From the IMG/VR virus record IMGVR_UViG_3300020452_000254, positions 1 through 64,000 of that record: a stretch of 64,000 bases of DNA. One strand, written 5' to 3'. Within the stretch, counting starts at the first letter, position 1, and each line of letters begins with the position of its first letter. This DNA comes from a virus. The translations under genes and the position numbers were made by a program. This document shows, one piece after another, positions 1 to 64,000 of this stretch. The notes under the pieces are model-generated. The model saw only the letters and a list, made by a program, of their open reading frames with translations. It searched no databases and had not been told where the DNA came from.

Positions 1-70
1 GTAGACATTTTGAGATGTAAGTTTTTCCACTGCCAGGCAGTCCCATAATTAAAATTGTTTTTGTTTTCAT
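1..70 (-). CDS. P-loop kinase/ATPase, 5' fragment
   Basis: Only the first 23 residues are in the window; the gene runs off the left edge. They contain a textbook Walker A motif (GLPGSGKT, residues 10-17) directly after a hydrophobic first beta strand, as in small phage nucleotide, polynucleotide or adenylylsulfate kinases. Which of these it is cannot be decided from the fragment. The ATG at 70 has no Shine-Dalgarno sequence. Instead AATAAATA lies exactly 5 nt upstream (76-83), overlapping the stop codon of the upstream 2OG-oxygenase gene; see the leaderless-promoter finding. Confidence 0.75.
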   Translation of the reverse strand, partial: MKTKTILIMGLPGSGKTYISKCL

Positions 71-75
71 ACTAT

Positions 76-83
76 TATTTATT
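76..83 (-). promoter_or_regulatory. Late-promoter-like box, 5 nt from ATG
   Basis: The minus strand reads AATAAATA-ATAGT-ATG, seven of eight matches to the T4 late consensus TATAAATA. The 5-nt gap to the kinase ATG is the same as at 29612, 37418 and 53303. Confidence 0.4.
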
Positions 84-894
84 GTTCATCCCAAAGAGAT
101 GTTTCATCACCACGAACCACCATACTAGTTCTAAAAGGAAATTTGTTTTCTTTTGTATACTCTGCACTAGGGCCTGGATGTCTATGAGTTATTGCACCAT
201 TCATAATAACTAATCTGTTTGGTTTATATTGAATCCTTCCTATTTCATAATCGTCAGCATCTTCTGGAATACCATGATATGCATGGTCATGATATTCACT
301 ATTGTACATAATTAAATCACCACCCCAATCATCATCCCATCTTTCTTGGTCATAATATAGGAATGTTAAATTAGTTAAACAACTTTCATCTAGTCCTGTA
401 TCTTCATGTACTGTTCCATCTTGTCCTATTGTTTGTCCATTGAATCCACAATACTGGAAATAATCCCAATTAAATCTAAAGTCTTGTCTTAATTTATGGA
501 TAAACCAATCGACCATAGGAACTCTGTATCCTACATCATTAGTTCTTAAAACATTCTCTTTCCATTTTGCTTGATTGTTCCATCTAGGACTATTTTGATT
601 AGAGTATTCATAGTGTCTATCATGTCTTTGAAGTTGCCATCCTCTTTCAGTTCTGTTATAATATATTGATTCACCCCAGTAAAGATGTTGCATTTCACCA
701 TCACGAATTACTCTATTACTTCTACCCCACTTTACAGAAGACTCTCTCCATTTTCTCCAACTATACCATATTGAAGGCGTAAGATAATTATCTATTACCC
801 AACATTTTTGAAATGGTAATTTGTCTATAGGTTGTGGTTTTTGCAGATAATCGATTTGTAAAGGATGCATTAACCATTCGTAATGGTTTGACAC
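79..894 (-). CDS. 2OG-Fe(II) oxygenase (prolyl-hydroxylase-like)
   Basis: A 271-residue protein whose C-terminal half carries the double-stranded beta-helix signature of Fe(II)/2-oxoglutarate dioxygenases: His163-x-Asp165 (in TVHEDTG), a distal His237 (ITHRHPGPS) and Arg255 (PFRTSM) for the 2-oxoglutarate carboxylate. Such proteins hydroxylate proteins, nucleotides or small molecules; the substrate here is unknown. It is one of four oxygenases of this kind in the window. The GTG start at 894 overlaps the TAG of the upstream gene; an internal ATG at residue 9 is an alternative. Its position next to the fibre cluster could mean that it modifies a virion protein, but that is inference. Confidence 0.8.
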   Translation of the reverse strand: MSNHYEWLMHPLQIDYLQKPQPIDKLPFQKCWVIDNYLTPSIWYSWRKWRESSVKWGRSNRVIRDGEMQHLYWGESIYYNRTERGWQLQRHDRHYEYSNQNSPRWNNQAKWKENVLRTNDVGYRVPMVDWFIHKLRQDFRFNWDYFQYCGFNGQTIGQDGTVHEDTGLDESCLTNLTFLYYDQERWDDDWGGDLIMYNSEYHDHAYHGIPEDADDYEIGRIQYKPNRLVIMNGAITHRHPGPSAEYTKENKFPFRTSMVVRGDETSLWDEQ

Positions 895-1529
895 TAAACT
901 GCCCTCTTATCCTCACCTAAATCATCTTGTCCACCCACTATGTCTAGGGTGTCTGTTTTTTCAAACCTATCATCTGACCAATGTGTTTCTTGAAAAGTTT
1001 CTTCATGTGGAACTTCTGGTATAGTATCAGCATAATGTGAAAAGTCTTTTAAATCTTCATCTAATGTTGAATTAATTTCTTCACATATTCTATATGTAGT
1101 ACCTATAAGGAAGTCATACCAATCTAAAAATCTTCTTGCAATCTGTCTTCGTGGGTCATTTGAACCCTCTCTGCCTGCAATCATTATTTCAGTTACATTT
1201 TCAAATTCAAAAAATCCAAGTTGACTCATACATTGTTTTTGTTTTTCTCTAACATTTGTTTGTAAGTCTTCAATGTATTGTTTCGACATTGTAAGTTCAA
1301 GTGGTGGTTCACAAAGTTTGATATATTCTTCAATCTCTGCACATGCTTCTGGATTTAAAGGCTCACTTTCACCATTGAGTTCAAACTCATACATGTCATC
1401 TACTGGGACAAAGAAAAGGTGGTCGTAATCAAAACCAAATTGTGGTTTATCGGTTTTATCATAATTCCAACGAAGTCCTTTTTCGTTAGTTATATGTAAA
1501 ACATTGTCGTGGTCATAAACTAATAACAT
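894..1529 (-). CDS. Unknown acidic protein beside fibre genes
   Basis: A 211-residue acidic protein that I do not recognise. It has a beta-rich N-terminus, a helical middle segment with a charged stretch around residues 80-105, and an acidic tail. A GGAGA Shine-Dalgarno sequence precedes the ATG at 1529. Its place between the repeat protein and an oxygenase suggests a fibre accessory or chaperone role, but nothing in the sequence proves it. Confidence 0.7.
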   Translation of the reverse strand: MLLVYDHDNVLHITNEKGLRWNYDKTDKPQFGFDYDHLFFVPVDDMYEFELNGESEPLNPEACAEIEEYIKLCEPPLELTMSKQYIEDLQTNVREKQKQCMSQLGFFEFENVTEIMIAGREGSNDPRRQIARRFLDWYDFLIGTTYRICEEINSTLDEDLKDFSHYADTIPEVPHEETFQETHWSDDRFEKTDTLDIVGGQDDLGEDKRAV

Positions 1530-1568
1530 AATAAAATCTCCATAATATAGTAGTATATAGGTCTGGTT

Positions 1569-3239
1569 TTAAGGCCAGGGTTTGTTCAAATCACCATCCC
1601 ATGTAGAGACTGGTCTAGTCGAAGGTCGAGTAGAAGGTCTAGTACTTGGTCTAGTTGATGGTCTCGTTGATGGACGAGTCAAAGTCACCTCATAAGAAGT
1701 AGGTCTAGATATAGTCTGTTCAAAGTTAGCAGGTCTATTAATAGTCACCTCATAAGAAGTTGGTCTAGGTATAGTTACCTCATATGTTGTAGGTCTATTA
1801 ATTGTCTGTTCAAAGTTAGCAGGTCTATTAATTGTCTGTTCAAAGTTAGCAGGTCTGTTAATAGTGACCTCATAACTTGTAGGTCTAGGTGTCTGATAAT
1901 TAGTTGGTCTAGGTATAGTTACCTCATAGTTAGCAGGTCTATTAATTGTCTGTTCATATGAACCAGGCCTTGGTATAGTCTGTTCATATGTTGGTGGTCT
2001 ATAGTTCTGAGTTTGATAATACTGAGGTCTATAACCAGTTGACTGTGTTTGATAATATTGTGGTCTATAACCTGTACCTTGTGTCTGGAAATATTGAGGT
2101 CTATATCCAGTAGTTTGATAATTAGTAGGTCTAGGTATACTCACCTCATAAGAAGTTGGTCTAGGTATAGTTACCTCGTATGTTGGTGGTCTATAGTTCT
2201 GAGTCTGGAAGTACTGTGGTCTATATCCAGTTGTTTGGAAATACTGTGGTCTACTTCCAGTTGTCTGATAATAATTAGGTAAATTACCCCATGGCCCATT
2301 TGGATTATAAATTGGGTTGAAACTAGTAGGTGTATTTGCTAACTGAGCAGATGGTACTTGAGAATACCCAGCACCATATCCAAACTTAGGATGTCCACCT
2401 TGATATGACTGTACTTGATATGCACCAGGCCTATAATTCTGTATCTGATATGTTGGTGGTCTATAGTTTTGTATCTGATATGAAGGTGGTCTATAGTTTT
2501 GTGTTTGATAATATTGTGGTCTAGGTATAGTTTGTTCATAACTAGCAGGTCTAGGTATAGTTTGTTCATAACTAGAGGGTCTAGAATTCTGTATCTGGTA
2601 TGAAGGTGGTCTATAATTCTGTATCTGATAATTATAACTTGGTGGTCTATAGTTTTGAGCTTGGAAATTATAACTTGGTGGTCTATAGTTCTGTGTTTGG
2701 AAATACTGTGGTCTACCTATAGTTACCTCATATGAAGTAGGTCTATTAATAGTCACCTCATAAGAAGTTGGTCTAGGTATAGTTTGTTCATAGTTAGCAG
2801 GTCTACTATTTTGCAACTGTGCTGGTCTTGGTATTGTTTGTTCATAAGTTGTAGGTCTAGGTATAGTTACCTCATATGTTGTAGGTCTAGGTATAGTTAC
2901 TTCATAACTAGAAGGTCTGTTAATTGTTTGTTCAAAGTTAGCAGGTCTATTAATTGTCTGTTCATATGAAGTAGGTCTAGGTATAGTTACTTCATAACTA
3001 GAAGGTCTGTTAATAGTAGACTCATATGGTTGCTGAAAAGGTTGTTGGAAAGGTTGCTGAAAAGGTTGTTGGAAACTTTGCTGAAAAGGTTGTTGAACCT
3101 GTATAGTCCCTGTTTGAAATTCCCATCCTGTAGGAGTTTTCCTTTTTACATCAACTACTTTTTTCCAGCCAGAAGGAGTCTTGACTCTCCATCCTGTAGT
3201 CTCTTTCCATCCGCCTGGAGTTTTTACTTTTGAACTCAT
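1569..3239 (-). CDS. Arg-Pro-Tyr repeat protein, probable fibre/appendage
   Basis: A 556-residue low-complexity protein. Residues 1-45 hold three copies of a K-TP-GW-type motif (KTPGGW, KTPSGW, KTPTGW). A Gln/Phe-rich stretch (QQPFQQ repeats) follows, and then some 40 near-tandem units of about 10 residues of the form RPxxYEVTIP / RPxxYEQTIN / RPxYFQTQNY. The end is RPST repeated five times. The pattern predicts an extended, non-globular rod or a disordered chain rich in Arg, Pro and Tyr. GAGGAAA upstream of the ATG is a good ribosome-binding site. The position in the fibre cluster favours a virion surface protein. I know no exact family. Confidence 0.8.
   Translation of the reverse strand: MSSKVKTPGGWKETTGWRVKTPSGWKKVVDVKRKTPTGWEFQTGTIQVQQPFQQSFQQPFQQPFQQPFQQPYESTINRPSSYEVTIPRPTSYEQTINRPANFEQTINRPSSYEVTIPRPTTYEVTIPRPTTYEQTIPRPAQLQNSRPANYEQTIPRPTSYEVTINRPTSYEVTIGRPQYFQTQNYRPPSYNFQAQNYRPPSYNYQIQNYRPPSYQIQNSRPSSYEQTIPRPASYEQTIPRPQYYQTQNYRPPSYQIQNYRPPTYQIQNYRPGAYQVQSYQGGHPKFGYGAGYSQVPSAQLANTPTSFNPIYNPNGPWGNLPNYYQTTGSRPQYFQTTGYRPQYFQTQNYRPPTYEVTIPRPTSYEVSIPRPTNYQTTGYRPQYFQTQGTGYRPQYYQTQSTGYRPQYYQTQNYRPPTYEQTIPRPGSYEQTINRPANYEVTIPRPTNYQTPRPTSYEVTINRPANFEQTINRPANFEQTINRPTTYEVTIPRPTSYEVTINRPANFEQTISRPTSYEVTLTRPSTRPSTRPSTRPSTRPSTRPVSTWDGDLNKPWP
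1620..3090 (-). repeat. About 30-bp imperfect tandem repeats in coding DNA
   Basis: The plus strand shows endlessly varied copies of blocks such as tataacctcat-like and aggtctaggtatag units, with a period near 30 bp and frequent 33-bp variants. They encode the RPxxY repeats. Copies differ at synonymous and non-synonymous sites, so the array can recombine and change length. Confidence 0.85.
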
Positions 3240-3271
3240 TAATCAATTTCCTCATTCATTATATATGGTTA

Positions 3272-6200
3272 CTATGAGTATGTTATCCAGATATCACCTA
3301 CTGCTCCATCTGAACCACCTGGCCCTGCACTATGTATAAATGTATTTCTGAATGCTTTTGCACTAGCACCTATTGTTGTATAACTTGTTGTTGCAGCTCC
3401 TGTAACACCCAATGTTCCACCCACTGTTTGGTTACCACTAACTGCTAATCCTGTTAAAGTACCAACACTTGTAATTGCAGTCTGAGCTGCACCTGTTACT
3501 GTGGCTGCAGTTCCAGAAGTGTTTCCTGTGACATTACCTTGTAAGTTTGCAATTAAAGTACCTGTACTTATTGTTAAATTACCACTAGAGGCTCCAGTTG
3601 CACTTGTTGTTCCCATAACAAACTTATCTGCACTTTCATCCCAACCCATAAATGCATTTGAAGAACTTCCTCTTTCGATAATGATACCAGAATCACCAGA
3701 AGGTGAACCAGAATTACCTGTTCCAAGTTCTATAAGTTGGTCTTCAATTGTTGTGTTTGTTGAACTGTTTGTTACAGATGAACCATTAACTGTTAAATTA
3801 CCAGAAATTACAACATTACCACTTGCAGTAACATCTGTTGCAGCTATATCTGCAAAAGTTACATCTGAGGTTGTTGATACTGCCTGTCCAATACTAATTG
3901 CAGGCTCCCATCCTTCACCAGCACTACCACTTACAGTAACACCAGTTCCACCAGTAACATTGTCAACATAGTTTCCAGATGTTCCAGAACCTAATGCAAC
4001 TGTACCTACTGTTAGGTCAATTGTGTTGTCTGAATCTTGATATGTTACAGTGATACCACTTTCAGTGTTTGAACTGAACATTGCACCCACTTGGTCTGAT
4101 ACTGCTTCTGCAAAGTCTGATACTTGTGATGCAGGCATACTAATGTCTACACTAGATGCACTTGTTACTCTACCTTTTGCATCTACTGCTACTTGAGCAA
4201 CACTATTTGCATCACCATAAGTTGCAGCCGATACACCAGAGTTTGCAAGTGTAATTGGTAATGCAACATTACCTGTTCCATCAAATGATTGTGATGAGTC
4301 TGTAGTTGCATCTCCACTTACTGTAAAGTTTCTTGAAGTTGCAAGTGCAGTTGCAGTTGCAGAGTTTCCTGTTGAACTTCCAGCACTACCACTTACATTA
4401 CCTGTAATGTTTGCAACTAGATTTGCAACACCATATCCACTTCCAGAGGTGTTTACTGTTGTTGAAGGTTGTACTGTTGTATCTGTAAATAATCTAAATG
4501 TGTTATCTGTTGATGCATCAAAGAATATACCAGCATATTTTGTTGTTGATGATTCTACATACTTACCATAGAAACCAAAGTCTGTTGCATTTCCTGTATT
4601 TGCATTTGATAAACCTGTAAAGTTTGAATCTGAAACTGTAGCACCTGTTTGTGTTGTTGTACCAGAAACTACTAAGTTACCACTAACTGTTAAATCGTTT
4701 GATACTGTTACATCACTTGGTAATCCATATGTAATTGTTCCAGAACTTTCTGATACATCTACTTCGTTTGATGTTCCAGCAAAAGTTAAAGTACCACCTA
4801 GTGATACTGGACTTGTATTTGAACCATCTGAAACTGTTATACTTGAATTTGAAAGTTTTGCATTTGCAATTGAACCTGCTAACATACTGTTCTCTACAGA
4901 TGTTGCAGCTATTGTTGCAGTTAAGGTTGCACTTGCACCATTTGTTATTGTTGCACTACCAGATAAATCACCACCAAGAGTAATTGTATGGTCTGCAATA
5001 TCAAAGTCTAAAGTACCATCTGAATCGTCATAAGTAACTGCTATACCACTTTCTGTGTTAGATGTTACCATTGCACCAACTACATCTTCAACTGCTTCTG
5101 TGAAGTCTGATACTATTGTAGATGCACTACCACTTACTGTAAGGTCGATAGTTCCATCACCATCTTGATACGATGCACTGATTCCTGTTTCAGTATTACC
5201 ACTAAACATTGCACCAACTATGTCTTGTACATTTTCAGATATTAATGCAAGGTCGATTGCACCATCACCAGCATCATCATATGTTGCAGTTATACCAGTA
5301 TGTGAACCATTTGTTGCAAGTTGAGCTCCTGTTACATCTTGAACTCTTTCTGTTGTATGATATTGATTTGACCCTTCGGATAAGTCTCCTGTATCAAATG
5401 GTGAAAGACTTACTACAAGGTCTACTGTTCCATCTGCATCTTGATAAGTTGCAGTAATTCCTGTCTCAGTATTACCTGTAAACATTGCACCAGCAATGTC
5501 TTGTATATTTTCGTCTATTAATGCAAGGTCAATAGTTCCATCTGAATCTTGATATGTTGCAGTAATACCTGTTTCAGTATTACTTGAGAACATTGCACCA
5601 GCAAGGTCTTGTATTCTTTCTGCATTTACTGTAACATCACCACTTGAAACTGTAAAATCTGTTCCATCGAATGTTGCTACACCAGCATTTGTTTCTGTTG
5701 CAAGTTCAGCTGATAGAGTTGCAGTTGAACCTTCGCCTGGAGTATGAGATACATTTAATCCCTCTCCTACTGAAATGTCTGTTAAATAATTACCAGTTGT
5801 GTCTGTTCCTAATGCAACTGAGTCAGCTTGAATTGTTGTACTAAGTGATATGTTTCCAGTTCCATCAAAAGATGCAGAACCAACTACATCTCCAGCTACT
5901 GCAATAGTTCTTGCAGTTTGAAGTGCAGAAGCTGTAGATGCATTACCTACTAATGCACCTTGAACATTTGATATTAAGGTACTTGTTGCATGTCCTGTTC
6001 CACTAGTATTTACTGTGGTTGTAGGTTCTGACTGGTTACCATGAAACAATCTAAACTTATCTGATTCAGATGCATCCCATAATAGTCCTGCGTATTTTGT
6101 AGTTGAACCTTCAACATATTGACCATATAAACCAAAGTCGGTTGCATTTGCAGCGTTATCTTTTGATACTTTAACTGCACCATCTGTTACTTGTAAAGTA

Positions 6201-7333
6201 GAAGATGACACTGTAGTTGTACTTCCTTGTACTGTAAGGTTTCCAGATAGTGTTAAGTTAGTTGCACCAATATCTCCTGTGACTGTTAAGTCATCTCCTA
6301 TTGTTACATCATCTGGTAATGAAATTGTTACATCTGCTGTTTCTGAACCAGAACCAGAGACAGTAATCTCGTTTGCAGTTCCAGTTATTGATTGTACATA
6401 GTTCCCTGTTGTGTCTGTTCCTAATGCAACACTGTTAGCTGCAATTGTAGCTGCAATAGATGTGTTTCCTAGATTGGTCATCGTTGCAGAACCAGTTACA
6501 TCTCCAGTTAAAGAAATGGTAGGGTCATTCACATTGAAGTCTAGAGTACCATCTGAGTCCTCATAAGTGACTGCTATACCACTTTCTGTGTTAGATGATA
6601 CCATTGCACCAACTACATCTTGAACTCTCTCTGAGGTGTGATATAGGTTTGTTGAACCTTCTGCTAAATGGTCTGTACTTGGGTTTTCACCTATGTGAAC
6701 ATTTCCACCCATTCCACTGTGGTTTGCACAATAGTAGTAATGTGGATTCATTGCATCTTGTTCGAAACATACTTCTACATATGCACCAGCATTACCTGCT
6801 GTTCCTACTTTATTATAGATAGTTGTTCCAGCAGATATTTCTGAACCACCACCATGTGTACCATCGGATGTTGTTGAGAATCTTAAAGGATGTGATGAGT
6901 TACTACCAGCTGATTGGTCAAACCTATAAACAACATTGGGAGAAAGTTTTGCTGTTTGTTGTGAACCACCATCTAATAAGAACTTACCAGCACTTACTGT
7001 AACTACAACTTTATGGTAGTATGGTGCAGATGTGTTGTTAAGTTGTTGTTCTACTGCAAGGTCGATAGTTCCATCACCATCTTCGTAACCTACAGTTATG
7101 TTAGTTTCAGTGTTAGAACTAAACATAGCTCCCACTGTATCTTGTATAAATTCTGCTCCTACTGTTGCACTGAATGTACCACTTCCATCATTATATGAAA
7201 ATGATATACCTGTATGTGAACCAGCAGCGAACAGACTTGAAATCTGGTCTTGTATCGCTTCAATTGCACCAGTGGAATCTAGTTCTCCAGATGCATTTAA
7301 AAGGTCTGCAAGATATCTTGCTTTAGTTGGCAT
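3272..7333 (-). CDS. Large tail fibre with cupredoxin-like module
   Basis: A 1353-residue beta-rich fibre. It is built largely from repeats of the type I-Q-D-x-VGAMxSSNTETGI-xxTYxDxDGTIDL, separated by beta-helix-like Ser/Thr/Asn-rich stretches (LGTDTTGNY, GNLTV). Near the N-terminus (residues about 104-215) a different module ends in HYYYCANHSGMGG. With His148 it offers a His/Cys202/His205/Met208 set in the C-x2-H-x2-M spacing of amicyanin-type cupredoxins. The C-terminus (GPGGSDGAVGDIWITYS) is a typical fibre end. A late box lies at 7368-7375 and GGGAGAAA precedes the ATG. Function: host recognition or a shaft fibre. Confidence 0.82.
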   Translation of the reverse strand: MPTKARYLADLLNASGELDSTGAIEAIQDQISSLFAAGSHTGISFSYNDGSGTFSATVGAEFIQDTVGAMFSSNTETNITVGYEDGDGTIDLAVEQQLNNTSAPYYHKVVVTVSAGKFLLDGGSQQTAKLSPNVVYRFDQSAGSNSSHPLRFSTTSDGTHGGGSEISAGTTIYNKVGTAGNAGAYVEVCFEQDAMNPHYYYCANHSGMGGNVHIGENPSTDHLAEGSTNLYHTSERVQDVVGAMVSSNTESGIAVTYEDSDGTLDFNVNDPTISLTGDVTGSATMTNLGNTSIAATIAANSVALGTDTTGNYVQSITGTANEITVSGSGSETADVTISLPDDVTIGDDLTVTGDIGATNLTLSGNLTVQGSTTTVSSSTLQVTDGAVKVSKDNAANATDFGLYGQYVEGSTTKYAGLLWDASESDKFRLFHGNQSEPTTTVNTSGTGHATSTLISNVQGALVGNASTASALQTARTIAVAGDVVGSASFDGTGNISLSTTIQADSVALGTDTTGNYLTDISVGEGLNVSHTPGEGSTATLSAELATETNAGVATFDGTDFTVSSGDVTVNAERIQDLAGAMFSSNTETGITATYQDSDGTIDLALIDENIQDIAGAMFTGNTETGITATYQDADGTVDLVVSLSPFDTGDLSEGSNQYHTTERVQDVTGAQLATNGSHTGITATYDDAGDGAIDLALISENVQDIVGAMFSGNTETGISASYQDGDGTIDLTVSGSASTIVSDFTEAVEDVVGAMVTSNTESGIAVTYDDSDGTLDFDIADHTITLGGDLSGSATITNGASATLTATIAATSVENSMLAGSIANAKLSNSSITVSDGSNTSPVSLGGTLTFAGTSNEVDVSESSGTITYGLPSDVTVSNDLTVSGNLVVSGTTTQTGATVSDSNFTGLSNANTGNATDFGFYGKYVESSTTKYAGIFFDASTDNTFRLFTDTTVQPSTTVNTSGSGYGVANLVANITGNVSGSAGSSTGNSATATALATSRNFTVSGDATTDSSQSFDGTGNVALPITLANSGVSAATYGDANSVAQVAVDAKGRVTSASSVDISMPASQVSDFAEAVSDQVGAMFSSNTESGITVTYQDSDNTIDLTVGTVALGSGTSGNYVDNVTGGTGVTVSGSAGEGWEPAISIGQAVSTTSDVTFADIAATDVTASGNVVISGNLTVNGSSVTNSSTNTTIEDQLIELGTGNSGSPSGDSGIIIERGSSSNAFMGWDESADKFVMGTTSATGASSGNLTISTGTLIANLQGNVTGNTSGTAATVTGAAQTAITSVGTLTGLAVSGNQTVGGTLGVTGAATTSYTTIGASAKAFRNTFIHSAGPGGSDGAVGDIWITYS

Positions 7334-7367
7334 TTTATAGTTTCTCCCTAATTAAATCCTTTATAGT

Positions 7368-7375
7368 TATTTATA
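7368..7375 (-). promoter_or_regulatory. T4-type late promoter box
   Basis: An exact TATAAATA on the minus strand, about 35 nt upstream of the large fibre ATG, in the 42-bp gap between two fibre genes. Confidence 0.65.
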
Positions 7376-8677
7376 TTATTCATCTATTTCAATGAAGTTT
7401 TCACCAGTGATTTCTTGTAATTTACGAATCATCTTTTCCATATTGACTTTAAATCTTTTTCCTGTTATACTATTCTCAGAGTAGTATACCCATTCTCCTT
7501 CGGTGTTATGTGGAGAGATTTGGGTAACATTACCTGCTTCATCTCTCACAAACAACTCTGCACTACTTGATACATCCTTTGAATATATGGATGCACGATT
7601 AGTGACTCCAGATGGGTCGGATGCAAGTACTTCTAAATGCACTGGCCCATCTTGAACATCTACATAAGTAGATGGTTTTAGTGTGACTGAATCAGTCCCA
7701 CTTGAAATTATTTCTTTTCCATTAGTATCTAACTGACCACCTAAAAAAGGAACTGTGTCTAAAAACAAATTAACTTCTGGTGTTGGATAACCATAATCGA
7801 TTATATCAACAACATAGTTTGGGTCGTTAAGTGCTTCACTAAAAGTTATTGTAGTTCCACTTCCAGAAGACCATTGTCCTTTTTTTACTAAGACACCATT
7901 CACAAATACTTGTGTATACTTGGGAATGACACTTAATGTATTTCCATTTGCATCTGAACCAGTTAAATTTGAAACTGGAGATGATGTTACATCGAATTGA
8001 AATCTTGAAAATGGTGCAGTACCAGAATACGATTTTATAACGACTGTATCATTTACTTGTAGACCAGCATTAAATGTTATAGTAGAAGTGTTTGTTTCTA
8101 CATAATCTTTACCAGACCTATTGTCCATAAGAACACCATTTAGAAATACTAATACTTTACCAAGTGTATATGATAAAGTTACACTGTTTTCATCTGCACC
8201 ATTTAATACTGTTTGGTTTGCAGTTGCAGTGAATTCGTAATGTGTTATACCTGTAAATAAACCAGAAGTAACTTGAGTTTTCCATGCAATGACTTCAAGA
8301 TAATCGGATGACTTTGCACCATCATCTAGTACTATTGATGTTCCATTACTTGCAGTATAATCATCTGGGTCTAAAAATACCCCATTAAGAAATACAGCAA
8401 TACTTCCAGCAGTATACGATAAGGATTCAGAATTTGCATCTGTACCAGAAAATGTTGTTTGGTTTGCACTTGCATTAAATAAGTAATGCACCATATCAGA
8501 CATGTCTGAGGATACATCTGCACCCACTTCGACTACAGATTGTGTTCCACCTACACTTTTCTTTATGTATGCCTTACCATCATAGGTGTTGATTGCAAGT
8601 TCACCTAATTGTAAATCAGATGTACTTGGAATTGCACCAGCAGAAGCAGACCTTTTTAATTGGACTGTTTGTGTCAT
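7376..8677 (-). CDS. Tail fibre/adhesin with repeated beta modules
   Basis: A 433-residue fibre. The N-terminus (VQLKRSASAGAIPSTSDLQLGELAIN) is the attachment-type start common to marine phage fibres. Residues about 60-300 contain three related beta modules with the pattern NQTxxxGxDxNSxxLSYTxGxxxVFLNGVxxD. The C-terminus has a short coiled coil (MEKMIRKLQEITG). GAGTGA lies ahead of the ATG at 8677. It probably assembles as a trimer on the baseplate or long fibre. Confidence 0.78.
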   Translation of the reverse strand: MTQTVQLKRSASAGAIPSTSDLQLGELAINTYDGKAYIKKSVGGTQSVVEVGADVSSDMSDMVHYLFNASANQTTFSGTDANSESLSYTAGSIAVFLNGVFLDPDDYTASNGTSIVLDDGAKSSDYLEVIAWKTQVTSGLFTGITHYEFTATANQTVLNGADENSVTLSYTLGKVLVFLNGVLMDNRSGKDYVETNTSTITFNAGLQVNDTVVIKSYSGTAPFSRFQFDVTSSPVSNLTGSDANGNTLSVIPKYTQVFVNGVLVKKGQWSSGSGTTITFSEALNDPNYVVDIIDYGYPTPEVNLFLDTVPFLGGQLDTNGKEIISSGTDSVTLKPSTYVDVQDGPVHLEVLASDPSGVTNRASIYSKDVSSSAELFVRDEAGNVTQISPHNTEGEWVYYSENSITGKRFKVNMEKMIRKLQEITGENFIEIDE

Positions 8678-8696
8678 ATGTCACTCACTATTTCAT

Positions 8697-8734
8697 TAGG
8701 GTATATACCCTATATTTACTCTGTTATATAACAG
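8697..8734 (-). other. Two perfect palindromes between fibre genes
   Basis: TAGGGTATATACCCTA (8697-8712) and CTGTTATATAACAG (8721-8734) are perfect palindromes 8 bp apart. In RNA each can form a 5-6-bp stem with an ATAT loop. The second overlaps the stop codon of the 132-residue gene. They could be mRNA-processing or partial-termination hairpins, or a binding site for a dimeric protein. Confidence 0.7.
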
Positions 8735-9122
8735 ATACTTTTTCTAAAACTGCACTCCATGTAGAAGTGTCTACAGTATATTTGATATTAATCTGGTCAT
8801 CTGCAAAACCAAGTCCCAAATAGTTTAAAACATCATTTGGAACATCTTTTATTGTTCTTTCAACTAAAGGAGATGTAGATTCCCACCATCCATTTGTTGG
8901 TGTAGAACCATCTACTTTAAATCCTAGTTGGATTTCTCTACCACCCTCAGAATTATCTAATTTGAGTTTAGCTTTAAAATTTCCACCATCACTAATAAAA
9001 ACCTTTGAATCAATAGGAATGTATAATGCATCCATAACCTCATTTGGGATTTGAATGTCTAACAACCTATCAATATGGGAAACTGATTTAGTATTTACTG
9101 TATTCCAGATTTTTCCATTCAT
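8724..9122 (-). CDS. Unknown beta-rich virion protein
   Basis: A 132-residue protein that I do not recognise. It is predicted to be mostly beta (KVFISDGGNFKAKLKLD; IQLGFKVDG) and has no cysteine. AGGAGT precedes the ATG. Its location between two fibre genes suggests a fibre-associated or baseplate component. Confidence 0.7.
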   Translation of the reverse strand: MNGKIWNTVNTKSVSHIDRLLDIQIPNEVMDALYIPIDSKVFISDGGNFKAKLKLDNSEGGREIQLGFKVDGSTPTNGWWESTSPLVERTIKDVPNDVLNYLGLGFADDQINIKYTVDTSTWSAVLEKVSVI

Positions 9123-9138
9123 AATAAACTCCTAGTTA

Positions 9139-10590
9139 TTAATAACTACCACCATCTATTGCAGAGATTGAAACTGCACCAGATGAAACTGTGAAGTTTG
9201 AACTTGCAAAACTTGCTATACCTTTATTAGAGGTTGTTGCATCTTCACCAGAAAGAGTAATACTTCCATTTGCATTGGTGACATCCATACCTTCACCAGC
9301 AGTTAATGTTGCAAGAACCATGTCTCCATTTCCACCATGACCAATTAATAATTGACCAGCAGTTGGGGCAGAACCATCAACACTTGTGATTGAACCAGCA
9401 AGGTCTAATCCACCAATGTCAAGGTTACCCTTTGTTCCAGAAATAACACCAGAAGAATCTGTTGCATCTGGGATAAATGTAAATTTACCTGTACTATCAT
9501 CGAAACCAAAGAAACCTAATTTTGCAGCTGAACCATTATGCCATCTAAACTCCATACCTCTATCAAGGTTATCATCAGAGCCTGGGGCAGAGTCTCCACC
9601 AACTGTGAAGATTGGGTCATCAACTGTGACTGTTGTACTATTAACTTGTGTTTGTGTACCATTAACTGTTAAGTTACCTGTAACTGTAAGGTTGTTTCCT
9701 ACTGTTACATTATTTGGTAGTCCAACTGTAAGTGTTTGACCACTTGCAGAAGTCTCAATCTCATTTGCTGTACCAGCAATTGTAAATGATTGAGAATCTA
9801 AATCTGTTGCACCTGTTCCAGAGTCACCAGCAAAATCTAAATCTTGTGCTGTAACATTGGAATCTACATAGTCTTTAACTGCAGCTGATGTAGGTAATGT
9901 TGTATCGTTATCATTAGACCCAATCCCTTCGGATTCAGTTACTAACAATGCAGCTGCAAGTGAGACTGCACCACTGGATACACTAAAGTGTGAACTGTTA
10001 AATGATGCAACACCCTTATTGGATGTAGATGCATCTTCACCAGCAATCAATATTTGGTTATTAGATACTGTTGTATCAATACCCTCTCCACCAGCAAAAG
10101 TTAAAGTTTCACCAGTATTGAATGTATCATTAGAACCAGAATCTGCAGCTATTGATAATGAACTTGTGACTGTTCCAAAACTTAAAGCTCCAGAACCATC
10201 TGTTTTAAGGAATTGACCATTTGTACCATCTGCACTTGGAAGTGTATATGTTACATCTGATGCAATCGTGTTTGCAGCTTTAATAGCAGTAAAGTTTGTT
10301 CCATTATCGGAATCTTCATATAGTTTTAAACTACCACCAGTCGAGTTTCCATTCCCTACTTTGAAATCTGCTGGTGTTGGTGTTGAACCATCTAAGATAT
10401 CTGTATAATATTTACCACCTAATTTTTGTATTACTGCACTACCACCACTGTTCTGAGACTCTACATAAAGAATTGCACCAGCACCACTATTCGATGCATC
10501 CATTGAATAGGCTAGTTCTCCTTGTGCAAGTTCAGATGTAGTAGGGGCAGAAACACCTGTGCTTCTTTTAATCTGAATTACTGTTGACAT
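9139..10590 (-). CDS. Tail fibre protein
   Basis: A 483-residue fibre. The N-terminus ([26 protein letters not shown]) matches in style the start of the 433-residue fibre, suggesting a shared attachment domain. The body consists of beta repeats ([13 protein letters not shown], two copies of a segment around [13 protein letters not shown]) related to those in the 1353- and 822-residue fibres. The end (ISAIDGGSY) resembles the ending of the small neighbour (TIDGGTY). AGGAGAAAA precedes the ATG. Confidence 0.78.
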
Positions 10591-10612
10591 TATTTTCTCC
10601 TAATATAATTCT

Positions 10613-10825
10613 TTAGTAAGTCCCACCATCTATAGTATTGGCAGCTTCAAACTTACTTGTACTTGCATCATATATAAGGGTAGTCCCACTTTGAAGTGTT
10701 ACAGTAGTTGTATCTACATTTGACAAATCGTTCATTTGTACAGTAGATGCATCCATCTTACCAACAGTTACCTGTTTAACTTGTTTGTTGGTAGGGTTAG
10801 CAACTTGAACTTTTATAGTTGACAT
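10613..10825 (-). CDS. Small fibre-like protein
   Basis: A 70-residue protein beginning STIKVQVANP and ending DGGTY. The end is nearly the same as that of the adjacent 483-residue fibre, so it looks like a minimal fibre with head and tail pieces only. GGAGTT lies before the ATG at 10825. Confidence 0.65.
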   Translation of the reverse strand: MSTIKVQVANPTNKQVKQVTVGKMDASTVQMNDLSNVDTTTVTLQSGTTLIYDASTSKFEAANTIDGGTY

Positions 10826-10827
10826 TA

Positions 10828-11163
10828 TTAACTCCTACTTACACTTGGGGTAACAATCAATTGTCCCTCTATCAATCTTGTTTTTAATCCATCACTAGCA
10901 GTCTGAATAATATCATAAACATATCTTCCAGATTCTAATGCAGCTGTTTGGACATCGGTGAGTTTTACTGTTAAGTTCCCACCAGTCCCATCATTGGTTG
11001 TTGTAAATGTAGCCTTAACTGTATTACTTCCATGAGATTTTCTTACTTGTCCCAAAAAAGATGCACTTGTTAAATTAAGTGCATTATCTACAGAATCAGT
11101 AAGGCTCAATGTGATTTCGAAGTCACTGCCTTGGTCTATATATAAGTTACTTACACTTGCCAT
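10828..11163 (-). CDS. Small Ig-like/baseplate upper-protein-like virion protein
   Basis: A 111-residue all-beta protein (LYIDQGSDFEITLSLTD... RYVYDIIQT... LIEGQLIVTP). The QGxDF-start and the -YDI-...-EGxLxV-P ending are typical of small phage beta-sandwich domains such as those at the N-terminus of BppU-type baseplate proteins. The assignment rests on pattern only. A late box lies 33 nt upstream. Confidence 0.6.
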   Translation of the reverse strand: MASVSNLYIDQGSDFEITLSLTDSVDNALNLTSASFLGQVRKSHGSNTVKATFTTTNDGTGGNLTVKLTDVQTAALESGRYVYDIIQTASDGLKTRLIEGQLIVTPSVSRS

Positions 11164-11195
11164 AAAAAAACTACCTTTTGATGTTATCTAAGTAG

Positions 11196-11203
11196 TATTT
11201 ATA
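11196..11203 (-). promoter_or_regulatory. T4-type late promoter box
   Basis: An exact TATAAATA on the minus strand, in the 45-bp gap upstream of the 111-residue gene; it could serve that gene and the fibre genes to its left. Confidence 0.6.
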
Positions 11204-11207
11204 CGAT

Positions 11208-13676
11208 TTAAGACTTTAAACTTTCTATTTCTGATTTGAGTTCTTTGATTGCTTCGATAAGTAGAGGAACTACTTTATCATAGTGAACACTGTCGTATTG
11301 GTCTTCTATTGCATTTTCAACTACAACTTCTGGAAGAACTGACTTGATTTCTTGTGCAGAAATACCAACTTGCATCATGTCTTCATATTGTGGAGTAATT
11401 TCATTACCCTTTTCGTTTTGTTTAAAATAGAAACCATTTAATGAACATACTTTATCTAATGGATTTTTTATACTACCCAATCTAGTTTTTAATCTATCAT
11501 CTGAGTAGTATGCAGTAATATTACCAGATGACCTAACTTCACCAAATAGAACTGTAGAGTTAGTATTGGTTGCTTGGTTAGAAGTGTATGTTGTAGCACC
11601 AGCTGCAATACCATCTAGTTTATTCTTAAGTGTGGTAGTAAAATTCTTTTGTGTTAATCCACCATCACCTACAGCAATTGCAGATGTATAGTGTGGAGCT
11701 GCAGTATTAGTAGCACCAGCTGCAATACCATCTAGTTTATTTTTAAGAGTAGTTGTAAAGTTTTTCTGTGTCAGTCCACCATCACCTACAGCAATCGCAG
11801 ATGTATAGTGTGGAGCTGCAGTATTAGTAGCATTAGCTGCAATACCATCTAGTTTGGTTTTAAGAGTAGTTGTGAAGTTCTTTTGAGTTAGTCCACCATC
11901 ACCTACAGCAATTGCAGATGTATAATGTGGAGCTGTAGAATTAATTGTAACCACACCTGTTCCATCATTATAAGTTACAGATGTTCCACCACTACCAGAT
12001 AACATTCCACCAACAATATCTTCGATATGTTCGTGAACAATACTTACTACACCACTTGATACTGAGAAGTCTGTTGAATTAAATGATGCAACACCTTTAT
12101 TAGTTGTAGTTGCAAGTTCACCAGCTATTGTTAAAGTTGTTCCAGAGAATGATGTATCAATACCTTCTCCACCAATCCAGTTGATTGTTGTTCCTTCTGG
12201 AACTGTTCCAGCACCAGAATCACCACCAGCACTCCAACCAGAATATGTGTCTACTGTTACAGTACTAGCTGCAGTTAATCTTCCCTGTGCATCAACTGTA
12301 AATGTTGGAATTGCAGTTGTAGAACCATATGAACCTGCTGTTACAGAAGTGTTATCTAAACTTATACTATGTGCAATACCTTCACCAGAAGTTGCACCAC
12401 TTGATGTTAAAGCAGTTCCTGCTGTTAATGTACCAACATAGTTTCCTGTAGTATCTGTTCCAAGTGCAACTGAATTAGCTGCAACTGTAGTTGCAAAAGA
12501 TACATTACCTAAATTTGTAACTGTTCCTGTTCCTGTAACATCTCCTGTTAAAGTAATTGAGAAATCATCTACATCAACATCTAAAGTACCATCTGAGTCA
12601 TCATAAGTTACACTAAGACCATTCTCAGTGTTAGATGTAAACATTGTACCAACAATATCTTCGATTTCTTCTTGAGTTTTACCAGAAGAATTAATTGTAA
12701 GTGTACCAGCTGAATCATTATATGATAATGACATGTTTGTTCCAGCTTGTAATAATGCATTTACTCTGTCATCTACTCTTTCGTTTGTAAAGAATAAATT
12801 TGTATTTTCTGTTAAGTTTGAAGTATTAACAACTCCTGTGACATCTGCTGTTGTTAATGCAACTGCACCAGTTCTACCAAATACACTTGTTACTGGAGCT
12901 CCTGCTTGACTGAATGAAATTACACCAGTTGAATTATTATATGTGATATCTCCACTTGCACTAATTTTTCCTCTGACAGCTGCATCGAATCCAGATATTG
13001 CAGAAGAAGTAATTTGTGAACCATTTACTTTAATAGTTGCACCACTTGTTAAATTTAAATTACCATTTACAAATACTTCTTTTGAAGTTCCACCAGTATT
13101 TAAATAAATGTTTGAACCATCTGATTCTAATTGAATTCCATATCCAGAAGCTGGAGTTGTAACAACACCAGTATCATCTGAGTTAATAACTACACCAGCA
13201 GTAGTGTCATGGTTATATATTGAACCACCACCAGTTTTTGTCCATTGTGTTGTTGCAGCTTCAGTTGCACCAGCAGTTCCTTCATAAGAACCTGTAAAAG
13301 ATGTTATTCTTATAATATCAGAGTTTGCAGCTGAAGATGAAAGAGTAATACTTGTACCATTGGCTGCAGAGTAGTCTGTACCATTTCTAAGTAGTACTCC
13401 ATTCTTAAATACTAGTAATCTATTTACTGAATAGTTTAATGTTTTACTAAAGTTATCTGAACCACTAAATGTTCTATTTGAACTTGAACCATCTGAACCA
13501 TCGTATTCGAAATCTTGAAAAAAGAAATACTGGTCTATGATACTATTGACTGCATCTACAACTGAACCTTTTTGACTTGTTCTAAGTGAACCTATTCCAC
13601 CAACCTCATCTACAAGGTCGTTGTATGCTAGTCTAAATTCTTCTAGGGTTTGATTGTTATTAATACTATTTGACAT
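11208..13676 (-). CDS. Tail fibre with C-terminal Peptidase_S74 chaperone
   Basis: An 822-residue fibre. Residues about 1-130 form a head with the FLNGV-like module also seen in the 433-residue fibre. The middle is beta-helix-like and includes three 39-residue tandem repeats (APHYTSAIAVGDGGLTQKNF...). The last ~110 residues are an intramolecular chaperone of the Peptidase_S74 family: YYSDDRLK carries the Ser and Lys of the catalytic dyad, followed by VGISAQEIKSVLPEVV and a terminal coiled coil (LLIEAIKELKSEIESL). In this family the domain trimerises the fibre and then cleaves itself off. Confidence 0.88.
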   Translation of the reverse strand: MSNSINNNQTLEEFRLAYNDLVDEVGGIGSLRTSQKGSVVDAVNSIIDQYFFFQDFEYDGSDGSSSNRTFSGSDNFSKTLNYSVNRLLVFKNGVLLRNGTDYSAANGTSITLSSSAANSDIIRITSFTGSYEGTAGATEAATTQWTKTGGGSIYNHDTTAGVVINSDDTGVVTTPASGYGIQLESDGSNIYLNTGGTSKEVFVNGNLNLTSGATIKVNGSQITSSAISGFDAAVRGKISASGDITYNNSTGVISFSQAGAPVTSVFGRTGAVALTTADVTGVVNTSNLTENTNLFFTNERVDDRVNALLQAGTNMSLSYNDSAGTLTINSSGKTQEEIEDIVGTMFTSNTENGLSVTYDDSDGTLDVDVDDFSITLTGDVTGTGTVTNLGNVSFATTVAANSVALGTDTTGNYVGTLTAGTALTSSGATSGEGIAHSISLDNTSVTAGSYGSTTAIPTFTVDAQGRLTAASTVTVDTYSGWSAGGDSGAGTVPEGTTINWIGGEGIDTSFSGTTLTIAGELATTTNKGVASFNSTDFSVSSGVVSIVHEHIEDIVGGMLSGSGGTSVTYNDGTGVVTINSTAPHYTSAIAVGDGGLTQKNFTTTLKTKLDGIAANATNTAAPHYTSAIAVGDGGLTQKNFTTTLKNKLDGIAAGATNTAAPHYTSAIAVGDGGLTQKNFTTTLKNKLDGIAAGATTYTSNQATNTNSTVLFGEVRSSGNITAYYSDDRLKTRLGSIKNPLDKVCSLNGFYFKQNEKGNEITPQYEDMMQVGISAQEIKSVLPEVVVENAIEDQYDSVHYDKVVPLLIEAIKELKSEIESLKS
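11584..11934 (-). repeat. Three 117-bp tandem repeats in fibre gene
   Basis: The landmark ggagct ends at 11700, 11817 and 11934, giving an exact 117-bp period that encodes 39 residues per unit. The copies are close but not identical. Confidence 0.85.
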
Positions 13677-13875
13677 TACACTGTTCCAAAACTTTTGACA
13701 TCATCATTTTTAATTCTGTGACCTCTGATTTTAATTCCTGTATTTCATTATTCTTTACTTGCATTATAGTTCTTCTTTTTTTATATAAAGCATAACCATT
13801 ACTATCAGTATTTATAACAGCTTTACTAAACTCATCTTTAACAAGATGATTATGTCCTTCTACTTTCTTACGCAA
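13666..13875 (-). CDS. Small coiled-coil protein
   Basis: A 69-residue protein with a basic N-terminus (MRKKVEGHNHLVKD) and a C-terminal amphipathic coiled coil (NNEIQELKSEVTELKMMMSKVL). It overlaps the 3' end of the 2165-residue gene and the start of the 822-residue fibre gene, so it is translated within a tight series. It is a type often found next to T4-like structural genes; its function is unknown. Confidence 0.65.
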   Translation of the reverse strand: MRKKVEGHNHLVKDEFSKAVINTDSNGYALYKKRRTIMQVKNNEIQELKSEVTELKMMMSKVLEQCNVK

Positions 13876-16800
13876 GTGCTAATCCTCTAAATGCTCTTAT
13901 GGCACAAGGCATTGTTGTGTCTTTACTTTTCATTACAATCTTAATTGCAAATCCTACAAACTCATCTAAGTTCTCTGCATCATATTCATATGACCTAAAC
14001 TTACTTGAGTCTGCATCTGGAACATTAGTTGTTCCAAATTCTACCCAACCTAATTCTTCTACTGGAAGTGTACTATCTGCTGTAAGTAGTTTGTAATATG
14101 TTTTGATTTCACCATCAGCAGTTCCTGCTGGTTTGTATCCATCAAATATAACTTTTAATTGTGATGCTGGATTTTCTAATTGTATTAGTCTTGTACAATA
14201 TATTGATGCATTGTTATCACCTTCTGGTTCTGTTCCTTCAACAAATCCAGAAGAACCATTTGCAATATCAGTAAGACTACTTACATGGTTAATCCTATTC
14301 ATAATAGTGTTTGCACCAATAGCACCAACATCTACTACTGGTGATACTTTATCAGATGCAGATGTTAAAGAAAGTTCTAATTTAAATGATTTTTTACCAG
14401 ACATCTCACCTGTTTCATTAACTGGAGATGCAACAATACCAGAAGTGGTCATAAAGTTATTATCATTTAAAACGATTGATTGTGATGTACTATTTAATGA
14501 ATAACTATTTGCAGTTGATGTTGCATTTACACCACCAGTACTTGTTTTAAACATGTTTGCAGTTATTAAAGTTTTTGGATATATTACATTTGGTACTAAT
14601 GTGTGAAGTACATCAAAGTACATATTTTCTGATGCAAGAACTGATGTTCCACCAGCCCTAGTACTTTCTGTCGTACCTTTATGCATTGAACCACTTGAAG
14701 AACCTAAATCTAAATTAAATTCATACGAATCCATATCTCTTGTTGGAGACTTACCTGTCCAGTCATGTGTTGCATTAATTTTACTAATTGGTATTCCACC
14801 TAAAGTGTCTTCAATAGATGCAACTGTTATTACACAAAATGTTGTTCCAGCAGAACCACCAACTTGGTCTTGGTCGATTGTAATTGTATCACCAACTCCG
14901 AAATTATTGCCTGGATTATTAATTGTTATGTTTGATATAGTAGTATTATTACTTAATGTGATATCAAATGTTGCACCAACTCCATCGTTATTTGTAGCTC
15001 CAACTTTTCCTGTGTAAGGTGTTCCACTATTATGAACTCCTGTTCCAGTTGGACTTGCAACTGTTACTGATAAAATACCATTTGTTTTATCACCCTCAAC
15101 ACCAGATATGATTACATTAGAATCATCATCATACATACCATGTGATAAATGATGTACTTTAATTCTATCTCTATCTCCAGAGAATACTTCTATTGGATTG
15201 GTTTTTAATTTTTTACTTGGAATTGCTTTATTCTCTAATACAATTGTACCAGTTGATGAGAACTTAGAACGATTGATTTTAAATTTCAAATCTTGCATTT
15301 GTTCTGGAGTCCAAGTAGAACTATTTTGTGATTTAAATAACACACCAGCATATGGTTGTTTATCAATAGGTTCTTTTGTTAATACATCAAAGTCACCCAT
15401 TTGACCTACCCAAGCTAAATATGCATTTGAGTTTGATTCAAGTACAAAACAGTATTCTGTATTTGGGTTTAAATAAACTGGTGATGGGAATGTAAACTTA
15501 GTAGCAACAGATGCATTTGCACTTGTTGTAATCTGACTTGGATACAATGTCTTTTCTGCAAATGGCATAATTTTTTGTGTAGGTGAACCATTTAACATTT
15601 GTCTAATTGAACATGTTACTGGTAATCCACCACCATCTTTTGCACTAAAGAATACTTCTATTGAATTTACAAACACACCTTCTTCATCTTCAACTAAGAA
15701 TGATTGTGCAAGTGGGTCGACCCATCTTGTAGTTGTATTTGTAGTTACTAATTGTCCTGCCCTACTTTCACTTTGGTTTTCTTCAACAAGTCTACCATTT
15801 CTAGTATTTGTAATTTCTGTTTCTTGAGATGTTAATGAACCATCTGCAAAGAAGTTTGTAAATGCAGAAGTAGTTGATAATGCACTATCGACTGTTGCAG
15901 TATCAGTAACTTTTAATGTTCTAATACCAGTTTCAAATCTTAATGTATCGTTATTAGGTATACTAAATGTTGCACTTAATTTACCTTGATTATCTGAAAC
16001 TAATTGTGTTCCTTTTGCAGTTGCACCACCTACACCATATGAAGAAGATGCTGGAGTACAATGTGCATTTACTTTTATATTATCAAAGAATACATTTAAT
16101 GCAGTATTTGGTTTTAATAATTCACCTGTTATTGTTATATCAATTTCTCTCATGAAATTAATTACAGATATACCAACAATCCTGTCATTTCGTGTTGTTG
16201 TAATGTCTTCTACAACATTAGTTATAACACCTGTTCTTGTTTCTCTTGTAGGAATTGTTCTAGTGATTGTAGTATTAACACCTCTTCTAGCTCTTCCAAC
16301 TCCAAACTCATCTCTAATTCTGTTTCTGAAACCTCTTCCCATGAAACCACCCAAGTCAAAATCTTCTCTACCTAAGTCGTTTCCTTGCATTACTCCATCT
16401 AAAAATTCATCTGTATCTGTTACTACAATAGGTTCTCCAACCCATGTTGTTTGCCAATCATTCCAAACTGTTCCTACTTCAACACCAGCAAGTATTGCAT
16501 CAAAGTTTCCTTCTGCTGAAGTTGTTATACTTGGAAGTTGTTCTAAGTCATGCCAAACATCCTTGTCTGGACTTAGTTCTAGTCTACCTACAAAGTTTGC
16601 AACATCGTATGGATTAACATTTAATTGTTGTGATGCTTTATTAGCATTTATATATTCTACTTCTGTAAATGGTAATGTAATTAGGTCACCACTTTTAGTA
16701 ACTAATGATGATGCACCACTATTATATTCCATATCAAAATAATTAGTTCTATGTGATGGTCTTGCAATACCTTGTTTTTTATCTATTGCAACACCATAGT

Positions 16801-19800
16801 CTGGATGGAATACATCTCCTACTCCATGACCTTTAAATGGGTCGACAACAAAACCAGATTTAAATCTATCAAATCCTTCGTCATCTAAAACCTGTAATGT
16901 TTGTGTCTTTTCTTCTAACATAGTAAGTGAAACTGCTGTTTCTAATTGTGATAATCTTTTTTGAATACCATCAATATCCCTCATGGTATATCTTCTATGT
17001 TGTACTAATTTTGATTTTATATCACCTACATTTGGTGTAAATGCTGGTACTTGTATTTCTGCAATTTCTATTGCATTATCAAGTCTAGGCCCTTTCTTTG
17101 GATTTTCAGATGGGTCTCCACTAACCACTACAAAATCACCTTGTGATGTTAAAAATACTCTGTCAACTCTTGGTAAGTAATGTTCGTAATCTACTTGCAT
17201 GTTACTACCGATTTTTGCAAGGTCTACAGTTGAACCACCATATGTTGTTGATGAAACTCCTTCGAATGTAGTATGTCCATAGTTAAATGGATTTGCACTA
17301 ATACTAGAAACATCTTGTGGAGAACTAACATCGTTATCTGGTGTAGTTGAAAGTAATCTAGATGCAACTGGTCTGTAGTCTATAGAATCTGCAAGTGGGA
17401 AATCACCATCTACATCAAACGATGCACTTGGGTCAAACCTATCTGCAACATAATTTGGTACTTGGTCGATATCTAAATCACTATATGATGCTTGTGTAAA
17501 TGTGTTTCCAGAACCATGTGTAAAATAATCAAACACAATCATAATAGGTGCATTTGGTGCTGGTGCATTTTTCTTTCTAGTTATTTTTGATATACCATAA
17601 TATCCATCTCTTTGACCATCATCAAATAAATAGTTATTTGTAATATCTTTTGAACCTACTGTTAAACCAGCAAGTGTTCCAGACTTTTCAGTTCCATCAT
17701 TAAATGTAATTTCTTCATTGTTTTGGAATTTTACAGAGTTCTTTTTATAATAGAAATAACATATACCACCATCGTTCTCTATAAGAACACCTCTTGCATT
17801 TGAAACACTACCTACAACTTCTGTTCCTTTATCAGACAATGCATTCTGAACAGTTGGTGAAGATGCAGTATATACAAATGATGGTGGGTTAGGTGTAGTT
17901 ACAAAAGTCGCTCCATCACCACTTGGGTTTAATGCATTACCACCCTCAAAAACTCCTCTTATTTTAAGTACATCTGGGACACCTAGTGTTACATCTTGGT
18001 GTGTATATGAATCACCATATAAAGAAGTGTTATTTGCATCTGTAACTGTAACAACAGAACCTTTCTGTAAGGTTTTAGACTTTGCAGTTTGACCTGTTCT
18101 GTCTATTGTTGCAATAATTTTACATGCAGTAGTCGCTGCACCCACATTAATGTTTAATGTAGAAGTTCCAGCACCACTAACTAAACCTGTCCCAGAACCA
18201 GAATTTTTTAATGTAAGTAAAGTACCACCAACTTCAGCAGAAAATCTATCTTCATCATAAGAAGAGAATGTTCCATCGGATATACTTATTTGACAAACAT
18301 TACTTCCAGTAGAGGTTGCTATAAATTGTCTTTTAACTTGTTCACTGTCTTGAGTTATTGTCTTAATACCTGTATTAGGTAATCCAGAAATTGCAACTGT
18401 TTGGTTTGGTTTATAAAATTTTGCTCTTTGTCTTACTATCTGACCATTGAAAGTTGCATTTAAATCATCTACTTCTATAGTATCATTATCTGTTACAACA
18501 TCTACAATTCTTGTATTACCATCTGGTAAAAGAATTTGGTCTCCTTGAATTAGTTCACTGGTAAATTTAGATTGAACACCTGTAATTTCATCATCAGCAC
18601 CATCTGAATTTCCATCACCACCAAATCCAGTACCACTTAATAAGAAGTTGTCATCTAATATAATATCAGCACCAAAGTTTGGTGATAAACCACTACCCCT
18701 TAATTGTGAGGTTCTTTTTATTGCACTTACATCATATGTTCTTATTGCTGATATAGTTTGAGCACCAGTTGCAGTATTATGTTTTCTTAAACTTTCATTA
18801 CTCTGAAATGTTCCTACAATACTATGTACTAAAACAGTTGTTCCAGATGATACTGCAGCTGCAACAATACCTGTTGCACCAGAAGTTGCACCTAATACTT
18901 TTTGACCTTTTGCTAAACTGATTGCAGAACCAACAGTAATTTTTGTAAACATTTGTACATCAAATAAATACAGTTCACTATTTGTTGAATCTGAATCACC
19001 TTCAAATGCTCTTGCTCTTGCATATCCTATATGTTGTCCACTACCAGCAGATGCAGAAGATGAACCTACTGATTTATCATAAAGATTTATTGGGTTGTGT
19101 GGTAGTAGGTTTCCATTAGAACCTATATCTGGTAAACCATATACATTATTAACTTTTAAAAAGTTTCCAATTCTAAATGGAGATTGAACATTTGTTTTTG
19201 ATAATGTTGTTCGTGCTTTATTTAACTCTAAGAATGTAGGTGTTTGTTTATCTACTTCAAATCCTTTAACATATGCTTTACCAGCAGATAATACAGTAAT
19301 GAATTTACTTATGTCTCCTTTAGGAGAATCACTTAGTGTGTATACACCATTGTTTGATAAGTTATTTAAATGTTCTCTAAAACCTAAAGTAAAAGGTTGT
19401 AATGTGTAATCACCAGACTCATCGAATGTTCTTCTTGCAAGAGTTTCTTGTAATCTGTTGTACTCTGTAATTTCTTGTTTCTTTGTAACCTCTCCACCAG
19501 ATAATCTCATTAACTCTATAAAATCTGTTGAGTCTGTTGCAGTTAATGATTTCTTTGCAAGAGTTAATTGTACTTTTAATCTATCAGCACCTGGCGCATT
19601 CTCGTTTGTTGACCCCTGTGCATTGTCTAGTAATGATGTATCTTCTACAGAAGATGTTAATGTTTCTGCAATATCTACACCAACCTTGTAGGATGGTGTG
19701 TTAGAATATTTTTCTAAAATAATTGTCTGTGCAGGCACCTTGACAAACATACCTCTGGTGTATATAATACCTTCGGATATACTTGCAGACGAACCAACCA

Positions 19801-20365
19801 TTGACCCTATATCTGTAGAACCACTTATTGTAATAACTTTAAATTGATTGTTTGAAGCTGTAGAAGTATATCCACCAAGACCATTTGCATCTTGAGATAC
19901 TTCATTTAATGTTTCACCATCTTGGAATTCAGTGTAAAATACAGAACCAACATTACCAGTTCTTTGATATTTAACATGTAATGTTATATTATCAGTTGTT
20001 GTTTTTTGACTTGAATTTACAACCTTACCTACAACACCAGAAGTTAATCCTTGATAAAACTTACCTACAGATGCAGTACGAAAAGATTCTGCCGATGTAA
20101 CACCACTTCCATTTGGATTATTGTCTTCAACTCTTACTCCAAAATATTGGTTATCATAATTGGTTCTTGCACCAAGAATGATTGCACCTTCTTTAAAGAT
20201 GTGTGAACCAAATCTTTCAATTTGATTTTGAAGTATTGTTTGTAATTGTGTTAGTTCCCTAGCCTGTATCGCAGCAGATGGTTTAAACAGAACTCGATGA
20301 AAATTCTTCGAGTCTGCATAATCATCATAATAAGGACTAACATTAAGGTCTGTTTTTTGAGCCAC
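13868..20365 (-). CDS. Giant structural protein, DUF4815-type N-terminus
   Basis: A 2165-residue protein. The N-terminus (LNVSPYYDDY... RVLFKPSAAIQARELTQLQ... ILQNQIERFGSHIFKEG) matches the large tail or baseplate proteins of marine T4-like phages that carry a DUF4815-type domain. Many beta-rich segments follow; a Gly/Arg-rich patch lies near the middle (DLGGFMGRGFRNR). The C-terminal ~300 residues contain SASDKVSPVVD-type motifs. It starts with GTG at 20365 and sits between the gp8-like gene and the fibres, consistent with a baseplate-to-fibre connector. Confidence 0.8.
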   Translation of the reverse strand: MAQKTDLNVSPYYDDYADSKNFHRVLFKPSAAIQARELTQLQTILQNQIERFGSHIFKEGAIILGARTNYDNQYFGVRVEDNNPNGSGVTSAESFRTASVGKFYQGLTSGVVGKVVNSSQKTTTDNITLHVKYQRTGNVGSVFYTEFQDGETLNEVSQDANGLGGYTSTASNNQFKVITISGSTDIGSMVGSSASISEGIIYTRGMFVKVPAQTIILEKYSNTPSYKVGVDIAETLTSSVEDTSLLDNAQGSTNENAPGADRLKVQLTLAKKSLTATDSTDFIELMRLSGGEVTKKQEITEYNRLQETLARRTFDESGDYTLQPFTLGFREHLNNLSNNGVYTLSDSPKGDISKFITVLSAGKAYVKGFEVDKQTPTFLELNKARTTLSKTNVQSPFRIGNFLKVNNVYGLPDIGSNGNLLPHNPINLYDKSVGSSSASAGSGQHIGYARARAFEGDSDSTNSELYLFDVQMFTKITVGSAISLAKGQKVLGATSGATGIVAAAVSSGTTVLVHSIVGTFQSNESLRKHNTATGAQTISAIRTYDVSAIKRTSQLRGSGLSPNFGADIILDDNFLLSGTGFGGDGNSDGADDEITGVQSKFTSELIQGDQILLPDGNTRIVDVVTDNDTIEVDDLNATFNGQIVRQRAKFYKPNQTVAISGLPNTGIKTITQDSEQVKRQFIATSTGSNVCQISISDGTFSSYDEDRFSAEVGGTLLTLKNSGSGTGLVSGAGTSTLNINVGAATTACKIIATIDRTGQTAKSKTLQKGSVVTVTDANNTSLYGDSYTHQDVTLGVPDVLKIRGVFEGGNALNPSGDGATFVTTPNPPSFVYTASSPTVQNALSDKGTEVVGSVSNARGVLIENDGGICYFYYKKNSVKFQNNEEITFNDGTEKSGTLAGLTVGSKDITNNYLFDDGQRDGYYGISKITRKKNAPAPNAPIMIVFDYFTHGSGNTFTQASYSDLDIDQVPNYVADRFDPSASFDVDGDFPLADSIDYRPVASRLLSTTPDNDVSSPQDVSSISANPFNYGHTTFEGVSSTTYGGSTVDLAKIGSNMQVDYEHYLPRVDRVFLTSQGDFVVVSGDPSENPKKGPRLDNAIEIAEIQVPAFTPNVGDIKSKLVQHRRYTMRDIDGIQKRLSQLETAVSLTMLEEKTQTLQVLDDEGFDRFKSGFVVDPFKGHGVGDVFHPDYGVAIDKKQGIARPSHRTNYFDMEYNSGASSLVTKSGDLITLPFTEVEYINANKASQQLNVNPYDVANFVGRLELSPDKDVWHDLEQLPSITTSAEGNFDAILAGVEVGTVWNDWQTTWVGEPIVVTDTDEFLDGVMQGNDLGREDFDLGGFMGRGFRNRIRDEFGVGRARRGVNTTITRTIPTRETRTGVITNVVEDITTTRNDRIVGISVINFMREIDITITGELLKPNTALNVFFDNIKVNAHCTPASSSYGVGGATAKGTQLVSDNQGKLSATFSIPNNDTLRFETGIRTLKVTDTATVDSALSTTSAFTNFFADGSLTSQETEITNTRNGRLVEENQSESRAGQLVTTNTTTRWVDPLAQSFLVEDEEGVFVNSIEVFFSAKDGGGLPVTCSIRQMLNGSPTQKIMPFAEKTLYPSQITTSANASVATKFTFPSPVYLNPNTEYCFVLESNSNAYLAWVGQMGDFDVLTKEPIDKQPYAGVLFKSQNSSTWTPEQMQDLKFKINRSKFSSTGTIVLENKAIPSKKLKTNPIEVFSGDRDRIKVHHLSHGMYDDDSNVIISGVEGDKTNGILSVTVASPTGTGVHNSGTPYTGKVGATNNDGVGATFDITLSNNTTISNITINNPGNNFGVGDTITIDQDQVGGSAGTTFCVITVASIEDTLGGIPISKINATHDWTGKSPTRDMDSYEFNLDLGSSSGSMHKGTTESTRAGGTSVLASENMYFDVLHTLVPNVIYPKTLITANMFKTSTGGVNATSTANSYSLNSTSQSIVLNDNNFMTTSGIVASPVNETGEMSGKKSFKLELSLTSASDKVSPVVDVGAIGANTIMNRINHVSSLTDIANGSSGFVEGTEPEGDNNASIYCTRLIQLENPASQLKVIFDGYKPAGTADGEIKTYYKLLTADSTLPVEELGWVEFGTTNVPDADSSKFRSYEYDAENLDEFVGFAIKIVMKSKDTTMPCAIRAFRGLALA

Positions 20366-20376
20366 TGTTAGTTATC

Positions 20377-21822
20377 CTACATTTCAATTATTAGTTTAAT
20401 GTCCTCAATCTGGTCAGCAGCCCTTGCTACTGCACCTCTGTTTTCTAAGTACACTATATCACCAGAGTTTCTTTGTATTTCTGGATATGCAGTACTTACA
20501 GCACTGATTGTTCCTTTACTTGCAAGTGAACCAGTTGAACTTCCAGCATGTACAGTATTTGAACTTGCAAATGCATTAAAGTTTCCAACTGAATCTACTG
20601 CTGGTAAATAATAAATATGTCTATTTGTTGAGTCTACAGATATCACTCTACCAACTGCTGTTCCAGCTGCAATCGTTCCAGCATTTGCAATATAATCATC
20701 AACTGTTGGCATTGTTGCACCAGAATTAAATGTAAATCTGTTTAAAGCACTCAATGTTGAGGCAGTCGATAATACATGACCACCTTTGTTTGTTGGTTTT
20801 GCAACTAGACCAATTTGTCTAAAGTCGTTATCTGTTGGGAAGTCACCAGCACCCTCTGCATATTCTAAACGAGAGTTTACGATAACATAGTTTCCACCTA
20901 ATTCTTCTACTGGGTCTGCACCATGTCCATTTTTAGGACTGATTATAATATCAAATACTGCACCAGAACCACTTGAACTTGTTGCAGTTCTAAGTAATGC
21001 ATTGTCTATACTTGCAACTGAATAACCAGAACCACCATTGTTTACTGTTACTGATGTTATAACTCCAGATGCTACTGTTACTGTAAGTGAACCAGTTGCA
21101 CCATCTCCACTAATTGCAACATTAGATGTTCCATTAGCACCATAGTTAGAACCACCTGTTGTGACTCTTGCATGTTCTATTTTACCATCTGTTGCACCCT
21201 TCTCTACATCCCATTGTGTAGATAAATCATCAGTAGCTTCAGCATTTAGTCCACCAACATCACCTGCTACAGCAAGTTTAGCACCAATTGTTTTAACTGG
21301 TATGAAATCTGATGTTACAAATTTAATAACATCGGATGCAGATATACTATACATATATTTCCATTTGTATCCATCACCTGTTGTTATAATTGCTGTACCT
21401 GTACCTGTTGGCATTGCAGTTGATTGTGCATTACCATTATTTGAGATTACCTTGTACACATTGTAATCACTGGTCACAACATAAAATGTTGATGCCCATA
21501 GTGTTGTAGCACCACTGTTTGCAGTGTTGCTTGAAGTATAATTATGACGATACTCGTCATAAATTGTTCCTGTTGTCCAGTCTCTTCGGATAATGGCATG
21601 ACTTACATCAGTTGATGCAACCTCTTTCAAAGCAGTCATATTTGCATATGCATCATACTCATCATTTAGAGAGTCTACTGGAGTAGGCGGGTTATTATCA
21701 TCTGTCCAACTTAAAGGTCTTCCAATAAACATGTACATCTGATTTGTTCCATCAGATTGAGCACTTGCTCTAAATTCCTTTGCATTGTGGAGACGAAATT
21801 TTTCTGTAATTATCGCTGCCAT
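20377..21822 (-). CDS. 8: Baseplate wedge protein, gp8-like
   Basis: A 481-residue protein beginning AAIITEKFRLHNAKEF, with YMFIGRPLSWTDDNNPPTPVDS and GTIYDEYRHNY shortly after. I associate this N-terminal pattern with the proteins annotated as gp8 baseplate wedge in marine T4-like phages. The C-terminal half is beta-rich and Gly/Ser/Thr-rich. GGAAAGGAAC precedes the ATG and a late box lies 49 nt upstream. The assignment is by recall and neighbourhood, not alignment. Confidence 0.6.
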   Translation of the reverse strand: MAAIITEKFRLHNAKEFRASAQSDGTNQMYMFIGRPLSWTDDNNPPTPVDSLNDEYDAYANMTALKEVASTDVSHAIIRRDWTTGTIYDEYRHNYTSSNTANSGATTLWASTFYVVTSDYNVYKVISNNGNAQSTAMPTGTGTAIITTGDGYKWKYMYSISASDVIKFVTSDFIPVKTIGAKLAVAGDVGGLNAEATDDLSTQWDVEKGATDGKIEHARVTTGGSNYGANGTSNVAISGDGATGSLTVTVASGVITSVTVNNGGSGYSVASIDNALLRTATSSSGSGAVFDIIISPKNGHGADPVEELGGNYVIVNSRLEYAEGAGDFPTDNDFRQIGLVAKPTNKGGHVLSTASTLSALNRFTFNSGATMPTVDDYIANAGTIAAGTAVGRVISVDSTNRHIYYLPAVDSVGNFNAFASSNTVHAGSSTGSLASKGTISAVSTAYPEIQRNSGDIVYLENRGAVARAADQIEDIKLIIEM

Positions 21823-21870
21823 TTGTTCCTTTCCTCTATCTAACTAAGTTAAAAAATTATTTCTATTAAG

Positions 21871-21878
21871 TATTTATA
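21871..21878 (-). promoter_or_regulatory. T4-type late promoter box
   Basis: An exact TATAAATA on the minus strand in the 93-bp gap upstream of the gp8-like gene. The same gap holds an imperfect hairpin (ACATAA...TTATGT, about 21893-21915) just after the stop of the 1617-residue gene. Confidence 0.65.
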
Positions 21879-21915
21879 TGTATTTAGTCATCAGATTTGA
21901 CATAAGTTTAAAACT

Positions 21916-24900
21916 TTATGTACCTGTTGCCATTCCTAATGCAGTCCCAGTGTCTATCTGTACACTTGCTGGATGATTCAATATCATACTTCTACCTTTG
22001 TGTTCCTGTAAATCAGAAACACTTCTATTTGGATATAAGGTACTTATATCACTAAATTTAACACCTTCATATGGAGCTTCTATAAGTATTTTACCACCCT
22101 CATTTTCCATGAGTATATCATCTCCACCTTCTTGTATTATGTTCTCTTCTTTTATAAGGGTTTGAGAGAACCCTATTTTTGCAAGGTCACCTAGTGTTGG
22201 GCCAATTCTTTCGACTGGTTCACCAAATGATATTGCATTTTCTTGGATTATTCTAGTACCATCCTCGTATACCATTGTATCTTGGTCTTCGGTTTTAGTA
22301 AAATATGAACCCAAGTTAAATGACCTTTCAGTCACAAATCTTTCATGTTCTTCTATATCTGTTGCAATTTCTAATGCAAGTCTACCACCAGTTTCTAGCA
22401 TCAATTCTTCTGTTGGGTCTATTGCTCTTTTCTTACCAAAGTATTGATGAGTACCAACAATAACTGAATTGTAATTTTCTGGTTCTGGTTCAAACATCAA
22501 GAATCCATTATCTATTTCTTCTATTAGATATGAACCATCTTCTGTTATAATAAACTCTTCATCAACATTTGCAACTGAGTTAATTCTTTTTGCATCGGAT
22601 GGAACATTGTGATTACTATTTCCTGTTGCAAGATTATTAATTATAGAATCTCTACTTGCACTCTTAATTGTTTCACCCCAATCTAATCCACCTGTATATG
22701 CAATAGTAGTTGCATTTGCACTACCTCTTAGACCATGTTGATTTACAACTTCATTAATATCTGGAACAACTGTTAATGTTTTACCAGACCTTGCAGTTGC
22801 AGTTGCAAAGGTTTGTAGTATTGTAATGTTCTTTCTTTGTTGTCTGTTTGCACCTATATAAAATTCATTTTTAGTAGCTGCATAAACACCACTTGGTCTA
22901 GATGGAACTGATACTGGAGAGTTGTGTCCTAAGTCAACTTCTACTATTCCATTAACTGGATTATGTAACTCTACAGATGTTGCAGTAAAGTGTGTTGTAT
23001 TTCCTGCTTCGTTTGTAACTACACTTGTAGTAAAGTTTCCTACATTCGAACCAAATAAATCTGAACCTGTCCAGACAATAATAAATTTATTAACTGTATC
23101 GTGTTCCATAACACGACCTAATACATTATTATTTTTAATTGTTTGACCTATTGTAATTGCATTATTAAGTGTGGTATAATATATTCGATGATGTACATAA
23201 TGTGGTAGTATCTCTAATTCTTTTACAACTTCACTACCATGTGCTTGTACATTTGCACGAATAATTCTATCATACAATCCAACATCAGATTCGGTAATAT
23301 CAGAACCAACTATAAACCCTTGACCAGAGCCTTGGTCTGTTTTAACATTATTATTTTCTACATTAGAAACATGTGCTTTCTTACTAGAAGTCTCACCAAC
23401 TAAACCATGTACAAATGTTATACCTGTATCTGACTGGTCTGATTTCCATTCTGTTCCTGTAATTAGAAATAAACCATCTGCATGACTATTACCTTCTACT
23501 ATAAACCTTTTCATTGCAACATGGTCTGGTTGTATTTGGTCTACAAGAATAAATGATGGGTCTGCAATTAGATTACCACTTCCATCTCTTTCTCTATCTA
23601 CTACTCTACCTGTAATTGTTCCTATATCTCCAGATGCAGTTTTAAATAATTGTTGTGATACTCTTTCACCTATAGTAAAGTCTCTTGCACCAGCTGGTGA
23701 CATACTTCCTGTAGAAAGAGTTATTTTTAATCTATCATCTGCAAGGAATCTTTCTGTAACCATTACACCAGAAGTATCTTCTAATATTATGTTTTCTTCG
23801 TTACCATAGAATACATCTTCATCTCCAGATGCAGTTGTTCCATCTTCTAGAACAACTTTTGCTGGGTCAATTTTTGAACCAATATAAAGTGTTGGTATAA
23901 ATGACCTTGTAACTCTATCCCCATCAAATCCTTCTGTATTAGAACCACTTCTATATGTTTCTGCACTACCATCAATTAGGTTTGTAATTGCAACTTCACC
24001 AAAGAAGATTGTACCTGCTGGATTCAATAATTGTTTTACTACTGAACGATAATCATTAATTGTTCTTCCAACCTTAATAACATATGAATGTGTTTGATAG
24101 AATTTAGAGTCTTGTATTCTTTGTCCTGTTACTGATGGGAAACCTACATCACTTGAATAGTTTCCATCTAATTTTGCAATAGAAGAATTCTTTGCAGCTG
24201 CAGTTGCTGGATTACCTTCCAGTAAATCAAATGTTACATTATCAGATGCAGTTATAGTTTCACCTTTTACAAACATACCAGTTGTTAAATCCATAGACAC
24301 AATTTGTTTATCACTATCTACTTTTCTAATTGTACCTGTTGCACCACTAGCACCACCTGTAACTGTTGTGTTTATTACTGGAGTTCCAGATGCTCTACCA
24401 TAAATAAAATGGTTTTGATAATTTGGAATACCAGAAGATTTATCAAAATGATTTCCTTCTTCTATAACTCTAAGTTTTCCAATCTTTCCAATTGAATCAC
24501 CATAAGGTAAAAGTTTTGCACCCTTACCTATTGTAAAACTATTTTGAACTACTGTACAAGTTGGATTTCCACCTTCTGGTAAAGTGGTCGACCCTGTTAT
24601 TGTATCACCTACACTAAATGTTGTAGTATCGGTTGTAGTGTGTAGTTTACCTATGACAAGTTTTTTTACTTCTGTATCATGTTCAACCAGAATACCAGTC
24701 GTACTTCCAGATGTGACTGTTTCTCCTATTGTAAAATTAGGAGTTACTTTTTCAGAATAAAATACTTCACCGCCTGGATATGCTCTTGGGAGTGATGTAA
24801 ATCCTACTCCACTTGTTGTAATTCTAATTCTTTCTATTGCACCTGTTGGGTTTGCACCAGACTGGTCAAATAATAATTTGTTTTCTCCAGTTGATTGTAA

Positions 24901-26769
24901 TCCATCTTCTAAAATTAAAGTTGTTTCTTCTGGTTGTGCAAACACTTCGATGATAGTACCAGCATTACCAACATAGTTTGCATGTCCATTTTGTGCATAA
25001 GTTCCTGTAAACACAATAGACAATCCATTAAGACCTACATTTGCAGTACCTCTAACTTCTTCAAAAACTGAGAAGTTAATATTACCACCTTGAGCAACTA
25101 TGTTTTGAGATGCATTTGCCCTTTTAACTCTGACCATCACTTTCTCTGGGTCATAAACTAATGGATTTCCATATCTGTCATTTCCAGAAAATGTAGTTTG
25201 TCCAGCAGTTGAAACAAATTCAAGTGAACCAAATGTAGTTCCACTTTCTAAAAGTATGTCTCCAGATGTAGAAGTTATAACACCTTGTGCAAGTGTACCA
25301 CCACTACCTCTATTATCAAATACTACTAAATCCCCATTACTATATCCACTACCTTTTTGTGATGGGTCTATTAAAACCTTTTCTATTTTAGCATCAGTTA
25401 CTTCACCAACTAATGTTTTTGCTGATAGACCTACTCCAAGTTCTGATTGAGGTAAATCAACTGTAACACCATCTGAAACTGTATATAACGAACCTTGAGA
25501 TATTAGTTCACCTTTTACAGAACCACCAATTGCAGCTTCTGTGTTTATGGTATTTACTGTTTCTCTAACTAAGATTGGTGTCTTACCATGAACTTCGTTT
25601 GCACTGTTGTCTGATTGTGTTCCTGCTTCTAATAGTAATATATCTCCAACAGTTTCGTTTTCTAATTCAAATCCTTCTGTATCATCTGATTCTGTTGAAG
25701 CAAACCCTGTCCCATTCTCAAGACTGATAAGCATGTTACTATCGGTATTATCAAGGTCTGATACTATACCTCTAATTGTTGCAATGTGAAATTTTAAACT
25801 GTCTTCTCTTGATTGTAATTCTACAGAGTCACCAATATTTAAAGAACCAAGATAAGGCTCCATGATTGTAACTCTATAAACATTTTCTCCTTCTCCAGAA
25901 CTTACTCTAACAATATTGTCTGCTTGTATTTCGGTGACTATGTTTTGTTCGTTATCTCGTTTAACTATTTTTCCTTTTTCGTATTCTAATAAGTTCTTTG
26001 TTGAATGTAAATGTAAAACTGTATACTCTAACCATTTAGATTGAGATGGTGCAATCATATTATCTTTTGGATATGCAATATCTATATCTTCACCATAAAG
26101 AATTCTAAAAAGAAAATCATATGATGCCATACTACCTTTTGCAAGGTAAATATTATTAATGTGTTTTGCAAGTAATCTTTTATCTGCAAGTATATTTGCA
26201 TCAATCGTAGGCATGAAGTCTCTTCGGAAGTATTCCAAAAAGTCTCCTGTTGTCTTATCTACATCTGCATAGTCTAACAGATTGTTTGCAGCGAACAATG
26301 CACCACCCTCAAAGGAACTAACCTTTGCAGTGTAATTACTGTTCTGACCAACGATTGTTTCATCTGGTAAAAATTGTGATTCGGTAAATACTTCGATGTA
26401 TAATTTATTGGATGTATTTCCAATAACATCAATTCTTGCAGTTGCACCAGATGTTGAACCAACTACATATTCACCTATTTCCCAAGACCCTGTTTGGGTT
26501 TGGTCTGTGACTAAATTTGTTTCATATAAAAACTTTGCACTATCTAAAGGAGATGGAGAGAAGGTAGCAGTCTCTTGTAAAACTGAACCTTCTCCATCCT
26601 CTAAACCTATAGTGTCTAGGTCTATACCTTCTTTATGAATAAGAATACCTTTCTCAAGAAAGTCGAAGTATGCAGACAAGAACTTTTTGAGTCCTTGTCC
26701 TTCCTCGTTGATATACTCTGGTAAGAGTTCGTCAATTTGGTCTACTATTCTGTCATTGAGAATCGGCAT
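21916..26769 (-). CDS. Baseplate wedge structural protein (gp7/gp10 type)
   Basis: A 1617-residue protein. Residues about 1-60 (IVDQIDELLPEYI... FLSAYFDFLEKG) and about 195-235 (LLAKHINNIYLAKGS... YDFLFRILYGEDIDI) form the N-terminal signature of large baseplate proteins of marine T4-like phages. The rest is long and beta-rich, with recurring acidic 'LEDGT' and 'ILMENEGG' segments at the end. AAGGAT precedes the ATG. Position within the baseplate cluster supports a wedge role; which T4 gene it replaces (7 or 10) is uncertain. Confidence 0.65.
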   Translation of the reverse strand: MPILNDRIVDQIDELLPEYINEEGQGLKKFLSAYFDFLEKGILIHKEGIDLDTIGLEDGEGSVLQETATFSPSPLDSAKFLYETNLVTDQTQTGSWEIGEYVVGSTSGATARIDVIGNTSNKLYIEVFTESQFLPDETIVGQNSNYTAKVSSFEGGALFAANNLLDYADVDKTTGDFLEYFRRDFMPTIDANILADKRLLAKHINNIYLAKGSMASYDFLFRILYGEDIDIAYPKDNMIAPSQSKWLEYTVLHLHSTKNLLEYEKGKIVKRDNEQNIVTEIQADNIVRVSSGEGENVYRVTIMEPYLGSLNIGDSVELQSREDSLKFHIATIRGIVSDLDNTDSNMLISLENGTGFASTESDDTEGFELENETVGDILLLEAGTQSDNSANEVHGKTPILVRETVNTINTEAAIGGSVKGELISQGSLYTVSDGVTVDLPQSELGVGLSAKTLVGEVTDAKIEKVLIDPSQKGSGYSNGDLVVFDNRGSGGTLAQGVITSTSGDILLESGTTFGSLEFVSTAGQTTFSGNDRYGNPLVYDPEKVMVRVKRANASQNIVAQGGNINFSVFEEVRGTANVGLNGLSIVFTGTYAQNGHANYVGNAGTIIEVFAQPEETTLILEDGLQSTGENKLLFDQSGANPTGAIERIRITTSGVGFTSLPRAYPGGEVFYSEKVTPNFTIGETVTSGSTTGILVEHDTEVKKLVIGKLHTTTDTTTFSVGDTITGSTTLPEGGNPTCTVVQNSFTIGKGAKLLPYGDSIGKIGKLRVIEEGNHFDKSSGIPNYQNHFIYGRASGTPVINTTVTGGASGATGTIRKVDSDKQIVSMDLTTGMFVKGETITASDNVTFDLLEGNPATAAAKNSSIAKLDGNYSSDVGFPSVTGQRIQDSKFYQTHSYVIKVGRTINDYRSVVKQLLNPAGTIFFGEVAITNLIDGSAETYRSGSNTEGFDGDRVTRSFIPTLYIGSKIDPAKVVLEDGTTASGDEDVFYGNEENIILEDTSGVMVTERFLADDRLKITLSTGSMSPAGARDFTIGERVSQQLFKTASGDIGTITGRVVDRERDGSGNLIADPSFILVDQIQPDHVAMKRFIVEGNSHADGLFLITGTEWKSDQSDTGITFVHGLVGETSSKKAHVSNVENNNVKTDQGSGQGFIVGSDITESDVGLYDRIIRANVQAHGSEVVKELEILPHYVHHRIYYTTLNNAITIGQTIKNNNVLGRVMEHDTVNKFIIVWTGSDLFGSNVGNFTTSVVTNEAGNTTHFTATSVELHNPVNGIVEVDLGHNSPVSVPSRPSGVYAATKNEFYIGANRQQRKNITILQTFATATARSGKTLTVVPDINEVVNQHGLRGSANATTIAYTGGLDWGETIKSASRDSIINNLATGNSNHNVPSDAKRINSVANVDEEFIITEDGSYLIEEIDNGFLMFEPEPENYNSVIVGTHQYFGKKRAIDPTEELMLETGGRLALEIATDIEEHERFVTERSFNLGSYFTKTEDQDTMVYEDGTRIIQENAISFGEPVERIGPTLGDLAKIGFSQTLIKEENIIQEGGDDILMENEGGKILIEAPYEGVKFSDISTLYPNRSVSDLQEHKGRSMILNHPASVQIDTGTALGMATGT

Positions 26770-26779
26770 TTAATTATCC

Positions 26780-27241
26780 TTAAGATACAGTGTACCCATT
26801 ACCACCTATAACTGCCCATGCTGAACCAGTGTATAATAATACAACTGAATCGCCTTGGTCGTCTAGTCTGGCTTTAGTACCACTACCAAGTAATGAACTT
26901 GGAGTAATATCTGCATTACCACCACTATCTGTTGCACAAACAAATATTTTAATTTGTCCTGTTGTACCAGCAGCAAGTGTCACACTAGTGTTTCCACTTG
27001 AGTGAGTAGTTAAGATGGTTGCCCATTTATCTACTGCAGCTGCATGTGCAGAAGCAGTTAAACTAACTGTCTCCGCAGCTTGTCCAAACGCAACAAAGTC
27101 TGGAAGTGATTTTAAAACATTACTGACTGAAACCTTTTTGTTTACTGGAGTTCCAGAAGGGTCGTCAATAACATGAAGCAAGTCTTCACCTGCGATGCCT
27201 GTCCCTAAGTCGGACAATGCTGTTACTTTTTTATCTGCCAT
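26780..27241 (-). CDS. Small beta-rich virion protein
   Basis: A 153-residue protein with a fibre-like head ([31 protein letters not shown]) and an all-beta C-terminal domain ending [22 protein letters not shown]. This modular form is common in marine phage tail or capsid decoration proteins. GAGAGGAAAC precedes the ATG. Confidence 0.65.
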
Positions 27242-27276
27242 TTTAAGTTTCCTCTCTAATTTAGCATTAATTTAAA

Positions 27277-27317
27277 CCCACAACTTGTGGGAATTCTACT
27301 TCATGCATACACATGAA
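27277..27317 (-). terminator. Two hairpins after gp6, possible terminator
   Basis: Directly downstream of the gp6 stop (27325) lie TTCATG/CATGAA (27300-27305 / 27312-27317) and CCCACA/TGTGGG (27277-27291). On the minus strand the latter is followed by TTTAAATT, a weak T tract. Confidence 0.4.
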
Positions 27318-27324
27318 TCATAGT

Positions 27325-29196
27325 TTAGGAGTAACTAGTTGAGGAAGTATATCCCACTCCAGCACTCGTATCACCAGAGGCAATGGTGTCTGTTGCACCA
27401 GTTACCTTTATCAATGATGTATTGATGTCTAGGAGATTTGACCTAAACCCAACAACATCATATGAACTTGGAATCAAAGTAAAATGTATTGTCCCATCTG
27501 TGTTAGATGTTTCTAATATAGTAATACCATTGATTGTAATTTTTCCATTTGCATAGTCAACTGTTCCTGCTTGACTATCTGCATATACTCTTTCTGAACC
27601 AGCAAAAGAATATCTTCGTACATTTCCTTTACCATCATCATCAAAGTAATATGTATCTGTATAACCAGATACTTTAAAACCTGTTGTACTTATAACTCCA
27701 CCAGCCATTGCATTATGTCCTTCATGTGGATTATATAAACTATTACCACTACCAACTTCTACAGTATATCCTAATGACTGATTTAATGTTGGTGTGATTG
27801 TCTTTCTAAGTTTAACAGTTGTTATATTCGAAAGAATCGAAGATTCTGCACTGTCTATATCTGATGTTAGAACTGAGTGCCTAAAAATACTGTCAAACCC
27901 ACTAAGGTAAGTGTTATCATGTGTAATGATAGCAGCTCTTACTAGTGTTTCTAATTCAGACACAGTTTTAGTTGTTGTACGAGGATTAAACTTAAAGTTT
28001 GATTCTACTATGACATCAATAATTGATGCATCAATTAATTCTGGTCTGACTGTTAACATATTTAATGTTTTTAATTTATCCTTCAACAAAATCTTTTCAG
28101 AGGTCGTTAGTTTATTTACATTCTGAGAAGGTTTAATTGAAATAAATATTTTTCCATATTGTGGTGGGTTGTTATCTTCTCCACCCCAGACTGCAATTGA
28201 ATCTGCGCCTGGATATAAAGTTTGTAGTTTAGATTTATAATCTTCTACTGTAACTAATCTGTTTTGTGATGTATAGAATTTAGAAGCTGCAAATCTGATT
28301 GACTCAATACCTTCTTTGTCTTTACCACCAGAAGAATTATTTTTTGTTGTAATAGTAACATTAGTATTACCACCAATAGAATCAGTTAAACTAAATATTT
28401 TTGCATCCTCTGTATGTAATGGATTAGTTACTAAGTATGAGATTGTAATTGTATCTCCATCCAAAGGTTCTGCACTAATAATACCATCACCAAAATAAAC
28501 TTCAAATTGTCCTAAATCATTTTCTTGTACATACCAAACTTTACTATCTTTATTTACTGCACTAATATCTTTTGCTTGTGTCCATGCAGAACTTGAACCA
28601 CCAGTAGATTGTATTGTAACTGTAATGGTTGAAGTGTCAACTAATTCTTCTGTTAATGCAAATCTTTGATTTTGTATTTGACCATTGTATGCAAATATAT
28701 CAGAGTTCATTGTTCCTTGATATATTTCTAAATCTTCAAATTTAAATACACTTAATACTGGTGTTATTGTTTTTGTTTCTAATAACACATAGTTATAAAT
28801 TGCACCATCATAATTTGTTTTAAATTTATGTCCTCTATTAAGAGTTAATGATGTTGGTGTGCTTCCACCAATCAAAGGATTGTTTACTTGTAAATCTATT
28901 TTTGCCATTGAAGCAGTTGCACTAGTAGGAGTATATCCAATTTCTTTTGCACGAGAAACTATATTCTTTCTTATTTGTGCAGTATCTAAGAATAACTCAG
29001 ATGCAACCATGTTTGCATTAAATGCTGATACATGTGAACTGTATGCAAGTAGGTCTATTAATATATTAATATTACTACCTTCAAAGTTATAGTCTTTGAG
29101 AGTCGATTGACCCTTAAGATATTCTTTTAGATTATTTCCAATTTTGTCAAAATCTAAATCTGTAATATTTACCTGTGAACTTTTTACTGTTGCCAT
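27325..29196 (-). CDS. 6: Baseplate wedge subunit gp6
   Basis: A 623-residue homologue of T4 gp6 (660 residues), the protein that forms the continuous ring joining baseplate wedges. Recognisable features are the N-terminal LKEYLKGQSTLKDYNFEGSNINILIDLLAY and the conserved FLDTAQIRKNIVSRAKEIGYTP, both typical of gp6/gpJ-like proteins. The middle contains VYFGDGIISAEPLDGD, as in the gpJ fold. It overlaps gp25 by one base at 29196, the usual gp25-gp6 order. GGAGAGAATAAG precedes the ATG. Confidence 0.9.
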   Translation of the reverse strand: MATVKSSQVNITDLDFDKIGNNLKEYLKGQSTLKDYNFEGSNINILIDLLAYSSHVSAFNANMVASELFLDTAQIRKNIVSRAKEIGYTPTSATASMAKIDLQVNNPLIGGSTPTSLTLNRGHKFKTNYDGAIYNYVLLETKTITPVLSVFKFEDLEIYQGTMNSDIFAYNGQIQNQRFALTEELVDTSTITVTIQSTGGSSSAWTQAKDISAVNKDSKVWYVQENDLGQFEVYFGDGIISAEPLDGDTITISYLVTNPLHTEDAKIFSLTDSIGGNTNVTITTKNNSSGGKDKEGIESIRFAASKFYTSQNRLVTVEDYKSKLQTLYPGADSIAVWGGEDNNPPQYGKIFISIKPSQNVNKLTTSEKILLKDKLKTLNMLTVRPELIDASIIDVIVESNFKFNPRTTTKTVSELETLVRAAIITHDNTYLSGFDSIFRHSVLTSDIDSAESSILSNITTVKLRKTITPTLNQSLGYTVEVGSGNSLYNPHEGHNAMAGGVISTTGFKVSGYTDTYYFDDDGKGNVRRYSFAGSERVYADSQAGTVDYANGKITINGITILETSNTDGTIHFTLIPSSYDVVGFRSNLLDINTSLIKVTGATDTIASGDTSAGVGYTSSTSYS

Positions 29197-29606
29197 TATC
29201 TTATTCTCTCCAATATGACTTCTAACTCTTGTGGTTCTGCAATACCAACTACACCATAATGAACATTAACATGTAAAGCATTATGTCCTGTGGATGTTAA
29301 ATAAATGTTTTCTACTGAAACTCTTGGTTCTAACATTTGTAAAGAATCTACTATCTGTCTTCTGATTTGTGTTTTTGTCATGTCATCTGCAAGTTCAAAT
29401 AGGAGTCCCCTTAAATTAGCACCAAAGTTTGGTTTAAAAGGTCTCTCATAATTATTAGTTAACATTATATTTCTTACAGACCTTTTAACTGCTTCTTTAT
29501 CAGTTTTTAAAATCAAATCACCAGAAGATGGATGAGGTGTAAGATTGAAGTCTACATCTGTATACCACTTTCTTGCAGTTAGTTTATTTTGATTTTGCAT
29601 ACTCAT
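29196..29606 (-). CDS. 25: Baseplate wedge subunit gp25
   Basis: A 136-residue protein of the gp25/GpW-like lysozyme-fold family that joins the baseplate hub region to the sheath. The conserved segments are VDFNLTPHPSSGDLILKTD (N-terminal), NIMLTNNYERPFKPNFGANLR (core, with the ERPF motif) and the end PQELEVILERIR. Length equals the T4 protein (132). The start ATG at 29606 has no Shine-Dalgarno sequence; CATAAATA lies 5 nt upstream. A second in-frame ATG is 6 nt downstream. Confidence 0.92.
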   Translation of the reverse strand: MSMQNQNKLTARKWYTDVDFNLTPHPSSGDLILKTDKEAVKRSVRNIMLTNNYERPFKPNFGANLRGLLFELADDMTKTQIRRQIVDSLQMLEPRVSVENIYLTSTGHNALHVNVHYGVVGIAEPQELEVILERIR

Positions 29607-29611
29607 AATAG

Positions 29612-29619
29612 TATTTATG
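29612..29619 (-). promoter_or_regulatory. Late-promoter-like box, 5 nt from gp25 ATG
   Basis: The minus strand reads CATAAATA-CTATT-ATG. It overlaps the stop codon of the upstream 396-residue gene. With T4 spacing, transcription would begin at the A of the ATG. Confidence 0.45.
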
Positions 29620-30805
29620 CATCAACTGTTAGTGCATTTGCAATATTAATTTCTTTTGGTACACCTATTGCTTCTAGGAACATACAAAAGTCAAATGGAA
29701 TAGATATCGGAAGTTTGAAACCAATCTGTTCAAAGAACTCAGTAACTTTTTCCATCCACTCTTCAATTAACTTTTGTGGGAAGTCTCTAAAGTATGCTCT
29801 AATTTTATTAATTATTTTTTGAGTATCCCAATTAGGAAAATCTATTTTTTTATCTTCACTATCTAAATTAATTAAATCACCAACTGTAAGTCCTATTAAA
29901 GGTAATTGAATATTTAATAAATAATCTTTAAATGATATACCTGTCTCTTCTTTTATTTCTTTCCATTTGTCTTTAATTGATTGCATAAAACCATCTACAT
30001 CAAATGTTAATATATCTATTACTAAAGATGGAATAAAATCTAAACCTAATGCATCCCATATTTCTTTAAATACTTTTATTAATTTTTCAAACCCATAATA
30101 AATAGAATTGGTCAACATATTTTTTATTTCACCAATCATTTCTTTAAACATTTGAGTCATGGTTAAATCTGGTGAATCAACACCATCTGTTCCATCAAAG
30201 TTTTCTTTAGATAAATCTGGTAAGAAATCTTTTAATTCTTCAAACCTATCTTGCATTTGTTTTATAAGTTCACCTTTATATTCTGGTTCTTTTACTAGTC
30301 TTACTACATCAACTTTAATACCAAATATTGGGTCGGTAAACTCTAAGTCAAATGGAATTAATTCTGAAAGTGCTTCTGCAATCTTAACTGCTGGAAATAA
30401 TTTAAATTCTTCTATGAGTGCTTCTATTCTTCCTTCCCACTCTATTTCTTTTATATCTAAATCTGGATTCCATGTAAAGGATAAAGGGAATGCACCTAAT
30501 ACATCTTCTATTTGTTGTAATTCTTCCCAACCATATCTATTTCCTATTGCAAGAAATATTTGTTTTAAATCGTCTGCTGTTGGTACTACTACTTCTGGAC
30601 AAGGAACTTTTGCTTTTGCAGTGACAACAACTTCTTCTATCATACCACCTTGTCCATCTGGCACCATTTTTATTTTATAATTATCAGCAAGAACATTACC
30701 TGCGTCATCGGTTAATGTCACAACTAAGGTATGTTGAGTATGTGGTTTTGGTACTGCAAAACCTACACCTTCTGGATACTCTGGGAGTTTACTTAAATCG
30801 GTCAT
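29615..30805 (-). CDS. Unknown virion-cluster protein
   Basis: A 396-residue protein that I do not recognise. A short beta-rich N-terminal part (residues 1-70, TLVVTLTDDAGNVLADNY) is followed by a long alpha-helical region with many charged helices (FKEMIGEIKNMLTNSIYYGFEKLIKVFKEIWDAL). It lies between gp25 and gp5, where marine T4-like phages often have a structural protein of this size. No catalytic motif is seen. Confidence 0.7.
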   Translation of the reverse strand: MTDLSKLPEYPEGVGFAVPKPHTQHTLVVTLTDDAGNVLADNYKIKMVPDGQGGMIEEVVVTAKAKVPCPEVVVPTADDLKQIFLAIGNRYGWEELQQIEDVLGAFPLSFTWNPDLDIKEIEWEGRIEALIEEFKLFPAVKIAEALSELIPFDLEFTDPIFGIKVDVVRLVKEPEYKGELIKQMQDRFEELKDFLPDLSKENFDGTDGVDSPDLTMTQMFKEMIGEIKNMLTNSIYYGFEKLIKVFKEIWDALGLDFIPSLVIDILTFDVDGFMQSIKDKWKEIKEETGISFKDYLLNIQLPLIGLTVGDLINLDSEDKKIDFPNWDTQKIINKIRAYFRDFPQKLIEEWMEKVTEFFEQIGFKLPISIPFDFCMFLEAIGVPKEINIANALTVDA

Positions 30806-30807
30806 AA

Positions 30808-31941
30808 TTAATCGTATGCACTTCCATTAAGAGATATTTTCCCTTTTATTATAATTGCTTTATCTGGGTCTGTTGTAGTTATATTAATATCTCCACCATG
30901 TGCAGTGAAATTAATATTACCACCATTATCTGCACTACCTTTATAAGAATTAATATTATAATTACCATTAGAAAGTTCTATATCGGCACTACCAGCAATT
31001 AATACTTTTTTATCTTTTAATATTATTTCGTAATTATTATTTGCAACTTTCATGGTCATATCACCATCTCGAAGAAATTCTATTCTACTACCACTTCGGT
31101 GATATAAATGCAACCTTTCTGCATTAGGAGTGTCATCCATTTCTAATATATGTCCAGATTCAGATTCAATCATATGATTAAAAGGATACTGAGGAGAAAT
31201 ACTTTCACGAGTCGGTTCTTTAACAGATGTACCTTCATGTTTTTGTATAACATCATTTGGATAGGTTAAACTAGACCCAGTGATTGCATTTTCATTTATA
31301 TCGGATTTAGGGTTACCCAAGTCCTCTGTTATTGGACTACCATAATCATCTTCTGTAGTTTTAATACCACCCATATAAGATTCTCTTGGGTAGGTTTCAC
31401 CTTCTATATTATTGGTAAGAGTCGTCCCATTTCCATCCATATATGCAGTAAGAAAAGGTCGTCCCAGAGGTGAGGTTTCTAGAGACCCTCTAAGAGTGAA
31501 ATTACGACCAGTCTTAGGTTTGTCTACACTATCTGCATAATCACCTACTGTAGGTCTTCTAGGGTCGTTAAAACCATGTTCTGGTGACCTATCTTCTGCA
31601 TTATCTGGATTATTCTGAACAATTTTCCATTTTCTAGTCGGTCTTCCAAATAATGACCCAATAACCACAAAATCTTGCATATCTTCCTCATCTCGGAAGA
31701 ATCCCATGACTGTAGAACCTTCTACGAGTCCATGAGGTGATAATCCAAGTCCAGAAAGACTCGGAGCAGTGGTCGGCATAAGGACATCACTCCAAGGCAA
31801 GTCTGGAGATGCAATCATAGTTTTATCATCAGTATGAAGTCCATAGATACGAACTCTCACACGACCCAAATATAATGGGTCATTTCGGTCTTCGATTACT
31901 CCTGTGAAGAAGTTATTTTTTAATCCTGTGAATGTAGGCAT
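30808..31941 (-). CDS. 5: Baseplate hub/spike gp5, no lysozyme domain
   Basis: A 377-residue protein. Residues about 5-120 form the OB-fold N-domain of gp5 (FFTGVIEDRNDPLYLGRVRV, LPWSDVLMP, LVEGSTVMGFFRDEEDMQDF, VIGSLFGRP). The C-terminal ~100 residues are beta-helix-like (GGNINFTAHGGDINITTTDPDKAIIIKGKISLNG), the needle. T4 gp5 has 575 residues with a lysozyme between these parts; the segment between them here has no lysozyme-like motif, as in related marine phages. The ATG at 31941 (MPTFTG) is preferred to an upstream one (31965) because AAAGGAAAAAG lies just ahead of it. Confidence 0.88.
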   Translation of the reverse strand: MPTFTGLKNNFFTGVIEDRNDPLYLGRVRVRIYGLHTDDKTMIASPDLPWSDVLMPTTAPSLSGLGLSPHGLVEGSTVMGFFRDEEDMQDFVVIGSLFGRPTRKWKIVQNNPDNAEDRSPEHGFNDPRRPTVGDYADSVDKPKTGRNFTLRGSLETSPLGRPFLTAYMDGNGTTLTNNIEGETYPRESYMGGIKTTEDDYGSPITEDLGNPKSDINENAITGSSLTYPNDVIQKHEGTSVKEPTRESISPQYPFNHMIESESGHILEMDDTPNAERLHLYHRSGSRIEFLRDGDMTMKVANNNYEIILKDKKVLIAGSADIELSNGNYNINSYKGSADNGGNINFTAHGGDINITTTDPDKAIIIKGKISLNGSAYD

Positions 31942-32032
31942 CTCTTTTTCCTTTATTATAACCATCTTTCCATATAAAGTACACCATAGGTACTAAAATC
32001 AACATATGAAAGATTAATACTGTATATTCCAT
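31913..32032 (-). CDS. 39-residue single-TM protein after panD
   Basis: MEYTVLIFHMLILVPMVYFI is one hydrophobic segment, followed by a basic tail (KDGYNKGKRDAYIHRIKK). The ATG overlaps the panD stop (TGATG), so translation is coupled, and the 3' end overlaps the start of gp5. It is too short for ordinary gene finding but has a real-looking composition. Confidence 0.6.
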   Translation of the reverse strand: MEYTVLIFHMLILVPMVYFIWKDGYNKGKRDAYIHRIKK

Positions 32033-32418
32033 CAACTCAACCCCAAAAGTTCTCTATAAATTCGGTCTTTGGGGTCTATTATCTTAACTGTAGGAGTATG
32101 ATGCAGTTTACCTGCTTGTAGTGTCTCCATGTTGTCATCAAGTTGTATATAAGAACAAATAATGAGTTCATCACCTACATTGGTCAAATGAGCACCAGCA
32201 CCATTGACACTGACCTCATTTGAACCTCTAGGTAATGGTAGGACATATGTAGTATGTCGGTTACCATTTGTTTTATTATATACATCGACCTGTTCATGAA
32301 TAAGGAGTCCCACCTCATCAATCCAGTCTTCATCTATGAGAATACTACCCTCATAGTCTAAATCTACATCGGTGCAGATACAACCATGTATTTTACTATT
32401 TAAAAATGTTCTAATCAT
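32032..32418 (-). CDS. panD: Aspartate 1-decarboxylase (PanD)
   Basis: A 128-residue protein that would decarboxylate L-aspartate to beta-alanine for pantothenate and coenzyme A. The start MIRTFLNSKIHG aligns with bacterial PanD (MLRTML-KIHR). Numbered from the ATG at 32418, Gly24-Ser25 (DYEGS) falls at the self-cleavage site that makes the pyruvoyl cofactor, and Lys9, His11, Tyr22, Arg54, Thr57, Tyr58 and Asn72 (VNGAGAH) fall at the positions known to matter in the E. coli enzyme. Length equals the family norm (126). It sits between baseplate genes gp27 and gp5 and is translationally coupled to tiny membrane proteins on both sides. No other pantothenate gene is in the window. Confidence 0.9.
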   Translation of the reverse strand: MIRTFLNSKIHGCICTDVDLDYEGSILIDEDWIDEVGLLIHEQVDVYNKTNGNRHTTYVLPLPRGSNEVSVNGAGAHLTNVGDELIICSYIQLDDNMETLQAGKLHHTPTVKIIDPKDRIYRELLGLS

Positions 32419-32419
32419 A

Positions 32420-32584
32420 TTATTGTATCCAACACACTGGGTAAACACACCAATAAGGATTAAATATCCCCATCATCCATAATATTAGGAGTCCCAGTGG
32501 TATTTTAACCCAAAGTTTATCTTTAGACCACTCTCTAAACCTTAGAGCATGTGGTACTAGTTTATTATATAACCAATTTGTCAT
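32420..32584 (-). CDS. 54-residue single-TM protein before panD
   Basis: A short basic, amphipathic N-terminus (MTNWLYNKLVPHALRFREW) is followed by a transmembrane segment (VKIPLGLLILWMMGIF) and a Cys/Trp/Tyr-rich tail. Its TAA is 1 nt from the panD ATG and its own ATG is 1 nt from the previous stop, so the three genes form one translation unit. I recognise no homologue. Confidence 0.6.
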   Translation of the reverse strand: MTNWLYNKLVPHALRFREWSKDKLWVKIPLGLLILWMMGIFNPYWCVYPVCWIQ

Positions 32585-32585
32585 A

Positions 32586-32726
32586 TTAAAATATCCATAC
32601 TAAAATAGATGTAAATATTACACCTTTCATAAAACAAAACCATGCTAAACCATATTCATCCATATCACACACATCCATGAAGTTCATCATCATTTCTTTG
32701 TGAATATCTAAAATATTTTTTATCAT
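32586..32726 (-). CDS. 46-residue membrane protein, first gene of panD cassette
   Basis: A 46-residue ORF with GGAGAATAT before its ATG. The N-terminal half is helical and rich in Met and Asp (HKEMMMNFMDVCDMDEYG). The C-terminal half is a hydrophobic segment (WFCFMKGVIFTSILVWIF). It is the probable first gene of the panD unit. Confidence 0.55.
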   Translation of the reverse strand: MIKNILDIHKEMMMNFMDVCDMDEYGLAWFCFMKGVIFTSILVWIF

Positions 32727-32913
32727 ATATTCTCCATTCTTATTTAATATTTAGGAGTCCCAAAAAAGTCTTAGGAGTCCCATAACATAATATAATAGCT
32801 TACTATTTCTAGTAAAAAACTTCCCAGAATAAAATAGGGGGTGTCAAAGGCCCAATAAAAAAAATCTAGGAGTCCCAAGCCACTGTGGCCTCAGAGATTC
32901 TCAGAGACTACTC
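32727..32913. other. 187-bp non-coding gap between gp27 and the panD cassette
   Basis: No plausible ORF is present. The gap holds three of the TAGGAGTCCCA repeats, a GC-rich hairpin followed by eight T (minus strand), and a short tandem (ctcagagattctcagagac). No convincing promoter for the cassette was found. Confidence 0.6.
32857..32892 (-). terminator. Probable rho-independent terminator after gp27
   Basis: On the minus strand GAG-GCCA-CAG-TGGC (with a distal CTC) forms a short GC-rich hairpin just after the gp27 stop. It is followed, after one repeat copy, by T8 (32857-32864). Confidence 0.45.
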
Positions 32914-34482
32914 TTAGACATCCTCTCTTTCTGGTTGCTCGAAAGTATCTGGTATAATATTAAAGCCATCTGAGGTACAACTGAGTTGCATCTCTAGTCC
33001 ATGTGCAATACTACCTGTCCAAGTGATACCTTCTATCAACAAACTACCATTATGTGTCAACTCATCACCTGTCTTACCTATAGATGTTTGTGTTATGTTA
33101 ACATCAATCATCATACCACATGATAGGTCTGTTCGTCCAGCAATCTGCATATTAATTCTATTAGTTGCAAAGAGTGCTTCAACTCTTTCTCTATTTAACT
33201 TGACATTGACTGCACCATTTGATATACTGGCATCAGATATACTCTCATCTGCTACAACAGTGTCACTCATCTTGTGAGGAGAGTCATAGTCAAAGTCTAC
33301 TGCACTACCATATCTCTTGGTGATAGGGTCACTCTTGAAACCCACTGGGGCAGTCTCTGCGACCTCACCATGAATAAACCCACCATCATTAGGTATTCGT
33401 ATACTCTCTGCACCAAGTCTAAAAGGGGCTCCAACACTTATCTGAGCATCTGTATATTTACCTGTCTCTGACTCATCCATCTTAAATTGTTGAGTAAATT
33501 CGTTATCTATTGTTGTCAACTGCTTGGTAACTGTGTTATAATTGTTCACAGATGCACTATAGAGTCCTCTCTTGTGGTTTTTAAGTGTATTATACATGTT
33601 TATCTTGTTGTAGTCTAGTATATCCCACTTCATACTCTGTTTATTCTCACGATTTAACATAATATTGGGTGAACTATCTCTTATTTCGAACTTATAACCA
33701 CCATCAAGGTACTTTAGAGTCTTCATAGAGGTAATATTATGGTATCTGAACCCCTTAGTACATGTCTGATAGAGGTAATAAGAGTCACCATAGGGCATAG
33801 ACTCCTCTGTTGGGTCTGAGGTGTGGTCTCTCAAGTATCTCAGAGTCTTATTCACAGTCCAATTAGGACATAGGAATGCATGGGTCTCTCCTACAGTACC
33901 ACTCATCACACTGAAATAAGTACCGAGTTCCTTCCCCCCCTTCACGAGGGGTTTCAAAGAGTTTTCATCAGTATTATTTAATTGTTTTTGTTCTGTTTCT
34001 GAGGGAAAAAATAAATGGTCTTTGAATATTTGATTGATTATTTGTCCATTAGTCCCAGAGAAATGCTGAGATATTCTCTTAGTTTGTGCTTCATACATCA
34101 GAGGACTACAAAATCTGAGTCCATATACAGTCTTATTTAAGTCACCTTGATTGTCTCTTAGATAGGATGCAAGTTCATATACACGAAATACTTGATTAAT
34201 ATGGTCTAATTCTTCCTCTTCCTCATCATTCCCTACCATACCACAGAAATGTATTCGAATATATTCTTGTCCAGTAAACATTATTCTATTAAATATATTC
34301 ACATTATCTGCAAGTGTTATAGACCCCTGTAGGAATATATCGTATATACTCTCAGATATCTCAAAAGAGTCTACTAAATCAGTAACATCATACTGTTGAC
34401 CCTCATTATTACTGATAACTACATTAATTAATCTATATGCACTTGGATTGTTATATCCTAAAACATTCTGTTGTTGACTCAT
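32914..34482 (-). CDS. 27: Baseplate hub protein, gp27-like
   Basis: A 522-residue protein at the place of the T4 hub gene. It begins YNNPSAYRLINVVISNNEG and YDVTDLVDSFEISESIYDIFLQGSITLADN, the pseudo-sheath domain pattern of gp27-like hub proteins. It ends with a beta domain (NGSLLIEGITWTGSIAHGLEMQLSC). It is longer than T4 gp27 (391). The hub connects the gp5 spike to the tail tube. It precedes gp5 in transcription order, as a hub/spike pair should, separated only by the panD cassette. Confidence 0.75.
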   Translation of the reverse strand: MSQQQNVLGYNNPSAYRLINVVISNNEGQQYDVTDLVDSFEISESIYDIFLQGSITLADNVNIFNRIMFTGQEYIRIHFCGMVGNDEEEEELDHINQVFRVYELASYLRDNQGDLNKTVYGLRFCSPLMYEAQTKRISQHFSGTNGQIINQIFKDHLFFPSETEQKQLNNTDENSLKPLVKGGKELGTYFSVMSGTVGETHAFLCPNWTVNKTLRYLRDHTSDPTEESMPYGDSYYLYQTCTKGFRYHNITSMKTLKYLDGGYKFEIRDSSPNIMLNRENKQSMKWDILDYNKINMYNTLKNHKRGLYSASVNNYNTVTKQLTTIDNEFTQQFKMDESETGKYTDAQISVGAPFRLGAESIRIPNDGGFIHGEVAETAPVGFKSDPITKRYGSAVDFDYDSPHKMSDTVVADESISDASISNGAVNVKLNRERVEALFATNRINMQIAGRTDLSCGMMIDVNITQTSIGKTGDELTHNGSLLIEGITWTGSIAHGLEMQLSCTSDGFNIIPDTFEQPEREDV

Positions 34483-34486
34483 AGTA

Positions 34487-35242
34487 TTATACTCTTATGA
34501 AACTTTTGAATTCTCTTAGTATCTCTTCGACAAACTCTAGTTTAATGTATCTGATACTTCTCTTATCGTCATTAAACTTTTGCTCATATACCTTGTTAGA
34601 TACTGGTGTATTACCTGTACTTATAGTCGTTTTAATACCCTCTGAGGTCTCGTAATGGTGAGGAGAGTCTTCGAAATTCCGAACCGAACTGAGAGTAAAA
34701 CTCTTGGACGACTTCGACCCTGTGACTGTTTCATTGTTGATGAATGTTCCCTGTATATCGTTTAATACTAGTTGATTATTGGTAGGGTCTATCTTGATGA
34801 CAAATCCAAATGCCGAACTGGTAGAACCTACTACCTTTTCCCCCATCGTGAATGTATGAGGTATTGGTTGATTATTTTCATCTGTATCTGGGTTCTTTGT
34901 GATATCTGTTTGAAATTCAGATACTAATGCTTTACCAGAATACTTTCTTTTTGTATATTTTTCTAGTATTCTTTGTGACATAGGCCAGTCATTATAGGTT
35001 GCAAGGTGGTCGTTTACCATCCAAAACAACCAGTATAGTGTAGGGTCTGCATATAATTTGGTTGCAAGTACATCTGGTCTATCCTGTTCTCCGATATAAT
35101 AATATTCATGACCAGTAATACCTTCTAATGCATTACCTTGTATACGAATATTTCTAAATATATCCTTTGCTTTGATTAAATTACCATCATTCTTAAGGTC
35201 GAAATTAATGGTTGGAAAGTGTTTAAAGTAATTTTGTGGCAT
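34487..35242 (-). CDS. 53: Baseplate wedge subunit gp53
   Basis: A 251-residue protein of the gp53 family: FKHFPTINFDL at the N-terminus, NIRIQGNALEG, and the conserved LYADPTLYWLFWMVNDH...YNDWPMS segment (residues about 70-100). T4 gp53 has 196 residues; the extra length is a beta insertion (FTMGEKVVGSTSSAFGFVIKID) related to modules in the 1617-residue wedge protein. GAGAGGG precedes the ATG. It overlaps gp48 by one base. Confidence 0.85.
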   Translation of the reverse strand: MPQNYFKHFPTINFDLKNDGNLIKAKDIFRNIRIQGNALEGITGHEYYYIGEQDRPDVLATKLYADPTLYWLFWMVNDHLATYNDWPMSQRILEKYTKRKYSGKALVSEFQTDITKNPDTDENNQPIPHTFTMGEKVVGSTSSAFGFVIKIDPTNNQLVLNDIQGTFINNETVTGSKSSKSFTLSSVRNFEDSPHHYETSEGIKTTISTGNTPVSNKVYEQKFNDDKRSIRYIKLEFVEEILREFKSFIRV

Positions 35243-36765
35243 TATTGACCCTCTCTAAGTTTAATAACATAATTGTTTACTTTGCTGAATTGGGCCCCTG
35301 TTGTCTGTTTCAATACAATTTCATATTTGTGATGGTCTTTCATTTGAACTAATGCTTCTTTGGCTTTAGCTTCAGTAGAATGCACCTGCCCAACCTTTCT
35401 ATAGGATTGAAATTCATTAAATTCAATATCACTTCCATCTCCTATACTAATCTCTTCATTTGTTTTATTGAATCCCTCATCGTCAGCTCTTCCAGCTTCA
35501 ATATTAATCATATCTTCTATTGTATCTAACTGAGCAGCACCCATTGCATCTGGAGCAACTCTTGCATTGTATCTATGTCTGTCAAGTTGTAATATCTCTT
35601 TAAATGTAAGTGTTAATGTAATACCATTTGGATAATGAGTAATATTACCTGCTTTGTCTGCATTCCCCAAATTAGGGTCATTAGGTTGTGGAACATTTAT
35701 ATCTTCAATAAATGACATATCTTTACCACCAGAATAGTCTACATCTACAGTTGAAAGGAAACAAGTTTGTGGATGTTCTATGTTTCCTAATATAGGCCCT
35801 TTAAAATTAATTTCAAATTCAGCTGGTAATATTTTTAATCTTGGATTAAATGCAGATGAAGTTGGTAATGATAACATTTTAAGTGTTTGAACGATTTTAG
35901 TTATTTCTTGTGCATCTTCTATATTATATGGATTTAAATTAAATGTATAAGTATGGTCTCTTAAAGATACTCCTTGAAATAAATTAAATTTGGGCATATT
36001 ACCCACAACACCTTCTTGTAATGGTCTAAATGATATCATATTATTCGCTGCATTTTTCCATGCTTCTTTAAATCCATCTCCCATTGCATGAAGTGAATTT
36101 ACCGCGATCGATTCATCAAACCTACCTTTACCAAATAAAGAGTTTATTATAGTATCTCCAATACCAACTTCTTTTGTTTCATATTCTACACTAATAACAT
36201 CTTTAACACTATTAGGGAAATATAATGCAATAGTATAACCTTCATTCCATCTATGACCAGAATATGCTTCAAAAGTTTTTTTAGCATTTCTTTGGGCTAC
36301 CATATCATTAGGTTTTACAAATCCTGCTGATGCCATTCTAGCATTGATTGCAGCTGCACCATCTTTTTCTCCATCTTTTACTGTCCCTGTAATATGTTGT
36401 GCATCAATTCTTCTATCAAGAGTTCTGAATACAATCCAGTTGTCAACAAATCTTTGGTCATCTGTAGGGAATCTTAGAGTTTGTTCACTACGAGGTGGTG
36501 AATACATTGAACTTCCAGTATCAGCTTCTCCACCCTCTTGAGCTTCTTTGGCCATCTTTTTTCTAAACTCTGCAGCTTGTGTTGCTTCTTCTGTAATTTT
36601 TGTTGGAATATTTGATATTTGTATACCAGTTTTCATTGCAATTAAATCATCTAATGCACCAGATATTTTTGAGTTAAACAATTGCTGTTTTCCACCTAAT
36701 GCAGAATTAAGGTCTTCTTTGACTGACCCTAATATGTTTGATTTAAGTTTGTTAAAAAATCCCAT
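35242..36765 (-). CDS. 48: Tail tube cap/baseplate gp48
   Basis: A 507-residue protein in the gp48 position of the tail cluster. The N-terminus (GFFNKLKSNILGSVKEDLNSALGG) is an amphipathic helix as in gp48 proteins of marine T4-like phages. The core carries tube-like strands (YTIALYFPNSVKDVISVEYETKE; YTFNLNPYNIEDAQEITKIV; NGITLTLTFKEILQLDRHRYN). In T4 this protein starts the tail tube on the baseplate. AGGAGT lies just before the ATG; the start codon abuts a plus-strand late box (36765-36772). Confidence 0.8.
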   Translation of the reverse strand: MGFFNKLKSNILGSVKEDLNSALGGKQQLFNSKISGALDDLIAMKTGIQISNIPTKITEEATQAAEFRKKMAKEAQEGGEADTGSSMYSPPRSEQTLRFPTDDQRFVDNWIVFRTLDRRIDAQHITGTVKDGEKDGAAAINARMASAGFVKPNDMVAQRNAKKTFEAYSGHRWNEGYTIALYFPNSVKDVISVEYETKEVGIGDTIINSLFGKGRFDESIAVNSLHAMGDGFKEAWKNAANNMISFRPLQEGVVGNMPKFNLFQGVSLRDHTYTFNLNPYNIEDAQEITKIVQTLKMLSLPTSSAFNPRLKILPAEFEINFKGPILGNIEHPQTCFLSTVDVDYSGGKDMSFIEDINVPQPNDPNLGNADKAGNITHYPNGITLTLTFKEILQLDRHRYNARVAPDAMGAAQLDTIEDMINIEAGRADDEGFNKTNEEISIGDGSDIEFNEFQSYRKVGQVHSTEAKAKEALVQMKDHHKYEIVLKQTTGAQFSKVNNYVIKLREGQ

Positions 36766-36772
36766 ATAAATA
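36765..36772 (+). promoter_or_regulatory. Late promoter box for gp4 operon
   Basis: An exact TATAAATA on the plus strand, 37 nt ahead of the gp4 ATG. Its first base is the last base of the gp48 start codon on the other strand. Confidence 0.7.
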
Positions 36773-36801
36773 CTCCTAAGTATATTTAGTTATGTATAAG
36801 G

Positions 36802-36809
36802 TATTTATA
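36802..36809 (-). promoter_or_regulatory. Late promoter box for gp48 operon
   Basis: An exact TATAAATA on the minus strand, 37 nt ahead of the gp48 ATG. It shares a base with the gp4 ATG. It mirrors the plus-strand box at 36765-36772. Confidence 0.7.
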
Positions 36810-37240
36810 TGAGTTACAAGGGAAGATTTAAACCAAAACAATATAAAAAGTATAAAGGTGACCCTACGAAGATTGTTTATCGTTCTATGTGGGAGTTAAG
36901 GTTTATGAAATATTGTGATAAGACTCCTAGCATATTAGAATGGTCTAGTGAAGAGATTGTAATACCCTATCGTGGATTAGATAAAAAGATTCATCGTTAT
37001 TTCCCAGACTTCTGGATAAAATATAAAAATGCTCAAGGTAATATTCTATGTGAAGTTATAGAAGTAAAACCTAAAAGACAAACACAAAGACCTATCAAGA
37101 AAAATAAACCTTATGGTAAATACTTAAAAGAATCAAGAACTTATGGTATTAATCAATTAAAGTGGGAAGCTGCAAGAGAATATTGCAAAGATAGAAACTA
37201 CAAATTTAGAATACTAACAGAAGACCATCTTGTTAAATAA
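36809..37240 (+). CDS. 4: Head completion nuclease gp4
   Basis: A 143-residue homologue of T4 gp4 (150 residues), the head-completion protein with a nuclease fold. Visible features are KGDPTKIVYRSMWELRFMKYCD (with the catalytic-type Glu), ILEWSSEEIVIPY, HRYFPDFWIKY (Asp), and EVIEVKPKRQ, the E-x-K element of PD-(D/E)XK enzymes. In T4 it acts on packaged DNA ends when tails join heads. AAGG lies just upstream of the ATG. It is the first gene of the only plus-strand operon. Confidence 0.9.
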   Translation: MSYKGRFKPKQYKKYKGDPTKIVYRSMWELRFMKYCDKTPSILEWSSEEIVIPYRGLDKKIHRYFPDFWIKYKNAQGNILCEVIEVKPKRQTQRPIKKNKPYGKYLKESRTYGINQLKWEAAREYCKDRNYKFRILTEDHLVK

Positions 37241-37376
37241 ACGAAACCCCAAGTCCTTCTAACTCTTCAGCAGGTAACTTGGGGTCTCTGGGTTAGGTCT
37301 GTTATCTCACAATCGTTATTTGTTTTTGACTCCATTTTTCAGGCAAGGGAACGACACCTCGACTTTCCTAACTTAC
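37236..37376 (-). ncRNA. Candidate phage small RNA
   Basis: This is a region with no ORF on the minus strand, framed by a strong host-type promoter (37383-37412) and an intrinsic terminator (37243-37285), predicting a transcript of about 140 nt. It can fold: GTTAGG (37372-37367) pairs with CCTAAC (37297-37292), and inside it GTCGTT (37355-37350) pairs with AACGAT (37317-37312). The terminator stem follows. It is antisense only to the last few codons of gp4. It matches no RNA family I can recognise. Confidence 0.6.
37243..37285 (-). terminator. Intrinsic terminator of the candidate sRNA
   Basis: ACCCCAAGT (minus strand 37285-37277) and ACTTGGGGT (37254-37246) form a perfect 9-bp stem; a further 3 bp can form inside it. 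It is followed on the minus strand by TTTCGTTTATTT. On the plus strand there is no T tract, so it is directional. Confidence 0.65.
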
Positions 37377-37382
37377 AAATGT

Positions 37383-37412
37383 ATTATAACAAATTATGTA
37401 CCTACCTGTCAA
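37383..37412 (-). promoter_or_regulatory. Sigma70-type promoter for candidate sRNA
   Basis: TTGACA (37412-37407), an 18-nt spacer and TATAAT (37388-37383): both hexamers are perfect. The spacer begins GGTAGGTACA, shared with other early promoters here. It faces away from every nearby protein gene. Confidence 0.75.
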
Positions 37413-37417
37413 TGTGG

Positions 37418-37425
37418 TATAAATA
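37418..37425 (+). promoter_or_regulatory. Late promoter box, 5 nt from ATG
   Basis: The plus strand reads TATAAATA-CATGT-ATG. The downstream gene has no Shine-Dalgarno sequence, so a leaderless mRNA is predicted. Confidence 0.6.
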
Positions 37426-37430
37426 CATGT

Positions 37431-38015
37431 ATGGCAGGTAAACTATTTGATAAATTAGAAAGAGAAGCATTTCGTGGTGGTATCCAAGCTAGAACTAAGG
37501 AGTCCATGAGATGGTTTCGTACTCGTGTAGCTCAAATAAAAGGTGTAAGTAGACAAGAACTGTTAAGAGATGCAAAGACTAGAAAGAGACAAATCTTTGG
37601 TGACATGTATATGTACATGTATGACCCAAAACATAAAAAAACCTTACCTTACTATGATAGGTTTCCATTGTGTATACCAGTAGAACCTGCTAAAGGTGGA
37701 TTTTATGGATTGAATCTGCATTATCTACCACATACATTACGAGCACAGTTTTTAGATGCATTGTATAATACAACAAATAACGATAAATATGATGCAACAA
37801 CAAGATTTAAATTAACATATCAATTGTTAAAAGGTATCAGTGGTAAACCTTATTATAAAGCATGTTATAAACATTACCTCTCATCTAATGTAAGAAGTGC
37901 ATTTGCAAAAGTAGATAGTGCAGACTGGGAAATTGCAATCTTCTTACCAATAGAATCATTTAAAAAGGCAAGTGTTGGAACAGTCTGGAAAGAAAGTAGG
38001 AAAAAAGTCGTATGA
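37431..38015 (+). CDS. gp2-like (DNA end protector) candidate
   Basis: A 194-residue protein starting MAGKLFDKLEREAFRGGI. The conserved block DMYMYMYDPKHKKTLPYYDR...FPLCIPVEPAKGGFYGLNLHYLP and the end WEIAIFLPIESF are shared, as I recall, with proteins annotated as DNA end protector (gp2) beside gp4 in marine T4-like phages. I cannot confirm homology to T4 gp2 itself. The longer ORF from 37320 is rejected because its added residues are composition noise across a promoter. The gene overlaps the next by 4 nt. Confidence 0.65.
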   Translation: MAGKLFDKLEREAFRGGIQARTKESMRWFRTRVAQIKGVSRQELLRDAKTRKRQIFGDMYMYMYDPKHKKTLPYYDRFPLCIPVEPAKGGFYGLNLHYLPHTLRAQFLDALYNTTNNDKYDATTRFKLTYQLLKGISGKPYYKACYKHYLSSNVRSAFAKVDSADWEIAIFLPIESFKKASVGTVWKESRKKVV

Positions 38016-38641
38016 AAATAGACAGATTTAGAAGTAAAATTGATAACTTATCAAGAGCAAATAGATACAATGTATCTTTCTTTGGAACTGGTGGAAAAAC
38101 CACTGGTCTCTCAATTAGAGGTACAAGGTGTGAGTCTGCAACATTACCTGGCCGAGGGTTCTTTGCAGTAGAAGATTCAGAATATGGGCCTAAAAGAGCA
38201 ATACCACATAAACCACAATATGATGCATTTGATTGTACATTCTATATGACAAATGACATGGAAGATAGAGAGTTAATTGAAATTTGGATGAATCAAATAA
38301 ATGGATTTGATGGTGGAAACTTTCATAGTAAATTTCATGACGATTACAGAGGTATCATATATGTTGAAGCACTTAACATGCATGGAAGACCTAATTATCG
38401 TTGTATGATGGCAGATGCATTTCCGATGCAGTTGGGTGTAATTAATTTAGGTTATGCAAACACAGACATTCTTAAATTTAATGCACAATTTAGGTATAGA
38501 CACTGGGTTGGTGAATTTATGAACTCAAAACAAAAAGGTTTAATTACTGGGTTCATGGGTAAACACCTAAATAAATTAGATAGAAAGATTAGAAACAAAA
38601 TTGAAGAAGACATGTTTGGAGACTTGGATTCTTTTTATTAA
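38012..38641 (+). CDS. 54: Tail-tube-fold protein, gp54/gp19 family
   Basis: A 209-residue protein with the gp19-type tube pattern: an early strand RYNVSFFG, then RCESATLPGRGF (the T4 tube has KATALPAGIVE at this point), PQYDAFDCTFYMTNDMEDRELIEIWMNQI, and a C-terminal strand ILKFNAQFRYRHWV. Tube protein gp19, cap gp48 and initiator gp54 share this fold. Its place among baseplate genes and its basic C-terminal extension point to gp54, the protein that starts tube polymerisation. The ATG overlaps the previous gene. Confidence 0.7.
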   Translation: MKIDRFRSKIDNLSRANRYNVSFFGTGGKTTGLSIRGTRCESATLPGRGFFAVEDSEYGPKRAIPHKPQYDAFDCTFYMTNDMEDRELIEIWMNQINGFDGGNFHSKFHDDYRGIIYVEALNMHGRPNYRCMMADAFPMQLGVINLGYANTDILKFNAQFRYRHWVGEFMNSKQKGLITGFMGKHLNKLDRKIRNKIEEDMFGDLDSFY

Positions 38642-38665
38642 GGTAAATAATGATAGGAGTATATT

Positions 38666-39400
38666 ATGGGATTACCAAGACTTAACACTGTTGAGTATTT
38701 TGAGACATTACCTGTTTCAAAGATAGAAGTAAAGTACAGACCTTTTAATGTAGGTGAACAAAAAGTACTATTACAAGCAATAGAAGAGGGTGAACAAAAA
38801 GCCATCTCTAATGCATTAATATCTTTGTTGAGGGTATGTTCAGATTTACAAGATAGTCGTTTGAAAATAGAACAACTAAGTAATACAGATTTAGAATGGT
38901 TGTTTGTTAAAATAAGAGCTAAATCTGTAGGTGAAAACACCAAGATATTGTTAGGATGTATTGACCAACCTACTTGTGATGGACAATCAGAAATAGATGT
39001 TAACTTTAATGACCTTGAAATTGAAGGAGAAGTTAAAGATGGTAAAATACAACTAACAGACAATATTGGTGTAGTTATAAGAGTACCTAGTTACAATGAT
39101 GTAGATAGAGTTCTCGATATAGGTATTGCTGATGGAGAAATGTCTACATCAATTGTATATAAATTGTTAAATAAATGTATTCTACAAGTTTTTGATGCAG
39201 ATAATGTTTATGATACAAAAGAATTTACTGAACAAGAAATAGATGATTTTATTAATGAATTATCTGTTAATCAGTTTAATGTAATCATGGAATGGTTCAG
39301 TTCAGTTCCTAAATTAGTTTATAATGCAGAGTTTTCATGTAGTAAGTGTGGGAAAGAACAAACCCAACAACTTACTGGGTTACAGAATTTTTTCGTATAG
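38666..39400 (+). CDS. 26: Baseplate hub/tail assembly protein gp26
   Basis: A 244-residue protein of the T4 gp26 baseplate family: LPVSKIEVKYRPFNVGEQKVLLQAIE at the N-terminus, and two Cys pairs, LGCIDQPTC (middle) and FSCSKCGKEQ (C-terminal), that look like a metal site. AGGAGT precedes the ATG at 38666. The gene ends QNFFV-stop, with the slippery heptamer T-TTT-TTC over its last Phe codons; a -1 shift would extend the protein into the overlapping ORF. It is followed, after one small gene, by the tape measure, the classic place for a frameshifted tail assembly chaperone. Confidence 0.85.
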   Translation: MGLPRLNTVEYFETLPVSKIEVKYRPFNVGEQKVLLQAIEEGEQKAISNALISLLRVCSDLQDSRLKIEQLSNTDLEWLFVKIRAKSVGENTKILLGCIDQPTCDGQSEIDVNFNDLEIEGEVKDGKIQLTDNIGVVIRVPSYNDVDRVLDIGIADGEMSTSIVYKLLNKCILQVFDADNVYDTKEFTEQEIDDFINELSVNQFNVIMEWFSSVPKLVYNAEFSCSKCGKEQTQQLTGLQNFFV

Positions 39401-39582
39401 CCCTTTCTCATGATACTCTTGCAAATTACATTCAGACTAATTTTGGGTTAATCCAACATCACAGTTGGTCATTAACAGAACTGGACTCAATGTTGCCATG
39501 GGAAAGGGAGATATATGTATCTCTCTTAGTACAATTCCTTGAAGATGAGGAGTTGAAGATGAAACAATCACAAAATAAATAA
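39346..39582 (+). CDS. -1 frame extension of gp26 (tail assembly chaperone)
   Basis: This ORF overlaps the end of gp26 in the -1 frame. Its only upstream start is a GTG at 39346 without a ribosome-binding site, buried in gp26. Downstream of the heptamer it encodes about 62 residues with good protein character (SLTELDSMLPWEREIYVSLL, then an acidic/Gln end). I read it as the C-terminal part of a frameshift fusion rather than a separate gene. In T4, genes 26 and 51 lie in this order, so it may take the place of gp51. Confidence 0.6.
   Translation: MWERTNPTTYWVTEFFRIALSHDTLANYIQTNFGLIQHHSWSLTELDSMLPWEREIYVSLLVQFLEDEELKMKQSQNK
39388..39394 (+). promoter_or_regulatory. Slippery heptamer for -1 frameshift
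   Basis: T-TTT-TTC in the gp26 frame fits X-XXY-YYZ exactly. A -1 slip leads from Phe243 to Arg of the overlapping ORF and gives a 305-residue fusion. The zero-frame stop TAG is 4 nt downstream of the heptamer. I see no strong stem-loop immediately after it. Confidence 0.6.
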
Positions 39583-39594
39583 TAGGAGAGTATT

Positions 39595-39975
39595 ATGGGT
39601 GACGATAGAGAAAGGTTTGGTGGTGATATGTCACGAAACGAAGTGGAGATGGACTTAAGCAAGTTCATGGAGATGATTCAAGAGAATGGTGCTTTAAAGG
39701 ATGAGATAAGAGACCTTAAAGCGAACGACACAGTAAATCCATGGCAGAAGTGGGTTCACCTTGCAAGAACAGTTGATGCATGGAGAATTTGGCCTCGTGC
39801 ATTTTTAAGTGTTTACATATTCTTAGTGTATTACGCTGCAATATGGTTTATGGACTTACCAGAACCATCGATGGAACAATCTGGTCTTATCAGTATATTG
39901 GTAGGTGCTGGAGCTGCATGGTTTGGACTATATGTCAATTCCGCTGCAAAAGAACACGATACAAACAACAAATAG
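39595..39975 (+). CDS. Holin-like small membrane protein
   Basis: A 126-residue protein with a charged N-terminus (about 55 residues, acidic, coiled), then two hydrophobic segments (FLSVYIFLVYYAAIWFMDL and LISILVGAGAAWFGLYVNSA) and a short hydrophilic tail. The ending resembles the three-TM holins of gene-transfer-agent type in general form. No other lysis gene is visible nearby, and gp5 lacks lysozyme, so a lysis role is a guess. AGGAGAG precedes the ATG. Confidence 0.5.
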   Translation: MGDDRERFGGDMSRNEVEMDLSKFMEMIQENGALKDEIRDLKANDTVNPWQKWVHLARTVDAWRIWPRAFLSVYIFLVYYAAIWFMDLPEPSMEQSGLISILVGAGAAWFGLYVNSAAKEHDTNNK

Positions 39976-39988
39976 GTAGTAAAGACTC

Positions 39989-42040
39989 ATGGCAGACGAA
40001 AAGAAAACAGCAAAACAAATACAGGAAGAAGCTGAAGCAAAAAAAGAGATGGAAGCAGTCCGAAAATCCAATAAAGGGATAATGGATGAAATTAAAGACC
40101 AAAACAAAGCTCTTAGAGAATCAACTAAAACCCAAAACCAATTAGTTAAGGTTATGGAAAGTGACTCTCAAAGAGAAGGTAAGTTACTTAAAGAAGTTTT
40201 AGATAGTAAAATTGGTTTTGGAAAAAATGCTGGAAATGATAGGTTTTCTGATGAACAAAAGAAAAACTTACAATCTCAATTTGGTCTTGGTCAACTTGGT
40301 GTAAGTAGTGCTGATGCTGCCAATAGAGTCGCTGCAAACAATCAATTAGAACAACTGAATAAAGAAAAAGAAAGACTAGAGGGAATTCAAAAAGAATTTG
40401 GTCTTAGTAAGTTTGATACTACTGAATTAGATGCACTTGAAAGTGATATAAAATCTTTAGAAGAAATTCAAAAATTTGGTAGAACATTATCAAACTTTGA
40501 AAAAGGTTTTCAAATGTTTGCTGGTGGAACAATGGATGAACTAATTCAATCCACAAAAGGACAAGGTGCATTAACTGCTCAAGGTATTGTTAAAGGACTT
40601 GGTAATGACCTTAAAGGAGATTTTGATAAAATTCTTAGTTTCCTTGGGCCTGCAGCTGGTATCTTACAACAAATACCATTTCTTGGAACTATAGCAAATC
40701 TTGCACAAACTGGATTTAAAAAACTTTTTGTACAAATGTTCCTTACTAGGAAAGCATCTGCACAAAACAGTAGAAAAGAAATATTATCTCAAGAAAAAAC
40801 TTCAAAGATTCTTCATCAAGATATGTCATTAGAGGCTCAACAGAGACGAAGAGAAGCCAGAGACAAAATGAAAGAAAAACTTAGTAAGGGTAAAGGTGGT
40901 AAAGATGGTAGTGGTGATACCACCAATGTTCAAGAAGGTGATTCTAATTTAGGTGGTGGTCTTCTTGGTGCTTCTTTTGCATTAAGGAATCTTGCAAATG
41001 CAAAAGTTGGTGCTGGTGTTGCAGCCCTTGGTACTGGATTGGCTAGTCTTGCAGCGTTACCTGTAGTTATTGGTGCAGCGAAACTTTCAGCTGCAATCGT
41101 ACTATTGGGTGGTGCAGTTGCATTATCAATTGCCGCTGTTATTAGTAGTATTGCACTTGGATTTAAGCCATGGGATAGATTTAATACTGCTGAAACACTA
41201 AAAGATTTAAGTTCTGATGAAATTAAGCCAGGAAAAATAACTGCATTAATTGCTGGTATGGGTGCAGCTTCAGTATTAACTGCAATAGGTGGTCTTGCAC
41301 AAACAATTACAACTCTTGGTGGTACATTTACACCAATGACTGATTTAGCAAAAGACTTGGGTGGATTTGCAAAAAATGTAAAACCTTTTATTGCTTTAGA
41401 TATGTTGGGAGTTGCATCTAATTATCGTGTATTGAATGAACAAGTAATGGATAAAACTGGTGGTTTATTTGAAAACTTTACAATGTGGACTGGTAATGAT
41501 AACTTTAAAAACTTTGGTACTGACTTAGGTGAGTTTGCAACTGCAATCTCACCATTCATTCAAATGAATATGACTGCATTTACTAACAACATAGAATTAT
41601 TACAAAATGCAATAGATAATTTAGAATTTGATGGACTTGATAGAAAACAAAAGAATGCATTAACATCACTTAAGGCTCTTGGTCAAATTCGTTTATCACA
41701 AAATAATTTAGGTGAACAAGTTGTTTTATTAGGTAAAGGTGTTGAAATACTCTCTACAAGTCTTGATACATTAAGTACAACGAAAGTAGACATGCTTGGT
41801 AAACTTGGTAAAGAACTAAGTAATAGTTTTAGTGAATTAAATATAAACTTAAATGCTAATCCAACAGTTGCTGGTGTTAATTCAAATTTACTTTCTAGTA
41901 ATATGGGTAATGGAAATTTACCTGTTGTAGCAATGTCACCAGTTGTTAATACTCAAACTAATAACATGCCTGTTTCAAGAAATTATGGTAGTTCTGGAGT
42001 TTCTATGAATAGTAACTTCAATGATGGTTTACTTGCTTAA
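39989..42040 (+). CDS. 29: Tail tape measure protein candidate
   Basis: A 683-residue protein in the place of the tape measure, behind the frameshifting gp26 locus. Residues 1-180 are highly charged coiled coil (QIQEEAEAKKEMEAVRKSNK...). Residues about 200-260 and 330-470 contain long hydrophobic, Ala/Gly-rich helices (AALGTGLASLAALPVVIGAA; LSAAIVLLGGAVALSIAAVI) typical of tape measures that enter the inner membrane. At about 0.15 nm per helical residue it would span roughly 100 nm. T4 gp29 is 590 residues. It ends convergently, overlapping the next minus-strand gene by 4 bp. Confidence 0.7.
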   Translation: MADEKKTAKQIQEEAEAKKEMEAVRKSNKGIMDEIKDQNKALRESTKTQNQLVKVMESDSQREGKLLKEVLDSKIGFGKNAGNDRFSDEQKKNLQSQFGLGQLGVSSADAANRVAANNQLEQLNKEKERLEGIQKEFGLSKFDTTELDALESDIKSLEEIQKFGRTLSNFEKGFQMFAGGTMDELIQSTKGQGALTAQGIVKGLGNDLKGDFDKILSFLGPAAGILQQIPFLGTIANLAQTGFKKLFVQMFLTRKASAQNSRKEILSQEKTSKILHQDMSLEAQQRRREARDKMKEKLSKGKGGKDGSGDTTNVQEGDSNLGGGLLGASFALRNLANAKVGAGVAALGTGLASLAALPVVIGAAKLSAAIVLLGGAVALSIAAVISSIALGFKPWDRFNTAETLKDLSSDEIKPGKITALIAGMGAASVLTAIGGLAQTITTLGGTFTPMTDLAKDLGGFAKNVKPFIALDMLGVASNYRVLNEQVMDKTGGLFENFTMWTGNDNFKNFGTDLGEFATAISPFIQMNMTAFTNNIELLQNAIDNLEFDGLDRKQKNALTSLKALGQIRLSQNNLGEQVVLLGKGVEILSTSLDTLSTTKVDMLGKLGKELSNSFSELNINLNANPTVAGVNSNLLSSNMGNGNLPVVAMSPVVNTQTNNMPVSRNYGSSGVSMNSNFNDGLLA

Positions 42041-42234
42041 CTAGGATACTTATCCTTTCTATTGTATTTTGTTTTGTCCTTGTGGACTTGTGATACACCA
42101 TGTTTAGGTGTTTTCTTGCGTGACTTAACCTCTGGTTCTTTCTTACCAAAAACCCTTTCCCAATTGTCTTGATATGTTGTTGGTGTTTTAGAAGGTCTCT
42201 GTTTCGAACCTTTCCCACCATGCCACTTGGTCAT
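42037..42234 (-). CDS. Small basic conserved phage protein (KWHGGKGS type)
   Basis: A 65-residue, very basic protein starting MTKWHGGKGSKQRP, with NWERVFGKKE in the middle and a Lys-rich tail. I recall short proteins with this start in many marine T4-like phages, of unknown function. GGAGTT precedes the ATG. Confidence 0.75.
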   Translation of the reverse strand: MTKWHGGKGSKQRPSKTPTTYQDNWERVFGKKEPEVKSRKKTPKHGVSQVHKDKTKYNRKDKYPS

Positions 42235-42258
42235 TACAGAACTCCATTATATAAGGTG

Positions 42259-42372
42259 TTAAATTGGCCCCTCGTCTATTGTGACAATATTGTCTATATA
42301 CCCGCCATCTAACCGATATCTCTCTGCCGCATTTGATATCTTTCCACGATTGTATACCCAAACCTCAACCAT
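42259..42372 (-). CDS. Possible 37-residue ORF in 248-bp gap
   Basis: An ORF MVEVWVYNRGKISNAAERYR followed by LDGGYIDNIVTIDEGPI. It has protein-like composition but no good ribosome-binding site. Readable sequence continues upstream of the ATG in the same frame to a TGA, so this may be a small gene or a decayed remnant. The stretch is visibly richer in G+C than its neighbours. Confidence 0.35.
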   Translation of the reverse strand: MVEVWVYNRGKISNAAERYRLDGGYIDNIVTIDEGPI

Positions 42373-42446
42373 CCTACTTGGTATAACTCTCCGAGTCTCA
42401 TTTAATACTCAGTCCCCAATGGTCAATCCTATATTAGTGCATAATA

Positions 42447-42454
42447 TATTTATA
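42447..42454 (-). promoter_or_regulatory. Late promoter box
   Basis: An exact TATAAATA on the minus strand in the gap right after the gp32 stop, placed to transcribe the 37-residue ORF and the KWHGGKGS gene. Confidence 0.45.
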
Positions 42455-42481
42455 ATTCAAAATATTTAGGATTGACAATCC

Positions 42482-43375
42482 TTACACATCATTTGCAAGT
42501 TTTTGGAAGTATGACATAGTGTCATCTTCTTCTACATCTGTTGAAGCAGTTGTAGGTTGTGCAATTGTTGGTTCTGGACTTGGATATGCAACATCATCCA
42601 TATCACTTGCAACTGAAGCTGCAGTAGCAGTTGATGCTGTCATTCCTAAAACTCTATCGAGTTTTTGTTTGAGTTCATCATAAGATTTGAACTCACTTGG
42701 TGCAATCACATCTTTTAATGAATGTTGACTATTCCAGATTGCTTCCATCTTTGCATCATCATCTGATAATGGTGATGGTGTTGCAAACTCTGACTTATCA
42801 TAGTTCCAGTAACCATCTACTTTACGAACTTTGATTTTAAAGTTTGCACCTTCCCATAAATCAAATGGATTTACTGGAGTTTCATCTTGAAACTGTGGTT
42901 GCATTTTGTCTTTCAACATTTCAAAGATTTTCTTTCCATATCTGAAAAGCATAACCTTTCCTTCATTTTCTGGATGTGTAGGGTCAGAAACGATTAGAAC
43001 ATTTGACACATAGTGTAATCTTCTTTTCTGTTTCCTTGCTATATCCTTGTTGGACTCAATACCAGAGTTCCACAATTCAGTATTGTGTTCTGACACTGGG
43101 TCTTTATCATTAAGAGTCGTTAACGACTTCTCAATATACCATCCACCTGGCCCTTGGAAGCCATGGTCAAAATATTGAATCCACGGCATGTCCTCGTTTT
43201 GAGGTGCTGGTAGAAATCTTACAACTGCATAACCATTACCAGTCTTATCTAAGTCGATTTTCCAGTATCGTTCATCGTTGTATGATTTAGTTTCACCACC
43301 ACTAGAAGTTTTTTCTAATGATGCTTGTAAGGTGTCGAATCCACCTCTAGATTTTTTTAAGTCTTGAAATGACAT
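42482..43375 (-). CDS. 32: Single-stranded DNA-binding protein gp32
   Basis: A 297-residue homologue of T4 gp32 (301). The order is a short basic N-terminus, the OB-fold core (GNGYAVVRFLPAPQ, WIQYFDHGFQGPGGWYIEKS, YVSNVLIVSDP, KVMLFRYGKKIFEML, NPFDLWEGANFKIKVRKVDGYWNYDKSEF) and an acidic tail (DVEEDDTMSYFQKLANDV). The zinc subdomain is altered: where T4 has CPVC, this protein reads DPVS, and the whole protein has no cysteine. GAGGAT precedes the ATG. It coats ssDNA during replication and recruits gp59, whose gene lies just upstream. Confidence 0.93.
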   Translation of the reverse strand: MSFQDLKKSRGGFDTLQASLEKTSSGGETKSYNDERYWKIDLDKTGNGYAVVRFLPAPQNEDMPWIQYFDHGFQGPGGWYIEKSLTTLNDKDPVSEHNTELWNSGIESNKDIARKQKRRLHYVSNVLIVSDPTHPENEGKVMLFRYGKKIFEMLKDKMQPQFQDETPVNPFDLWEGANFKIKVRKVDGYWNYDKSEFATPSPLSDDDAKMEAIWNSQHSLKDVIAPSEFKSYDELKQKLDRVLGMTASTATAASVASDMDDVAYPSPEPTIAQPTTASTDVEEDDTMSYFQKLANDV

Positions 43376-43423
43376 AATTATATCCTCGTATTAGCATTGT
43401 ATTGCATTTTATTATTATTGTAT

Positions 43424-44230
43424 TTAAACTAAGTATTCTTCTAATGGAGAAACACTTAATTCATCCTTCATTATATAATAGTCTATGTTTTGGAATCTGT
43501 CAAGTAAAATCTTGAGTTGTTCTGTCTGAGATATCCAACCCTGTTCACCAGTCTCAACGAGTCTGTTGTTTTCTGGGTCTTGGTCTGTTCCATAACATTC
43601 AGTTCCAGCATAGATGTTATTATATTTAGTCGAATTGTAATTCCAAATAGAATCAAATCCAACAAAAACTACATTATTGTAGTCGTGGTTCATTGATGCC
43701 ATTGCAGCTGCAGTAGTACCAGCAAACCAATTCTCAAATAGATGGTAGTCATCATCTGGCCCACCAACACTTGAAATCTTATAGTCATCCTCTATTCCTA
43801 TTGCTTGCATTTCTAGGATACCAATGTTTCCATTACCTTTTCCATGCATAGTCACTTTAGAATGACTTGGGTCTATCCACTCTTTTACTGGGACACCCAT
43901 TGTTCCTTTAATCATGTTATACTCTTCATGTCCTAATGGGTCATCCCATTCACCAGAGAAGTAACATTTGTTATATTTTGGATACTTAGATTCACAACAC
44001 TCACCCATGATACTAACATCTACAATAGTGAGATAGTCTGGAGTATAGTCTCTAAAGAGTGCATTACACCCCCATATGTCCCCATTAAGCAACTCTAAGT
44101 CTAATCCTATCCTTGACTGACCATTACCAATAATGTATGCAGTAGAGTCTGTTTCTAGACTTAAATAGGAATACATTGTAGGTGTTAATTCCTCTGCAAT
44201 CTCTGGGTCTAATGTTATATCAAGATTCAT
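43424..44230 (-). CDS. Rossmann-like protein, possibly glycosyltransferase-related
   Basis: A 268-residue protein. The N-terminal part (AYIIGNGQSRIGLDLELLNG-DIWGCNALFRDYTPDYL) has the G-x-G-x-S nucleotide-binding look of DUF115/MptE-like or sialyltransferase-like Rossmann proteins, and VVFVGFDS recurs later in that style. Function is unknown. It lies between gp32 and gp59, where T4 has none, and overlaps gp59 by 11 nt. Confidence 0.65.
   Translation of the reverse strand: MNLDITLDPEIAEELTPTMYSYLSLETDSTAYIIGNGQSRIGLDLELLNGDIWGCNALFRDYTPDYLTIVDVSIMGECCESKYPKYNKCYFSGEWDDPLGHEEYNMIKGTMGVPVKEWIDPSHSKVTMHGKGNGNIGILEMQAIGIEDDYKISSVGGPDDDYHLFENWFAGTTAAAMASMNHDYNNVVFVGFDSIWNYNSTKYNNIYAGTECYGTDQDPENNRLVETGEQGWISQTEQLKILLDRFQNIDYYIMKDELSVSPLEEYLV
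43475..43503 (-). promoter_or_regulatory. Sigma70-type promoter ahead of gp32
   Basis: TTGACA (43503-43498), a 17-nt spacer and TATTAT (43480-43475), inside the end of the upstream gene and about 100 nt before the gp32 ATG. Confidence 0.5.
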
Positions 44231-44810
44231 ATATTTCTAATACTTTTTGTTTTAATTTGTCTTGGTTGTATCCAACAAATCCTTGAGTCTTTTGTAATCT
44301 TTGTTTAACTTCTGGCCAAACATATTGTTCTGATATGTTTAAGCGGGAACTCCATCCAATAAGGGATTCCAATAATACTCCTGTTCCAAATGATATGGAC
44401 TTGGATAAAAGACACTGAACAATGATAGGATGACTAGAATCGTTAGTATCAAATAGATTGTCCAGTTTCCCTTCAAGTGTGTTAAGATATCTGATATCTT
44501 TCTCGAAAGAGTAAAGAAGAGATTGGTTGTATTTCTTCCACTCTGTATAGTTTTGTTTTGCTTCTTCACCAAATAAATCTCCTACCCAAAAATCCTTGTA
44601 CATGAAGTTTGCAATATAGAAATCCTTAAGTTGTCCATTGTGTTGTTTCCTAAGTTTTGCAAACTGGAACTTATCATTCCTTTTGAGATAACTCTCAAAC
44701 GATGCAGAGACTTTACCATTGTACTTGTTGAAATCATAATCTGAATTATAATGTAGTTTAATTCCTAAGTATAATTTATATGACTCATATCCAAATCTTG
44801 CATCCACCAA
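44220..44810 (-). CDS. 59: DNA helicase loader gp59
   Basis: A 196-residue homologue of T4 gp59 (217), which loads the gp41 helicase on gp32-coated forks. Conserved elements are SYKLYLGIKLHYNSDYDFNKYN (T4: VYKLYLMIKQHMNGKYDVIKYN), YLKRNDKFQFAKLRK, FYIANFMYKDFWVGDL and the central YSFEKDIRYL. Start is TTG at 44810 or GTG at 44807; AGGA lies at suitable distance for either. The gp33-gp59-gp32 order of T4 is kept, with bS21 inserted between gp33 and gp59. Confidence 0.9.
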   Translation of the reverse strand: MVDARFGYESYKLYLGIKLHYNSDYDFNKYNGKVSASFESYLKRNDKFQFAKLRKQHNGQLKDFYIANFMYKDFWVGDLFGEEAKQNYTEWKKYNQSLLYSFEKDIRYLNTLEGKLDNLFDTNDSSHPIIVQCLLSKSISFGTGVLLESLIGWSSRLNISEQYVWPEVKQRLQKTQGFVGYNQDKLKQKVLEIYES

Positions 44811-45086
44811 CTAATTCCTATGAGTTCTTTTGTAATGTTCAAGTGCAGCTTCTTCTCTCCACTTATCAATCTTGATTCGTCTTTTCCAATCATTGATTCT
44901 TTTCTGTCTTTTTGCAGATGGTTTTTCATAGTATTGTCTTTTACGAACCTCTGCAACAATTCCATCCCTTTCTGCTTTCTTTTTGAATCGTCTAAACAAT
45001 ACATCAAAAGGTGGTGGCCCAAAAGGTTTCTTTGGTTTTCTATCCCATTCTTTTTGTCTTTGTGGTGTACGATTAAATTTTTTCAT
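44811..45086 (-). CDS. rpsU: Ribosomal protein bS21
   Basis: A 91-residue homologue of small-subunit protein bS21 (71 residues in E. coli). The core PPPFDVLFRRFKKKAERDGI-VAEVRKRQYYEKPSAKRQKR aligns throughout with bacterial bS21, and a basic C-terminal helix follows. bS21 sits near the anti-Shine-Dalgarno end of 16S rRNA and affects start-site choice. Phage copies are known from marine phages. It overlaps gp33 by 4 nt, so it is co-expressed with replication and late-transcription factors. Confidence 0.92.
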   Translation of the reverse strand: MKKFNRTPQRQKEWDRKPKKPFGPPPFDVLFRRFKKKAERDGIVAEVRKRQYYEKPSAKRQKRINDWKRRIKIDKWREEAALEHYKRTHRN

Positions 45087-45313
45087 ATTGGTAATTTGCC
45101 TTTTCCTTTCTTAGCATTTGGTTTTAATAAGTTGTAAGATAATGCATCACTCTCAATCTTTTCTTTTAAAGGTGGAGTAATTAAGTTTTTAACTGATTCT
45201 GGGTCAAGGTGTTGTTGTTCACAATAGTATACAATTGCATCAATATAGTTTAATCTTTTAGTTAAAACAATATTCTCTATTGCTTCTGCAAACCTTTTTT
45301 TGGTTAGAATCAT
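45083..45313 (-). CDS. 33: Late transcription co-activator gp33
   Basis: A 76-residue protein: KKRFAEAIENIVLTKRLNYI-DAIVYYCEQQHLDPESV, then LITPPLKEKIESDAL. This pattern and the gp33-gp59-gp32 gene order identify it as gp33, which in T4 bridges RNA polymerase and the sliding clamp for late transcription. T4 gp33 has 112 residues. A 7-codon ORF (MKIKVII, 45310-45333) ends in a TGA overlapping the gp33 ATG. A sigma70-type promoter lies just upstream. Confidence 0.78.
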   Translation of the reverse strand: MILTKKRFAEAIENIVLTKRLNYIDAIVYYCEQQHLDPESVKNLITPPLKEKIESDALSYNLLKPNAKKGKGKLPI

Positions 45314-45342
45314 ATAATCACTTTTATTTTCATTACTATACT

Positions 45343-45370
45343 AGTATACTACAGAATGGGTATCTGTCAA
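45343..45370 (-). promoter_or_regulatory. Sigma70-type promoter for gp33-bS21-gp59
   Basis: TTGACA (45370-45365), a 16-nt spacer and TATACT (45348-45343). The -35 overlaps the end of the Mom-like gene. The predicted transcript starts near 45336. Confidence 0.7.
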
Positions 45371-45912
45371 GTTATTTTGTTTGATAAAAGAGACTTTTCT
45401 TTTTCACTAAAATCAATAACTAAATCTTTATCATATGATTTTGCATACACATGAAATTCATAATCTTCAAGACCAAGAACTCTATCTTTTTGTAACCCAT
45501 AATATTCAAAATTTGTAGCTGCATATATTGTCCCTTGATGCATTCTGTCATCTGCAACTGATACTACACATTTTGCATCAATCATTTTTAAGGTTCTAGA
45601 TAAGAACCAAGATGTTATGTTATGTTCGTCTAATGATGCAACAGCAAGTCTAGCTATCTCCCAGAACCCTTTACAATCTTCTGTGTAACATCCAAAATGT
45701 CTTTCATGAAAAATAGGATTATCTATTGAACCAAAATCATATGAACAATATTGAACAGCACCAACTAACTTATCTTTGTAGAAAAGACCATAACATTTAT
45801 GTCCAGTCCATGGCAATGTTTTTCCATGTACTCCTTCGAGATAATGTTCTTGTTGAATTAGGGACTCAGCATCCTCAAGTGAGATTTCACTTACTTCATA
45901 ATCTTCTTTCAT
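45367..45912 (-). CDS. Mom-like GNAT-fold protein
   Basis: A 181-residue protein of acetyltransferase (GNAT) fold. Its core WEIARLAVASLDEHNITSWF-LSRTLKMI, then VVSVADDRMHQGTIYAATNF-EYYG, follows the pattern of the phage Mu Mom family, which modifies adenines in DNA so that restriction enzymes cannot cut. GNAT acyl-transferases of other function share parts of it, so the role is inferred. It lies between IscU and gp33; AAAGAT precedes the ATG. Confidence 0.7.
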   Translation of the reverse strand: MKEDYEVSEISLEDAESLIQQEHYLEGVHGKTLPWTGHKCYGLFYKDKLVGAVQYCSYDFGSIDNPIFHERHFGCYTEDCKGFWEIARLAVASLDEHNITSWFLSRTLKMIDAKCVVSVADDRMHQGTIYAATNFEYYGLQKDRVLGLEDYEFHVYAKSYDKDLVIDFSEKEKSLLSNKIT

Positions 45913-45919
45913 CTAATCT

Positions 45920-46342
45920 TTAACTTGGTGGGTTGTTGTGTTTTCTGTAAGAGGTTTTTTCTTCCCAGTTCTCGATTGCTTTTTTGATTCCTTCTTCTGC
46001 AAGGACTGAACAGTGGAGTTTAATTGGAGGCAATTCAAGAGCATCTGCAATCTCTTTATCTTTAATGAGTTTTGCTTGTTCAATAGTTTTACCTTTGAGC
46101 ATTTCCACAAACATCGTAGATGACGCAATTGCACTTCCACATCCATAGGTTTTGAATTTGACATCTTCTATAGTGTCTCCATTCATTTTTAAATCAAGTT
46201 TCATGACATCACCACAAGCAGGAGCTCCAACCATTCCTGTTGCAACATTAGGGTCTTTAGGGTCAAACCTTCCGACAGAATGTTTTTCTGGATTCATTAA
46301 CACATCGTTAAATCTATCTACTACCTTTTGTGAATATGCCAT
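45920..46342 (-). CDS. iscU: Iron-sulfur cluster scaffold IscU
   Basis: A 140-residue protein, colinear with bacterial IscU (128 in E. coli). It keeps all three cluster cysteines, Cys43 (GAPACGDVMKL), Cys68 (KTYGCGSAIASS) and Cys111 (LHCSVLAEEGIKKAI), the Asp45 next to the first, and the LPPIK motif (104-108) read by the HscA/HscB chaperones. An insertion of about six residues lies near residue 15. The match is closer to host ISC-type proteins than to NifU, indicating acquisition from a host. No iscS, iscA or hscA is in the window, so it must use host partners. Confidence 0.93.
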   Translation of the reverse strand: MAYSQKVVDRFNDVLMNPEKHSVGRFDPKDPNVATGMVGAPACGDVMKLDLKMNGDTIEDVKFKTYGCGSAIASSTMFVEMLKGKTIEQAKLIKDKEIADALELPPIKLHCSVLAEEGIKKAIENWEEKTSYRKHNNPPS

Positions 46343-46380
46343 TTGTTTTTCTCTTTTGTTCTAACCGAGTTATTAAGTCT

Positions 46381-46388
46381 TATAAATA
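46381..46388 (+). promoter_or_regulatory. Late promoter box for small plus-strand gene
   Basis: An exact TATAAATA on the plus strand, 81 nt ahead of the 47-residue ORF. Confidence 0.5.
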
Positions 46389-46443
46389 TAGGTGATAATT
46401 ATTCATAACCTGTTATATTTTATCGAATTTACTAACCTACTAT

Positions 46444-46451
46444 TATTTATA
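46444..46451 (-). promoter_or_regulatory. Late promoter box for iscU
   Basis: An exact TATAAATA on the minus strand, about 100 nt ahead of the iscU ATG. It lies downstream of the plus-strand box at 46381, so the two promoters cross. Confidence 0.5.
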
Positions 46452-46468
46452 AGGAGTCCGAACCTAAA

Positions 46469-46612
46469 ATGAGTCGTGCTATTAACTACATCTATGAACA
46501 TCGATGCGAAATCTGTAAAACTATAAGGGAATTTACTGAATTTTCCTTTTATATGTTAGCACCAATTGCTTTACCATTTGCAATAATGTGGATGGCAATG
46601 AATAACTACTAG
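46469..46612 (+). CDS. 47-residue CxxC membrane protein, isolated on plus strand
   Basis: MSRAINYIYEHRCEICKTIR, a short linker, then a transmembrane segment (FYMLAPIALPFAIMWMAM). It has one CxxC pair. AAGGAGT lies 13 nt upstream of the ATG. It is the only plus-strand gene in 42-64 kb; its stop codon overlaps the stop of the convergent nuclease gene. Confidence 0.6.
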   Translation: MSRAINYIYEHRCEICKTIREFTEFSFYMLAPIALPFAIMWMAMNNY

Positions 46613-47286
46613 AGACCATACTCAGTTCTATACTGACCACGAAGTTCATGTAACTTCTCAACATACTTTTCACTTGGTTTTTCAATAAACAACTGACTAG
46701 AACCATCACTCACTGCAATCATTGTGATTAGTGAATGGACTTCTTTACCTGTTAGTTCTTCAAACATTTTTGCATATGCAGTTTCCTGTATAAAATAATT
46801 CTGTATCCATTTTCTTTCTTTTGGTTTTCTACTGGTCTTGAAATCTATGATTGAAATCTTGTCATCAAAGTACTCTGCAATACAATCCACTCTACCAGCA
46901 AGTTGTAGTTTATGAGAATAAAGTGGTGCTTCAAGTGCATGAACAGTTCCTATTTGGTTTAGTTCTTTTTCTAGTGAGATGAATGCTTGTTGTGTTGTTG
47001 GCATTGCACCTTTAAACTTTTCTTCAAAGTTATCATTCTTAATGTAATCTTCGAATAGTTGATGTGCAGATGTTCCATGTCTTGCAGCTTGAGTTGATAT
47101 CTTATTAGCAGTTTCTGCACCAACTCTCTTTCTCCATTTCTTAATACCATCCCTACTCAAAAGTCCAGTAACCGATGTCACTGATGGATACTTCTCACCT
47201 GTTGGTGTTACATAGTATCTTTTACCATCTACATTTTCTGTAGGTAAGGATTCAAATCCATAATCTAAAATATTAAATGTTTTCAT
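46609..47286 (-). CDS. PD-(D/E)XK exonuclease (RecB/Cas4-like)
   Basis: A 225-residue nuclease with all elements of the RecB-type PD-(D/E)XK family: His70 (RHGTSAHQLFEDY), Glu119 region, Asp134 (LAGRVDCIAEY), Asp148-x-Lys150 (ISIIDFKTS) and Gln167 (YFIQETAYA). It could act in recombination or host DNA breakdown. Start at ATG 47286 is preferred to GTG 47289. It overlaps the upstream 64-residue gene. Confidence 0.85.
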   Translation of the reverse strand: MKTFNILDYGFESLPTENVDGKRYYVTPTGEKYPSVTSVTGLLSRDGIKKWRKRVGAETANKISTQAARHGTSAHQLFEDYIKNDNFEEKFKGAMPTTQQAFISLEKELNQIGTVHALEAPLYSHKLQLAGRVDCIAEYFDDKISIIDFKTSRKPKERKWIQNYFIQETAYAKMFEELTGKEVHSLITMIAVSDGSSQLFIEKPSEKYVEKLHELRGQYRTEYGL

Positions 47287-47467
47287 CACACATCTTATCT
47301 AATTCATCAAAATCATGTTTACCATGAATAGTAACACTGTAATGATTATGATGATTCCATTCTACTTCAAAGGGTACATCATATCCCTTTCCAGATAATA
47401 TTGCAACTCTATCGTTGAACTCTCTGTACTCGTCTTCTGTTAATGTTCTAGTTATTCGTTTTGACAT
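47273..47467 (-). CDS. Small unknown protein
   Basis: A 64-residue protein (MSKRITRTLTEDEYREFNDR; VEWNHHNHYSVTIHGKHDFD) with an amphipathic N-terminal helix and a His-rich beta segment. AGGGGT precedes the ATG. Function unknown; co-transcribed with the nuclease. Confidence 0.65.
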   Translation of the reverse strand: MSKRITRTLTEDEYREFNDRVAILSGKGYDVPFEVEWNHHNHYSVTIHGKHDFDELDKMCDENI

Positions 47468-47468
47468 A

Positions 47469-47813
47469 TTACCCCTTGTTTAATGGTTTCCCTTGTTTCT
47501 TTTGTGCAGTTTGCATCTTGACATGTTTCTCAATAATTGAATCAGTCTTGACTTCTGATGCACTTCTTCTTTTAGTTGCTTTTGCAAGTTCACTTCTTGG
47601 ATGTGCATCTGCAACCTTAGATAACATTTCATTGAAACCACCACTGTTACCTAGTCCACTTCTATTACCAATACCAGAGACAATTCCTGGCGTACCTGTA
47701 ATAACTTGTTTCAGATGTGGATTACCTTTCTTGTATTCTTGTAAATCATTCCACGACATTAACACATCGTGTTGTTCACCTGTCTCTTTGTCTTCTAAAG
47801 TATATGTTGGCAT
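47469..47813 (-). CDS. Unknown conserved phage protein (MPTYTL type)
   Basis: A 114-residue protein starting MPTYTLEDKETGEQHDVLMS. This start is common in proteins of marine T4-like phages and resembles the beginning of FmdB-type zinc-ribbon proteins, but no cysteine is present. The C-terminal half is basic and flexible (KATKRRSASEVKTDSIIEKH). GAGAAGAT precedes the ATG, which overlaps the stop of the upstream 31-residue gene (TAATG). Confidence 0.65.
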   Translation of the reverse strand: MPTYTLEDKETGEQHDVLMSWNDLQEYKKGNPHLKQVITGTPGIVSGIGNRSGLGNSGGFNEMLSKVADAHPRSELAKATKRRSASEVKTDSIIEKHVKMQTAQKKQGKPLNKG

Positions 47814-47908
47814 TATAGTATCTTCTCAAGTATAAAAACTAATGGAATGAATATGTATAATCCTATTAATAGTTTTTCTACTCTATCAAATTGTTCATCT
47901 GTTGGCAT
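47813..47908 (-). CDS. 31-residue single-TM protein
   Basis: MPTDEQFDRVEKLLIGLYIF followed by IPLVFILEKIL: a short acidic head and one transmembrane segment. Both ends overlap neighbouring genes by TAATG junctions, which argues that it is translated. Confidence 0.55.
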   Translation of the reverse strand: MPTDEQFDRVEKLLIGLYIFIPLVFILEKIL

Positions 47909-48033
47909 TATCTATCCATCCAATCTGTTATCTTGTTATAAATGAATACTGCAAGAATCCACCAAATCCCAATATTAAATCCTATTAAGAATAGATATTG
48001 TGGTATTTGGAATATGTTAATAAATGTATCCAT
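47908..48033 (-). CDS. 41-residue single-TM protein
   Basis: MDTFINIFQIPQYLFLIGFN, then IGIWWILAVFIYNKITDWMDR. One transmembrane segment. Its ATG overlaps the TAA of the upstream gene and its TAA overlaps the next ATG. Confidence 0.55.
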   Translation of the reverse strand: MDTFINIFQIPQYLFLIGFNIGIWWILAVFIYNKITDWMDR

Positions 48034-48572
48034 TATGCTTCCATGAATTTTGGAGTGACTTGGTTAGTCCATTTTGCAAAACTTTTCTTGTATTTTATGT
48101 AGTAGTCTTGATATGCATCAACGACATTTTCTTGTTTAACATCATCTGGCATTGCAAGATAAGGGTCAACAAAAGGTTCTACTGGTATTTGCATTGGTGG
48201 ATTTTTAAGCATTCCACGAAGTTTAAAATCTGTTAAATGAACTCTTTCATATCTATGTGTATATTCATAACATAGTTGTTCCCACATTTTGTATAACCAA
48301 TTGTAATGGTTTTGTGAATCTCTTACCCACTTACCACTTGGATGATTTACATGTGATGCTTTGTATAATAGTCTTTCATGATTCTTGAGAGGATGTTTCC
48401 ATCGTTGTATCCTTCTACCATTTGCAGTTCTATCTGTATATGGGTCACCATCTAAAACACGATGTGCAGTTGACATCAACTGAGCATACTCAATAATCAT
48501 TTTACATACATGTTTATCACAATGCATTCTTGCACATGTCTGTGGGTCTTTATCTAAATAAAATATATTCAC
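48033..48572 (-). CDS. Unknown conserved phage protein (MNIFYLD type)
   Basis: A 179-residue protein: MNIFYLDKDPQTCARMHCDK, HVCKMIIEYAQLMSTAHRVL, and later KHPLKNHERLLYKASHVNHPSGKW with conserved His, Trp and Cys residues. I recall this pattern as a widespread phage hypothetical family. Databases sometimes name it a pyrimidine-dimer glycosylase, but it does not resemble T4 DenV. The start is GTG at 48572, overlapping the upstream stop. Confidence 0.75.
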   Translation of the reverse strand: MNIFYLDKDPQTCARMHCDKHVCKMIIEYAQLMSTAHRVLDGDPYTDRTANGRRIQRWKHPLKNHERLLYKASHVNHPSGKWVRDSQNHYNWLYKMWEQLCYEYTHRYERVHLTDFKLRGMLKNPPMQIPVEPFVDPYLAMPDDVKQENVVDAYQDYYIKYKKSFAKWTNQVTPKFMEA

Positions 48573-48886
48573 TTATCACCTTCCTGTTCTTTTCTAATCT
48601 TTTTTAACCATTGAGCTCCATCCCTTTCTGCATCTAGGAATACTGCATTAGTAAAGAACATTGGAATCAATACTCCAACATGAACTATAATACTAGTAAC
48701 AACATTATATCCTAACCAACCCAAATAATAGGTTGCAACAAATCCAAAATATACTGACCACATAGTAAACAATACTAAGGTGAAATACATTTGCAGACTT
48801 GGGTCTGCTATAAATCTCAGTGGGTTATATCTATTGTCCATAACTACTTTCCAGCAATCATAGACCCATGTTAATAATTTCATCAT
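48569..48886 (-). CDS. Small membrane protein
   Basis: A 105-residue protein with two to three hydrophobic segments (MYFTLVLFTMWSVYFGFVATYYLGWLGY; VVTSIIVHVGVLIPMFFTNAVF) and a charged tail (DAERDGAQWLKKIRKEQEGDK). Function unknown. The two consecutive ATGs have no Shine-Dalgarno sequence; a TATAAT ends 6 nt before the first. Confidence 0.7.
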   Translation of the reverse strand: MMKLLTWVYDCWKVVMDNRYNPLRFIADPSLQMYFTLVLFTMWSVYFGFVATYYLGWLGYNVVTSIIVHVGVLIPMFFTNAVFLDAERDGAQWLKKIRKEQEGDK

Positions 48887-48892
48887 ACTTCT

Positions 48893-48920
48893 ATTATACC
48901 TTGTTAAACATATATGTCAA
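48893..48920 (-). promoter_or_regulatory. Sigma70-type promoter, 6 nt from ATG
   Basis: TTGACA (48920-48915), a 16-nt spacer and TATAAT (48898-48893), both perfect. They lie over the last codons of the upstream oxygenase. The -10 ends 6 nt before the downstream ATG. Confidence 0.55.
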
Positions 48921-49424
48921 CCCCATTCTACCTTCTTGTGCATATGAACTGACAAATCCTGCTTTGTGGTCTATTTGACCATCAAAGATTACTACATTAC
49001 CACCTATTGGTAATACACATGTACATTTTGGTTTATCACCATCATAAAACATAGTTTCACCACCTAAATTATAATTCCAATTTGGGTTCATATAACATAT
49101 TGCAGTATAATCTGCCCAATCACGATGTATCTGAGAATTGTCTCCATGTTGAAATAGATTAATATATGCAATTTCTGGGTCTTTGACATGTCCTGTAAAT
49201 GCTTCTATCTGAGGTTTGATGATTTCCCATAGTGGTTTCCAACCTTCTTCTATGTTTTCTTTTGGTTTAATACCATGAGGTGCAAACAATAAAGGTTTAC
49301 CCCATGTTCTAATTTCACTGTCATCATCACTATTTCCTTGCATCTTTCTAACGAATTCATAGTTCTCTATGAAATCTTCATAGAATGGTGCTGGGTCAAA
49401 TGCTTGTTCAATAATTTCAATCAT
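48894..49424 (-). CDS. 2OG-Fe(II) oxygenase
   Basis: A 176-residue dioxygenase core: FQHGDNSQIHRDW holds His100-x-Asp102, GGETMFYDGDK is the conserved strand before the second half, DHKAG holds His153, and GRMGLTY holds Arg166 for 2-oxoglutarate. The ATG at 49424 is preferred to the TTG at 49433. It overlaps the next oxygenase gene, to which it is related in pattern, so the pair may be an old duplication. Substrate unknown. Confidence 0.85.
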   Translation of the reverse strand: MIEIIEQAFDPAPFYEDFIENYEFVRKMQGNSDDDSEIRTWGKPLLFAPHGIKPKENIEEGWKPLWEIIKPQIEAFTGHVKDPEIAYINLFQHGDNSQIHRDWADYTAICYMNPNWNYNLGGETMFYDGDKPKCTCVLPIGGNVVIFDGQIDHKAGFVSSYAQEGRMGLTYMFNKV

Positions 49425-50193
49425 CTTTATCAAAAAAATATGTTGCAGCGTATCTAGGTGTTCGAGCTTCCCAACTTACTGATGCAACTTTGTGAAATAT
49501 ATCTCCACGAAATACAACTGCACTACCACCTTTTGGTGCTGTAGTAGCACGAACAAAATCTACATCGTCATTAAAGAATAGAGTTTCTCCACCCCACTTT
49601 CTTAAATCCCAGAACTCTGGTAAATTAAAATAAACAATTGCACTGTAGTCCATGTAGTCTTGATGAGCCCAAGTACTATCTCCATGTTGAAATGCATGAA
49701 TATAACAATTGTTATATGGTTTTAACTTGACACCTAATGTTTCTTCGAAGTGTGGATGAAACTTATCCCATGCATCATCTACAAGTGAATGTATCTTTGG
49801 ATGGTGAGAAAAGTATTCTGATTGTATTTCCATATGTTCACCATACTTCTCCATAGTTTCTTTATCATAGTCACCTTCTTTATATGCTCTTTTAGCTGCA
49901 TTTGAAAAATCTTCTGCACTTCTTGATACATTCATATACCACGAACTCTTTTCATATGTTCCAGTTATGAATGGACTAAATCCACCACTTTCTCTTAATT
50001 GTTTTTGAAACTCTGGGTCTCCACTTCTATCCATTACTATTGATGGTGGATTACCACCATATGCTAAGAACCCTTGAATAAATGAACCATGATTGATTAC
50101 ATCAAACATCCAATTCTGAACTATGTTGTCTGGGACAACATCATCTATCAAATAGATTTCATCACCCATTATATCAATATGTTTACTTTTCAT
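49417..50193 (-). CDS. 2OG-Fe(II) oxygenase
   Basis: A 258-residue dioxygenase: AFQHGDSTWAHQDY with His177-x-Asp179, GGETLFFNDD, GGSAVVFRGDIFHKV with His234, and TPRYAATYFF with Arg247. It shares the HGDS/HGDN and GGETxF features with its downstream neighbour and has about 80 extra N-terminal residues. The ATG overlaps the end of a 47-residue coiled-coil gene. No Shine-Dalgarno sequence is visible. Confidence 0.85.
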   Translation of the reverse strand: MKSKHIDIMGDEIYLIDDVVPDNIVQNWMFDVINHGSFIQGFLAYGGNPPSIVMDRSGDPEFQKQLRESGGFSPFITGTYEKSSWYMNVSRSAEDFSNAAKRAYKEGDYDKETMEKYGEHMEIQSEYFSHHPKIHSLVDDAWDKFHPHFEETLGVKLKPYNNCYIHAFQHGDSTWAHQDYMDYSAIVYFNLPEFWDLRKWGGETLFFNDDVDFVRATTAPKGGSAVVFRGDIFHKVASVSWEARTPRYAATYFFDKDD

Positions 50194-50326
50194 TTTTTAA
50201 TTTTGTTAATTCACTATTAGCTACTAGGGTCATTATTCTTATGTATGCATCATGTAACTGTTTTTCTAAATCATTTACATTCTGTCTAAGAACTTTGTTT
50301 TCTTCTTTCAATTCTTTTTCTGTCAT
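50183..50326 (-). CDS. 47-residue coiled-coil protein
   Basis: MTEKELKEENKVLRQNVNDL, then EKQLHDAYIRIMTLVANSEL and TKLKNEK: a heptad-patterned helix throughout. GAGAGA precedes the ATG. It overlaps the 113-residue gene upstream (41 nt) and the oxygenase downstream (11 nt). Confidence 0.5.
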   Translation of the reverse strand: MTEKELKEENKVLRQNVNDLEKQLHDAYIRIMTLVANSELTKLKNEK

Positions 50327-50627
50327 TGTCTCTCTTTCTTAACTGTGCTCGAACAATTACTTTTTCTTTTTCACTCAAACATGAGGTGTCTTGAGGCCCC
50401 CATAAAGTTCCAATCCTAGTAAGTTTATCAGATGCAGATAACATATGATTCCATACATCATCCTCTGGATTACCTTTCCTATCTTTTTCAAAGATTTTTC
50501 TACTGAATCGTAGTGATGTTGTTTTATTGTTTTCTGCATATGCAGAAATTTCACGCCCTAACTCTGCATAGAATAATTCTTGCGGAGTTATATCATAGGG
50601 ACTTGGTTTTTTACCATGCTGGTTCAT
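50286..50627 (-). CDS. Small basic protein of unknown function
   Basis: A 113-residue protein (YDITPQELFYAELGREISAY; TRIGTLWGPQDTSCLSEKEK) with a strongly basic C-terminus (LRKRDNDRKRIERRKQ) that could bind nucleic acid. AAGGAT precedes the ATG. I do not recognise it. Confidence 0.6.
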   Translation of the reverse strand: MNQHGKKPSPYDITPQELFYAELGREISAYAENNKTTSLRFSRKIFEKDRKGNPEDDVWNHMLSASDKLTRIGTLWGPQDTSCLSEKEKVIVRAQLRKRDNDRKRIERRKQSS

Positions 50628-50662
50628 TATATATCCTTATCATATTATAAAATATTAAACAC

Positions 50663-50692
50663 ATTATACCAAAATATGTACTTATGAATCAA
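50663..50692 (-). promoter_or_regulatory. Sigma70-type promoter
   Basis: TTGATT (50692-50687), an 18-nt spacer starting CATAAGTACA and TATAAT (50668-50663). It lies in the 54-bp gap ahead of the 113-residue gene. Confidence 0.55.
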
Positions 50693-51110
50693 GTGTTTTG
50701 TTTGGAAAAAGTGGGATTACATTTCCCATAGATTTCTGCTTTTCTTCCTTATCATTTTCAAATTCTTCTACTTCTTTTTGAAGTTCTGGTGGTGTGGAAT
50801 ACCCTAAGTCTGTTAAGTAATCTTTTAACACATAAGGGTCTAACATATCTGCATTCCATTCTTGTTCTGATATAATATCTTGACCATCTTCTTGAATTAA
50901 GTTTTGTCTACTTCTTAAATATGTATCACATATCATAGACAAGTGTGTTGTTGCTTTATATAATGATAACCAATCTGAATTGATTTGAACTGGGTTATCA
51001 TGGTCATCTGCAAATGCAATTGCCATTTTGGAATACCACCCATCATCATTGTTAATGATAAGAGCAATATCTCCTCTCTGGAGTTTTAGGATATGTTCCT
51101 TGTCTGACAT
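50682..51110 (-). CDS. Unknown protein
   Basis: A 142-residue acidic protein (LQRGDIALIINNDDGWYSKM; helical middle; LDPYVLKDYLTDLGYSTPPE; Lys/Glu-rich tail ending GNVIPLFPNKTLDS). AAGGTT precedes the ATG, which overlaps the stop of the gene before it. Not recognised. Confidence 0.6.
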   Translation of the reverse strand: MSDKEHILKLQRGDIALIINNDDGWYSKMAIAFADDHDNPVQINSDWLSLYKATTHLSMICDTYLRSRQNLIQEDGQDIISEQEWNADMLDPYVLKDYLTDLGYSTPPELQKEVEEFENDKEEKQKSMGNVIPLFPNKTLDS

Positions 51111-52228
51111 TAACCTTGCAACTTGAGTTGTTTATTTGTCGCCACCATTTGTACACCATCTGTTTTCACATCATCTTTTGAAAAATATGGTGGATTATCT
51201 ACTTCTGCTGGTGTATCATTGTAATGGTCTATTGAATAATCTATTTCACCCTGTTTCCAATCATTATTTTCTATGAATGGATGTCCTGTTGGTAATCCGA
51301 ATACACCACTATCGATGTCTTGAAGAGTCGTTGCAACCCTTGAACCACCTGTAAAATTGTAACAGTCTTTAAATAGTCTTGGACTTCCTATGACTTTAGC
51401 AGTATGAGTAACCCATGTTCCTTGTTTAGATACTCTTCCATAACCATTTGTAACCAACCATTTTTCTGATGATACTACATCTGCATTTGATGAACCTTTT
51501 AAAAATTCTGTTTTATATTTCATTCCAGCACCAGATACAACATAGTCATTTGCATGGATGTGTACCATAGGAAAGGTTTCACCTCTTGCACCACATCTTA
51601 AAACTATTTCATGTTCGTCTGGTGATACTTGGTCTGATTCTGAATTAACCTCATGAGCCATATATAAAGACTGTCTTCTTGATGTAGTTGCATCTGGGTT
51701 GTATTCATTAGTAAATGATTTTTTGTAATCAGATGCATTCTTCCATGAAGTAGTTTTTTCTACTGTATCAAAATCATCTGTGGATGAAACAACTGTACTT
51801 CCATTTTTAAATACAAAAGGATGAGAGTAAACATCTAAACCAGAGTTTCCTATCCAACAAACACCATCCCAATCTATATTAACTGAATCAGAGGTGTCTT
51901 TACCCTTTGTGACTGGATATACAACCATCAATCCACCATCAACATTTGTCTCACCTGTAACATTTATTCCAGATGGAATATTTGATTCACCATGATGACC
52001 TCGTTGATTATCAATCAAATACATGGTATCCATGTGAGTGTTATCTTGTATCTTACCACTTCTAACTACAACATTATCATACAATCCTTTCCAGAATGTT
52101 TTAAATTGTGTTGAAGAGCATGGTGAAGGATGACCACTGTTGATTGTATAAGTTACTTTTGATTGAACTTCAAAAGAGTCGTCTGCTACCCAAGATGGAA
52201 TAGTTTGTGATTGTGCATCGTTTGCCAT
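51110..52228 (-). CDS. Unknown beta-rich protein, possibly virion-associated
   Basis: A 372-residue protein that I do not recognise. It is rich in Ser, Thr, Asn, Asp and aromatic residues (WKGLYDNVVVRSGKIQDNTH; INVTGETNVDGGLMVVYPVT; GTWVTHTAKVIGSPRLFKDC), a composition more like a virion or carbohydrate-binding protein than a replication enzyme. GAGGATAA precedes the ATG. It forms a tight run with two coiled-coil genes upstream. Confidence 0.65.
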   Translation of the reverse strand: MANDAQSQTIPSWVADDSFEVQSKVTYTINSGHPSPCSSTQFKTFWKGLYDNVVVRSGKIQDNTHMDTMYLIDNQRGHHGESNIPSGINVTGETNVDGGLMVVYPVTKGKDTSDSVNIDWDGVCWIGNSGLDVYSHPFVFKNGSTVVSSTDDFDTVEKTTSWKNASDYKKSFTNEYNPDATTSRRQSLYMAHEVNSESDQVSPDEHEIVLRCGARGETFPMVHIHANDYVVSGAGMKYKTEFLKGSSNADVVSSEKWLVTNGYGRVSKQGTWVTHTAKVIGSPRLFKDCYNFTGGSRVATTLQDIDSGVFGLPTGHPFIENNDWKQGEIDYSIDHYNDTPAEVDNPPYFSKDDVKTDGVQMVATNKQLKLQG

Positions 52229-52229
52229 G

Positions 52230-52646
52230 TTATCCTCTTGTTACTTTTTTAACCCTTTCAATTTGTTGAGTAATAATTGCTTTTCTGTTAGGCCAGTAAA
52301 TATACTCTTTGTCCTCATTTTCCATGAGTTTATGCAAAAGTGGTAATATGAGTTCTTCTGCATCTGCAAGATTTGATTTCAATTTTGATACTGCAACATC
52401 TGTAGAACTACCCATAGATGTTTTTGCTTCATCCAACTCATCCAATGCACTAGATACCAATTTAGTAAGTACATCTACTTTACTATCTAGATTATCTATT
52501 TGTTTTGAATTTACTGCACCCTTAGATGACTCTGCAACTTTCTTAAGGTCTTCTGCAATCTTCTCATTAAGAGCTGCAGATTCTCCAGTTTTAGTTGTGA
52601 GTTCATCTTGGTCTACAGCTGTGAAACCAAAATCGAAATTACTCAT
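52230..52646 (-). CDS. Coiled-coil protein
   Basis: A 138-residue mostly helical protein (AALNEKIAEDLKKVAESSKG; LDSKVDVLTKLVSSALDELD; basic end QQIERVKKVTRG). It overlaps the upstream gene by one base and is followed after 1 nt by the 372-residue gene. Function unknown. Confidence 0.65.
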   Translation of the reverse strand: MSNFDFGFTAVDQDELTTKTGESAALNEKIAEDLKKVAESSKGAVNSKQIDNLDSKVDVLTKLVSSALDELDEAKTSMGSSTDVAVSKLKSNLADAEELILPLLHKLMENEDKEYIYWPNRKAIITQQIERVKKVTRG

Positions 52647-52960
52647 TACTTCTTACCTTTACTTCTTTTAAGTTTTTCTCTTGCATCAACAACTGGTTCA
52701 ACAGTTTCGTTACTTTCTGTTTTACCACCATCAAGAGTCATTTCTTCTTGAACTGGTTGTTGTGCAGCCTGTTGTCTGAGTTGTGCTTGTGTTTGACTTT
52801 CTGCAATTATGATTTCTCTTAATCTTCCGATTGTTGAGAACTCCTCTGCTTTAAAAGTTCCACGACTTGCAGCTGTATCAATAACTGCAACCATTTGTGC
52901 CAACTCTTTCAAACCCAAAATTTGAGTTTGCATCAAATCAACTGATTCTACATTTTCCAT
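52646..52960 (-). CDS. Helical Gln-rich small protein
   Basis: A 104-residue protein with a long helix (MQTQILGLKELAQMVAVIDT; FSTIGRLREIIIAESQTQAQ) and an acidic linker to a basic tail (REKLKRSKGKK). The ATG has GGAGAT ahead. Possibly a partner of the next coiled-coil protein. Confidence 0.65.
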   Translation of the reverse strand: MENVESVDLMQTQILGLKELAQMVAVIDTAASRGTFKAEEFSTIGRLREIIIAESQTQAQLRQQAAQQPVQEEMTLDGGKTESNETVEPVVDAREKLKRSKGKK

Positions 52961-52985
52961 AATATCTCCATAATATTTTGTCCAA

Positions 52986-53297
52986 CTAATCTAAAGGATT
53001 AGATGGAAATCTTTTTACTGTTGTTGGAATAGAACCACTCCATCCATCAACCTGTTTTACTACTGGTTCTTCTGAGTTCCAAGTACAAACAATATCTGTA
53101 CCTGGCTTGAACCATTTGTTAAAATCATGATTGTAAATCATTTCATGAATGTCTCCACTCATAGGGTCTATAATTTTTAACAATCCCATTACTGGGTCAT
53201 AATGACGAACTTCTGCAATTCTACTTACACCATTATCAGTATAAGTTATTGCTCTTTCTTCATCAGTTAATCCCAATTTGTTTATTGACTTTTCCAT
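52986..53297 (-). CDS. Unknown protein from leaderless-type promoter
   Basis: A 103-residue beta-rich protein (ITYTDNGVSRIAEVRHYDPV; LKIIDPMSGDIHEMIYNHDF; PGTDIVCTWNSEEPVVKQVD). No Shine-Dalgarno sequence precedes the ATG; TATAAATA lies exactly 5 nt upstream. Function unknown. Confidence 0.65.
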   Translation of the reverse strand: MEKSINKLGLTDEERAITYTDNGVSRIAEVRHYDPVMGLLKIIDPMSGDIHEMIYNHDFNKWFKPGTDIVCTWNSEEPVVKQVDGWSGSIPTTVKRFPSNPLD

Positions 53298-53302
53298 AGT
53301 AG

Positions 53303-53310
53303 TATTTATA
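53303..53310 (-). promoter_or_regulatory. Late promoter box, 5 nt from ATG
   Basis: The minus strand reads TATAAATA-CTACT-ATG, an exact late consensus in the 20-bp gap. Transcription would start at the A of the ATG if spacing is as in T4. Confidence 0.6.
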
Positions 53311-53317
53311 TCAATAC

Positions 53318-53980
53318 TTACTTTGGAGTGAGGTCAAAACCTGCTAATTCTGCAATTTCTTTTGTCACTGATTTGAATGGCATAGTCTTATCTTTAATTG
53401 CAAGTAAGAACTCTGCTTCAGATTTTTCTAGTGACCTTAAAGTGTTTAAGAATATCTCTTCTTGTTTTGATGATTTACTTGTACTATTTGCAAGTCCACC
53501 TTTAACCCAATACTGCATTCTTTTAAATACACGAATGAATCTTTCTGGTGCCATATCCATTGCACCTTCTGGGGTGTCTGGGTCTCCAATAACAACATTA
53601 GAAGGTAATCCTTCTGGTAAAGTAAACTGAACTCTTTCGTCAAATGCAGCTTTCATTGCATATTTAACATCGTTCCTACCAACATATTCTTTTAGAATAT
53701 CAACCTTTGCTTGTTTACCTTTAGTTTCTTCTACTAATGCAAGTATTTCTACAACACTTGGATTTCTTGGAAGTTTTCTTGGTGTCCACTTAGGTTTTTC
53801 TTCAACAGGCCCTTTCAGAACTGTTTTCTGTGTTTCACCTAGAGATTCAATTACTGGTGAACCATTTGCATCAACACCAATATCTTCTTCTTTGATTCCA
53901 TTAGAACTTGTGTCTAATGTCTCTAGAGTTTTCTTATTGAGAGAACCTTTAGGTCTCCCTCTTCCTCTTTTTTCTGCCAT
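53318..53980 (-). CDS. AT-hook protein, DUF6433-like
   Basis: A 220-residue protein. The N-terminus (EKRGRGRPKGSLNKKT) holds an AT-hook (RGRPKGS) for binding the minor groove of A+T-rich DNA, and a disordered linker follows. The C-terminal ~140 residues are helical (PSVVEILALVEETKGKQAKV; LNTLRSLEKSEAEFLLAIKD) and resemble, as I recall, a conserved domain of marine T4-like phages (DUF6433). GGAGAC precedes the ATG. It lies next to RNase H, so a role on DNA is likely. Confidence 0.65.
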   Translation of the reverse strand: MAEKRGRGRPKGSLNKKTLETLDTSSNGIKEEDIGVDANGSPVIESLGETQKTVLKGPVEEKPKWTPRKLPRNPSVVEILALVEETKGKQAKVDILKEYVGRNDVKYAMKAAFDERVQFTLPEGLPSNVVIGDPDTPEGAMDMAPERFIRVFKRMQYWVKGGLANSTSKSSKQEEIFLNTLRSLEKSEAEFLLAIKDKTMPFKSVTKEIAELAGFDLTPK

Positions 53981-53982
53981 AA

Positions 53983-54828
53983 TTAAAAGTCTCCGATACT
54001 TTCTTCTAAATCCATCAATCTGTTTTTAATAAAGTAGTTAAGTAATCCACCTCTGGATGCAACTTTTACATTATCAAATTCATGAAGGATTTGATTTTTA
54101 TACTCATTAGGTATATAGGTCAAGTCAATAAGACTCCTATTCCTTTGTAAGTTTCTATCTATCTCATCATCATTTGCAACTAATGGGTCTTTGATAATCT
54201 CCCTTTTCTTTTTAGATAGGGGTCTTTGTCTAATACCCTCGACAAAACAATCGTCTTGAGATAGAACATTAGGAATACCATCACCAGTATCACCACTTAT
54301 AATGTGGTCAACAAGATACTCTTCTGATTGTTCCTGTGTTAGTTTTATGTTCTTCTTAGTTATAGGTGAGTATTGTTTTACTTTACTATATCTTTGAAGT
54401 TGTTGAAAGTCTTTATCTCCACTAACAATCATGATGTTTTCAGTATTACCATATTTCTCACATAGAGTTCCTATGATATCATCTGCTTCACATCTTGATA
54501 TGTTTATATATTTATAAGGGAAATTTTCTTTTAATTCTTGTCTAATGACACTTATGCAATCGAATATGAGACCCCAGTCTTTTGAGTCTGAGTCTCTTCC
54601 TTTCTTACGATTTGCTTTGTAGTATGGATATATGTCTTTTCTCCAAACATGCATAGAGTCATCTGCAAGGACTAACTCTCCATAAGTCTTGTTATACTTC
54701 TTACGATACATTGCAAGGGACTTCAATGCAATATGTCTTACTAGGGGTTCATCAATGGGTTCACTTCCACCTCTGGTCTGTGCCATGAGAGATGCAATTA
54801 GAACCTGTGTTAGGTCAATTAAAATCAT
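53983..54828 (-). CDS. rnh: RNase H / 5'-3' exonuclease (T4 Rnh family)
   Basis: A 281-residue FEN-type nuclease (T4 RNase H has 305) that removes RNA primers. Metal-binding acids are visible: MILIDLTQ (Asp5), LADDSMHVWRKDIYPYYKANR-KK (Asp pair and the basic helical arch), RCEADDIIGTL (Glu-Ala-Asp-Asp), VSGDKDFQQL (Asp-x-Asp) and GDTGDGIPN (Gly-Asp helix-hairpin-helix). The ATG overlaps the stop of the upstream gene. Confidence 0.9.
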   Translation of the reverse strand: MILIDLTQVLIASLMAQTRGGSEPIDEPLVRHIALKSLAMYRKKYNKTYGELVLADDSMHVWRKDIYPYYKANRKKGRDSDSKDWGLIFDCISVIRQELKENFPYKYINISRCEADDIIGTLCEKYGNTENIMIVSGDKDFQQLQRYSKVKQYSPITKKNIKLTQEQSEEYLVDHIISGDTGDGIPNVLSQDDCFVEGIRQRPLSKKKREIIKDPLVANDDEIDRNLQRNRSLIDLTYIPNEYKNQILHEFDNVKVASRGGLLNYFIKNRLMDLEESIGDF

Positions 54829-55931
54829 TCAGTTCTCAATAATATAGTGTGTTCGTTTATTCTTCCTGTAGGTTTAGATGATTTTGTATTTACTTCATCT
54901 AATACTTTACTTAATACTATTTTACCACCTTCTTGGATTCTGTCAAGGAAATGTTCTGTTTTATTTCCTATTTTTTTCATAGAAGATAGTTTGTTAAACT
55001 TTTGGATAGTTGTTCCTTTTACTGCAAGACCCATTCTATCCTCTGCAACGAATTGAGTAATCTCTTTGGTCTTAGTATTGAATGTCCATAGTTGCATTGC
55101 ACCCACGATGTTCTCTGGGTTAAGTGATGTAATGTGATACTCTGTATCTGTTATCTTGTAGTTTAGGTTCTTTGTTTGTTCTGTTGCAGAATAAACTTTT
55201 TTCCTTCTTTTCTTTCTCTGTTTCTTTTGACCTTCTGCATACTTATCACAATTATTAATGATATCACTTACAAACTTATGAAAGTCTTTTAGTCCCTTCT
55301 TATTAAGATATGAGTATGCTTCTTTAAGTTGTGGACAATCACCTGTTAATGCTTCCTCTAATTCCTTTTGCATTAAATGGAATTGATTACCAACTTGAAT
55401 TGCAACTGGGCCAGAGACTTGTTCTTCTGTTAGATATGCAAAGGTATCAAACTTATGTTTAGGATTATCTATCCACTCATCTAATTGTCCTTCTATCTCT
55501 CCAGCATAGTCCCAAGACTTTTCTAAAATTCTTTGTTGAATAGATTTTGTTGGGTTCTTTTTCTTTTCTTCTGCTTTGAGTTCTTTGAGTGAGTCAATGT
55601 CCTTACAACATTTGTCTACATGTTCTTTTATAAATGCAGTTGATTTTGGGTCTAGAAGATTGTCTTCAAAAACACAAGGTACACTTCTACTTTGCATTCT
55701 TGCAAGTGCAGCTGCAGTTCTAGGAACATAGGAAAGTCTTTTGATACCTTTCCAGTATTTCTCTTCGTACCCTTGTTCTGACATCCATAATGACAACCAT
55801 TCACCACATGACTTATTATCACTCATGTAGTTATACCAATTGAGACATCTAGATTTGTCTCTGGTATCCTCTTTATGAGGTTCACTACCATAATAGATTT
55901 CATCAAGAGATTTTTGTTTTCTCTTACCCAT
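54825..55931 (-). CDS. Conserved phage protein of unknown function
   Basis: A 368-residue, charged, mostly helical protein (CLNWYNYMSDNKSCGEWLSL; YVPRTAAALARMQSRSVPCV; basic stretch KKQRKKRRKKVYSATEQTKN). It is placed directly upstream of RNase H. I know proteins of this size at this place in related phages only as hypotheticals. The basic patch could bind DNA. No Shine-Dalgarno sequence is visible at 55931. Confidence 0.65.
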   Translation of the reverse strand: MGKRKQKSLDEIYYGSEPHKEDTRDKSRCLNWYNYMSDNKSCGEWLSLWMSEQGYEEKYWKGIKRLSYVPRTAAALARMQSRSVPCVFEDNLLDPKSTAFIKEHVDKCCKDIDSLKELKAEEKKKNPTKSIQQRILEKSWDYAGEIEGQLDEWIDNPKHKFDTFAYLTEEQVSGPVAIQVGNQFHLMQKELEEALTGDCPQLKEAYSYLNKKGLKDFHKFVSDIINNCDKYAEGQKKQRKKRRKKVYSATEQTKNLNYKITDTEYHITSLNPENIVGAMQLWTFNTKTKEITQFVAEDRMGLAVKGTTIQKFNKLSSMKKIGNKTEHFLDRIQEGGKIVLSKVLDEVNTKSSKPTGRINEHTILLRTE

Positions 55932-55957
55932 GTTAATTACTTATAATAATTTGGTTT

Positions 55958-56098
55958 TTAAGTGTTATCTTTGTCACTATATTTAACATCATATTTATCA
56001 TATGGTCGTCTTTTCTTCTGTTCAGATACTATTACACTTGACATATATGCAAAGACACCTGCGATGATAGTAATGACGACAGCAAAGATAGTGTTCAT
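55958..56098 (-). CDS. 46-residue single-TM protein
   Basis: MNTIFAVVITIIAGVFAYMS, then SVIVSEQKKRRPYDKYDVKY and SDKDNT: one transmembrane segment and a charged tail. The ATG overlaps the TAA of the upstream gene (TAATG), as for the tiny genes at 47.8-48.0 kb. Confidence 0.6.
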   Translation of the reverse strand: MNTIFAVVITIIAGVFAYMSSVIVSEQKKRRPYDKYDVKYSDKDNT

Positions 56099-56421
56099 TA
56101 TTTCCCAATCCATTCTACTTCCTTTCTTGGTATTACTTGATATGCACCCTTGTTATATGCTGGTGCAACTGTGAACTTCTTAGACTCTTCCTGTTTCCAA
56201 GATACATCTTTTTGAGGTGTATAGTCTACTTTTGATTTATAAGAAGGATACTTCTTCCTATGTTCTTCTATTTCTTTTATTCTGTTACTTTGAGTACTAT
56301 TAGTTTTCAAAGGTTCGTATGACATAGTATGACACTTTTTCTTTGTTTTTAAACTCTTAGTCTTTCTTTTACGACCTGTCATGTCATACCTAAGACTGTT
56401 ACCTAAATTTATTGTACCCAT
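56098..56421 (-). CDS. Small basic protein of unknown function
   Basis: A 107-residue Lys-rich protein (GTINLGNSLRYDMTGRKRKT; KSLKTKKKCHTMSYEPLKTN; AYNKGAYQVIPRKEVEWIGK). The charged, low-hydrophobic composition suggests nucleic-acid binding. The start overlaps the upstream gene. Confidence 0.6.
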   Translation of the reverse strand: MGTINLGNSLRYDMTGRKRKTKSLKTKKKCHTMSYEPLKTNSTQSNRIKEIEEHRKKYPSYKSKVDYTPQKDVSWKQEESKKFTVAPAYNKGAYQVIPRKEVEWIGK

Positions 56422-56759
56422 AATTCTAATAAATTCCTTACTAAAAATAAAAGACCAGCACCATTCAAAAGAATCAATGCCCTATCTCTCCAAATAACTG
56501 ATACCCACAACCATAAAGATACTCCAATAATTGAAAATATCAAATCTGTTTCTTGATACTCTGGAATACCTCGTAATGACATTGCACCCAATACAAATGA
56601 GGATGCAATCCACTTAACATACCAGTCAATGGTATACTTTGGTGTTGCAGATTTAGAAATCCTTGTGGAGTTTTCTAATTCATGTTTAGTAAAACTACTA
56701 GACTGTTTCTTTGCTTTTTCTTTGAGACTCAGCAACTTGTCTTTTAAGTTCTTTTTCAA
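56409..56759 (-). CDS. Small membrane protein
   Basis: A 116-residue protein with a basic head and two or three hydrophobic segments (WIASSFVLGAMSLRG; LIFSIIGVSLWLWVSVIW; ALILLNGAGLLFLVRNLLEL). The start is TTG at 56759 with GGAG ahead; the N-terminal 20 residues overlap another small ORF in a different frame, so the true start may be further in. Confidence 0.6.
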   Translation of the reverse strand: MKKNLKDKLLSLKEKAKKQSSSFTKHELENSTRISKSATPKYTIDWYVKWIASSFVLGAMSLRGIPEYQETDLIFSIIGVSLWLWVSVIWRDRALILLNGAGLLFLVRNLLELWVQ

Positions 56760-56823
56760 ATTTTTTCCACTCCTTATTATCTTTTACGAATCTTGTTCTT
56801 TGTTGTTGTTGGGGTTGACTCAT
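56698..56823 (-). CDS. 41-residue Gln/Lys-rich helical protein
   Basis: MSQPQQQQRTRFVKDNKEWK, then KFEKELKRQVAESQRKSKETV. The ATG overlaps the TGA of the 50-residue gene (ATGA). The 62-nt overlap with the next gene lowers confidence. Confidence 0.45.
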   Translation of the reverse strand: MSQPQQQQRTRFVKDNKEWKKFEKELKRQVAESQRKSKETV

Positions 56824-56972
56824 CTTCCTTGTCCCTTATATTTTTTATGAGACCTCTTTTTTGATTTGTTCATTGTAGACATAGATATTTTTGTTCTTCT
56901 ACCTCTACCACCATGTCCAATACTACTAGACTTTCTACTTGGGGCTATTGTTGTTTTTCTTAAACTTCTCAT
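56820..56972 (-). CDS. 50-residue strongly basic protein
   Basis: MRSLRKTTIAPSRKSSSIGH, then GGRGRRTKISMSTMNKSKKR and SHKKYKGQGR. About a third of the residues are Arg or Lys, with Ser, Gly and almost no hydrophobic core, as in a protamine-like or RNA-binding peptide. AAGGAAA directly precedes the ATG, so translation is well supported. Confidence 0.65.
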   Translation of the reverse strand: MRSLRKTTIAPSRKSSSIGHGGRGRRTKISMSTMNKSKKRSHKKYKGQGR

Positions 56973-57002
56973 TTTCCTTGTTGTTATTCTCTCGTTAAAA
57001 AG

Positions 57003-57102
57003 GTGAAGAGACTACGATGATGGGGAAGGAGAGAGCAAACCCTAATCATCAGCACCTTTTGGAATAATCCAATATACAACTGCTATGTTGTAGTCTCTTC
57101 GT
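57003..57102. ncRNA. Structured element with 11-bp closing stem
   Basis: GAAGAGACTAC (57005-57015) and GTAGTCTCTTC (57090-57100) pair perfectly. Inside lie GATGAT/ATCATC (57016-57021/57045-57050) extended by GGG/CCC, TTGGA/TCCAA (57059-57063/57068-57072), and ACAAC/GTTGT (57076-57080/57087-57091), which competes with the base of the outer stem. On the minus strand the element ends ACCTTTTT, like a terminator. On the plus strand extra G-U pairs lengthen the outer stem. It is not a tRNA. The strand is undecided. Confidence 0.5.
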
Positions 57103-57107
57103 AACTG

Positions 57108-57287
57108 TTAATTCTTGAAGTCTTGTAGAAACTCTTTATAAGTTTCTGCATTACTGTCGTAAATTGACATGACTTCATCAAAGCATGGATGTGAATCATC
57201 ACACTTGTAACCCATTGCATTGATTTCTTTTATTCTGGTATCTTTCCACTCTTGTGTTTTGAAACCATTTGTAATATTATTTGTCAT
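57108..57287 (-). CDS. 59-residue protein of unknown function
   Basis: MTNNITNGFKTQEWKDTRIK, EINAMGYKCDDSHPCFDEVM and SIYDSNAETYKEFLQDFKN. It is helical, with two Cys in CDDSHPC. It has its own promoter just upstream, with the -10 ending 6 nt before the ATG and no Shine-Dalgarno sequence. The structured element follows its stop. Confidence 0.6.
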   Translation of the reverse strand: MTNNITNGFKTQEWKDTRIKEINAMGYKCDDSHPCFDEVMSIYDSNAETYKEFLQDFKN

Positions 57288-57293
57288 AATTGT

Positions 57294-57323
57294 ATTCTAC
57301 TATAACTTGTACCTATCTGTCAA
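57294..57323 (-). promoter_or_regulatory. Sigma70-type promoter
   Basis: TTGACA (57323-57318), an 18-nt spacer beginning GATAGGTACA and TAGAAT (57299-57294). It shares the GATAGGTACA block with the promoters at 37383 and 58468. Confidence 0.6.
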
Positions 57324-57507
57324 GTTTTATAAATCTCCTTCTTGATTTAGAAAACAACTTAGAAGGTTTCTTGTAAAAGATTTCTTCCTTTGTTCCTGTT
57401 TTAATGTAACCTACATTCAGATTCTTTTCATTGAATATGTAAGTATGATTTGGGACATTGCAACTGCAATCACTCCAGTCTGTTATTTCTTTTAAATATG
57501 TGTACAT
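57313..57507 (-). CDS. Small unknown protein
   Basis: A 64-residue protein (YLKEITDWSDCSCNVPNHTY; KPSKLFSKSRRRFIKLDR) with a Cys-x-Cys pair and a basic C-terminus. It overlaps the metalloprotease gene by 16 nt, and its end covers the promoter of the next gene. Function unknown. Confidence 0.5.
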   Translation of the reverse strand: MYTYLKEITDWSDCSCNVPNHTYIFNEKNLNVGYIKTGTKEEIFYKKPSKLFSKSRRRFIKLDR

Positions 57508-57851
57508 ATTTTACTTACCTTTTCGTGTAATTGTTTTTCAAATGCTTTTGCTTCTCGTTCATATGGATATTCACCATTGAGGAATTGTTTAACATGAATC
57601 ATTTCATGTGCAAGAGTTTGATATATATCTTCTTGGTCTCTTGTTAGTTCAATTACAATTCCATCATCTAGGTTTCCATAACAACATCCTAACCAATCAT
57701 GATAATCTTTTGGAAAATTATTATAGACTACAACATCAATCTCTGCATTTGTAATCTCTAATACTTGACATGCAACATCAACATAATTTATAATTTGTTC
57801 TTCGTCTTTGAGTTGACCACCACGAGGGCCTTCACAATAAATCACTACCAC
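57492..57851 (-). CDS. Zinc metalloprotease-like protein (HExxH)
   Basis: A 119-residue protein with AHEMIHVKQFLNGEYPYERE: His82-Glu-x-x-His86 and a downstream Glu, the zincin signature, in a mini-protease layout like SprT-type or phage metallopeptidases. The N-terminal part is a small alpha/beta region. The target is unknown. The start is GTG, overlapping the upstream stop. Confidence 0.7.
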   Translation of the reverse strand: MVVIYCEGPRGGQLKDEEQIINYVDVACQVLEITNAEIDVVVYNNFPKDYHDWLGCCYGNLDDGIVIELTRDQEDIYQTLAHEMIHVKQFLNGEYPYEREAKAFEKQLHEKVSKICTHI

Positions 57852-58240
57852 TAAGAATAATCCCTTTCACCATTCCAATTTTCACCATTCTGATTGTAGT
57901 TATCAACAATCATGTCAATAACATCAGTAGCATTATAAGAAGTACCACCAATATTCCATGAACAATCTTCTGTAGGAATTCTTCCATACTTCCATGCATA
58001 GATGGTGACTGTTTCATATTCCCAATCATCCCTATCTATCTCATTGATATCATTTGCATCGTACCATTTTGCATCAATAACCCACTCACATGAAACTTTT
58101 TCATTTGGGTCTGCATTCATAAATGTTGGTGGCCCCAACACTTCACACAACCTTGAATAGGTTGTAGTTTTATATCCCTTAAGGGAAGTTCCACCAGACA
58201 CCATGTCTGGAGAACAAACTTCATAATCTTTAATTATCAT
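57851..58240 (-). CDS. Unknown conserved protein
   Basis: A 129-residue protein (MVSGGTSLKGYKTTTYSRLC-EVLGPP; SCEWVIDAKWYD; VTIYAWKYGRIP; ATDVIDMIVDNYNQNGENWN). It looks like a compact alpha/beta domain rich in Trp and Tyr. I recall similar proteins in marine phage genomes but no function. It overlaps the upstream gene by 4 nt. Confidence 0.6.
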   Translation of the reverse strand: MIIKDYEVCSPDMVSGGTSLKGYKTTTYSRLCEVLGPPTFMNADPNEKVSCEWVIDAKWYDANDINEIDRDDWEYETVTIYAWKYGRIPTEDCSWNIGGTSYNATDVIDMIVDNYNQNGENWNGERDYS

Positions 58241-58440
58241 GCTACTACTCCAGTTGATTTACACATTAAATAAATTAGAGTGTCGATGTGGTCATCATCA
58301 TCTTTTGAATACAGAACCTTGTCTGCACCAAACAAATCAGTTATCGTTTTAATAACTGCCCATACACCACCATTATCATAGATGGCAAAAACATCATCTG
58401 CAATCATATTTTTTGCAGTGTCGTTTACTAAATTACTCAT
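58237..58440 (-). CDS. Small unknown protein, first in early operon
   Basis: A 67-residue acidic protein (DVFAIYDNGGVWAVIKTITD; LFGADKVLYSKDDDDHIDTL). AAGGAGT precedes the ATG and a sigma70-type promoter lies just upstream, so it opens an operon of four or more small genes. Confidence 0.6.
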   Translation of the reverse strand: MSNLVNDTAKNMIADDVFAIYDNGGVWAVIKTITDLFGADKVLYSKDDDDHIDTLIYLMCKSTGVVA

Positions 58441-58467
58441 ATTTTACTCCTTTTTTCTTACTATACT

Positions 58468-58497
58468 AGTATATCAAAAGGTGTACCTATGTGTCAA
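58468..58497 (-). promoter_or_regulatory. Sigma70-type promoter
   Basis: TTGACA (58497-58492), an 18-nt spacer starting CATAGGTACA and TATACT (58473-58468). A proper leader with AAGGAGT follows. Confidence 0.7.
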
Positions 58498-58499
58498 AT

Positions 58500-58832
58500 T
58501 TAATTTTTATGGAGTTTCATGAAATACTCTGCATCTAGAACGACCAGAGGTTTTTGTCTATTTCTTTTAATGACTACAAGGGGTTCGTAGTTTCCAGAAT
58601 TAGATTCTGCTTGGTCATATGCTGACCAAATGTTTAGTTTTTCTTGGTTTTTACACTCGATTGAGTATGGGAATTTTTCTCGTGCAGCTCTTGCCATGAT
58701 GACATCTTCACCACCAGCACCCATTGAAGTAGACTTGATGTCTTCTGGATGAATATCCAATTCTTCTATGAGTCTCTCACGAGTCCACTTTTGTAAGTTT
58801 CTACCTTTTGCTTTTGCACTTTGTGGTTTCAT
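58500..58832 (-). CDS. PD-(D/E)XK endonuclease-like protein
   Basis: A 110-residue protein with the minimal PD-(D/E)XK pattern: Asp43 (SMGAGGEDVIMA), Glu59-x-Lys61 (YSIECKNQEK) and a following helix (WSAYDQAE). The basic N-terminus (KPQSAKAKGRNLQKWTRERL) resembles resolvase-like phage nucleases. Role unproved: recombination or DNA processing. No Shine-Dalgarno sequence is obvious. Confidence 0.7.
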   Translation of the reverse strand: MKPQSAKAKGRNLQKWTRERLIEELDIHPEDIKSTSMGAGGEDVIMARAAREKFPYSIECKNQEKLNIWSAYDQAESNSGNYEPLVVIKRNRQKPLVVLDAEYFMKLHKN

Positions 58833-58847
58833 AATATAATAAATTGT

Positions 58848-59018
58848 TTAGTCGAAGTCTAATTCTTCATTTATGTCAAATTCGTCTTCTAGTTTTAGTT
58901 CTGAACCACAAAATGGACAAAATTTAACTTCGTATCCATCTCCCATTTCGTGTTCAATGTCACCTTCTCCACCACATTCCATGCAGTAAAAACTCTGCAC
59001 AAATTCTGGGTCTTGCAT
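58848..59018 (-). CDS. 56-residue zinc-ribbon protein
   Basis: Two Cys-x-x-Cys pairs (YCMECGGEGD and FCPFCGSELK) separated by a short acidic segment make a zinc ribbon; the tail is very acidic. AAAGGAGA precedes the ATG at 59018. Such small ribbons occur in phages as transcription or DNA-binding accessories; the specific role is unknown. Confidence 0.7.
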   Translation of the reverse strand: MQDPEFVQSFYCMECGGEGDIEHEMGDGYEVKFCPFCGSELKLEDEFDINEELDFD

Positions 59019-59031
59019 GACTGCTTCTCCT

Positions 59032-59268
59032 TTATTTATTGTTCCAATCTGTATTATGCCATTTATCTAGTTGGTCATATCCACCAATTGACTCTCCATC
59101 AATTTTTATTTGTGGAAATGTTCTTGCAGTTGGAAATATTTCAAAGAGTTCTTCTCTAGTAAAATCTTCGTCCAACATATAATACTTATACTCATATCCT
59201 TGTTGTTCACATAAGTTTTTTGCTTTTACACAATAAGGACATGATGGTTTTGAATATATTTCTATCAT
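59032..59268 (-). CDS. grx: Glutaredoxin
   Basis: A 78-residue glutaredoxin: active site Cys10-Pro-Tyr-Cys13 (SKPSCPYCVKAKNL), the cis-Pro loop (ARTFPQIKID) and the GGYDQL glutathione-binding turn. It would reduce the ribonucleotide reductase encoded alongside, as in T4. It overlaps the cytochrome c gene by 4 nt. Confidence 0.9.
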   Translation of the reverse strand: MIEIYSKPSCPYCVKAKNLCEQQGYEYKYYMLDEDFTREELFEIFPTARTFPQIKIDGESIGGYDQLDKWHNTDWNNK

Positions 59269-59708
59269 TTTAGTTCTACCTCAATAAATTTACCCAACAT
59301 ATTTATATCTGCATCAGATAACATACCTGCTTGGGCCCACATGGTGGAACTCATCCCACCTACTGTTTCTCTGTTCTTATATGCATTGAGTCTATCTACA
59401 ATATAGTCTTGAGATTGACCAGCAAGTTTAGGGAAGACTGCCATACCTTGACCTTCTGCACCATGACAAGCTGCACAACCACTCCATAGACTTCTGATAT
59501 CACTGAATTCATCTGCATTTGCAAGTTCTTGTTTTGCTTTAAGTATCTCTACAGTTGTTCCATTGACTCTAACATACTCTTCATAACATTCACCTGTACA
59601 TGAATGACCACCACCAACTCCAGAGTATTCTAGATTGGGATATATTTTTAGTGTAAAGAATGCAAAGATTACAAATACACCTATCATTGTCATACCTAAT
59701 TCGTTCAC
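59265..59708 (-). CDS. Membrane-anchored cytochrome c
   Basis: A 147-residue protein. An N-terminal hydrophobic segment (residues 5-22, GMTMIGVFVIFAFFTLKI) anchors or exports it. Then comes a class I cytochrome c domain with the heme motif Cys78-Ala-Ala-Cys81-His82 (WSGCAACHGAEGQGMAVFPK-LAGQ) and Met119 or Met123 as sixth ligand (GGMSSTMWAQAGMLSD). A second Cys pair (HSCTGEC, 37-41) lies just after the anchor. Heme attachment needs the host maturation system in the periplasm. It is embedded between nrdB and glutaredoxin with 4-nt overlaps on both sides. The start is GTG at 59708. Confidence 0.88.
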   Translation of the reverse strand: MNELGMTMIGVFVIFAFFTLKIYPNLEYSGVGGGHSCTGECYEEYVRVNGTTVEILKAKQELANADEFSDIRSLWSGCAACHGAEGQGMAVFPKLAGQSQDYIVDRLNAYKNRETVGGMSSTMWAQAGMLSDADINMLGKFIEVELK

Positions 59709-60805
59709 AGTTCAAATCCCTTGAAAGTATCTTCTTTAATATCTTGTTTAATACCACCAATGACATAAGACTCTATTTCTGTCTCCTGTGGTGCATTCTG
59801 TTGTCCTCTAGAGGTCAACCAGTGTTGAGTCCATGGCAATGGGTTAGTTCTACTAGAAATGTCGTAGATTGGATTTAAACCAATTGCACGAAGTCTTCTG
59901 TTTGCAATGTATTCAACATAATGACTTAATAATGTTGTAGATAAACCTAGCATACTACCATGCATGAATAAGTATTCTGCCCAGTCTTTTTCTTCTGCAA
60001 CAGCTTCTTCATACATTTGATAAACATCTGGTTCACAATCTTTCATTACCTTAGTCATAACTTTATCTTTCTCTTGATTCTGATAACATTTAAGGATGTG
60101 TTGAGTGATTGCAAGATGTTGTGCTTCGTCTCTTGCAATCAAACTGATAATCTTTGCAGAACCTTCCATCTTTTTCATTTCACCAAATGCAAAAGTACAT
60201 GCAAATGATACAAAGAAACGAAGACCTTCAAGTATGTTGATACTTATAAGTGCAAGATATAATCTTTTCTTGAGTTCGTATTCATCTTTTTCGTAACCTA
60301 AACTATATCTTTGTGCATAGTCAATGAATTCATCATATCTTTTTGTAACTGATTCTGCTCTTGCAATAATCTTTTCATCATCAAGAATTGTATCAAATAC
60401 TTTTGTTGGGTCTGGATATAGATTCTTTATCATATAAGTGTATGAACGACTATGGATAGTTTCCATAAAGTCCCATGTGATAATACATCCTTCTAACTCT
60501 GGAAGAGTACAAAATGGTAGTAGTGCAGTTGCAGGCCCTCTACCTTGAACTGAATCTAAAAGTGTTTGATACTTTAGATTACTAGTAAAGATATGTTTGT
60601 GTGCTTTACTTAGTTCATTGTAATCGTTCCTATCTTTTTGAAGAGAAACTTCTTCTGGTCTCCAGAAGTAACCCAATTGTCTTTGTGTGAGTTTGTCGAA
60701 AATCGGATATTTAAAATCGTCATATCGTTGGGTATTAAGTTCCTCTCCAAAGAAGATTGGATTCTTTAAAAAATTTACTTTGTTTCTATTAAATACTTTA
60801 CTCAT
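59705..60805 (-). CDS. nrdB: Ribonucleotide reductase class Ia, beta subunit
   Basis: A 366-residue NrdB. The diiron ligands and radical tyrosine are in place: Asp in LLDSVQGR, Glu-x-x-His and Tyr in METIHSRSYTYM, Glu in NILEGLRFFVSFACTFAF, and Glu/His in ARDEAQHLAITQH. The C-terminus (EDTFKGFEL) would dock on NrdA. The ATG at 60805 (SKVFNRNK) is preferred to an upstream GTG (60826). It overlaps the 2OG-oxygenase gene by 8 nt. Confidence 0.93.
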   Translation of the reverse strand: MSKVFNRNKVNFLKNPIFFGEELNTQRYDDFKYPIFDKLTQRQLGYFWRPEEVSLQKDRNDYNELSKAHKHIFTSNLKYQTLLDSVQGRGPATALLPFCTLPELEGCIITWDFMETIHSRSYTYMIKNLYPDPTKVFDTILDDEKIIARAESVTKRYDEFIDYAQRYSLGYEKDEYELKKRLYLALISINILEGLRFFVSFACTFAFGEMKKMEGSAKIISLIARDEAQHLAITQHILKCYQNQEKDKVMTKVMKDCEPDVYQMYEEAVAEEKDWAEYLFMHGSMLGLSTTLLSHYVEYIANRRLRAIGLNPIYDISSRTNPLPWTQHWLTSRGQQNAPQETEIESYVIGGIKQDIKEDTFKGFEL

Positions 60806-61811
60806 GTTTCTCGTGTCCTTTTGCACATACTTTACCTGTAATAGGGTCTGTCAATGCAGAATTCCCATATCTCCAATAATTCTTTTTACCTTGTATAAAT
60901 GAATTTGCATCTTCCCATGCTCTTCCTGTTTTACTTCCTACTCCATGATATATTGATGGTCTACCATCATATGCAAGTTGAGGGAAATCTCTATAGATAG
61001 GCCCATCTTTATGAAGATAGTGTATAAAGATTTGTCTTGCAGATTCACCAGCAAGTCTTTCTCTCCAGTGAATTACATTACTACCTTGATAAAACATTGC
61101 ATCACCAGGCTCTAGTTTTACTGGAATACAATTTTCTCTTTCATCAAAAGGACTCCCCATTGATAATTCCCATGATTCATCATTTGCCATAGAACAATAA
61201 TTCATATCATTTCTGACCCAAATAGTCCATGGCTTCTTATCATCAGTATTATATGAGATAGGGAAAGTTGCACTAAATTCACATGATGGTCTATCAGTGT
61301 GACTTAGTAGTCTAGAATGTCTATCGTAAGTTCTTCCATATGAGTATGTTGGAACTAATCTGATACCAAACAAATCTTCTATCTTTTGTTGATACATTAG
61401 GAGAATAGTTTCTCCATAGTTAGGAAATGGCATTCCTTTACTAACCCAAGTATCTAATCCTTTACCTTTATCGTCAAAGTTATCACCTATGATATGTTCT
61501 TCTCTATAGTATTGTTTCCTTCTTTCTTGAAACTTAAACATATGAGAAGTCCATTCAATATGGTCTTTATTAAAAAAGTTTCTTGCAATATAAAATCTAT
61601 TCTTTGCAAATTGATACCCTTCTTTGGTTATCTCTGGTGCATCCTCTGGATGGTCTGTATCTGGATTAAAGATTTCAATTCTTGCATCTGAATTGTAGTC
61701 TATGTAACTATCTTTAATCTTTTGTTTATATTTATCGTAAAACTTAGACTTATCTACTTTTCTTTTTTGATTTTCTTCTTTACTTCTTCTTGCAAATTTT
61801 AAATGGCGCAT
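60798..61811 (-). CDS. 2OG-Fe(II) oxygenase in the nrd operon
   Basis: A 337-residue dioxygenase: HSRLLSHTDRPSCEF holds His171-x-Asp173, LEPGDAMFYQGSNVIHWRER holds His249, and SARQIFIHYLH holds Arg259. The basic N-terminal ~50 residues are extra. It lies between nrdA and nrdB, overlapping both. Neighbourhood suggests co-expression with DNA precursor synthesis; the substrate is unknown. Confidence 0.85.
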   Translation of the reverse strand: MRHLKFARRSKEENQKRKVDKSKFYDKYKQKIKDSYIDYNSDARIEIFNPDTDHPEDAPEITKEGYQFAKNRFYIARNFFNKDHIEWTSHMFKFQERRKQYYREEHIIGDNFDDKGKGLDTWVSKGMPFPNYGETILLMYQQKIEDLFGIRLVPTYSYGRTYDRHSRLLSHTDRPSCEFSATFPISYNTDDKKPWTIWVRNDMNYCSMANDESWELSMGSPFDERENCIPVKLEPGDAMFYQGSNVIHWRERLAGESARQIFIHYLHKDGPIYRDFPQLAYDGRPSIYHGVGSKTGRAWEDANSFIQGKKNYWRYGNSALTDPITGKVCAKGHEKHE

Positions 61812-64000
61812 GCCTCACAATCCTCATCTTCTATATCTTCCCCTTGAGGAAGTGGTTCATCTTTTAATTCGACAACCTCATCTGTTTTCATATCATATGT
61901 ATTTTGGTAATATGATGTCTTCCACCCATATTTATAAGTCTTCAAAAGGTCTCCTGCCATAACTGACAAGGGAACTTCATTGTTTTCATAATTTTCTGGA
62001 TTGTAAGACCAATTACCACTTATGCCTTGGTCAAAAAACTTTTGCATTACAGATACTACTTTTATATATCCATCGTTGTCTTTCATATCCCACAAAAGTG
62101 TATAAAAGTTTTGTAACATTTGATATGATGGAACTATCTGTTTTAATGGGCCTTTCTTTGATTTCTTAATAGAAAGATAATCTCTTGGTGGTTCTATTCC
62201 ATTTGTTTCATTAGAAACCACTGAGGAACTTTCTGATGGCATTTGTGCAGATAGTGTTGAATGTCTTAGTCCATGTACTTTAATTACTGTTCTTAACTTT
62301 TCCCATTCTTCTGTTAATTTATGTGGAGTAATTTCATCAACCTCTTTTTTATAAGTATCAATAGGTAATAATCCTTTGGAATACTTTGTTCTGTCATACC
62401 ATTCACATGCACCTTTCTCTGATGCAAGTTGTGTTGATGCTCTTAGTAAATGATATTGAAACTTTTCTGTAAGTTCATGAACCAACTCATATGCTTTTTC
62501 TTCACCATATTTAACTTTGTTCTTTGCAAGATAATGTGCAAGACCAATGTATCCTATTCCTAAACTTCTTCTTGCTTTGGTTGATATCTCTGCAGCCTTA
62601 ACTGGATATTTTTGATAATCAATTAATTCATCTAATCCACGAACTGATAATTCACAAAGTTCTGAAAGTTCTTCTAACTTAATTGAACCTACATTAATTG
62701 CAGATAAAATACAAAGTGCAATTTCTCCATCTTCATCGTCTGGATGACTAATGGGTTTTGTAGGTAATGTAATCTCTTGACATAGGTTTGACATACTTAC
62801 CTTATCTAAGAAGGAACTATGACTATTACTATGGTCAATGTTTTGTATATAAATTCTTCCTGTTTCTGCTCTTTCTTTGAGTAAGTCCATAAACAGTGTT
62901 CTAGCACTTATTTTCTTTTTAGGGATTGAATATGCTCTCTCGTACTTTTCGTATAGTTCATCAAACTCTGCTTTTCCAAATGCATCGTAGAGGTCAGGCA
63001 CATCGTGAGGAGAGAACAAACTAATATCTTCGTCTTTGATAAATCGTTCATAAAATAATTTAGATAATTGAATAGAATAATCTAACTTTCTGACTCTATT
63101 ATCTTCTGTCCCTTTATTGTTTTTGAGGACAATAATGTCTTCAATCTCTTGGTGCCAGATTGGAAAATGGACAGTAGCTGACCCACCCCTAACACCATTT
63201 TGTGTACAACATCTGACTGTGGATTCAAATTTCTTGAGAAAAGGGATAACTCCAGTGTGCTGGACTTCTCCGCCCCTAATCTTAGAATTAATTCCACGAA
63301 TTCTACCAGCATTAATACCAATTCCAGCCCTCTGTGCAACATACCTACCAATAGCCATGTCACTAGAGAAAATACTTGGAAGAGAGTCATCAGTATCAAC
63401 CAAAACACAACTAGCAAATTGTCTAAGAGGTGTCCTAACCCCTGCCATAATTGGTGTAGGGATGGAAATCTTAAATTGTGAAATTGCATCATAATATTTT
63501 TTAACATATTCTAACCTCGTTTCTTCTGGATAGTCCTTAAACAGAACTGCACTTATTAACATATACATAAATTGTGGTGTTTCATATAACTTTCCAGAAG
63601 ACCTATCTTGCACTAGATATTTGTCCACCACTTGTCTGAGACCTGCGTAAGCAAACAACATGTCTCGATTATGATTAAGATATGAGTTTAGTTTATCCCA
63701 TTCTTTATCATCATAATAACCTTTTAATTTTTCATCATAAACACCATGTTTGATATTTCTATCTACTATATCTTTTAATGGTGGATATATTTTACTGTCT
63801 TTCCACTTAGTATTAAATACATCTTTACGAATTGCAAACAATAATAATCTTGATGCAACATATTGATAGTTTGGTGCTTCCAAAGATATCAAATCAGATG
63901 ATGTTTTTACTAATGTGTCTTGTATTTCTTGAGTAGACATCCCATCATAAAATGATAGATTTGAACTCATTTCTACTTGTGATGCTGAAACTCCATTGAT
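61799..64000 (-). CDS. nrdA: Ribonucleotide reductase class Ia, alpha subunit (5' end missing)
   Basis: NrdA, cut by the right edge. The frame stays open to 64000 and reads NGVSASQVEMSSNLSFYDG there, which aligns with an internal stretch of E. coli NrdA (NVSVSQVELRSHIQFYDG), so the ATG at 63970 is not the start. Active-site residues are present: Cys in FASCVLVD, Asn-x-Cys-x-Glu in MSNLCQEITLP, Cys in IALCILSAINV, the Tyr-Tyr pair in TSYYQNTYD, and a C-terminal Cys-x-x-Cys (DCEACAI) in place of the five-residue spacing in E. coli. It opens the nrdA-oxygenase-nrdB-cytochrome-grx operon. Confidence 0.93.
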   Translation of the reverse strand: MNGVSASQVEMSSNLSFYDGMSTQEIQDTLVKTSSDLISLEAPNYQYVASRLLLFAIRKDVFNTKWKDSKIYPPLKDIVDRNIKHGVYDEKLKGYYDDKEWDKLNSYLNHNRDMLFAYAGLRQVVDKYLVQDRSSGKLYETPQFMYMLISAVLFKDYPEETRLEYVKKYYDAISQFKISIPTPIMAGVRTPLRQFASCVLVDTDDSLPSIFSSDMAIGRYVAQRAGIGINAGRIRGINSKIRGGEVQHTGVIPFLKKFESTVRCCTQNGVRGGSATVHFPIWHQEIEDIIVLKNNKGTEDNRVRKLDYSIQLSKLFYERFIKDEDISLFSPHDVPDLYDAFGKAEFDELYEKYERAYSIPKKKISARTLFMDLLKERAETGRIYIQNIDHSNSHSSFLDKVSMSNLCQEITLPTKPISHPDDEDGEIALCILSAINVGSIKLEELSELCELSVRGLDELIDYQKYPVKAAEISTKARRSLGIGYIGLAHYLAKNKVKYGEEKAYELVHELTEKFQYHLLRASTQLASEKGACEWYDRTKYSKGLLPIDTYKKEVDEITPHKLTEEWEKLRTVIKVHGLRHSTLSAQMPSESSSVVSNETNGIEPPRDYLSIKKSKKGPLKQIVPSYQMLQNFYTLLWDMKDNDGYIKVVSVMQKFFDQGISGNWSYNPENYENNEVPLSVMAGDLLKTYKYGWKTSYYQNTYDMKTDEVVELKDEPLPQGEDIEDEDCEACAI

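Follow-up and report, generated by a model that had tools for sequence, protein, structure and literature searches.

Aspartate 1-decarboxylase (PanD) is, with near certainty, the product of a gene carried within the baseplate cluster of a T4-like phage, and this gene is found at the same site in every testable locus of the clade to which the phage belongs. The DNA analyzed, referred to here as the window, comprises 64 kb out of a 75.6-kb viral record. The preferred reading, to which a probability of about 0.6 is assigned, is that the enzyme is active, that its gene was acquired once and is expressed from a late operon, and that it supplies beta-alanine to the PanC of the host for coenzyme A (CoA) synthesis. 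A preliminary description of the sequence had recognized an intact phage-borne PanD among late structural genes that would fit an auxiliary metabolic gene, and this view is supported: panD is a metabolic gene inside a viral genome with viral genes on both sides.

The panD gene product

The open reading frame begins with an ATG at 32418 on the minus strand, extends to a last sense codon ending at 32035 and closes with a stop codon at 32034-32032.

32032..32418, minus strand: panD, aspartate 1-decarboxylase, 128 amino acids (family models, PDB alignment, invariant residues and fold)
32344..32349, minus strand: Gly24-Ser25 codons, predicted self-cleavage site with pyruvoyl Ser25 (counted from the ATG at 32418; invariant in relatives)

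The family-model search that had been proposed as a check matched Pfam PF02261 (Asp_decarbox) at E=1e-33 (116 bits; cut-off 25) and the NCBIfam panD equivalog TIGR00223 at 109.9 bits, above its curated cut-off of 106. In a PDB search, E. coli PanD was matched at 1.4e-25 with residues 1-96 aligned without a gap, which bears out the earlier claim of a gapless alignment containing all of the listed residues (K9, H11, Y22, G24, S25, R54, T57, Y58 and N72). Among the window and its 44 related viral loci, none of these residues varies in the 42-45 phage sequences covering it, and each occurs in 108-110 of the 110 bacterial PanD rows of the alignment. Residue 75, which the preliminary description did not mention, is Gly in the phage clade and Ala in all 110 bacterial rows. 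An AlphaFold (AF2) model of the protein has a pLDDT of 80; when this model was used in a fold search of the PDB, the top 39 matches were all PanD (best 1.6e-13, TM-score on the target up to 0.91), and the predicted fold is the double-psi beta-barrel seen in PanD crystal structures.

Length, gapless core, cleavage site, active-site residues and the predicted barrel are therefore shared with bacterial PanD (PF02261, TIGR00223; E. coli 1ppy), whereas the phage proteins differ from it in their identity of at most 54% to the bacterial proteins found, in Gly75 for Ala and in forming a separate clade on a long stem. Judged from the sequence, the phage enzyme is probably catalytically competent and pyruvoyl-dependent, with both cleavage and activity expected.

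Locus and presumed late promoter

The genes for gp48, gp53 and a tail-hub homologue lie upstream of panD, and those for gp5, gp25 and gp6 lie downstream. With the hub homologue on one side and gp5, then gp25 and gp6, on the other, panD had been placed correctly inside the baseplate cluster. The immediate neighbors and the candidate promoter are listed below.

30808..31965, minus strand: gp5-like baseplate hub/lysozyme protein, downstream neighbor (homology)
31913..32035, minus strand: predicted single-pass membrane protein, 40 amino acids, overlapping the panD stop codon (found only with panD)
32420..32584, minus strand: small hydrophobic protein, 54 amino acids, immediately upstream of panD (only in panD-bearing relatives)
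32586..32726, minus strand: small predicted membrane protein, 46 amino acids, more widely conserved than the other companions of panD (occurrence in relatives)
32914..34482, minus strand: tail hub-like protein, upstream neighbor (homology)
36802..36809, minus strand: TATAAATA, sequence resembling a late promoter, about 44 bp upstream of the gp48 gene (motif; same place in relatives)

Every relative in which any of the three small predicted membrane proteins around panD was found is panD-bearing, the most variable of the three being present in nine loci and the other two in 32 and 53. In one panD-less relative (L209:3837-5137), lipoprotein-like open reading frames fill the hub-gp5 interval, which makes it a possible insertion site.

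A 146-kb relative (L140) is nearly collinear with the entire record, and about 40 separate IMG/VR contigs show the same panD synteny. An assembly artefact or a bacterial contaminant contig could be suspected from the fact that some database 'phage' PanD matches resemble bacterial contigs; however, this reading is refuted by the identical synteny of the separate contigs, phage genes flank panD on both sides across 64 kb, and its probability is negligible. Many of the GenBank 'phage' matches obtained with tblastn (OR84...; Listeria, Staphylococcus, Escherichia) were probably bacterial contigs and were disregarded.

The motif TATAAATA, the late-promoter type of T4-like phages, has no further copy in the window between the site upstream of gp48 and panD, and was found at the matching position in the 20 relatives checked. 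In six of the 20 it lies 31 bp into gp48, whose predicted start is probably too far upstream. The site is presumed to be the promoter of the operon containing panD, which suggests that panD is transcribed late together with the baseplate operon.

Distribution and selection

Because loci fetched by panD itself would be biased, sampling was made blind to panD with gp6 as the bait, a locus being testable where its contig covers the site. Where gp6 is at least 78% identical to that of the window, panD is present at the hub-gp5 site in 22/22 testable loci, whereas it is present in 0/4 testable loci of the group at 70-73% and in 0/27 of the group at 58-61% (0/31 for these next two clades together); in most loci of the 58-61% group gp5 directly adjoins the hub gene. 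This distribution fits a single gain at the base of the group of at least 78% identity, with no later loss in the sample.

The median pairwise dN/dS of panD is 0.14, compared with 0.18-0.30 in five neighboring tail genes, so that panD is under the strongest constraint of the six tail-cluster genes tested and has been kept in the virus lineage by purifying selection. Such strong selection bears on a reading in which the PanD fold is dead or repurposed and has no decarboxylase role. The clade-specific change of Ala75 to Gly, which also counts against the preferred reading, and the long stem branch would agree with a lost function, but the constraint on the gene and the invariance of the Gly-Ser cleavage site and of all listed catalytic residues make it very improbable.

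Origin and other phage PanDs

A phylogenetic tree separated the phage proteins from bacterial PanD: the PanDs of the window lineage and of a second phage lineage (L037-L040) form one clade with an SH-aLRT of 99 and a long stem. No bacterial donor was found, the best bacterial identity being 54% and the tree containing no close relative, and no PHROGs family matched the PanD of the window.

The PanD of the second lineage is 72% identical and is encoded beside phoH and ribonucleotide reductase genes, away from tail genes, a setting that favors an enzymatic role over one in the tail. Genes for AMP-binding enzymes also adjoin it. This arrangement is relevant to the reading that ranks next among the rivals, behind other uses of beta-alanine: that PanD forms part of the baseplate in the virion, either as a structural protein or as an enzyme carried in. 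T4 dihydrofolate reductase and thymidylate synthase have been claimed as baseplate virion components; in the present clade, the position of panD between two hub genes is fixed in every member, the gene evolves more slowly than its structural neighbors and it has a presumed late promoter. Nevertheless, the sister clades build baseplates without PanD, with the hub gene adjoining gp5, every catalytic residue is retained, and the 72% identical protein stands apart from tail genes, so that a virion role is considered unlikely.

A third, unrelated phage contig (L128:849-1172) encodes a diverged PanD of 44% identity in which His11 is replaced by Gln. PanD is also annotated in two phage isolates, namely as gp87 of the Rhodococcus/Gordonia phage Jace and in Achromobacter phage 2-1, so the occurrence of panD in a phage is not in itself new. 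These are unrelated phages, whose PanDs are about 34-41% identical and are encoded among replication or other non-tail genes; the protein of Achromobacter phage 2-1 has His at residues 54 and 72 and may therefore be inactive.

Host and the pantothenate pathway

By gp6 and the capsid protein, the nearest isolates are phages of OM43 and SAR11, and two of the nearest cultured phages infect SAR11. The capsid protein is 68% identical to that of the OM43 phage Melnitz and 64% identical to that of the SAR11 phage HTVC008M. The IscU of the phage has its best alphaproteobacterial match at 64% and only a weak SAR11 match, and is nearer to non-SAR11 alphaproteobacteria; host assignment through this protein was rejected as uninformative. 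A contig of the Synechococcus CPC35 metagenome-assembled genome (NYUU01000001.1, L047) was likewise rejected as evidence of the host, since it is a phage contig of the panD clade that contaminates the bin. SAR11 is a likely candidate for one host class of the panD clade. HTVC008M and Mosig, which are cultured phages of SAR11, lack panD, and the gene is thus not needed for SAR11 infection.

PanD was found in 49 of the 289 alphaproteobacterial genomes sampled (17%), and two of the sampled genomes carry the SAR11 16S signature, their SAR11 identity being supported by four SAR11 probes that match both exactly. The same figure of 17% for Alphaproteobacteria is given in PMC7142369. Within the SAR11 family, PanD was found in 0/99 genomes searched, while PanC was found in 53/60 and PanB in 54/60, and incomplete assemblies can therefore not account for the missing PanD. 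The earlier suggestion of an incomplete pathway in streamlined bacteria thus holds for SAR11 in a specific form, with PanB and PanC present and PanD absent. Neither PanB nor PanC is encoded in the phage records searched, so the phage PanD would depend on the host. If the host is SAR11-like, the phage provides exactly the step that is missing there.

Proposed role

In the proposed mechanism, the common ancestor of a clade of marine T4-like phages would have gained panD once, at the hub-gp5 gap, together with the small membrane-protein genes. The proenzyme would cleave itself at Gly24-Ser25 with no PanM/PanZ helper, and the processed protein would assemble as a tetramer and convert host aspartate to beta-alanine. 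Late in infection, host PanC would join beta-alanine to pantoate, giving pantothenate and then CoA; in SAR11-like hosts, which have PanB and PanC without PanD, the phage enzyme would fill the sole missing step. PanM is confined to Gammaproteobacteria, and maturation of class II PanD is independent of PanM, unlike that of the PanM-bearing gammaproteobacterial type (PMC4537548). The benefit would presumably lie in the supply of CoA or 4'-phosphopantetheine. Late expression of the enzyme leaves little time for changing vitamin pools, which counts against the proposed role.

An acyl carrier protein (ACP), which requires 4'-phosphopantetheine, is encoded just outside the window (66037-66252 of the genome; L046:6038-6253, minus strand) and at 75492-75710 in the 146-kb relative, in both cases above the TIGR00517 cut-off. 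The phage ACP is suggested only as one possible consumer of 4'-phosphopantetheine: as a partner specific to panD it was rejected, because cyanophages without a panD match also have ACP. The ACP genes would also accord with an active PanD whose product is used outside host CoA, in charging the phage ACP or in balancing aspartate or protons late in infection, as would the small membrane proteins, which occur alongside panD and are missing from relatives without it. The presence of ACP in the cyanophages speaks against such a use, which is regarded as unlikely.

Other genes of the window and its relative

The window further encodes, all on the minus strand, an IscU/NifU-like Fe-S scaffold protein (45920-46342) that is 91% identical in the 146-kb relative, a Mom-family DNA-modification protein (45367-45912) and a protein with a cytochrome c domain adjoining nrdB (59265-59708). 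Four 2-oxoglutarate/Fe(II) oxygenase-like proteins are also encoded (79-894, 48894-49433, 49417-50193 and 60798-61811, minus strand), of which only that at 48894-49433 gave a family match, to FlmC below the cut-off. The 146-kb relative has an IscA/SufA-like gene near about 111 kb, and its region at 102-110 kb contains curli-type genes, including CsgG, with peroxiredoxin-like and Hsp20-like genes.

Relation to known systems

The pelagimyophages HTVC008M and Mosig and the OM43 phage Melnitz (Kyanoviridae) have T4-like baseplate genes and the capsid and gp6 proteins nearest to those of the window phage; unlike the window clade, they are without panD, and in HTVC008M and Mosig the hub-gp5 interval is filled by other small genes. 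The CsgG gene of the 146-kb relative is a further likeness to pelagimyophages, a survey of which reported CsgG for that group (PMC7029224); its main text mentions neither panD nor a decarboxylase. For the virome of an oxygen-minimum zone (PMC8940887), the auxiliary metabolic genes proposed for vitamin B5/CoA were pantoate transferase and pantothenate kinase, which like phage panD belong to pantothenate/CoA synthesis; aspartate decarboxylase is not named there. The main texts of the literature searched contain nothing on panD as a viral gene, and a clade-fixed panD in a late operon that matches a gap in the host appears to be unreported in that literature.

Auxiliary metabolic genes have mostly been judged from a single contig; panD here holds one fixed position across a clade, is more constrained than the tail genes beside it and corresponds to a specific gap, open to checking, in the marine bacteria that are most abundant. 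It is tentatively suggested that the clade keeps the missing pantothenate enzyme of its host as a core late gene, through which the infected cell would gain a synthesis of beta-alanine from aspartate, and hence of vitamin B5 and CoA, that the uninfected host lacks, and possibly charge the phage ACP. A vitamin B5/CoA bottleneck in the phage infection of streamlined bacteria is thereby made directly testable.

Follow-up and report, generated by a model that had tools for sequence, protein, structure and literature searches.

In the 64-kb window analysed here, taken from an IMG/VR virus record of 75.6 kb and bearing T4-like structural genes, the minus strand between the genes for gp4 and gp2 carries a conserved domain that is almost certainly a structured RNA and that, judging by its sequence, very probably forms in this phage a stand-alone RNA gene with a predicted product of ~140 nt. 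The domain is a new phage RNA family, absent from Rfam 15, distinct in its fold and unusual in its modular use, structured phage RNAs of unknown function being already a known kind (PMC12286853, PMC9004378). The complete statement that we put forward, that this ~140-nt structured RNA gene is transcribed early by the host RNA polymerase and that its product serves in trans as a decoy or scaffold, is much more tentative, and we give it somewhat less than an even chance. The earlier note had named the interval a candidate small RNA; a structured non-coding RNA gene is now strongly supported by the conserved promoter, by the identity of the domain between close relatives and by the covariation of its helices, all of them read from sequence.

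Table 1. Features of the gp4/gp2 interval and its borders (positions in the window).
Feature	Position	Strand	Remarks
gp4 head-completion protein gene	36809..37240	+	PF08722 (TnsA-like/head-completion family); left boundary of cargo site
P6 hairpin GAGACCCCAAGU/ACUUGGGGUUUC	37243..37288	-	U-rich tail runs into gp4 stop codon
Conserved RNA domain P1-P5 (predicted)	37280..37376	-	Covariance model R2 match, 96.2 bits, E 1.2e-19
P1 3' strand CCUAAC	37292..37297	-	Pairs with GUUAGG 37367..37372
P4 GUC/GAU and P5 ACAA/UUGU	37304..37330	-	Loop L5 AACGA 37317-37313 contacts L2
P3 hairpin CC/GG	37332..37343	-	Loop UGAAAAAU 37341-37334, most conserved exposed segment
P2 hairpin CGAGG/CCUUG	37344..37361	-	Loop L2 GUCGUU 37355-37350
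P1 5' strand GUUAGG	37367..37372	-	Partner 37292-37297 CCUAAC
Early-type promoter	37383..37412	-	TTGACA 37412-37407, TATAAT 37388-37383; 12/12 consensus
T4-type late promoter TATAAATA	37418-37425	+	Directly before gp2 ATG
gp2 DNA-end protector gene	37431..38015	+	Similar to annotated gp2; right boundary of cargo site

The perfect minus-strand TTGACA-N18-TATAAT promoter to which the earlier note had drawn attention is indeed present and is kept in the same-site homologues, with a conserved GGTAGGTACAT block in its 18-nt spacer and a TG preceding its -10 box. Perfect promoters of this kind number four in the window, versus a mean of 0.175 and a maximum of 1 in 200 Markov simulations, and the same promoter stands at the gp4/gp2 site in relatives with the small RNA, a large RNA or small-protein genes. 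Its -10 box places the predicted transcription start at ~37376, the first base of the conserved domain. Two near copies of its TTGACAnnTAGGTACA block lie at 57323 and 58497 (minus strand), directly before ORFs, which places the RNA promoter in the phage's own class of early promoters. That the RNA is made early, as had been supposed, is a reasonable expectation for a promoter of host sigma-70 type, near copies of which serve other genes of the phage and, in relatives, the PNKP gene. The orientation first described also stands: the RNA is read against the late operon, with gp4 and gp2 on the plus strand and the late promoter abutting the gp2 start codon. This late promoter ends 5 nt before the ATG (window 37418-37433), which implies a nearly leaderless late gp2 mRNA, and the arrangement recurs in close relatives that carry a cargo between the two genes. 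Early-type promoters directly before ORFs were further seen at 48920, 57323 and 58497 of the window (all minus), the latter two having a TAGGTACA spacer block in common with the RNA promoter.

The RNA running from 37376 to 37225 is predicted to fold at -39.2 kcal/mol, which is more stable than its shuffles (z = -2.4), into a cloverleaf-like architecture in which P1, continued inwards by the pairs 37363/37301 and 37362/37302, closes a junction of P2, P3 and P4/P5. The two stems that had been proposed as nested both pair, but only in part as proposed: GTTAGG/CCTAAC is P1, whereas GTCGTT/AACGAT (37355-37350 / 37317-37312) is not nested within it as a helix and is better taken as a loop-loop (kissing) contact, because GTCGTT sits in the loop of a separate covarying hairpin. 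The absence of an ORF holds for minus-strand frames of at least 30 aa; a 22-codon ORF, MESKTNNDCEITDLTQRPQVTC, is present, and it is not conserved, since the same frame stops after 5 codons in the relative L003. The interval thus has what is expected of a small RNA gene, namely its own promoter, a defined conserved structure and no conserved ORF, its 3' end being a predicted one.

Pattern scans of IMG/VR together with covariance searches yielded 26 representative loci with 25 distinct versions of the domain, all of them in marine T4-like phages close to pelagimyophages, and each of the 12 confidently matching records holds exactly one copy. Covariation among these relatives supports the P1-P5 fold. 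In a plain MAFFT alignment of the first 11 sequences, built without structure (A1), 10 pairs show two-sided changes, a number reached in 0 of 500 shuffles. The alignment of the 25 distinct rows (A4) has two-sided changes in 14 of 24 pairs (76 cells; 0 of 500 shuffles reach this) and a covariation score of 0.364, versus 0.140 when shuffled and at most 0.071 with slid partners, although alignments built with a covariance model lean towards their own structure, as A1 does not. Particularly for P1, the window's GUUAGG/CCUAAC falls in the same MAFFT columns as the helix AUAGUUU/AAACUAU of L003; L003 and L087 keep the register with different letters, and 9 of the 12 P1 pairs change on both sides. 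P2 is paired in 100% of cells, with two-sided changes in two pairs, and the middle pair of P4 is A-U, U-A or C-G across the family. P3, invariant in the first sequence set, has one covarying pair in A4; its CC/GG becomes CCU/AGG in L216-L219 (a paired U-A insertion) and ACU/AGU in L213, and its loop UGAAAnAU is nearly constant while the helix letters vary.

The kissing contact covaries as well: L2/L5 reads UCGUU/AACGA in the window, UCGUG/CACGA in L156, UCGC/GCGA in L169, UCACU/AGUGA in L172 and L153, and UAGUC/GACGA, with one A-G mismatch, in L162 and L213. It is imperfect in some relatives, with an A-G mismatch also in L158 and three pairs only in L163. Shuffling of letters reaches the observed total of L2-L5 complementarity in 0 of 2000 trials; swapping L5 among rows gives totals as high in 15 of 2000, because many of the loops are similar. 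Between the window and its relative L012 the domain is 97.9% identical, versus 84.9% for gp2 DNA, 71.6% for gp2 third codon positions, ~78% for the slice of gp4 that was compared and 47% for the P6 loop region; the excess over gp2 indicates that the window domain is under selection and is not a decaying relic.

Of the directional terminator with a 9-bp stem that the earlier note placed at the end of the RNA, the stem is there (ACCCCAAGT/ACTTGGGGT, 37246-37254 / 37277-37285) and extends on the minus strand to 12 pairs, but we prefer to regard it as a conserved structural helix, P6. Its apical region of 22 nt and its tail GUUUAUUUAAC (GUUUAUUU) make it other than a textbook terminator, and it was not listed by our consensus terminator scan, which admits loops of at most 8. 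The letters of P6 change in pairs between relatives, and the other subtype has GAGAUUUG/CAAGUCUC or GAGAGUCG/CGACUCUC in its place. Most relatives have, 3' of P6, a canonical terminator distinct from it, which argues for the structural reading; the window and L012 have none, and there P6 with its U-rich tail may double as terminator. Conservation in relatives, which the earlier note had also put at stake, is found for the promoter and the stems, P6 included as a helix, whereas the terminator is mostly a separate element.

The gp4 and gp2 proteins of the window resemble those of marine cyanophages and of Pelagibacter phage HTVC008M. Among 80 gp2 relatives, the closest have between these two genes either a gap of 19 bp or a cargo on the minus strand that follows the same promoter: the small RNA (window, L012, L003), small-protein genes (L013, L014, L016, L017, L029-L035) or ~950 nt of non-coding sequence (L002, L018, L024-L028, L036-L044). 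The interchangeable cargoes behind one promoter mark the gp4/gp2 gap as an exchange site with a fixed promoter. The small early proteins encoded there have 108 aa (MRYHENYQEIEKNF...) and 85-88 aa (MNKTLIKELSKIKTPEQL...). The cargo of L021 (minus, about 2751-3003) is again preceded by this promoter and is a different short non-coding, RNA-like segment, in which a GAAGGTTCGCAACCTTC hairpin and two terminator-like hairpins occur.

Across its loci the domain ends three kinds of transcript, with an early promoter of one class in all three contexts wherever it is visible: (i) At the gp4/gp2 site of the window, L012 and L003, and at another place in the distant L213, an early promoter serves the domain alone. 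(ii) In 19 loci it is preceded by a gene for a PNKP 3'-phosphatase (PF25109), starting at the stop codon or a few nt past it; all 18 of these loci that extend far enough have the domain convergent with gp23, and in 9 of the 9 inspected a promoter of the early class immediately precedes the ATG of the phosphatase gene. (iii) It follows the ~950-nt RNA as the final or nearly final module, at the gp4/gp2 site (L002, L028, L082, L091) or beside gp23 (L084, L098, L104, L106). The two RNAs are separable, since L128 and L129 have the large RNA and a terminator without the domain. The PNKP-phosphatase gene itself starts ~6-9 nt after its own -10 box (L087, L165, L153 and others), giving a nearly leaderless early mRNA.

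Covariance models of Rfam 15 gave no family above the gathering threshold in the window or its relatives; the matches at E<=10 were sub-threshold (DLEU2_4, 14.7 of 40 bits; algC leader, 13.5 of 33.8). ARAGORN found no tRNA or tmRNA in the window or eight relatives, nor did Rfam models match one, blastn of the RNA against isolate phages returned chance matches only, and the 8 exact matches of a core 18-mer in bacterial genomes had no RNA context in any case. By the major capsid protein of a relative (gp23 of L087) the closest isolates are Methylophilales phage Melnitz (67%), HTVC008M (64.5%) and Mosig (63%), in which a search with model R2 gave no convincing copy; the best match (E 0.105, Mosig) lies inside an annotated coding sequence and lacks the helices. 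These isolates belong to the same phage group and likewise have non-coding RNA genes behind early promoters. The pelagimyophage group to which they belong has a two-piece tmRNA with a glutamine riboswitch beside it (PMC9004378), and, unlike that tmRNA, the window RNA has no Rfam match to tmRNA, glnA or Downstream-peptide models. GOLLD and ROOL are large, highly structured phage-borne RNAs of unknown function (PMC12286853), a likeness that concerns mainly the ~950-nt RNA; the window RNA has ~140 nt, and neither model matches its domain.

Two further comparisons are structural ones. The window RNA shares with purine-riboswitch-type junctions a closing helix and two hairpins joined by loop-loop kissing; it differs by the extra P3 hairpin, by an unrelated core and by having no downstream gene to control. 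The packaging pRNA of phi29 is likewise a small, branched phage RNA with complementary loops, encoded near virion genes; it differs in that its loops pair between molecules, and the window RNA matches it neither in sequence nor in helix order; we know of no use of RNA in T4-like packaging. The PNKP-linked copies are similar to the 3'UTR-derived small RNAs of bacteria and phages, being placed in a 3'UTR just before a terminator, whereas the window copy has its own promoter.

How might such an RNA act? We propose that the host RNA polymerase would transcribe a compact RNA of ~140 nt from the early promoter, in which P2, P3 and P4/P5 would be enclosed by P1, L2 would pair with L5 and P6 would follow. 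The kissing contact might then hold the P3 loop exposed on a rigid surface that a host or phage protein, or the ribosome, could bind, and the RNA may serve as a decoy or scaffold, not by antisense pairing. That it acts in trans by way of a bound partner is the reading that we favour, tentatively and at clearly less than even odds: at two unrelated sites (the gp4/gp2 site of the window, L012 and L003; the site in L213) the domain stands alone behind a promoter of its own, which suggests that the RNA itself acts and is not a mere tag, and a near-constant P3 loop on a rigid frame suits a bound partner better than antisense pairing. The main rival, to which we give a lesser though real probability, is that the domain is a portable cis-acting 3'-end module, which would protect early transcripts from 3'-to-5' decay or define their 3' end, the window copy being a relic without payload. 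It owes this rank to the domain's ending another transcript in two of the three contexts; the majority of copies, being PNKP-linked, lie in 3' untranslated regions, which would allow a role in cis, the domain is last or near-last before the terminator in every context (PNKP mRNA, ~950-nt RNA, nothing), and its compact fold with a kissing contact is reminiscent of decay-resistant RNAs. However, at the two unrelated sites where the domain stands alone behind a strong promoter there is nothing for it to protect, the window copy is too well conserved beside gp2 for a relic in decay, and L128 and L129 do without the domain behind their large RNA.

Pairing of the exposed P3 loop and its flanks with host or phage mRNAs, as a trans-acting antisense RNA of the kind that the earlier note had in effect suggested, is in our judgement unlikely, even though the invariant loop could serve as a base-pairing seed against a host RNA, and even though the early promoter, the small size, the constant loop and the precedent of phage-encoded and 3'UTR-derived sRNAs (PMC12197685; PMC13250501) speak for it. 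The rigid, heavily paired fold exposes a loop of only about 8 nt, the nearly invariant 15-nt segment finds no complementary site better than 12 of 15 in a search of the window, and a partner that stays constant accounts better than fast-changing targets for conservation among diverged phages. A riboswitch-like orphan aptamer for a metabolite, with the junction and kissing loops arranged around the constant segment, would account for a topology that resembles junctional aptamers with loop-loop contacts, and glutamine riboswitches do lie beside the tmRNA gene in related phages (PMC9004378); but a riboswitch is sought in the 5' leader of the gene it regulates, whereas the domain lies downstream of genes, never upstream, and is followed by a terminator on its own strand and a convergent gene, and no Rfam riboswitch model matches at E<=10 other than the sub-threshold algC leader, all of which makes this reading improbable. 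Least credible of all, and barely worth entertaining, is an antisense leader whose read-through would interfere with gp4 and whose structure would be incidental: the window's terminator is weak and the RNA runs towards gp4, but the domain covaries and is conserved at unrelated sites, and relatives have strong terminators before gp4 or gp23.

Because the domain occurs by itself in some phages and closes unrelated early transcripts in others, the choice between a stabiliser and an RNA with a job of its own is directly testable. The phages concerned are close to ones that infect bacteria among the most abundant in the sea, and their non-coding RNAs are almost wholly unexplored; the family offers a precise structure, an exactly predicted start and a covariance model for searches of isolates and metatranscriptomes. 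Taking the cargoes together, we suggest, again with reserve, that marine T4-like phages have an undescribed modular RNA system, in which a cargo site with a fixed early promoter is loaded with interchangeable RNA modules (the kissing-loop domain, the ~950-nt ornate RNA and small hairpins) that would act on the host early as structured RNAs, not as messages or antisense RNAs.

The analysis of the small RNA led to a second, much larger one, resembling a new ornate class. Predicted non-coding RNAs of ~950 nt with their own early promoter lie in L002 (1945-2905, minus), L084 (4700-5702), L018, L024, L028, L036, L041, L044, L098 and L128. Of 257 predicted pairs, 24 have two-sided changes; no stop-free frame exceeds 82 codons in any of the six frames, no Rfam family matches at E<=10, GOLLD and ROOL included, and blastn against isolate phages returned matches to a tRNA T-arm and to terminators only. 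Possibly it is a new class of large ornate phage RNA. It contains a T-arm-like GGTTCGAATCC hairpin, and GGATTCGAC- and TTCGAATCC-like strings led us to consider a tmRNA, a reading that finds no support from ARAGORN or Rfam; RNase P was rejected as well, strings like it (GGAAAGTC ... ACAGA) being present in some relatives only and absent in L003. The modules 3' of the large RNA are interchangeable: L128 has none, L018, L024, L041 and L044 have a GACGATTG..CATCGTC hairpin, L036 has this hairpin and another closed module, L002 has the window-type domain and L091 has the domain with the hairpin. Finally, the flanking sequence of L212 (= L162) at 1501-1592 is a chimera, in which a segment like the large RNA's 5' domain precedes the domain of window type and the middle is missing.

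Follow-up and report, generated by a model that had tools for sequence, protein, structure and literature searches.

Tail assembly genes of long-tailed phages share a conserved frameshift (Xu, Hendrix and Duda 2004, as described in PMC5009743), to which T4 has been named as an exception (PMC5009743). The tail assembly chaperones of T4-like phages are treated by Vladimirov, Gautam and Davidson (2022), a study cited in both PMC10885494 and PMC12846349. As relayed in the former, which presents PRFect, some T4-like phages possess one short and one fused long gene, and as relayed in the latter, poly-T slip signals are known in the TAC-N genes of T4-like phages. For Pseudomonas phage Adele and the families Vandenendeviridae and Andersonviridae, a chaperone frameshift with the conserved motif GTTTTT has been reported (PMC12846349). 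In an earlier comparison, cyanophage gp51 was found to be about 20% of full length, and gp51 was considered absent in Aeh1 (Sullivan et al. 2010; PMC3037559).

Here we describe a locus in which a programmed -1 frameshift in gp26 very probably yields a short and a long tail assembly chaperone (Table 1). The window, that is, the whole stretch of 64,000 nucleotides that was analysed, is part of a 75.6-kb virus contig, itself a fragment. The genes around gp26 are T4-like tail and head-completion genes, and the named relatives of gp26 belong chiefly to Kyanoviridae (cyanophages, pelagiphages and Methylophilales phages).

Table 1. Features of the gp26 locus, with positions in the window
Feature	Position	Strand	Evidence
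gp26-like tail assembly chaperone, predicted short form (TAC-N, 244 aa)	38666..39400	+	PF12322, phrog_150, AlphaFold/PDB match
Predicted frameshift product, long form (TAC-NC, 305 aa: 243 + 62)	38666..39582	+	phrog_150, hhalign with T-even gp51
GTG, the one candidate start of the -1 ORF ahead of the conserved part	39346..39348	+	unconserved; lacks a Shine-Dalgarno sequence
Weak Shine-Dalgarno-like site ACTGGG, 9-14 nt upstream of the heptamer	39374..39379	+	strong GARGG in most relatives
Slippery heptamer T-TTT-TTC, gp26 frame	39388..39394	+	read directly; conserved in relatives
-1 extension, 62 residues (RIALSH...QNK) and stop; homolog of the gp51 C-terminal domain	39394..39582	+	phrog_634, dN/dS
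0-frame stop TAG, one codon (GTA) past the heptamer	39398..39400	+	read directly
126-aa ORF between chaperone and presumed tape measure	39595..39975	+	phrog_10198 (unknown function), E 1e-20
Presumed tape measure protein (683 aa)	39989..42040	+	position, length, hydrophobic segment near residues 368-390

The gp26 product resembles the T4 gp26 family over its full length, matching PF12322 (E 7e-50, residues 12-243) and phrog_150 (E 4e-49). Its AlphaFold model, built from an alignment whose rows were the window and viral contigs only, has a pLDDT of 88. The best PDB match of the model is the HK97 tail assembly chaperone 2ob9_A (Z 7.1; 83 of 107 residues, rmsd 4.2), followed by a match with Z 2.1, and Foldseek alone gave no PDB match with E below 0.001. 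With Z under 8 and Foldseek E values of 0.8-1.8, the model is suggestive of a tail assembly chaperone fold for the short form. In the preferred reading, gp26 is a tail assembly chaperone.

At its 3' end, gp26 reads CAG AAT TTT TTC GTA TAG. As the preliminary description had stated, T-TTT-TTC, a heptamer of the type X XXY YYZ, thus lies in the frame of the short ORF just before its stop. The heptamer is not rare, since TTTTTTC occurs 18 times in this A+T-rich window against 29 occurrences expected from shuffles; rarity was therefore rejected as evidence, and position and conservation must carry the claim. Related loci were collected with gp26 search patterns lacking its C-terminus, with a downstream gp51 motif, and from isolate genomes. 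The query used for the gp51-motif ranking started with EFF, which introduces a small bias; the loci found with gp26 patterns are free of it, and all of those with a complete 3' end show the slip site. The preliminary description had called for a check of the heptamer in relatives, and it proved to be kept, with its phase, in every relative scored: NNT-TTT-TTN is present at the homologous place in 103 of 103 related loci, which form 69 clusters below 70% identity and include cyanophages, pelagiphages, Aeromonas and Vibrio T4-like phages, and a Rhizobium phage. Under a codon-usage null, the probability of this conservation is about 10^-27 over the 69 clusters, an estimate that treats the clusters as independent although they are so only partly. 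The last base of the heptamer is free among these loci (C 79, A 11, T 10, G 3), and the codon preceding the slip (AGT, AAT, GAT, TCT or GCT) always ends in T, across Asn, Ser, Asp and Ala. The site is retained despite rare codons, for example in Rhizobium phage RL2RES, where P(GAT) is 0.39 and P(TTT) is 0.26, and in 92 of the 103 loci the distance from the start of the P-site codon to the 0-frame stop is 9 nt. When 64 cluster representatives were aligned by codon and scored for synonymous constraint, two of the 234 gp26 columns ranked highest: the one just ahead of the slip (z 5.1) and that of the slipped TTT itself (z 3.9).

The slip site was identified in the Straboviridae phages Aeh1, phiAS5, CC2 and Cronobacter S13, as well as in Vibrio 6E35.1a, Stenotrophomonas Moby, Bakedbeans, SRB7757 and Ochrobactrum OC; in RL2RES it reads T TTT TTG. 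The gp26/gp51 layout is common to Aeh1, phiAS5, Cronobacter S13, CC2, Bakedbeans and others. T-even phages have neither a heptamer nor TAATG at the end of gp26, and VP-1 has TAATG instead of the heptamer. In the Ackermannviridae FEC14 (locus L032, 2290-2320) and Bue1 (L024, 2265-2300), a gp51-like -1 domain lies right at the gp26 stop, and the slip position reads G-ATT-TTC, not T-TTT-TTC, which is possibly a non-canonical shift site.

The 62-residue extension, which ends with a stop codon at 39580-39582, matches phrog_634 (E 1e-27) in the part that corresponds to the gp51 C-terminus, bearing out the link to gp51 made in the preliminary description. Over the first 25 codons past the slip in ten close loci, dN/dS in the -1 frame is 0.09, indicative of strong purifying selection, and stops interrupt both other frames. 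The protein is conserved from the slip onwards, with FF invariant and R-I/L-A/T-L in most cyanophage-type rows. The -1 ORF had been described as opening exactly at the heptamer, but it already opens at 39346, 42 nt before the heptamer; it is the conserved part of this frame, not its opening, that starts at the heptamer. The 20 bases past the heptamer (39395-39415, GTNTARCCCTTTCTCATGA) are nearly invariant in ten close relatives, which perhaps exceeds what the codons need and might reflect an additional signal.

Joining the two parts extends the homology. The fusion gives one continuous match to phrog_150 that spans residues 1-288 and scores 204.6 bits, whereas gp26 by itself scores 168.5. LH01 (Mosigvirus), Acj61 and AM101 encode gp26 on one strand and a long gp51 of about 250 aa on the other, and residues 8-203 of LH01 gp51 match LH01 gp26 at 3e-10. 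A profile of the gp51 proteins of these three T-even phages was compared, using hhalign, with a profile of 69 fusions: T-even gp51 residues 6-245 aligned with the fusion through the junction (probability 99, E 4.7e-19), so that the long product is homologous to T-even gp51 over its full length. On the strength of these two matches, T-even gp51 is a gp26-like domain plus a tail domain, the predicted gene-encoded equivalent of the fusion. The link to gp51 is thereby sharpened, the counterpart of T-even gp51 being the whole fusion. No separate gp51 gene with its own start, as in the T-even arrangement, was found in the 75.6-kb contig, which is a fragment. Aeh1 carries GAT TTT TTC GAC TGA and an unannotated -1 domain; the gp51 "missing" from this Aeromonas phage corresponds to that extension of gp26 past T TTT TTC (L114, 1001-1168).

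The main alternative to be weighed is that the -1 ORF represents a small gene 51 in its own right, which starts at GTG 39346 or at an internal codon and whose translation depends on coupling to, or reinitiation at, the gp26 stop. Most public annotations indeed place separate short gp51 genes there, and TGATG or TAATG at the gp26 stop, which provides the -1 ORF with an ATG in RL2RES, VP-1, Moby and Vibrio 6E35.1a (L019, L020, L021 and L029), could start it in these phages. However, the heptamer is retained alongside the overlapping ATG in RL2RES, Moby and Vibrio 6E35.1a, though not in VP-1, and both routes may operate where the two coexist. In the window and nine close relatives, the -1 frame contains no ATG, GTG or TTG after the slip before codon 26-32. 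GTG 39346 is immediately preceded by a stop, and its position holds no start in six of the nine closest relatives (L005, L008, L009, L010, L012 and L033). The earlier claim that the -1 ORF lacks a usable start accordingly holds in that no start is conserved, but one possible start, this GTG without a Shine-Dalgarno sequence, does exist. Furthermore, the annotated starts vary among phages, yet protein conservation begins at the slip, and T-even gp51 is a fused long protein. Because -1 coding is conserved from the slip and there is no start there, the segment has to be entered from gp26, and an independent gene 51 is highly unlikely. The outcome named beforehand as fatal to the frameshift, an unconserved heptamer together with a -1 product that has its own start, is contradicted by the retention of the site and by an overlapping, protein-coding -1 ORF that has no conserved start codon.

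Two other explanations concern how the frames are joined. RNA polymerase could slip on the six-T run, so that mRNAs carrying an additional U would encode the long form; six T residues form the conserved core, and a one-base insertion gives the same frame. Six T is short for transcriptional slippage, which would tolerate any phase, whereas the relatives always show the single phase NNT TTT TTN with its last base free, a pattern that suits tandem tRNA re-pairing, and we consider polymerase slippage extremely improbable. Likewise, a sequencing or assembly error could have introduced the gp26 stop into a single fused gene, as one base would join the frames, but more than 100 loci that were sequenced independently, some of them in isolate genomes, share the arrangement, which refutes this reading and leaves it a negligible chance. 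Ribosomal frameshifting in gp26 is thus the preferred reading.

Stimulatory signals for the frameshift were sought on both sides of the heptamer. No downstream RNA structure was detected in the window (z +0.2 to +1.1), and no convincing covariation was found; a stem-loop stimulator was rejected, with relatives showing a slight average tendency only. Shine-Dalgarno stimulators are usually located 9-14 nt upstream of the slip site. The best Shine-Dalgarno-like site has -3.1 kcal/mol in the window, compared with a mean of -6.2 in relatives and a background of -1.2 kcal/mol, and the synonymous null for the relatives is -4.9 against the observed -6.2 kcal/mol. As a selected element this site was rejected, because a conserved Gly codon accounts for most of the signal in relatives and the signal of the window is weak. 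In bacteria, slipping is generally weaker on T TTT TTC than on A AAA AAG. Given the lack of downstream structure and the weak Shine-Dalgarno-like stimulator, the expected frameshift efficiency is uncertain.

The preliminary description also placed a tape measure gene shortly downstream. The position fits, with the 683-aa ORF following the 126-aa ORF, but no homolog of the 683-aa product was recognisable outside its clade: none was found among 50,697 phage records, and a link to cyanophage tape measures was rejected for lack of homology. In the relative L012, the stretch matching 39989-42040 consists of two ORFs of 190 and 454 aa. The 126-aa ORF occupies the same place in close relatives, and several cyanophages have no ORF there; judged by eye, its product has a hydrophobic stretch.

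Under the proposed mechanism, most ribosomes would stop at TAG and produce the short form, and a minority would shift by -1 at T-TTT-TTC, where the two Phe tRNAs paired with TTT-TTC would move to TTT-TTT. The slipped ribosomes would bypass TAG and add 62 residues, yielding the 305-aa long form, which would take the place of gp51, a long gene in its own right in T-even phages. Both the occurrence and the rate of slippage are inferred. If the locus works like lambda gpG/gpGT, the tape measure protein would be coated by the short form, and tube subunits would be recruited by the extra domain of the long form; the two predicted forms may in this way act in tail-length assembly.

The frameshifted tail-assembly-chaperone layout of long-tailed phages, proposed for this locus at the outset, is supported by the conserved heptamer, the -1 coding and the homology of the fusion to gp51. 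Sequence comparison provides very good support for a -1 programmed frameshift joining gp26 and gp51, and the predicted event is of the lambda G/GT (TAC-N/TAC-NC) kind, in a lineage whose gp51 has been annotated as a short gene of its own. Chaperones of T4-like phages and poly-T slip sites seem to be known already, and since such signals have been noted in T4-like TAC-N genes, novelty is low. The gp26-gp51 join is annotated in none of the phage records examined, which makes an annotation correction useful. Such a correction would apply to many genomes of cyanophages and their relatives, in which gp51 is given as a separate short gene or as missing, and would explain why cyanophage gp51 seemed to be about 20% of full length and Aeh1 seemed to lack gp51 (PMC3037559). 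We see roughly even odds for a broader generalization, namely that NNT-TTT-TTN has been kept across the T4 superfamily as a minimal signal without conserved downstream structure, being lost only in T-evens, with their separate gene, or in the reworked Ackermannviridae (G-ATT-TTC/TAATG), and that annotated short gp51s and the "missing" gp51 of Aeh1 are gp26 frameshift extensions.

Compared with known systems, the locus resembles lambda gpG/gpGT in its short ORF with an in-frame heptamer near the 3' end, its overlapping -1 ORF without a start, the presumed tape measure gene downstream and, by analogy, the chaperone role. The lambda slip site is G GGA AAG, whereas here it is T TTT TTC, and the proteins belong to the T4 gp26/gp51 families. 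With the Adele-type systems the locus has in common the predicted -1 frameshift, a poly-T slip at the end of TAC-N, and a C-terminal part misannotated as a separate gene; those systems differ in the phage families involved and in the slip motif, GTTTTT. With T4-type gp26/gp51 the locus shares the gp26 family PF12322, and its fusion is homologous to T-even gp51 along its whole length. However, T-evens encode the short and long forms in two genes on opposite strands, in contrast to the single locus predicted to encode both here. This points to a clear evolutionary contrast, in which one pair of chaperone isoforms probably arises by frameshifting across most of the superfamily but from two separate genes in T-evens.
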